Virus record (IMG/VR): IMGVR_UViG_3300030110_001470
Location: 6,305 to 28,193 of that record
Source of the DNA: a virus
Length of the DNA stretch: 21,889 nucleotides
Reading direction: 5' to 3' (one strand)
Positions 1 to 21,889 of this stretch are shown here, in pieces (within the stretch, counting starts at the first letter, position 1; each line of letters starts with the position of its first letter). A model generated the notes under the pieces. It did no database searches and was not told the DNA's origin. It worked only from the letters and a program-made list of their open reading frames with translations. Made by a program: the position numbers and the translations under genes.

Positions 1-1
1 A

Positions 2-415
2 GAACGTTTCCAAAAATCTACTGACTCTGTATTCAATAATAATTTCAAAGGTTTTGACTTTAACGTTGGAGAAAAAACTTATAGGTACAATATTAAAGAC
101 GTTCAAAATGTTAAAGAGTATCAAAGCGACATATCTAATTTCGTAAGAGAGTTTCTTGACGATAAAAATATGATGCAAGATGCGAGGGGTTATCACAAAG
201 CTTTGTATGCTGGTAAAAATATCGATAAAATTGTTAAACATTTTTACGATCAAGGTAGAGCAGATGCTATAAAGGAAACAAGTATGAATGCTAAAAACAT
301 TGATATGTCTCCAAGAACAGCTAATGCACCTACTATTGATGCCGGCGGTATGAAGTTTAAAGTTGTTGGTGGTGATGATAGTTCTAGTTTGAAATTTAAA
401 ATTAGAAATAAATAA
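2..415 (+). CDS. Probable capsid scaffold-type protein, C-terminal part (5' truncated)
   Basis: The reading frame is open from base 2 to the TAA at 413-415. The visible 137 residues are therefore the C-terminal part of a longer protein, and the first internal Met (base 170) should not be taken as the start. The segment is highly charged and predicted mostly helical. It contains a run of the type ARGYHKALYAGKNIDKIVKHFYDQG (positions 172-246 approx.) and ends in a short basic tail, LKFKIRNK. I assign a scaffold role mainly from position, since it lies 20 bases upstream of the major capsid gene, and from the helical, Lys/Asp-rich character with a basic C-terminus typical of coat-binding scaffold tails. 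A head protease or other pre-capsid assembly factor is the alternative. The N-terminal half would be needed to decide. Confidence 0.5.
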   Translation, partial: ERFQKSTDSVFNNNFKGFDFNVGEKTYRYNIKDVQNVKEYQSDISNFVREFLDDKNMMQDARGYHKALYAGKNIDKIVKHFYDQGRADAIKETSMNAKNIDMSPRTANAPTIDAGGMKFKVVGGDDSSSLKFKIRNK

Positions 416-435
416 CAACTTAAAATTAAACAAAA

Positions 436-1875
436 ATGGGATTTAATACGTCTACAGGTTTATTGGGCTCATATGCTCTAAACCCTATGCCTTCCCCAAC
501 TGTAAGTGATACTAATTATATTGACTTTACGTCATCATCTACAGCTGGTTGGGCACAACAATACTTACCAGAATTGTACGAAGCTGAAATCGAAAGATAC
601 GGTAATCGTTCAATTAGTGGATTCCTTTCAATGGTAGGGGCAGAGATGCCTATGGAATCTGATCAAGTAATTTGGTCTGAACAAAACAGACTTCACATTG
701 CTTACAAAAATGACGCTGTAACTGCTAACTCAACTGTAGTTCTTAATACTACTAGTGGTGCAGTTACTTTAGGTAGTGCTTTAAATAACTCTGTTAGAGT
801 TGGTAACACTGTTATCATTACTGACAATGCAACTGGACTTAAAACTTTAAAGTGTTATGTATCAGCTGTGTCAGGACAAACTTTTACATTAAAGAGTTAT
901 AAGCAATCTGCTTTAACAACAGTAGTAACTGACGGTGGAGCTATCAACGTATTTGTATACGGTTCTGAATTTGCTAAGGGAACTTCTAGCATGTCAGGAG
1001 AGCTTAAGCCATCTTTCCAACAGTATAACAACAGACCAATTATTATTAAAGATCACTTTAGAATCTTTGGTTCTGATACTGCACAAATCGGATGGGTTGA
1101 AACTACTGATGAGGCTGGTCAAACAGGTTATTCTTGGTATTTAAAATCTGCTGGTGAAACTAGATTAAGATTTGAAGATTATCTTGAAACTGCTATGTTA
1201 GAAGCTGAAGAAACTGTATCTGGTAACTTAGATACTTCTGTATCTGATGCTGATGGTACTCCACAATCTGGTATTAATGGTACTCAAGGTTTCTTCTCTG
1301 CTGTAGAGACAAGAGGTAATGTATTTGAAGATTTAGCTTCTTTAGCTGATTTTGATTTAGTACTTAAAAATCTTGATAAGCAAGGTGCAATTGAAGAAAA
1401 CATGCTTTATGTAAATAGAGATTTAGCTCTAACAATCGATGATATGGTTGCTGGATTAAACTCTAACTACCAAGGTGGTGCTTCTTTTGGTGTATTTAGC
1501 AACAGTGCTGATATGGCGCTTAACTTAGGTTTCTCTGGATTTAGAAGAGGTTCTTATGACTTCTATAAGTCTGACTGGAAATACTTAAATGATGCTGCTG
1601 CAAGAGGTGGTTTTGGAGATATCTCTGGAGCTTTAATTCCTGCTGGAACATCTAGTGTTTACGATGAAAACTTAGGTAAAAACATCAAGAGACCTTTCTT
1701 GCATGTAAGATATAGAAGATCACAAACTGATGACAGAAGAATGAAATCTTGGGTTACTGGTTCTGTAGGTTCTGCTTCTTACACTGGAGATGACGTGATG
1801 GAAGTACATTATCTTTCTGAAAGATGTATGATCGTACAAGGTGCTAATAACTTTGTTCTATTGAAAGAATCATAG
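436..1875 (+). CDS. Major capsid protein
   Basis: This is a 479-residue protein, probably of the HK97-fold family, that would form the icosahedral shell. The N-terminal region contains the helix-type segment AQQYLPELYEAEIERYGNRS (40-59), followed by EMPMESDQVIWSEQNRLHIA (70-89), a signature I associate with capsid proteins of Bacteroidota and marine short-tailed phages. Residues ~96-181 are Thr/Ser/Val-rich and look like an extra beta domain. The core resumes at ~190 with KPSFQQYNNRPIIIKDHFRI. The C-terminal half is mixed alpha/beta. There is no N-terminal prodomain of the size seen in HK97, which fits a separate upstream scaffold. Codon choice supports very high expression: all 20 Ile codons are ATT or ATC and none is ATA, although ATA is common in the downstream genes. 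The start at ATG 436 follows an A-rich leader without a Shine-Dalgarno sequence. The stop is TAG. Confidence 0.85.
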   Translation: MGFNTSTGLLGSYALNPMPSPTVSDTNYIDFTSSSTAGWAQQYLPELYEAEIERYGNRSISGFLSMVGAEMPMESDQVIWSEQNRLHIAYKNDAVTANSTVVLNTTSGAVTLGSALNNSVRVGNTVIITDNATGLKTLKCYVSAVSGQTFTLKSYKQSALTTVVTDGGAINVFVYGSEFAKGTSSMSGELKPSFQQYNNRPIIIKDHFRIFGSDTAQIGWVETTDEAGQTGYSWYLKSAGETRLRFEDYLETAMLEAEETVSGNLDTSVSDADGTPQSGINGTQGFFSAVETRGNVFEDLASLADFDLVLKNLDKQGAIEENMLYVNRDLALTIDDMVAGLNSNYQGGASFGVFSNSADMALNLGFSGFRRGSYDFYKSDWKYLNDAAARGGFGDISGALIPAGTSSVYDENLGKNIKRPFLHVRYRRSQTDDRRMKSWVTGSVGSASYTGDDVMEVHYLSERCMIVQGANNFVLLKES

Positions 1876-1901
1876 TGTCTAACCCTTAAAAATTAAAAAA
1901 C

Positions 1902-2249
1902 ATGGAAAAAATACTATATTTTAGTGAAGGTGGGGGAGACAATGCTGCTGGTGAAGTTATGGCTTGGCCTGTAAGCAGTTTTTTAGGATTTGATATTGCT
2001 GCTGGTGATACTACTTCTTTACAATTAAACTTTAAAGCTCAAACCGGTTCTGGTGCAGCTACAGAAGTTGATATTGTAGATTTAACTATTACAGCTGGTA
2101 CGATCAAAAAAGTTATTAAAGGAATATACGCGGCTATCAACAAACCTGGAGTAGGTCTTGGAGATGGTTTTATCGTTGTTGCTGATGTAACTAACTCTGA
2201 ATTCTGCCACCCAGATATCACAGCATGTGCTATCTCTGAGGATTCTTAG
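1902..2249 (+). CDS. Small capsid-associated protein, possible decoration protein
   Basis: This 115-residue acidic protein is encoded 26 bases after the capsid gene and ahead of a terminator-like hairpin, so it very likely shares the capsid transcript. It has no signal peptide, membrane segment or catalytic motif. The sequence alternates short hydrophobic strands with Gly/Asp turns, for example WPVSSFLGFD (22-31), LQLNFKAQ (40-47) and VDIVDLTITAG (56-66), and suggests a compact beta-rich fold. Two Cys residues lie near the C-terminus. Small proteins encoded immediately after the capsid gene often cement or decorate the shell. Here that role rests on position and size only. It ends in two consecutive TAG codons (2247-2252), and the A-rich sequence before ATG 1902 is the same style of leader as that of the capsid gene. 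Confidence 0.55.
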   Translation: MEKILYFSEGGGDNAAGEVMAWPVSSFLGFDIAAGDTTSLQLNFKAQTGSGAATEVDIVDLTITAGTIKKVIKGIYAAINKPGVGLGDGFIVVADVTNSEFCHPDITACAISEDS

Positions 2250-2267
2250 TAGAGAATCAACTACTTT

Positions 2268-2310
2268 AAACTTATGGGCGTCTTAATTGGCGCCCTTGAG
2301 TTTATTTTTT
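2268..2310 (+). terminator. Rho-independent-type terminator after the capsid unit
   Basis: The left arm AAACTTATGGGCGTC (2268-2282) pairs with GGCGCCCTTGAGTTT (2289-2303) around the loop TTAATT. The stem is 15 positions long with one T-T mismatch and two G-T wobbles, and it has a GC core (GGGCG/CGCCC). It is followed directly by ATTTTTT (2304-2310). A GC-rich hairpin plus T-run in the longest intergenic gap of the window (84 bases) fits an intrinsic terminator or attenuator that keeps abundant capsid transcription from running fully into the downstream genes. Termination efficiency cannot be judged from sequence. Confidence 0.75.
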
Positions 2311-2333
2311 AAACTATTTAATTATATTATATC

Positions 2334-3152
2334 ATGACAAAAAAAGTTAAAGCAGAAAAAAATGTAGAGGTTGCACCTCTAAAAAAAGAAATTGAGGTAA
2401 AAGAACCTCAAGCTCCTAAATGGGAAATAAAAGACAGAAGCTATTATTTATTAGCTGATGGCGAACCACTAACATATGTTTTACAATCTAAGTCTTCAAG
2501 AAGAAAACCATTATTATGGTGGGACGATGACAAAGGTATAAACAGAGAAATGAGGTATGCTAGTAATCAAAACTCTATTTTTATAGATGAACAAGATAAC
2601 AATGCTATCTTAGAGCATATTGTTTTTGAAAATGGAGCTTTATTTGTACCCAAACAAAATCAATCATTACAAAAACTATTATCTTTACATCACCCTAAAA
2701 GAGACGTGATTTATTCTGAAGTAGATAATGTTGCAGAAGCAAAAGAAGATTTAGTAAGTATTGAGTCAGAAATGCAAGCATTAAACACAGCTGTTTCTTT
2801 AGAAATAGAACAAGCAGAGGCTATATTAAGAGTTGAAGTTGGTTCTCAGGTTGATAAAATGAGTTCAGCTGAAATAAAAAGAGACTTGTTTGTATTTGCA
2901 AAGAAAAACCCAATGTTATTTATACAGCTTGTTAATGATGATAACGTGATGCTTAGAAACACAGCTATTAAAGCTGCTGAAATGGGTATTATTATATTAT
3001 CACAAGATCAAAGAAGTTTTTCTTGGGGTTCAAATAGTAGAAAATTAATGGAAGTACCTTTTGATGAAAATCCATATAGCGCTTTTGCTTCGTGGTTAAA
3101 AACAGATGAGGGTGTTGAAGTTTACAAATCAATACAAAAAAGATTAAACTAA
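2334..3152 (+). CDS. Phage virion-associated protein of unknown function
   Basis: I cannot name the function of this 272-residue protein. The first ~28 residues are a Lys/Glu/Val-rich, probably disordered tail. A folded part follows, with KPLLWWDDDKGINREMRYAS (58-77), IFIDEQDNNAILEHIVFENG (82-101) and a Leu-rich SLQKLLSLHH segment (111-120). Residues ~130-170 are Glu/Ala-rich and likely coiled coil. The C-terminus has SFSWGSNSRKLMEVPFDENP (229-248) and a helix ending in SIQKRLN. There is no signal peptide, membrane span or obvious catalytic motif. It sits alone between two hairpins (2268-2310 and 3159-3193), so it may be expressed at a level different from both the capsid unit and the neck/tail unit. 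A head-completion or assembly role would fit its position between the capsid and ring genes, but that is inference. Confidence 0.6.
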   Translation: MTKKVKAEKNVEVAPLKKEIEVKEPQAPKWEIKDRSYYLLADGEPLTYVLQSKSSRRKPLLWWDDDKGINREMRYASNQNSIFIDEQDNNAILEHIVFENGALFVPKQNQSLQKLLSLHHPKRDVIYSEVDNVAEAKEDLVSIESEMQALNTAVSLEIEQAEAILRVEVGSQVDKMSSAEIKRDLFVFAKKNPMLFIQLVNDDNVMLRNTAIKAAEMGIIILSQDQRSFSWGSNSRKLMEVPFDENPYSAFASWLKTDEGVEVYKSIQKRLN

Positions 3153-3158
3153 CAACTA

Positions 3159-3193
3159 ATGATCACAGCCCTTTAATTAGGGCTTGTGATTAT
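3159..3193 (+). promoter_or_regulatory. Intergenic hairpin without T-run (processing or leader element)
   Basis: The arms ATCACAGCCCT (3162-3172) and AGGGC-T-TGTGAT (3179-3190) pair perfectly apart from one bulged T at 3184, and A-T/G-T pairs extend the stem outward to 3159-3193. The loop is TTAATT, identical to the loop of the hairpin at 2268-2310. The sequence after the stem is ATAATAAAATATAAA, not a T-run, so it does not look like a standard terminator. It ends 13 bases before the ATG at 3207. Plausible roles are RNA processing, transcript-end protection or translation control of the downstream gene. Confidence 0.5.
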
Positions 3194-3206
3194 AATAAAA
3201 TATAAA

Positions 3207-3944
3207 ATGGCAATATCAGTAGATAAAGTATATAGAAAAGTGTTGGCTATACTTAACAAAGAGTCAAGAGGTTTTTTAACACCTGATGAATTTAATAGAA
3301 TAAGTTCACAAGTGCAGCTTGATCTACTTGATAAAGCTTTTCACGATTACAACAGGGCTGTAGCTAGAGAAACCATGGGACGTGGTGCTCAAGGATATGG
3401 CGATATACCTAAAAAAATACAGGATCGTATTGATCCTTTTTATACAACAAATAGTATTACACTAACAAACGGCGTAGGTTCTTTACCAACTGTCACGGTT
3501 GATAGTTATACTAGATCAAATGTATATAATATTGTACGTGTAACAACACAAGACAATAATTCATTAAACACAACAGAAGTTGATAGAGTAGAAAAATCTA
3601 AACTAAGTTATTTATTATCTTCATCAATAACAGCTCCATCAACAACTTTTCCAGTATATTATATAACAGGTACAAATATTAATGTAAACCCTAGTACACT
3701 ATCTAGTGTTAGCATGGATTATATATCAATACCTAGTGACCCAGTGTGGAACTCTGAAGCTGATTCTAATGGCGCTTTGACGTATACAGCTACTGGTTCA
3801 ACAGATTTTACTTTACACTCTTCTAGTGAGGTAAATTTAGTGTTAGGTATATTAAGATATGCAGGAGTAATTATAAAAGACCCAAGTGTAATACAAGCAG
3901 CGGGTCAAGAAACAGCAACTAAAGTACAACAAGAAAATTCGTAA
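3207..3944 (+). CDS. Neck ring-type structural protein
   Basis: Taken from ATG 3207 this is a 245-residue protein. An upstream in-frame GTG at 3186 would add seven residues (MIIIKYK), but it lies inside the 3' arm of the hairpin at 3159-3193 and adds nothing protein-like. The N-terminus contains VYRKVLAILNKESRGFLTPD (7-26) followed by EFNRISSQVQLDLLDKAF, a helical opening I associate with ring/collar-type proteins of crAss-like and marine podovirus-like phages. The middle is rich in Thr/Ser/Val strands. Near the C-terminus comes the pattern of a charged-hydrophobic helix (EVNLVLGILRYAGVIIKDPS). It is followed after three bases by the adaptor gene, which supports a shared neck complex. Confidence is good for a virion structural protein and only moderate for the ring role. 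Confidence 0.6.
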   Translation: MAISVDKVYRKVLAILNKESRGFLTPDEFNRISSQVQLDLLDKAFHDYNRAVARETMGRGAQGYGDIPKKIQDRIDPFYTTNSITLTNGVGSLPTVTVDSYTRSNVYNIVRVTTQDNNSLNTTEVDRVEKSKLSYLLSSSITAPSTTFPVYYITGTNINVNPSTLSSVSMDYISIPSDPVWNSEADSNGALTYTATGSTDFTLHSSSEVNLVLGILRYAGVIIKDPSVIQAAGQETATKVQQENS

Positions 3945-3947
3945 TAA

Positions 3948-5135
3948 ATGGGATTATTAGATAATAAAACAAACGAAACATATTACACTGGTAGCCAAGT
4001 TTTTTTTATAACTGGCGCGGGTAGCAGCTATCCTGGTTATACGTATACTTTAACTGAAATACAAAATGAGCACGGTAGTAAAATAACAGCTAACGACATA
4101 AGAGTTTATGTAGAGTCTGGCAATGCTAGTTATACTAATAGAGAAATATTTGACTGGACTATTGCTGACGGCGTGTTAACTGTGTTAACATCTGGTGCGG
4201 CTGGTGGAGATGGTGATGCTGCTTTTGATGAGCTTTCTGAATTAAATGCTGAGGGTGAATTAAGAGTTGAATTACGAGATCATGTTTTTGGTGGATATAG
4301 ACATACGTCATTATCTGATATTGTTGCTAATTTTATGATAGGATATGTTGGTGATGGTAAATTAATAAATAACGCTAGTAAAACAGATGTTGTTTTTCAT
4401 GCAAGAAGAGGTTTACAAGAGTTTAGTTACGATATATTAAAAACTGTTAAATCACAAGAGGTTGAGTTGAGTCCATCATTAAGTATTCCAATGCCTCAAG
4501 ATTATGTTAGCTATGTTAAATTATCATACATAGGTGATGATGGTATAAAAAGAATTATATATCCTACTAGATTAACTATTAATCCTACTGAAGCACCTGT
4601 TCAAGACGGTGATTATAACTATGTATACGATAGTAATGGTAATATTGTTTCAGGAACTTCTTTTACAGAAACAAAGTGGAACGATTTTGATACAGATAAT
4701 ATAACTGGTAATTTAAATACAGAAGATGATTACTTTATAGGTAGAGATAATCATTTAGATGAAAATTTTGGTAGAAGATATGGATTAGAGCCAGAGCATC
4801 AACAGATAAACGGTTATTTTACAATAGATGAAAGAACTGGTAGTTTTGCTTTTAGTAGCGATTTATCTGGCAAAATAATAGTAATAGAATATGTTTCTGA
4901 TAGCTTAGGTACTGATGCTGAAATGAAAGTACATAAGTTTGCTGAGGAAGCTTTATATAAACACATTGCTTTTAACATATTAGCTACAAGAAGAAATGTA
5001 CCTGAATATGCAGTACAGAGATATAAAAAAGAAAGAAGAGCGGCTTTAAGAAACGCTAAACTAAGATTATCTAAAATAAATCTTGAGGAAATATCTCAAG
5101 TAATGAGAGGAAAAAGTAAACATATAAAAAGTTAA
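3948..5135 (+). CDS. Head-tail adaptor (P22 gp4 / crAss ring-type) with extra N-terminal domain
   Basis: This 395-residue protein probably joins portal and tail. The adaptor core begins around FGGYRHTSLSDIVANF (114-129). It continues through DVVFHARRGLQEFSYDILKT (147-166) and LSIPMPQDYVSYVKLSYIGD (178-197), and ends in a long basic helical region (~338-395) with HKFAEEALYKHIAFNILATR (339-358). This helix - 'P.DYV.YVKL' strand - basic helix layout is what I know from P22 tail-accessory-like and crAss-like adaptor proteins. Residues 1-13 (MGLLDNKTNETYY) look like the normal start of the family, but residues ~15-105 form a separate Tyr/Thr/Gly-rich beta domain inserted before the core. It resembles N-terminal modules of tail fibres, with TGSQVFF, IRVYVESG and WTIADGVLTVL strands. 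The gene lies between the ring-type gene and the muzzle gene with 3-base gaps on both sides. Confidence 0.65.
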   Translation: MGLLDNKTNETYYTGSQVFFITGAGSSYPGYTYTLTEIQNEHGSKITANDIRVYVESGNASYTNREIFDWTIADGVLTVLTSGAAGGDGDAAFDELSELNAEGELRVELRDHVFGGYRHTSLSDIVANFMIGYVGDGKLINNASKTDVVFHARRGLQEFSYDILKTVKSQEVELSPSLSIPMPQDYVSYVKLSYIGDDGIKRIIYPTRLTINPTEAPVQDGDYNYVYDSNGNIVSGTSFTETKWNDFDTDNITGNLNTEDDYFIGRDNHLDENFGRRYGLEPEHQQINGYFTIDERTGSFAFSSDLSGKIIVIEYVSDSLGTDAEMKVHKFAEEALYKHIAFNILATRRNVPEYAVQRYKKERRAALRNAKLRLSKINLEEISQVMRGKSKHIKS

Positions 5136-5138
5136 TAT

Positions 5139-8100
5139 ATGCCTAAAATTCAAAATAGCTTTTTAAAAGGTAAAATGAATAAAGACCTTGACGAAAGGCT
5201 GGTGCCAAAAGGTGAATATCGTGAGGCACAAAATATATTAATTACACAATCAGAATCATCTGATGTAGGAGCTATTGAAAATATACAAGGTAATATATTA
5301 GCCGTACCTATGCCTAGTATTACAGGTGATATGGAAACAATTGGTTACTGTGCTGATATTCTTAGTAAAAAAGTTTTTTGGTTTATTACAGATTTTACTG
5401 GAGATAGTGGGGACGTAAGAACAATGTCTAGAGCTCAGTCTACTAACACTTGTCAAATATTAATGGCTGATTTAAATGATACATCTGCAGAAGCTAAGAT
5501 AATAGTTCAAGGTCATTTTTTAAATTTTAGTAAAGACCATTTAATAACAGGTGTTAACTTAATAGATGATTTACTTTTTTGGACTGACAACTATAATCAA
5601 CCTAGAAAAATAAATGTAACTAAAGCTATTGCTGACAATACATATTATACAAAAGAAGAACAAATATCTGTAGCGAAAGTTGCTCCTTTTTTAGCACCTA
5701 TACTAAAAGACAATGAAGAAAATGGTGATAACTATAGTTTACAAAATGACAACACTATAAGTTCTGATTATTTAAAAGATAGATTTGTTAGATTTTCTTA
5801 TAGATATAAATATGAAGATGGTGAATATACAACTATGGCACCATTTACACAAATTGTTTTTAAACCATTAAATGATGGTCAAATACAAAATGTTTTAACT
5901 ACTGACAGAGAAAAAACAGATACACAAGATGTTTATTCTAAAACTATTGTAGATATTATGAAAAACCACTACAATAGAATAGAAATGAGAATACCTTTAC
6001 CAGGCGATAATTATCAAACAGATCCTAATGTTAATTGGAATAATGATTTAAGAGTATCTAAAATAGAAATATTAATAAAAGAATCTGATCAAGATGTTGT
6101 AAAGGTTATAAAAGAAATAGATGTAAATGATAACGCTGCTTTTGTAGATTTAATAGAATTGATGGATACTAATCCTAATGACGAAAATAATGTTAATCAA
6201 ACTAGTTATTATAGACATGTTTATAAGTTTGTGTATAAATCTGAAGAGCCTTATAAAATACTAGAAGACAAACAAATAACTAGAGTTTTTGATCAAGTAC
6301 CATTAAGAGCTAAATCACAAGAAATATCAGGTAATAGAGTTATATATGGTAATTTTACAGAAAACTATGAAATACCTGTAGATGATTCTGGTAAAACAGG
6401 TATAAATTATGTAATTAAGAATATTGTTAAAGGTAGTATTGATTCATTAACTATGCCTCAAGCTAATAAAGAAATATATAAATACAATTCAGTTAAACAA
6501 AGAAGAAAATATCAAGTAGGGGTTGTTTTATCCGATGTATTTGGAAGACAGTCTACTGTTATATTGTCAACAGGTGATACTGACACTACTACATCTCCAG
6601 CCGTAACTACTGATTTTTCATCAAATTATAATAGCGGTTATAGTTGGTCTGATCAAAATTTAGCTTTTGGTAAATCATTATCTATAATGTTTACAGAAAA
6701 CAATATAGTAGACAATGTTTATAATGGAGATATAACTAGTAATGACTATAACCCATATGGTTGGTATAGCTATAAACTAGTTGTAAAGCAACAAGAGCAA
6801 GAATATTACAATGTATATACAAATCATCCGGCTGATAATTGGAATAATGAATCTAATACTCATGACGAGGTTTTAGGTTTTTCATGGGTTAGTTTATATG
6901 GTAATAATATAAATAAAGTAGTTAGAGACGTTAGTGAAGTTGATGAAATTAGAGAAGGTGTTGCTGGTTCAGATGTAAAACTTTTTCCAAAAGTAATAAA
7001 AAAATCAATACCAATAACTATGCCTGATGGTACCGTTACAGACTTTTTTAGTCCTTTAAACAATATGTCAATGCAAGGCCCTGATCAAGATCCTTTTGAT
7101 GTCATGACTGTCGGTACAGCTAGAGAACAAGGTATATTAACTAAAGGTGATAGAGATAAAGATAGAGTTCATGATTTTGTAATGGCTAAACGAAATCCTT
7201 TATTAGCGCAGGTAAAATCTTTAGGTGAAAATAATAGAGTTAAATATAGTTTAGATTTCACTGTTAATAATAATAACACTGAAGAAAAATCTGAGTTTCA
7301 AATTGGTAATGGTAATGATATAAATCCATTTATTAGAGTTGGACAACAGATTACTAAAAAAGTACTTAATATAAATAGTAAAAAAGCAATAGCATTAAGT
7401 AATATTGGTAAACAAGTTATAGATGTAAGAGTTGATAATGACGAGCAAGAGCATTTTGATTCTAAAACTATTATATTAGACGGTGATGAAATAGACGATG
7501 CTAAAGGTGGTTCTGCAATGATGCAGGTAGGTCAAATAATAGAATTTAGAACTGGTGACTCTCAAGGATTAAATTTAAGTTTATTACCGTTTAATGATTC
7601 TGCTGACAACACTTTAACAGTAGGTTCTGCAGAAGCGGCTTTTTTACAAATTGCTTGGAATAATTCTCAAACTGATGATAATTTAAGTGGTGTTTTTAAT
7701 ATAAGCGGGCCAAACATACCCCTTGGAACTACTATTACAAACGTACAAACCAATAGCACTACTAATATTACAACTATAACAATGAGTGATGCTAGTACAG
7801 CTGCTGTAACATCATATGTTATTGTAAGTGGTGGCGCAGGTGGTAGTAATTTATTTATGGACGAAAACAACTCTGATGAAAATCTTATTAAAACAACAGC
7901 TACTGTTGAGCAACACGGAAATGAGTATGTTGTTAGAAGACCTATATTACAAAAAGTAGAATTAAACGAAGATAGCACAAGAACTATATTACATTTTGAT
8001 AGAAGAGTTTTTCCAGATAATATAGATACTTCTGAAAATAAAAATCAATGTTTAGCTTTATTTGATCCTCTTACAATAAAACAAATTGAAACAGAAAATG

Positions 8101-9671
8101 ATGGTGCGTTAGTATATCAAAAAATAAAAATGTCTCACGAGCATGATTTTAATGCTAACGATCAAATAGTTATACAAAATTTAGAAGAACAACCTATAGC
8201 TGTAACAACAGGTTTAACTGTTTTAGAAACAGATCCTGTAAAATCTAATTTAGATATATTTTACGAATCATCAACAAGTGGTCTTATAAAAGATTTGCAT
8301 AACGATATAGAGTTAAATAACAACGAGTTAGAAATATCTTATTATAATACTTTTATATTATCAGGTGGCGGCAATATAATACCTGTGTTACAAAATGGAA
8401 CTATTACAGATAAAGTTGGTCAATGGCACGTTGAAGAATCAAGAATAAAAGGTGAGTTTAATGGTAAGTCTGTAGATTTTGGTGTTAGAGCTCATTTAGT
8501 AGATGACGAATACGCTCAAAGAGTTAGAACAAATGCTTTAATACACTCAGGTATATTTAATTCTAAAACTAAAGTTAACGAGACAAATCAGTTTTCTATA
8601 GGTGAAAATATAACTAGAGCTGTTGACATACAAAATGGTAGTATACAAAAGTTATACGCAGAAGATACAAACTTAATTATATTTCAAGAAAATAAAGTTA
8701 GTAGAGCTTTAATAGATAAAGACGCTATATTTACACAAGAAGGTCAACCACTTACTACAGCCTCTAAAGTTGTTATAGGTCAAATAGGTGCTTTTGCAGG
8801 TAAATATGGTATAAGTAAAAATCCTGAAAGCTTTGCAGTATATGGTGCTAGAAAATATTTTTCTGATAAAAATAGAGGTGTTATATTAAGATTATCTCAA
8901 GATGGTTTAACACCTCTATCAGACTCAGGTATGCGTAGTTTTTTTAGAGATAACTTGCAAAATGCTAATAGAATATATGGTATGTATGATGAGCAAAAAA
9001 ATAAATACGTTATTTCATTGCAAAACAAACATGGTATAGCTTCTACTTATAGCCCTGAATATGGTACGTCATCTGACTCTACAACAATATCAAAAGATAC
9101 ATATTCAACTTTATCATTTGATGAATCATCAGGTGGTTGGGTTTCGTTTTACACATACAAACCTACATTTGGTTTTAGTTTAAGTAATGAGTTTTATACT
9201 TATAATTTACAAAACTTATATAAACATTATAGCGATGATGTTCAAAGAGGTATGTTTTATAAATCTGTTTATACAGATCCATCTAACGTAGAGTTTGTAT
9301 TTAACGATCAACCAACAACAGTTAAAAACTTTCATACTATAGATTATGAAGGTACTAGTGGTTGGAAAATGGCATCAGCTGAAACAGATATGCATGTGGC
9401 ATACCCTGTGTTGAGCAGTGATACTAGTGTGTCAGCATTGTCTATACCTGTAAACTTTGTAAATAAAGAAAACAAATATTACGGACATATAAGAAATAAC
9501 ACAACAACAACATCAATAAATCAAATAACAGGTATTGATTTATCAGGTATAAAAGGATATTTTAATAAAGTTAAAATGCAGTATTGGAAACCAAGTGAAG
9601 CAATAGCTTCTTCTGTTAGTAAAGGAGAACTATACGCTGTAGGTAGCGAAACTGTTTATTCATCACAATAA
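5139..9671 (+). CDS. Tail stabilization / muzzle-like protein
   Basis: This 1510-residue protein is the second largest in the window. Its N-terminus, GKMNKDLDERLVPKGEYREA (11-30), followed by a segment ending SSDVGAIENIQGN, is a clear signature of the phage 'stabilization' proteins. In crAss-like phages the equivalent protein forms the muzzle that closes the short tail. The chain is mostly beta strands with Asn/Thr-rich loops and has no signal peptide or membrane span. Residues ~823-899 look like an inserted Ig-like module, with PNIPLGTTITNVQ...TTITMSDAST-type strands. Around 1160-1260 a more conserved block contains NLIIFQENKVSRALIDKDAI and a GQIGAFAGKYGISKNPESFA run, which looks like the family core. 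It follows the adaptor gene by three bases and precedes the first ejection-type gene by two, the expected place for the last tail-tube or valve component. Confidence 0.75.
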   Translation: MPKIQNSFLKGKMNKDLDERLVPKGEYREAQNILITQSESSDVGAIENIQGNILAVPMPSITGDMETIGYCADILSKKVFWFITDFTGDSGDVRTMSRAQSTNTCQILMADLNDTSAEAKIIVQGHFLNFSKDHLITGVNLIDDLLFWTDNYNQPRKINVTKAIADNTYYTKEEQISVAKVAPFLAPILKDNEENGDNYSLQNDNTISSDYLKDRFVRFSYRYKYEDGEYTTMAPFTQIVFKPLNDGQIQNVLTTDREKTDTQDVYSKTIVDIMKNHYNRIEMRIPLPGDNYQTDPNVNWNNDLRVSKIEILIKESDQDVVKVIKEIDVNDNAAFVDLIELMDTNPNDENNVNQTSYYRHVYKFVYKSEEPYKILEDKQITRVFDQVPLRAKSQEISGNRVIYGNFTENYEIPVDDSGKTGINYVIKNIVKGSIDSLTMPQANKEIYKYNSVKQRRKYQVGVVLSDVFGRQSTVILSTGDTDTTTSPAVTTDFSSNYNSGYSWSDQNLAFGKSLSIMFTENNIVDNVYNGDITSNDYNPYGWYSYKLVVKQQEQEYYNVYTNHPADNWNNESNTHDEVLGFSWVSLYGNNINKVVRDVSEVDEIREGVAGSDVKLFPKVIKKSIPITMPDGTVTDFFSPLNNMSMQGPDQDPFDVMTVGTAREQGILTKGDRDKDRVHDFVMAKRNPLLAQVKSLGENNRVKYSLDFTVNNNNTEEKSEFQIGNGNDINPFIRVGQQITKKVLNINSKKAIALSNIGKQVIDVRVDNDEQEHFDSKTIILDGDEIDDAKGGSAMMQVGQIIEFRTGDSQGLNLSLLPFNDSADNTLTVGSAEAAFLQIAWNNSQTDDNLSGVFNISGPNIPLGTTITNVQTNSTTNITTITMSDASTAAVTSYVIVSGGAGGSNLFMDENNSDENLIKTTATVEQHGNEYVVRRPILQKVELNEDSTRTILHFDRRVFPDNIDTSENKNQCLALFDPLTIKQIETENDGALVYQKIKMSHEHDFNANDQIVIQNLEEQPIAVTTGLTVLETDPVKSNLDIFYESSTSGLIKDLHNDIELNNNELEISYYNTFILSGGGNIIPVLQNGTITDKVGQWHVEESRIKGEFNGKSVDFGVRAHLVDDEYAQRVRTNALIHSGIFNSKTKVNETNQFSIGENITRAVDIQNGSIQKLYAEDTNLIIFQENKVSRALIDKDAIFTQEGQPLTTASKVVIGQIGAFAGKYGISKNPESFAVYGARKYFSDKNRGVILRLSQDGLTPLSDSGMRSFFRDNLQNANRIYGMYDEQKNKYVISLQNKHGIASTYSPEYGTSSDSTTISKDTYSTLSFDESSGGWVSFYTYKPTFGFSLSNEFYTYNLQNLYKHYSDDVQRGMFYKSVYTDPSNVEFVFNDQPTTVKNFHTIDYEGTSGWKMASAETDMHVAYPVLSSDTSVSALSIPVNFVNKENKYYGHIRNNTTTTSINQITGIDLSGIKGYFNKVKMQYWKPSEAIASSVSKGELYAVGSETVYSSQ

Positions 9672-9673
9672 TT

Positions 9674-10666
9674 ATGAAAGAAAGATTATATTTATTTTTA
9701 GGTTTGTTCTTTGTAACAATACCAGCTTTTGCAATAGAACCAGCAACAGGAACAGCAATGCTTATTAGCGCTGGTGTTAGCGCTTTAACCAGTGTTTTTG
9801 GAGGTATTGGAGCTGGTAGAGCTAGAAGACAAGCTGAAAGAAGAGAAAGAGCAGCCGCCGCTAATCGTATGGCTTTAGAAGCTAATAGAGTAGATCCACC
9901 TGATTTTGGTGCTGATTTTGAAAATCCAGCTGCCAACCTACAAGTTGCAACACAAGCTAACGTAATGGCTGCGGAACAAGCTGATATATCACTAGCTAGT
10001 ACATTAGATACATTAAGAGCTACTGGTGCTAGTGCTGGTGGTGCTACAGCTTTAGCAAGAGCGGCATCTCAAAGTAAAAGAGGTGTTTCAGCTCAAATAG
10101 AACAACAAGAAGCTAGAAATGCTCAACTAAGAGCTCAAGGTGAGTTACAAGCTGCTAAAATAAGACAAGATGCTCAGGTGAGAACTTATCAAGCAACTCT
10201 TGCTAGAGAAAATCAAGCTTTAAATAGAGCTGCTAGTTTAGAAAGTTCTGCTAATCAACAAGCAGCTGCGTATGGTGCGCAGAGTTCACGAATGATTGGT
10301 CAAGCCGTTGGTGCTGTTGGTACATTTGCGGCATTTGGTGGTTTTGGTGAAAAAGGTCCTTTTGCTAAATCACAACAAGATCCTCTTCCTAGCGGTGCCG
10401 ATGTTGATTTAACATCAGGTGATTTTACTTCAGATTTTAACAAACAATTTGGTGATCAAGATTTATATGGAAACTATATATCTGATAAAGCTCAAGAATA
10501 TATAGATACAGCGCCTAATTATGGTAATATAGGCGGGCCTCAAACGCAAGCGTTTGCTGACATGTTAAGTAATATACCTACAAATCCTTATGCTGGAATG
10601 GGTATAACAGACGAAGTATACGATAGTTTAGCACCAATTTTAAATACACCTATTAGAATAAATTAA
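9674..10666 (+). CDS. T7 gp14-like internal virion (ejection) protein with signal-type N-terminus
   Basis: This 330-residue protein probably belongs to the gp14-like internal core proteins, which leave the virion first and form a pore in the host outer membrane. Supporting sequence: a Gly/Ala hydrophobic stretch MLISAGVSALTSVFGGIGAG (29-48), a basic RRQAERRERAAAANRMALEA helix (51-70), the ANLQVATQA segment (87-95), TLDTLRATGASAGGATALAR (110-129), and a long Gln/Ala/Arg coiled coil (~130-220). The C-terminal third is Gly/Asp-rich and probably flexible. Unusually, residues 1-20 (MKERLYLFLGLFFVTIPAFA) look like a Sec signal peptide with an AFA|I cleavage site. An alternative ATG at 9758 would remove it, but the first ATG, two bases after the previous stop, fits the packed gene spacing. 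It heads a trio with the 637- and 2932-residue genes. Confidence 0.65.
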   Translation: MKERLYLFLGLFFVTIPAFAIEPATGTAMLISAGVSALTSVFGGIGAGRARRQAERRERAAAANRMALEANRVDPPDFGADFENPAANLQVATQANVMAAEQADISLASTLDTLRATGASAGGATALARAASQSKRGVSAQIEQQEARNAQLRAQGELQAAKIRQDAQVRTYQATLARENQALNRAASLESSANQQAAAYGAQSSRMIGQAVGAVGTFAAFGGFGEKGPFAKSQQDPLPSGADVDLTSGDFTSDFNKQFGDQDLYGNYISDKAQEYIDTAPNYGNIGGPQTQAFADMLSNIPTNPYAGMGITDEVYDSLAPILNTPIRIN

Positions 10667-10669
10667 ATT

Positions 10670-12583
10670 ATGGCAACAAGAAGAAGACAAAATACAAATC
10701 CATTTATGAGTGCTAATTTAGGTAGTGGCGCTAGAACTACAACGGGTGGAACATATGAAAATCCTAGATTAGGTATACAAGATTATACAGCTTTTGGTTC
10801 TGGTGTAGCTTCTACATTTAGAATGCCAGAAAAAGAAGAAGTAGAAAAGAAAGATGATTTAACTCTTGATTTAGGTGATTTTGAAAGTGATAGAGATGAT
10901 TTTTATGTAGATTCTAACGGTGTTATGCAAGATTTAAATTCTGATGTATCTACTTTAATAAACAACACTTGGAAAGGTAGTGAACTAACATTTTTAAATA
11001 ACGCGTATCAACAAGCACTTGCTGGTAGTCAACAAGAAAGAGATATAAAATCACATTTAAATGGTTATAGTCAAGCTATTGGTCCTAAAGACTCTAATTT
11101 TATTAATTATCTAAATGCTTTAGATAGCGGTATTCATGATCATAATGTTAGTAATAGATTTTTACCTAGTCTTGATGGTGATAATTTAAATGGTACTATA
11201 GCTGATTTTATTAGAATAGGTAACGAAAACCCTAGCGCTATAAGAATAGCTAGTAAAAAAAATAAAAACGGCATAATGCAGTATGGTTATGAAGTTGATG
11301 GTTTAGGATTTGTTAATGCTAGTGCTATGACAGACAAATGGATTAATAAAAACTTTAGTGTTAAATACAGTCAATCCTCAGCGTTAAGCAAAGATTATGA
11401 AGAGTTTCAAATAAGTAAATTTAAACCTATGTTTTATGGTAGTGGTACAAATTTATTTGAAGGAACAGATCAAGAATTTAAAGTTAAAGAAGAAAATGAA
11501 ATAGTACAAGATGGTAGTATAAGCAGTTTTGAATTAACAACTGATAATGCTGCTAATGTTAGGTTTTCTTCACAAAATGATCCTTATTTTAAATCAGCTT
11601 ATTATAACTTAGACAGCGCTATAGGTGGTATAGGTAACATTACACTTACTGAAGATGGATCTGGTGGTTATACTATTAATTATCCTGAAAATTCTAAATT
11701 TAAGTTTTCTTCTGAAATAGAAAAAGCTATGGGTGATTTAGTTTTTTCCGACAATGTATCTCAACAAGATCAAGATGCTTTAAAAATAAGTATGTTAAAA
11801 GATCATTATAAAGAAAACTTTAAACTTACAAATGGTAGCAACATGTATGTAAAGGGAAAAGATGGTAGAGCTATAGCAAAAACAGCTTCTAATCTAGAAC
11901 AGTTTATGCCTGATTACATGAAAACAGAGCAAAAGACTGGCGAAGGTGGATTTAGTTTTGGATTTGGAACTGGTAGTGGTGGTAGTGCTGACTACTATGT
12001 TGCAGGTTTACAACAACTTTATGGAACAATAAATCCTGATACAGAACAAAGACAAGGAGGTATTGTAAATAAACAAGGTGGCGTGCCTTTAGAAAAAGTT
12101 GCTGATTTTGCTCAAGAATGGGGTGTTAAAACACATGGCGCTGGAACAAAAGTTATGTCGATAATGCAGATAGAAGAATACTATAGAGATTTATATAATT
12201 ATGACGACGCTAAACAAAGTAGTAGAGACAATAATAATCCTGGTAAAGATCAAATAGACGGTATGATAACTGATTTATTTAAACAAGAACCATCATATTT
12301 CTATTATGTTCCTTCAGGCGGAAAAGATCCTATACCTGCTGAGAATTTAGGTAAACTTCCAGATATGAGTAGTTTAGAATATGAGAAAATCAGAACAGGT
12401 ATGATAAATAAACCAAAAGGAGCTAATGTGGTTGAGTATTTCCCATCTGATTTTAGAACTATACCTATTAATAGTTTTATGAGAGAATATAGAAACAGCT
12501 TAAGTTCTACTGAAAAGAAATTATTTGAAAGCGCTGCTTCAAGAATGGGTATAAATATATACGGAGTACAAAAAGAAAATTAA
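10670..12583 (+). CDS. Putative internal virion (cargo) protein, gp15 position
   Basis: I do not recognise the sequence family of this 637-residue protein. The N-terminus is basic and Asn/Gly-rich (MATRRRQNTNPFMSANLG), likely disordered. An acidic segment follows, with EKEEVEKKDDLTLDLGDFES (54-73). The rest is a mix of helices and strands with many Asn, Ser and Tyr residues, a Gly-rich patch around 420-440 (GFSFGFGTGSGGSADYY), and no signal peptide, membrane span or recognisable catalytic motif. Its place between a gp14-like gene (3-base gap) and the giant gene (5-base gap) matches gp15 in the T7 gp14-gp15-gp16 order, where gp15 lines the periplasmic conduit for DNA. That parallel rests on order and relative size, not on visible homology. 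A cargo protein of the crAss type is an equivalent reading. Confidence 0.5.
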   Translation: MATRRRQNTNPFMSANLGSGARTTTGGTYENPRLGIQDYTAFGSGVASTFRMPEKEEVEKKDDLTLDLGDFESDRDDFYVDSNGVMQDLNSDVSTLINNTWKGSELTFLNNAYQQALAGSQQERDIKSHLNGYSQAIGPKDSNFINYLNALDSGIHDHNVSNRFLPSLDGDNLNGTIADFIRIGNENPSAIRIASKKNKNGIMQYGYEVDGLGFVNASAMTDKWINKNFSVKYSQSSALSKDYEEFQISKFKPMFYGSGTNLFEGTDQEFKVKEENEIVQDGSISSFELTTDNAANVRFSSQNDPYFKSAYYNLDSAIGGIGNITLTEDGSGGYTINYPENSKFKFSSEIEKAMGDLVFSDNVSQQDQDALKISMLKDHYKENFKLTNGSNMYVKGKDGRAIAKTASNLEQFMPDYMKTEQKTGEGGFSFGFGTGSGGSADYYVAGLQQLYGTINPDTEQRQGGIVNKQGGVPLEKVADFAQEWGVKTHGAGTKVMSIMQIEEYYRDLYNYDDAKQSSRDNNNPGKDQIDGMITDLFKQEPSYFYYVPSGGKDPIPAENLGKLPDMSSLEYEKIRTGMINKPKGANVVEYFPSDFRTIPINSFMREYRNSLSSTEKKLFESAASRMGINIYGVQKEN

Positions 12584-12588
12584 ATAAT

Positions 12589-15500
12589 ATGGTAATTCCT
12601 GGAATACAAGAAGAACAAGAAGTTTTCGGACCTGAACAAGCTCCAGAAAAAGATCAGTTTATATTAGAGCCAAAAAAAGAAGAGCCAGAATATGTATTTG
12701 AACCTTTAAACGATACTCAAATAAATTCTATAATTTCTTTACCAGATCAAAAAGAAGAAGTTGGTGATATATTTTCCGCTGTTAGATTTGTTGATAAATC
12801 TTATAATACTATTGTTAATAATTTAAGTAAAAATTATAATGATGATGGTTTTGTTTTTGAGTATGATCCTGGGTTTTCTCAAAATGAAAATCAATTTATT
12901 GTAAGAGCTAATAATGGAGCGGCTATAGGTGTTGGTAAAAATGAACAATCTATTAAAAGTATGCTTAATTGGATGAGTGAAAACTCTCTTAATGCTGATG
13001 AAAGAGAAATATATAGTGAAAGAAAAAAATCAATTGATAACTCTATACAAGATTTTTTTAAAAATGATATAAGATTTAAAGACGGCCAAGTTCAAACTTA
13101 TGCTAATTTTTTACCAGATTATAAAGGTGGCTCAGGTACAAAAAAAGATCAAAAAGACAGATCTGTTGGTGATTTTAATTATGATGATCAGTTAAAAAGA
13201 TTAAAAAAAGAATTAAACGTAGACGGTACTAATTTAGAATATTATTTTGATGATGAGTTTGAAAAAATAGGTAAAAGATACCATGATAATTATTTAGAAG
13301 ATTTTAATAGAAAACAAAGAATAAAAAGAGAATCAGTTAGAGAAGAAGATGATGCTATAAATATTAAAAATGATTATAAAAAAATTAATTATACTGATAA
13401 TGAAATAAAGTTATCAGAAATAAATAAACAAATAGATTCTTTAAAAAATGAAATGTCTCAACCTTCTTATGGTTTAAGAACAGGCACTATAATTGATGAT
13501 GATAAATCTAGTCAAATAGAAAAGCTGCAACAACAAAGAAATAATTTATTAAATGTAATAGGTAATTCTAAAGGTTGGCACGGTTCTTTTTTAACAGGTT
13601 TAAATTTTAATAAAGAAAACGCTTTAAAACCTGCGTTTACTTTAGATGGTGATTTTGTAGACGGTCTTGCTGTAGATGAAGACGAAGATACTATTAATAA
13701 TGATGATTTAATGACAAGCGCTAATAAATTTAGTAGCTTAGTTCCTGATGAATTAAAAGATAAATCATCAATAAAAGATTATTTAACTGACAAAACTGAT
13801 GAAATAGCATTTAATATAGCTGCTTCTAATAAAATAGGTGATGATTTTATAACATTAAAAGGACTTAGATCTGATAGTAGAGGCTATAAAAAAATAATAG
13901 AAGATTTAGAATATACAGATTTTAAAGAAGAATATAAACCTGAAGATCCTACAGAAACTAGCATTGTTACATTAAAAGTTAGATTATCTGATTTAGCAAA
14001 ACATAGAAACACTATATTTAATCCTTCAGAAAGAAACATAATAGAAGATGCTAAATATTATCTTTCATTTTTAAATCCAGCTGCTTACGGTAAAGAAGAT
14101 GAAGTGTTAAGTACCGATGATATGTCTGAAGCTCAGCTTTATACTTATGTTAGTCAGTATGCTAATTTTAGAAAACAAAACATGTCTGACTTTAAAGTAT
14201 TAATGGCTTTAACAGACTTACAATTAGATCCTAGAAGTTATAATAAAAAATTTGGATCAGAAACAATAGACGCTATAAAAGCTGGTGGTAATTACATTGC
14301 TAATACTTGGAGTATAGAAGCTGCTGAAAAAGCCGGTATGAATCTTAAATCAGATTTTAATAATAAACTACAGCTTCAATTTGATACATATGACTGGGCT
14401 AAAGGTAATGAAGGTATTATAAACAAAAATGCAATAGGTACTTTACAAAAAAGTATGCTTTACGAATACGGTTATCAAATGCCTCTTGAGTTTACAGAAG
14501 ACCTTGCTAAATTTGCTCTAGTTGGTAAAGGTATTGGTAGTGTTCAAAGAGCGTTTAATATAGGTGGTAAAAATTATACTTTATTTAAAACTGTAAGAGG
14601 AACAGGTCCTAATAATAGAGTTAGAGTTTCAGCTGCTGAAATTAAAAAATTTAAAGAAACAAATAATTTAACAAGTTTATCTGGGCCATTAGCTTTAAAA
14701 GCAGCTAATAAAGCAGGTTATACAGTTGAATTAAACAAATATACTAATCTATATAAGTACGGTTTTGGTATTATTGGTGAAGAATTTAAAATGAAAACTG
14801 TTTTTGAAGAAGATTATAAAGTTGGTGGTGGTACTGCTTTTTATGCCTTTGGAGGTGCTTTTGGTAGATTTGGAACAGGTTTAACTAAAGGATTAGGAAC
14901 TGGATCAAGAAGGTTAAACACAGTTATAGGTGTTCCATATTCTGGTTTAGCTTTTGCTACTTCTAGTGAAGCAGCTAAATTATTAGAAGGCGGATGGAAA
15001 ACTCTTAACGGTGGAGAAACATTTGCTAAACAATTAGAAAATGCTTATCCAAATTATCAAGGTGATAGAGAGTTTATAGGTAATATGATTTTTGGTAGTA
15101 TGCTTAGAATAAAAAGTATAACTGGTGAAGTAATTAAAAATCCTTATGCAAACTCTTTAACTTCAACTGCTCAACTTGATAATATAATACACAACGGACA
15201 CGCGTCTTTACGTAGAATAGAAAACGATTACAGAGATCTTGAAACATTATTACCTGAAAACATAGCGTTTAAAGATCGTAAAAAAGAATTAGAGTTAGAA
15301 CATCAAAGAACTACAGAGCTTATTAGTGATGCTAAGCAACAGCTAATATTAAGCGAAGGCGATGTATATGATACTCAAGATCCTAATAAAATAGCAAAAC
15401 ATATAACAAAAACTTATAAAGGTTATTTTGAAAGTTTAAGTAAAGAATATAAAAATGTAGAATTAGTAGTCCAACAAGGTAATAAAGGTTTTGCAGAAAA

Positions 15501-18500
15501 AGGTTTAAATCCTCTTGATCCAGCAGGTATAGTGTTTAAAAACGGTGGTGTTGTAATTGGTGTAAATACTTTGACAGCTAAAAGAGGTATGATAGAGCAT
15601 GAAATAGGTCATGAGCTATTAAAAAGAAAACTTAAAAATGATAAAACATTAGTTGGTAAATTAGTCAACGGTATTGAAGATGCTTTTAAAGGTAAAATAT
15701 TTACAGAGGGCGACAAGCAGTATACTTCTTTTAGAGAGTATATAAAAGATTTATATACTGAAGATGGTAAAGCTCCTACTAAAAAACTAACTGACATAGA
15801 GTTTATAACAAACGCTATAGAGTTTATGGCTGATCCTATTTATTATAGAAATGTTCTTAGACAAAACAATAATGGCAGTTTAACAACTTGGTCTATATTA
15901 AAAGATAAATACAGTACATTAACTGGTGCATCACCCGAACTATTTGCTGATAAAAAATCTATAATAATGGCCTTTGCTAGAACAGTACAAGAACTTAAAA
16001 AAGGAAATATTACTTCTGAGTCTATGAGGTTTTTTGAAAATTTAGCTAATAGAAAAGGTAAATTTGCAAGTAAAGAGTTTGATTGGTTAGATAAAGGCAC
16101 GCAGTTCAACGATATTAAGTTAAGAGAAACTCAAGAAACTAATGAAGCTTTTCGTAGTAAAGAAAAAGAAGTAGATGCTTTAGTTGGTGAAAAAGTTAAT
16201 GGTAAATATACTGTTACTAAAGCAGAGTGGGATAATCCAATAAGACCTGGTAGCGCTAAAGCTTTTGATGCTCTTTATACGCCAAAAGAATCTAATATAT
16301 TTAGAGGAATAATATTAAAAGGCATAGAAGGTAATAATGTTTACGGTAGATCCAAAGACGCTTTTGTAGAAAGAGTTACTTCTGAATTAGCTCGTGATAT
16401 AATGAATTTTAATCCTGAAAAAAATAATAGTTTATCTGGGTATCTTGCTAATAGAGTAATATGGGCTAAAGGTGATATTTTAAATGAGTTTGCAAAAAAA
16501 CCATTTGAAAAAAGTAGAGATGTTGAAGCTGGTGAGCTTGGTAGTGTTCGTGAAAGAGGCGCTGAAGATGTTGGTATAAAAACATTTGAAGACAATTATG
16601 TTTTTGGTGAAAATAAAAAAAATATTGATAAATCTAAAAAAGAAACTGGATTAGTTCAAACTGAAAAAGGTCTTATAGAGCCATTAGAAATAATAACACC
16701 AAAACCAACTAAAGACGTAAAAGTAGATGAAGCTAATAAAAAGCAAATTGAAAATATTGAAAATAAAATAGAAGCTGATAAACCCGCTGATTTAAGTGGT
16801 AAAAATATAGCTAACTTAGAGCCAAGTAAAGAATTAGTAGATTTAGTAAAACCTTTATTTGGTAAAAATAGAAAAGATCAAATACAAAACATGATTGACA
16901 ATGGTGAGCTTTATTATAAAGCTTATTTTCCAGAATCAGCAATGTATGGTGAAGGTGTTATACAGCCTGGAAAAAGCTCTACAATGATTTCTAAAGCTTT
17001 TCCTATGTTCTACGTACCAAAAGGTGAAAGAGCTATAAAAGCAACAGAAATAGAAACAGGTAAAGCTGGTACAAAATCAGGGTTAGAAATAAGAGATAGG
17101 ATGCCTTGGTCACAAGCAAAAACTGTATGGGAAAATATGTCTTGGTCTGATTTAAAAATAGCAGATTTAAAATCTAATGATCTTGCTTATAGAAACCAAG
17201 GAACAGCTTTAAATAGTTTTTATAAACAAGCCGCTAAAGTTATAAATAACAGAGGGGTAAGAAAATTATTAGATAATGAAAAGCTTATACAACAACTTGC
17301 TGACGGTAAAGGAGAGTATATGGCTGCTAAATTAAAAGATGGTTTAAACGATATTAGATCTCCTTTTGGAAAAACTTATGAATCTAGTCTACAAGCTATT
17401 AATTTGTATCAAAGAAACCCATCAGATTTTAGAAAAAGATTTCCTAATGAATGGAAAATAATTAATAATTTATCTAATAATTTAGGATTTGGATTAAAAA
17501 ATGTTGAAAATGCTACTGGTTTTGTTGAAGCTGTTAAACAATTTAAACTTAATAGTACTACTGCAAAAAAATTTGGTATAACAAACGAAGAGTTTCAAGC
17601 GGTTATTGGTGAGGTTTCTTTTTTACAAAGAAGATATGATGGTAAAGATTATAATTTAATAAACGTTGAAGCGGCTACAACTTATAGTAAAAACGTAACA
17701 GAATTACAAGCTTACTTATCGAACAAGTTCGGTGAAACTTTTTCAAGATCATTATTAGGTGACCACTATAGAACTAATATGGGTGGTATAACAAATGCTA
17801 AAGCAAAACAAAAGTATGGTGAGTATGCTGATGGAAGTATTGTTAAATTTGATAAAGCTCCAGAGTTTTCAAAAGTATATGATAAATCAAAACAAGTTGA
17901 TAAAGGTGGGTTTTTTAACAATATATCTGAAGTAACTTTCAAACAAATAAACTCTCTAAAAAATTCTTATGACAAAGCTAATAAACTTGTAGAGCAAGGA
18001 AAAATAAAAGAAGCTAACGAGGTTTTAGATAAAGCTTTTAGTGTTCTTGATAATAATGCTAGAAAAGAAATATATAACAGTTGGCAAAAATCTAAAGAAG
18101 CTTGGTTAAATTCATCTACAAGTAAACAGCAATGGCTTGAAAGAGCTAAGCATATATTGTTAATGGGTAGAAACAATACTAATGTTGAAGCTGGTGAAAG
18201 ACAATTAGCTGAAGTTGTGGCTGTATATAGAGGTGATGTTGTAGGTATTACCAAACTAGAGCATGCTAAGCCAATGGTAAAACAATCAGTTGACGCTGCG
18301 TTAGCAGTTATAAATGGTGAGTGGAGTACAAAAGGTGAACAAATAATGAAAGACTTTAAAGGAATAATTGGTCCTAAAAGTTTGTTTAATATTATAGATT
18401 TAGTTGGTAAAACAACTAATCCATCTGGTATGGCTAGGATGGTTTTTGATTTTGAATCATTAAAAGATTATCAAGTTGTAGGTACTGAAAAAAGTCTATA

Positions 18501-21387
18501 TGACGTCTTATCTGAAAGATCTCTTGCTATAGTTGGTAAAGACTTAAGAAAAGAAGGATTATTACATTTAAAAGATCAGTTAATACAATTATCATTAAGA
18601 GGTGAACAAGCTGACATTATAATAGCTGAAAATGCTATTAAAAACTCTGATAAGTATAAAAGATTGCACAATAAAAATGCTAATATTTTAGAAAATATGG
18701 GCTTTAGTTCTAAAGGCAAAACAAATATGGAGATAATTGAAAAGTTATCAAATATTGATAAAGCTATTAGAATCGCTAAAGATCCTAATAAAGTAAAAAA
18801 AGGTATAAGTATTTTTGATTTTGATGATACTGTTGGTAGAACAAAATCTAAAGTAATATATGAAATGCCTGATGGTACTAAAGGAAAAATAAATGCTGCT
18901 GAGTTTGCGACTAGATCTACAGAACTAGAAGCAAAAGGAGCTAAATTTGATTTTTCTGAGTTTGATAAGGTTGTTGATGGAACACCTGGGCCTTTTATAA
19001 ATAAACTTAGGAAAGCAGTTAATAAATTTGGAAACGAAAATGTATTTATACTAACAGCTAGACCTCAACAAGCGGCTATACCTATACAAAAGTTTTTACA
19101 AAGTTTAGGTGTTAATTTAAAAATAGAAAACATAACTGGATTAGCAGACGGTAGGCCAGAAGCTAAAGCTCAATTTATAGTTGACAAAGCAGCAAAAGGT
19201 TATAATGATTTTTATTTTGTTGATGATGCATATAAAAACGTACAAGCTGTACAAAAAGTTTTAAATGTTATAGATGTTAAATCAGATGTGCAACAAGCTT
19301 TTTCTGCTAAAAATAAAAACTTAAATAACGATATAAACTCTATAATAGAGTACGCTACAGGTATAGGTAAAGAAAAAACTTATAGTAAAGCTAAAGCAGA
19401 AATAACTGGTAAAGGCAAAAAGAACTGGTCTTTATATATGCCTAATAGAGCTGGTGATTTTTATTCTCTTACAAACGCTTTATTAGGTAAAGGTAAAAAA
19501 GGATTAGAAAACAGAGAGTGGTTTAAAGAAAATTTATCAAAGCCGTTTTCAAGAGGTGATTTAGCTTATCAAACAGAAAGAAGAATTAAAATGGCTGATT
19601 ATTTTGCTCTTAAAAAGCAATTAAAAGATGCTGAATATGAAGCTGGTTTATTAAATGTATTTAAGAAAAATCCTTTAAAGAAGCCTTTTGAAAAAGATAG
19701 TAAATGGACTAATGAACATGCTGTTAGAGTATATAATTGGAATAAACAAAATACTTTACCTACAGATATATCTAAATCTGATGTAAAAAAACTAGTAAAT
19801 CATGTAAATAATAATCCTAAGTTAAAAGCGTTCGCTGAAGAATTAATAAAAATAAATAAACAAGATGGATATCCAGCTCCTAAAGAGTTTTGGGTTAGCG
19901 AAGGTATAACACAAGATATGTTAACTAGCGGAGAAAATGTTAGTAGAAAAAGACATATGAAGCAGTTTATTGATAATGCTAATATTATTTTTAGTCCAGA
20001 AAATTTAAATAAAATGGAAGCCGCTCTTGGTCCAACATGGAGAAGAGCAATGGAAGATGCTATAGAAAGGATGAAAACTGGTACTAATAGACCTAGTTGG
20101 GGAAGAGGTAATAAATGGGAATCAGATATACTTGATTTTATGAACGGTTCTATTAGTGGTATAATGTTCTTAAATGTAAGATCAGCTATATTACAGCAAG
20201 TATCTATACCTAATTACATAAATGTTACTGATAACAACCCGTTTAAAGCTGCTAAAGCTTTTTCAAACTTTCCACAATTTGCAAAAGATTATGTAAAGCT
20301 AATGAATGATTCATGGTCTAGAAACCGTAGAGATGGTTTAAGATACAATATACAAGAATCAGAGATAGTAGAAGCATTGTCAAGATCAAAAAACAAAGGA
20401 GCGGCAATTATTGATTGGGCTCTTAAAAAAGGTTTTGTATTAACTAAATATGCTGACTCACACGCTACTGCTTTTGGTGGTGCTAGTTTTTATAGAAATA
20501 GATTAAATACTTATAAGAAAAAAGGTTTATCTGAAAAAGAAGCTGAGCAAAGAGCTTTAGAAGACTGGAGAGAAATGTCTGACGGTACACAGCAAACATC
20601 AAGAATGGATAGAGTTAGTCAAGAACAAAAAAGTGTAGCTGGTAGATTAATACTTCCTTTTAGTAGTGTTCAATTAGCTTATGGTAGAAGATATATTGAT
20701 GATCCAGCTAGAGATTTAATTAACGGTAGATACGAAGGTTTAATAAAAGGTGAAAACTCTGCTCTTAAAAAAGTTGGTCAAATAGTATATGGTACAGTTA
20801 TTCAAGGCGCTGTATTCCACGCGTTACAACAAGGTGTATTTAAAGTATTATTTGAAGATGGCAATACACTTGATGGTGAAGAACTTGAAGTTGCTAATGC
20901 TACTTTAGATGGTATATTAGTGGGTATGGGTATAAGAGGTAAAGCATATGCAACGTTTAAAAACTGGTTAATTAAAGCTGGAAAAGAACTTCAAAAAGAT
21001 AATCCAAAACTTAGAGATACAGCATCAGATTTATTAAAAGTATCACCACCTATTGATAAAAAATATAGACAAATAAGAGGTGCGTTAGCAACATTAGATT
21101 ATGATATGGATGAGATGAGTGAAATAAGTTTAGATAACCCAGGGCTTGCGGCTGCAGCTGGAATTATTGAAGCTAGTACAAACGCTCCTGTTGACAGATT
21201 ATTAAGAAAAATGCAGAATGTAAAAGCTGCATTAGAAGAAGATAGAGCTAATTGGCAAAGACCATTTTTATTAGGTGGTTGGGCTGAATATGACTTTGAA
21301 GAAGATGATAGATCTACAAATACATTTAGAGGTTTTACACCAAGAAAATTTGAAAAGAAAAAATTTAAAAGAAGAAAAATAAATTAA
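12589..21387 (+). CDS. Giant polyvalent virion protein: zincin motif, HAD phosphatase domain, LPD38-like C-terminus
   Basis: This is an uninterrupted 2932-residue protein, probably packed in the head and ejected into the cell. Order of visible parts: acidic Glu/Pro-rich N-terminus (1-60); coiled coil (~262-325); Gly-rich hydrophobic segment (~747-800) that could contact membrane; second coiled coil (~872-925); metallopeptidase-like module with H1004-E-I-G-H1008 and candidate third ligands E1071 or E1078; possible sigma-region-2-like pair of helices (NFNPEKNNSLSGYLANRV, 1273-1290); charged Lys/Glu linker (~1340-1405); long helical region of unknown role; complete HAD phosphatase domain (D2077-F-D2079-D-T, T2156, K2193, D2212-D2213); C-terminal part with SISGIMFLNVRSAILQQVS (~2519-2537) and GRLILPFSSVQLAYGRR (2685-2701), similar to the phage 'large polyvalent protein' domain LPD38; basic tail. 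It holds the gp16 position after two ejection-type genes. I see no RNA polymerase or transglycosylase motif. The next start overlaps its stop (TAATG). Confidence 0.7.
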   Translation: MVIPGIQEEQEVFGPEQAPEKDQFILEPKKEEPEYVFEPLNDTQINSIISLPDQKEEVGDIFSAVRFVDKSYNTIVNNLSKNYNDDGFVFEYDPGFSQNENQFIVRANNGAAIGVGKNEQSIKSMLNWMSENSLNADEREIYSERKKSIDNSIQDFFKNDIRFKDGQVQTYANFLPDYKGGSGTKKDQKDRSVGDFNYDDQLKRLKKELNVDGTNLEYYFDDEFEKIGKRYHDNYLEDFNRKQRIKRESVREEDDAINIKNDYKKINYTDNEIKLSEINKQIDSLKNEMSQPSYGLRTGTIIDDDKSSQIEKLQQQRNNLLNVIGNSKGWHGSFLTGLNFNKENALKPAFTLDGDFVDGLAVDEDEDTINNDDLMTSANKFSSLVPDELKDKSSIKDYLTDKTDEIAFNIAASNKIGDDFITLKGLRSDSRGYKKIIEDLEYTDFKEEYKPEDPTETSIVTLKVRLSDLAKHRNTIFNPSERNIIEDAKYYLSFLNPAAYGKEDEVLSTDDMSEAQLYTYVSQYANFRKQNMSDFKVLMALTDLQLDPRSYNKKFGSETIDAIKAGGNYIANTWSIEAAEKAGMNLKSDFNNKLQLQFDTYDWAKGNEGIINKNAIGTLQKSMLYEYGYQMPLEFTEDLAKFALVGKGIGSVQRAFNIGGKNYTLFKTVRGTGPNNRVRVSAAEIKKFKETNNLTSLSGPLALKAANKAGYTVELNKYTNLYKYGFGIIGEEFKMKTVFEEDYKVGGGTAFYAFGGAFGRFGTGLTKGLGTGSRRLNTVIGVPYSGLAFATSSEAAKLLEGGWKTLNGGETFAKQLENAYPNYQGDREFIGNMIFGSMLRIKSITGEVIKNPYANSLTSTAQLDNIIHNGHASLRRIENDYRDLETLLPENIAFKDRKKELELEHQRTTELISDAKQQLILSEGDVYDTQDPNKIAKHITKTYKGYFESLSKEYKNVELVVQQGNKGFAEKGLNPLDPAGIVFKNGGVVIGVNTLTAKRGMIEHEIGHELLKRKLKNDKTLVGKLVNGIEDAFKGKIFTEGDKQYTSFREYIKDLYTEDGKAPTKKLTDIEFITNAIEFMADPIYYRNVLRQNNNGSLTTWSILKDKYSTLTGASPELFADKKSIIMAFARTVQELKKGNITSESMRFFENLANRKGKFASKEFDWLDKGTQFNDIKLRETQETNEAFRSKEKEVDALVGEKVNGKYTVTKAEWDNPIRPGSAKAFDALYTPKESNIFRGIILKGIEGNNVYGRSKDAFVERVTSELARDIMNFNPEKNNSLSGYLANRVIWAKGDILNEFAKKPFEKSRDVEAGELGSVRERGAEDVGIKTFEDNYVFGENKKNIDKSKKETGLVQTEKGLIEPLEIITPKPTKDVKVDEANKKQIENIENKIEADKPADLSGKNIANLEPSKELVDLVKPLFGKNRKDQIQNMIDNGELYYKAYFPESAMYGEGVIQPGKSSTMISKAFPMFYVPKGERAIKATEIETGKAGTKSGLEIRDRMPWSQAKTVWENMSWSDLKIADLKSNDLAYRNQGTALNSFYKQAAKVINNRGVRKLLDNEKLIQQLADGKGEYMAAKLKDGLNDIRSPFGKTYESSLQAINLYQRNPSDFRKRFPNEWKIINNLSNNLGFGLKNVENATGFVEAVKQFKLNSTTAKKFGITNEEFQAVIGEVSFLQRRYDGKDYNLINVEAATTYSKNVTELQAYLSNKFGETFSRSLLGDHYRTNMGGITNAKAKQKYGEYADGSIVKFDKAPEFSKVYDKSKQVDKGGFFNNISEVTFKQINSLKNSYDKANKLVEQGKIKEANEVLDKAFSVLDNNARKEIYNSWQKSKEAWLNSSTSKQQWLERAKHILLMGRNNTNVEAGERQLAEVVAVYRGDVVGITKLEHAKPMVKQSVDAALAVINGEWSTKGEQIMKDFKGIIGPKSLFNIIDLVGKTTNPSGMARMVFDFESLKDYQVVGTEKSLYDVLSERSLAIVGKDLRKEGLLHLKDQLIQLSLRGEQADIIIAENAIKNSDKYKRLHNKNANILENMGFSSKGKTNMEIIEKLSNIDKAIRIAKDPNKVKKGISIFDFDDTVGRTKSKVIYEMPDGTKGKINAAEFATRSTELEAKGAKFDFSEFDKVVDGTPGPFINKLRKAVNKFGNENVFILTARPQQAAIPIQKFLQSLGVNLKIENITGLADGRPEAKAQFIVDKAAKGYNDFYFVDDAYKNVQAVQKVLNVIDVKSDVQQAFSAKNKNLNNDINSIIEYATGIGKEKTYSKAKAEITGKGKKNWSLYMPNRAGDFYSLTNALLGKGKKGLENREWFKENLSKPFSRGDLAYQTERRIKMADYFALKKQLKDAEYEAGLLNVFKKNPLKKPFEKDSKWTNEHAVRVYNWNKQNTLPTDISKSDVKKLVNHVNNNPKLKAFAEELIKINKQDGYPAPKEFWVSEGITQDMLTSGENVSRKRHMKQFIDNANIIFSPENLNKMEAALGPTWRRAMEDAIERMKTGTNRPSWGRGNKWESDILDFMNGSISGIMFLNVRSAILQQVSIPNYINVTDNNPFKAAKAFSNFPQFAKDYVKLMNDSWSRNRRDGLRYNIQESEIVEALSRSKNKGAAIIDWALKKGFVLTKYADSHATAFGGASFYRNRLNTYKKKGLSEKEAEQRALEDWREMSDGTQQTSRMDRVSQEQKSVAGRLILPFSSVQLAYGRRYIDDPARDLINGRYEGLIKGENSALKKVGQIVYGTVIQGAVFHALQQGVFKVLFEDGNTLDGEELEVANATLDGILVGMGIRGKAYATFKNWLIKAGKELQKDNPKLRDTASDLLKVSPPIDKKYRQIRGALATLDYDMDEMSEISLDNPGLAAAAGIIEASTNAPVDRLLRKMQNVKAALEEDRANWQRPFLLGGWAEYDFEEDDRSTNTFRGFTPRKFEKKKFKRRKIN

Positions 21388-21749
21388 TGAATAAATTAGC
21401 GATAGTATTATTTTTTACGTTGAGTATTACTAACGCACAAATACAAGATGACAAAAAGCTACATTTTGCAGCAGGCGCAATAGCAAGTACTGTCGGATAT
21501 GAATATGTGTATAGCAAAACAGGAGATAAAAACCAAGCTTTAGCAGCTGGTGTGTTAACATCTATGATTGCTGGTATAGGTAAAGAAGTTTATGATTCGT
21601 TTCAACCAAAAAATAGATTTGATCAACAAGATGTAGCCGCAACAATATTAGGCGGTGTAACTGTTAGTCTTACAATAAAACTTAATTTAGTAAACTTCGG
21701 TAAAGAAGCAAAAAATAAAAAAAAGAAAAACAAAAAAAATGAAAAATGA
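21387..21749 (+). CDS. Exported membrane protein, YfiM/DUF2279-like
   Basis: This 120-residue protein has an N-terminal signal peptide (MNKLAIVLFFTLSITNA|Q) and then DDKKLHFAAGAIASTVGYEY (22-41). The DK.LHF.AG opening and the two Ala/Gly-rich hydrophobic helices (~26-40 and ~49-65), followed by DQQDVAATILGGVTVSLTIK (79-98), are typical of small YfiM/DUF2279-type envelope proteins found in Bacteroidota and their phages. Their biochemical role is unknown. The C-terminus is a Lys/Asn-rich basic tail (about 15 residues). Translation is probably coupled to the giant gene, because the ATG shares its A with the upstream TAA, and to the next gene through an ATGA overlap. A role at the host envelope, in lysis or in DNA entry, is possible but not shown. 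A holin is less likely because the first hydrophobic stretch is a cleavable signal. Confidence 0.55.
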   Translation: MNKLAIVLFFTLSITNAQIQDDKKLHFAAGAIASTVGYEYVYSKTGDKNQALAAGVLTSMIAGIGKEVYDSFQPKNRFDQQDVAATILGGVTVSLTIKLNLVNFGKEAKNKKKKNKKNEK

Positions 21750-21889
21750 GAAAAATTTTAATTGTCCTCTTTGCGGCGGTATTTGCAATATCTGCTAACG
21801 CACAAGAAAAACCACAAAAAGATAAAGGTAGATTTTTTAAATCTATATATAACGAGTTATTTAAATACGGTACGTTTTATGTAGCTGGT
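21746..21889 (+). CDS. Exported or virion-associated protein, N-terminal fragment (3' truncated)
   Basis: This gene is cut off by the end of the window. The ATG at 21746 overlaps the previous TGA stop (ATGA), and the 48 visible codons stay open to the last base. The N-terminus is a standard signal peptide, MRKILIVLFAAVFAISANA|Q, with a Bacteroidota-style NA|Q cleavage site. The mature protein begins EKPQKDKGRFFKSIYNELFK and then YGTFYVAG. The family is not identifiable from this much sequence. The overlap with the preceding exported membrane protein suggests the two are made in equal amounts and act together at the envelope or in the virion. Confidence 0.6.
   Translation, partial: MRKILIVLFAAVFAISANAQEKPQKDKGRFFKSIYNELFKYGTFYVAG

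Follow-up and report, generated by a model that had tools for sequence, protein, structure and literature searches.

What does a phage gain from a single late protein of nearly three thousand residues, and does this protein travel in the particle? The question is raised by a giant gene in the window analysed here, a stretch of 21,889 nucleotides corresponding to bases 6305-28193 of the 28,193-base virus record IMGVR_UViG_3300030110_001470. The gene and its neighbours, in window coordinates, are as follows.

436..1875, plus strand: major capsid/virion structural protein (phrog_13704), which served to place the phage
5139..9671, plus strand: virion structural protein of 1510 aa (phrog_14478), in the late block upstream of the giant gene
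9674..10666, plus strand: protein of 330 aa, also in the late block, no assigned function
10670..12583, plus strand: 637 aa protein directly upstream of the giant gene, no assigned function
12589..21387, plus strand: giant late gene for a polyvalent-type protein, one ORF of 2932 aa without internal stop
21387..21749, plus strand: 120 aa ORF overlapping the giant gene stop, the last gene before the contig end

At the composition of the window (31% GC) a run of 2932 stop-free codons is expected by chance with a probability of about 1e-118, and the GC content of the gene is 0.126 at the third codon position versus 0.427 and 0.335 at the other positions; the ORF is thus coding, and the single uninterrupted gene of the original prediction stands. 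In the translations of two genes on contig L008 located mostly before the window, the terminase gene (L008:1051-3120) and the gene preceding the capsid gene (L008:5560-6399), there are four undetermined residues apiece, which suggests short assembly gaps or masked bases.

The protein itself was divided as follows, where the domain names rest on alignment, structure models and profile matches.

12589..15369, plus strand: N-terminal stretch of ~927 aa with poor conservation, in which neither a Pfam match nor a transglycosylase was found
15370..16050, plus strand: predicted zincin-type metallopeptidase domain, aa ~928-1154 (alignment, model, structural alignment)
15598..15612, plus strand: HEIGH (HExxH) motif, aa 1004-1008
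15799-15801, plus strand: candidate third ligand E1071, invariant in the alignment
16252..16512, plus strand: putative helical domain resembling sigma-70 region 2, aa 1222-1308 (aa 1194-1304 in the structural match)
18793..19284, plus strand: predicted HAD phosphatase domain, Pnkp 3'-phosphatase-like, aa ~2069-2232 (alignment, model, structural match, PHROG)
18817..18831, plus strand: HAD motif I, DFDDT, aa 2077-2081
19051..19062, plus strand: HAD motif II, LTAR, aa 2155-2158
19165..19167, plus strand: lysine K2193 as candidate for HAD motif III; both it and K2200 are invariant in the alignment
19222..19227, plus strand: HAD motif IV, DD, aa 2212-2213
19285..21384, plus strand: predicted all-helical C-terminal module, highly conserved, with a fold common to phage polyvalent proteins

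To evaluate these assignments we searched IMG/VR with a profile of the HAD domain plus the C-terminus, which matched at least 496 stretches of viral contigs, and aligned 74 full-length relatives from this database (2277-3353 aa), whose choice did not depend on the zincin. E1005, H1008 and E1071 were invariant in all 74 aligned proteins and H1004 was found in 70; four giant proteins (L028, L043, L055 and L066) display EExxH instead of HExxH. Only 0.009 chance occurrences of HExxH are expected in the giant protein, and by sequence the region holds the HExxH helix and downstream Glu of a zincin metallopeptidase. A model of aa 860-1560 (pLDDT 68) showed a helix, three strands, the HExxH helix and a Glu helix, in keeping with a minimal zincin and in the same order described for the metallopeptidases of polyvalent proteins (PMC5512222). 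Comparison of this region of the model with lethal-factor-type folds gave Z values of 5.5-6.5, middling by the tool's own scale, a match that is suggestive but not decisive; Peptidase_M78 was weakly matched in 6 of 53 relatives.

The HAD catalytic residues D2077, D2079, T2081, D2212 and D2213 were likewise invariant (74/74). As chance would produce about 0.6 copies of DxDxT alone in a protein of this size, it is the conserved residue set and not any single motif that constitutes the evidence. In the AlphaFold model of aa 2044-2912 (mean pLDDT 74.7) motifs I, II and IV each follow a strand and the predicted fold is a Rossmann HAD, so that the conserved motifs I-IV (DFDDT, LTAR, K and DD) on a Rossmann core place the domain in the HAD superfamily, by sequence and model. 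The top-ranked structural matches to the region were HAD enzymes, the best being the 3'-phosphatase of T4 Pnkp (Z 10.3, rmsd 2.4 over 119 aa), followed by NagD-like, acid and phosphoserine phosphatases (Z 7-8.4). Moreover, PHROG 415 'polynucleotide kinase' was the only PHROG matched by the HAD of the window (E 2.8e-4), with giant relatives matching down to E 4.1e-6 and solo HAD relatives down to 2.3e-11, and Pfam DUF2608 weakly matched 32 of 39 HAD segments. By these sequence and structure relations the domain is specifically Pnkp-3'-phosphatase-like. Motif I (DxD) and motif II (S/T-x-R) line up with the phosphatase domain of T4 polynucleotide kinase/phosphatase (PseT); unlike PseT, no kinase domain was matched in the giant protein, the HAD is fused into a late gene of more than 2000 aa and identity is 14%. 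When HAD plus C-terminus was compared to the PDB, a profile search of the sequences gave no meaningful match and Foldseek nothing below E 0.2, with weak HAD matches and otherwise mostly generic helical proteins.

Zincin and HAD motif sets thus co-occur in the 74 relatives, and both are under strong constraint. Both motifs that had been read from the letters, the HExxH and the full HAD set, sit in the expected predicted folds, which is the check that had been proposed for them. The HAD also occurs in other settings: Bacteroidetes and Flavobacteriaceae contigs (L192-L198) carry solo genes of ~170 aa related to the fused domain. In two relatives (L005:12300-12740 and L007) an ART-like segment (PF18760, E 0.14-0.22) interrupts the HAD, separating its motif I from motif II; at this site L056 has a different insert of ~140 aa and L075 has a shorter one.

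The original domain inventory, borne out for zincin and HAD, missed a third module. A sigma-70 region-2-like domain was found in 41 of the 74 members, always between zincin and HAD. Among the structural matches to the model of aa 860-1560, the nine confined to ~aa 1190-1305 were all sigma factors (Z 5.4-6.7); 6uu9, the tenth sigma match, overlaps that region with a poor rmsd of 15.8. At the profile level, hhalign of a 24-sequence segment family versus 28 sigma region-2 sequences gave a score of 35.1 (probability 85%), the maximum of 200 column shuffles being 16.9, and when sliding windows along the protein (n=98) were compared with sigma the four best all fell on this segment. The copy of the window joins the segment family at E 2e-17; its subclade taken alone did not reach sigma factors (probability 1.5), the similarity being clear in the L067-type subclade, and no Pfam Sigma70_r2 match was listed for the domain. 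This putative assignment, made by profile and structure for the family and weak in the subclade of the window, is the least secure of the three. Separate sigma-70 region 2 genes (~251-274 aa) occur away from the giant gene in contigs L005, L014, L034 and L044, with weaker matches in L017 and L085.

Conservation is strongest in the C-terminal module, where even distant members are ~45% identical, and the N-terminus varies greatly. The model of HAD plus C-terminus matched by fold many phage proteins, several of them named polyvalent, with E values from 3e-12 beyond its own family; alignments span at least 800 columns, aligned ranges not given, and the C-terminus probably carries this match. The C-terminus had been called LPD38-like. 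This was rejected as a sequence identity: the Pfam model of LPD38 (PF18857) matched none of the 42 aligned members to which it was applied, that of the window included, although it detected the positive control, gp69 of Burkholderia phage JC1, at 1.4e-34, and hhalign of the two profiles gave 0.3%, inside the null. What remains of the claim is a predicted C-terminal fold matching that of polyvalent proteins.

The gene had also been said to sit where T7 encodes gp16. As a positional analogy this is right, both being large late proteins near the end of the structural genes. Homology to gp16 is unsupported: the first 1000 aa gave no Pfam match to a lytic transglycosylase domain of the T7 gp16 type, and the N-terminal regions of seven members matched nothing in Pfam.

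We then analyzed which phages carry the gene. The capsid and portal proteins matched only phages of Flavobacterium, Cellulophaga, Maribacter and Tenacibaculum and one metagenomic phage, which places this marine phage in the neighbourhood of Pervagoviridae and Pachyviridae. Since all cultured phages matching the major capsid and portal infect Flavobacteriia, the host is probably a member of the Bacteroidota, as originally proposed. The same capsid-protein family was present in the 49 relative contigs with the giant gene that were tested (49/49), and 43 of 45 had the giant gene 9.9-15 kb downstream of the capsid gene in the same orientation, the two exceptions being compatible with circular permutation of the contig. 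A scan of bacterial and archaeal genomes recovered relatives of the full module in metagenome bins of mixed names, Flavobacteriaceae bins included; these are probably stray phage contigs. The solo HAD genes came from the same scan.

At the syntenic place, isolates and one metagenomic genome encode a giant protein of 1691-3859 aa. In the Pervagoviridae/Pachyviridae phages phi38:1 (gp101), Calle, elemoE and phi19:3 (gp129) it shares the position at the end of the late block and is annotated as 'structural', an annotation taken as deposited. The syntenic gene of MW202828 (L088:741-12320) is annotated 'reticulocyte binding/rhoptry' and has two HExxH motifs, and that of Maribacter phage Panino (L089:16229-21718) 'tRNA methyltransferase'. 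Unlike the protein of the window, the four syntenic giant proteins scanned for the HAD motif set (MW202828, Panino, elemoE and phi19:3) are without it, the five compared, phi38:1 included, gave no match to the conserved C-terminal module, and the sigma-like domain was absent from the giant proteins of the compared isolates. The only module demonstrably shared with the compared relatives is the zincin, homologous to that in the giant protein of Flavobacterium phage elemoE (hhalign 95.7%). Because these genome-deposited relatives are without the HAD set and the C-terminal module, a virion location, which the annotation of their syntenic proteins would indicate for ours by analogy, is carried over across a module swap.

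Several unrelated domains are joined here in one polypeptide encoded with virion genes, which is the architecture of the phage polyvalent proteins surveyed by Iyer et al. 2017 (PMC5512222), and in this respect the polyvalent-type protein first proposed is supported. Shared with them are the huge single chain of unrelated enzymatic domains, a zincin as hub domain, the virion-gene context and a predicted helical C-terminal fold; what differs is that our protein has no LPD38 by sequence and combines a Pnkp-like HAD with a sigma-2-like domain. The main text of that survey (PMC5512222) contains none of the terms HAD superfamily, haloacid dehalogenase, phosphatase and sigma. A protein of this kind, the DarB-like gp69 of phage JC1 (4515 aa), was detected in virions by mass spectrometry with 51 unique peptides (PMC9144972). 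The other precedent is the virion RNA polymerase of coliphage N4 (PMC12633501). This ejected protein of ~3500 aa has a role in the first transcription; its C1 subdomain bears a zincin motif and precedes a large C2 that is for the most part alpha-helical. The giant protein similarly has a zincin and then a large helical C-terminal part, ejection being what we propose for it, but no RNA polymerase domain was matched in it, and where N4 has a whole polymerase it has a sigma-region-2-like domain and a HAD.

Taking the domain findings together with the N4 and JC1 precedents, the best reading is a virion-packaged polyvalent protein, ejected at infection, of an uncultured flavophage clade related to Pervagoviridae, to which we give about an even chance of being correct as a whole. 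Since hundreds of uncultured relatives keep the gene at the same late position, carriage in the particle and injection with the DNA are probable. The conserved helical C-terminal module would dock or package the chain in the head, and at infection the whole chain would be ejected together with the DNA. The zincin may then cleave the chain itself, releasing working pieces, or a host protein; the sigma-like domain might touch the host RNA polymerase and help in the reading of the first phage genes, and the Pnkp-like HAD could strip 3'-phosphates from ends that host nucleases leave, for example in nicked DNA or cleaved tRNA. Acting in this way the protein would be the early effector originally proposed. 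In its fullest form, which we hold tentatively and consider possible but doubtful, a virion-delivered chain would capture the host RNA polymerase on entry through its sigma-2-like module, accompanied by a protease and a 3'-end-healing phosphatase, a strategy like that of the N4 polymerase which borrows the host enzyme instead of bringing its own. We found no described case of a virion-delivered sigma-like domain in the literature searched.

Other explanations were weighed against the packaged polyvalent protein. The position of the gene at the end of the late block, and a C-terminal module so much better conserved (~45% identity in distant members) than the N-terminus, would also suit a mainly structural or ejectosome protein, like T7 gp16 or the C-terminal domain of the N4 polymerase, whose helical parts form a DNA conduit and whose zincin and HAD folds are kept for processing or structure and not for action on the host; yet the D, D, T and DD of the HAD and the E/H/E of the zincin are invariant in 74 divergent proteins, which favours catalysis over relic folds and makes this explanation unlikely. 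Rather improbable is a late cytoplasmic protein that is never packaged and serves assembly, for example as a maturation protease, or late host shut-off: metallopeptidases could process head proteins, but the syntenic giant proteins of isolates are annotated as structural and the precedents that share this syntax belong to the virion (PMC9144972, PMC12633501).

The protein could, in turn, be packaged and injected with different activities, its HAD acting on nucleotides, a phosphoprotein or a signalling molecule and not on 3'-phosphate ends, and its sigma-2-like domain being a convergent helical bundle. Sequence does not reveal the substrate of a HAD, the structural matches continue with NagD-like, acid and phosphoserine phosphatases (Z 7-8.4), and the sigma match exists at profile level only. 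Pnkp nevertheless heads the structural matches and the window HAD matched no PHROG other than 415, and we regard this alternative too as having a rather small chance of being right.

The giant protein is real and widespread, and its combination of modules adds to a polyvalent theme already known. With at least 496 matching stretches, and one capsid clade in all 49 contigs tested, it appears as a common tool of one flavophage group, carried by no record detectable by tblastn of the whole protein among 50,697 phage genomes. To our knowledge, little is known of the takeover mechanisms of Bacteroidota phages. The protein yields domains that can be expressed separately and, if the packaged polyvalent reading is true, it would provide concrete activities (end healing, processing and contact with RNA polymerase) for the first minutes of infection by a Bacteroidota phage.
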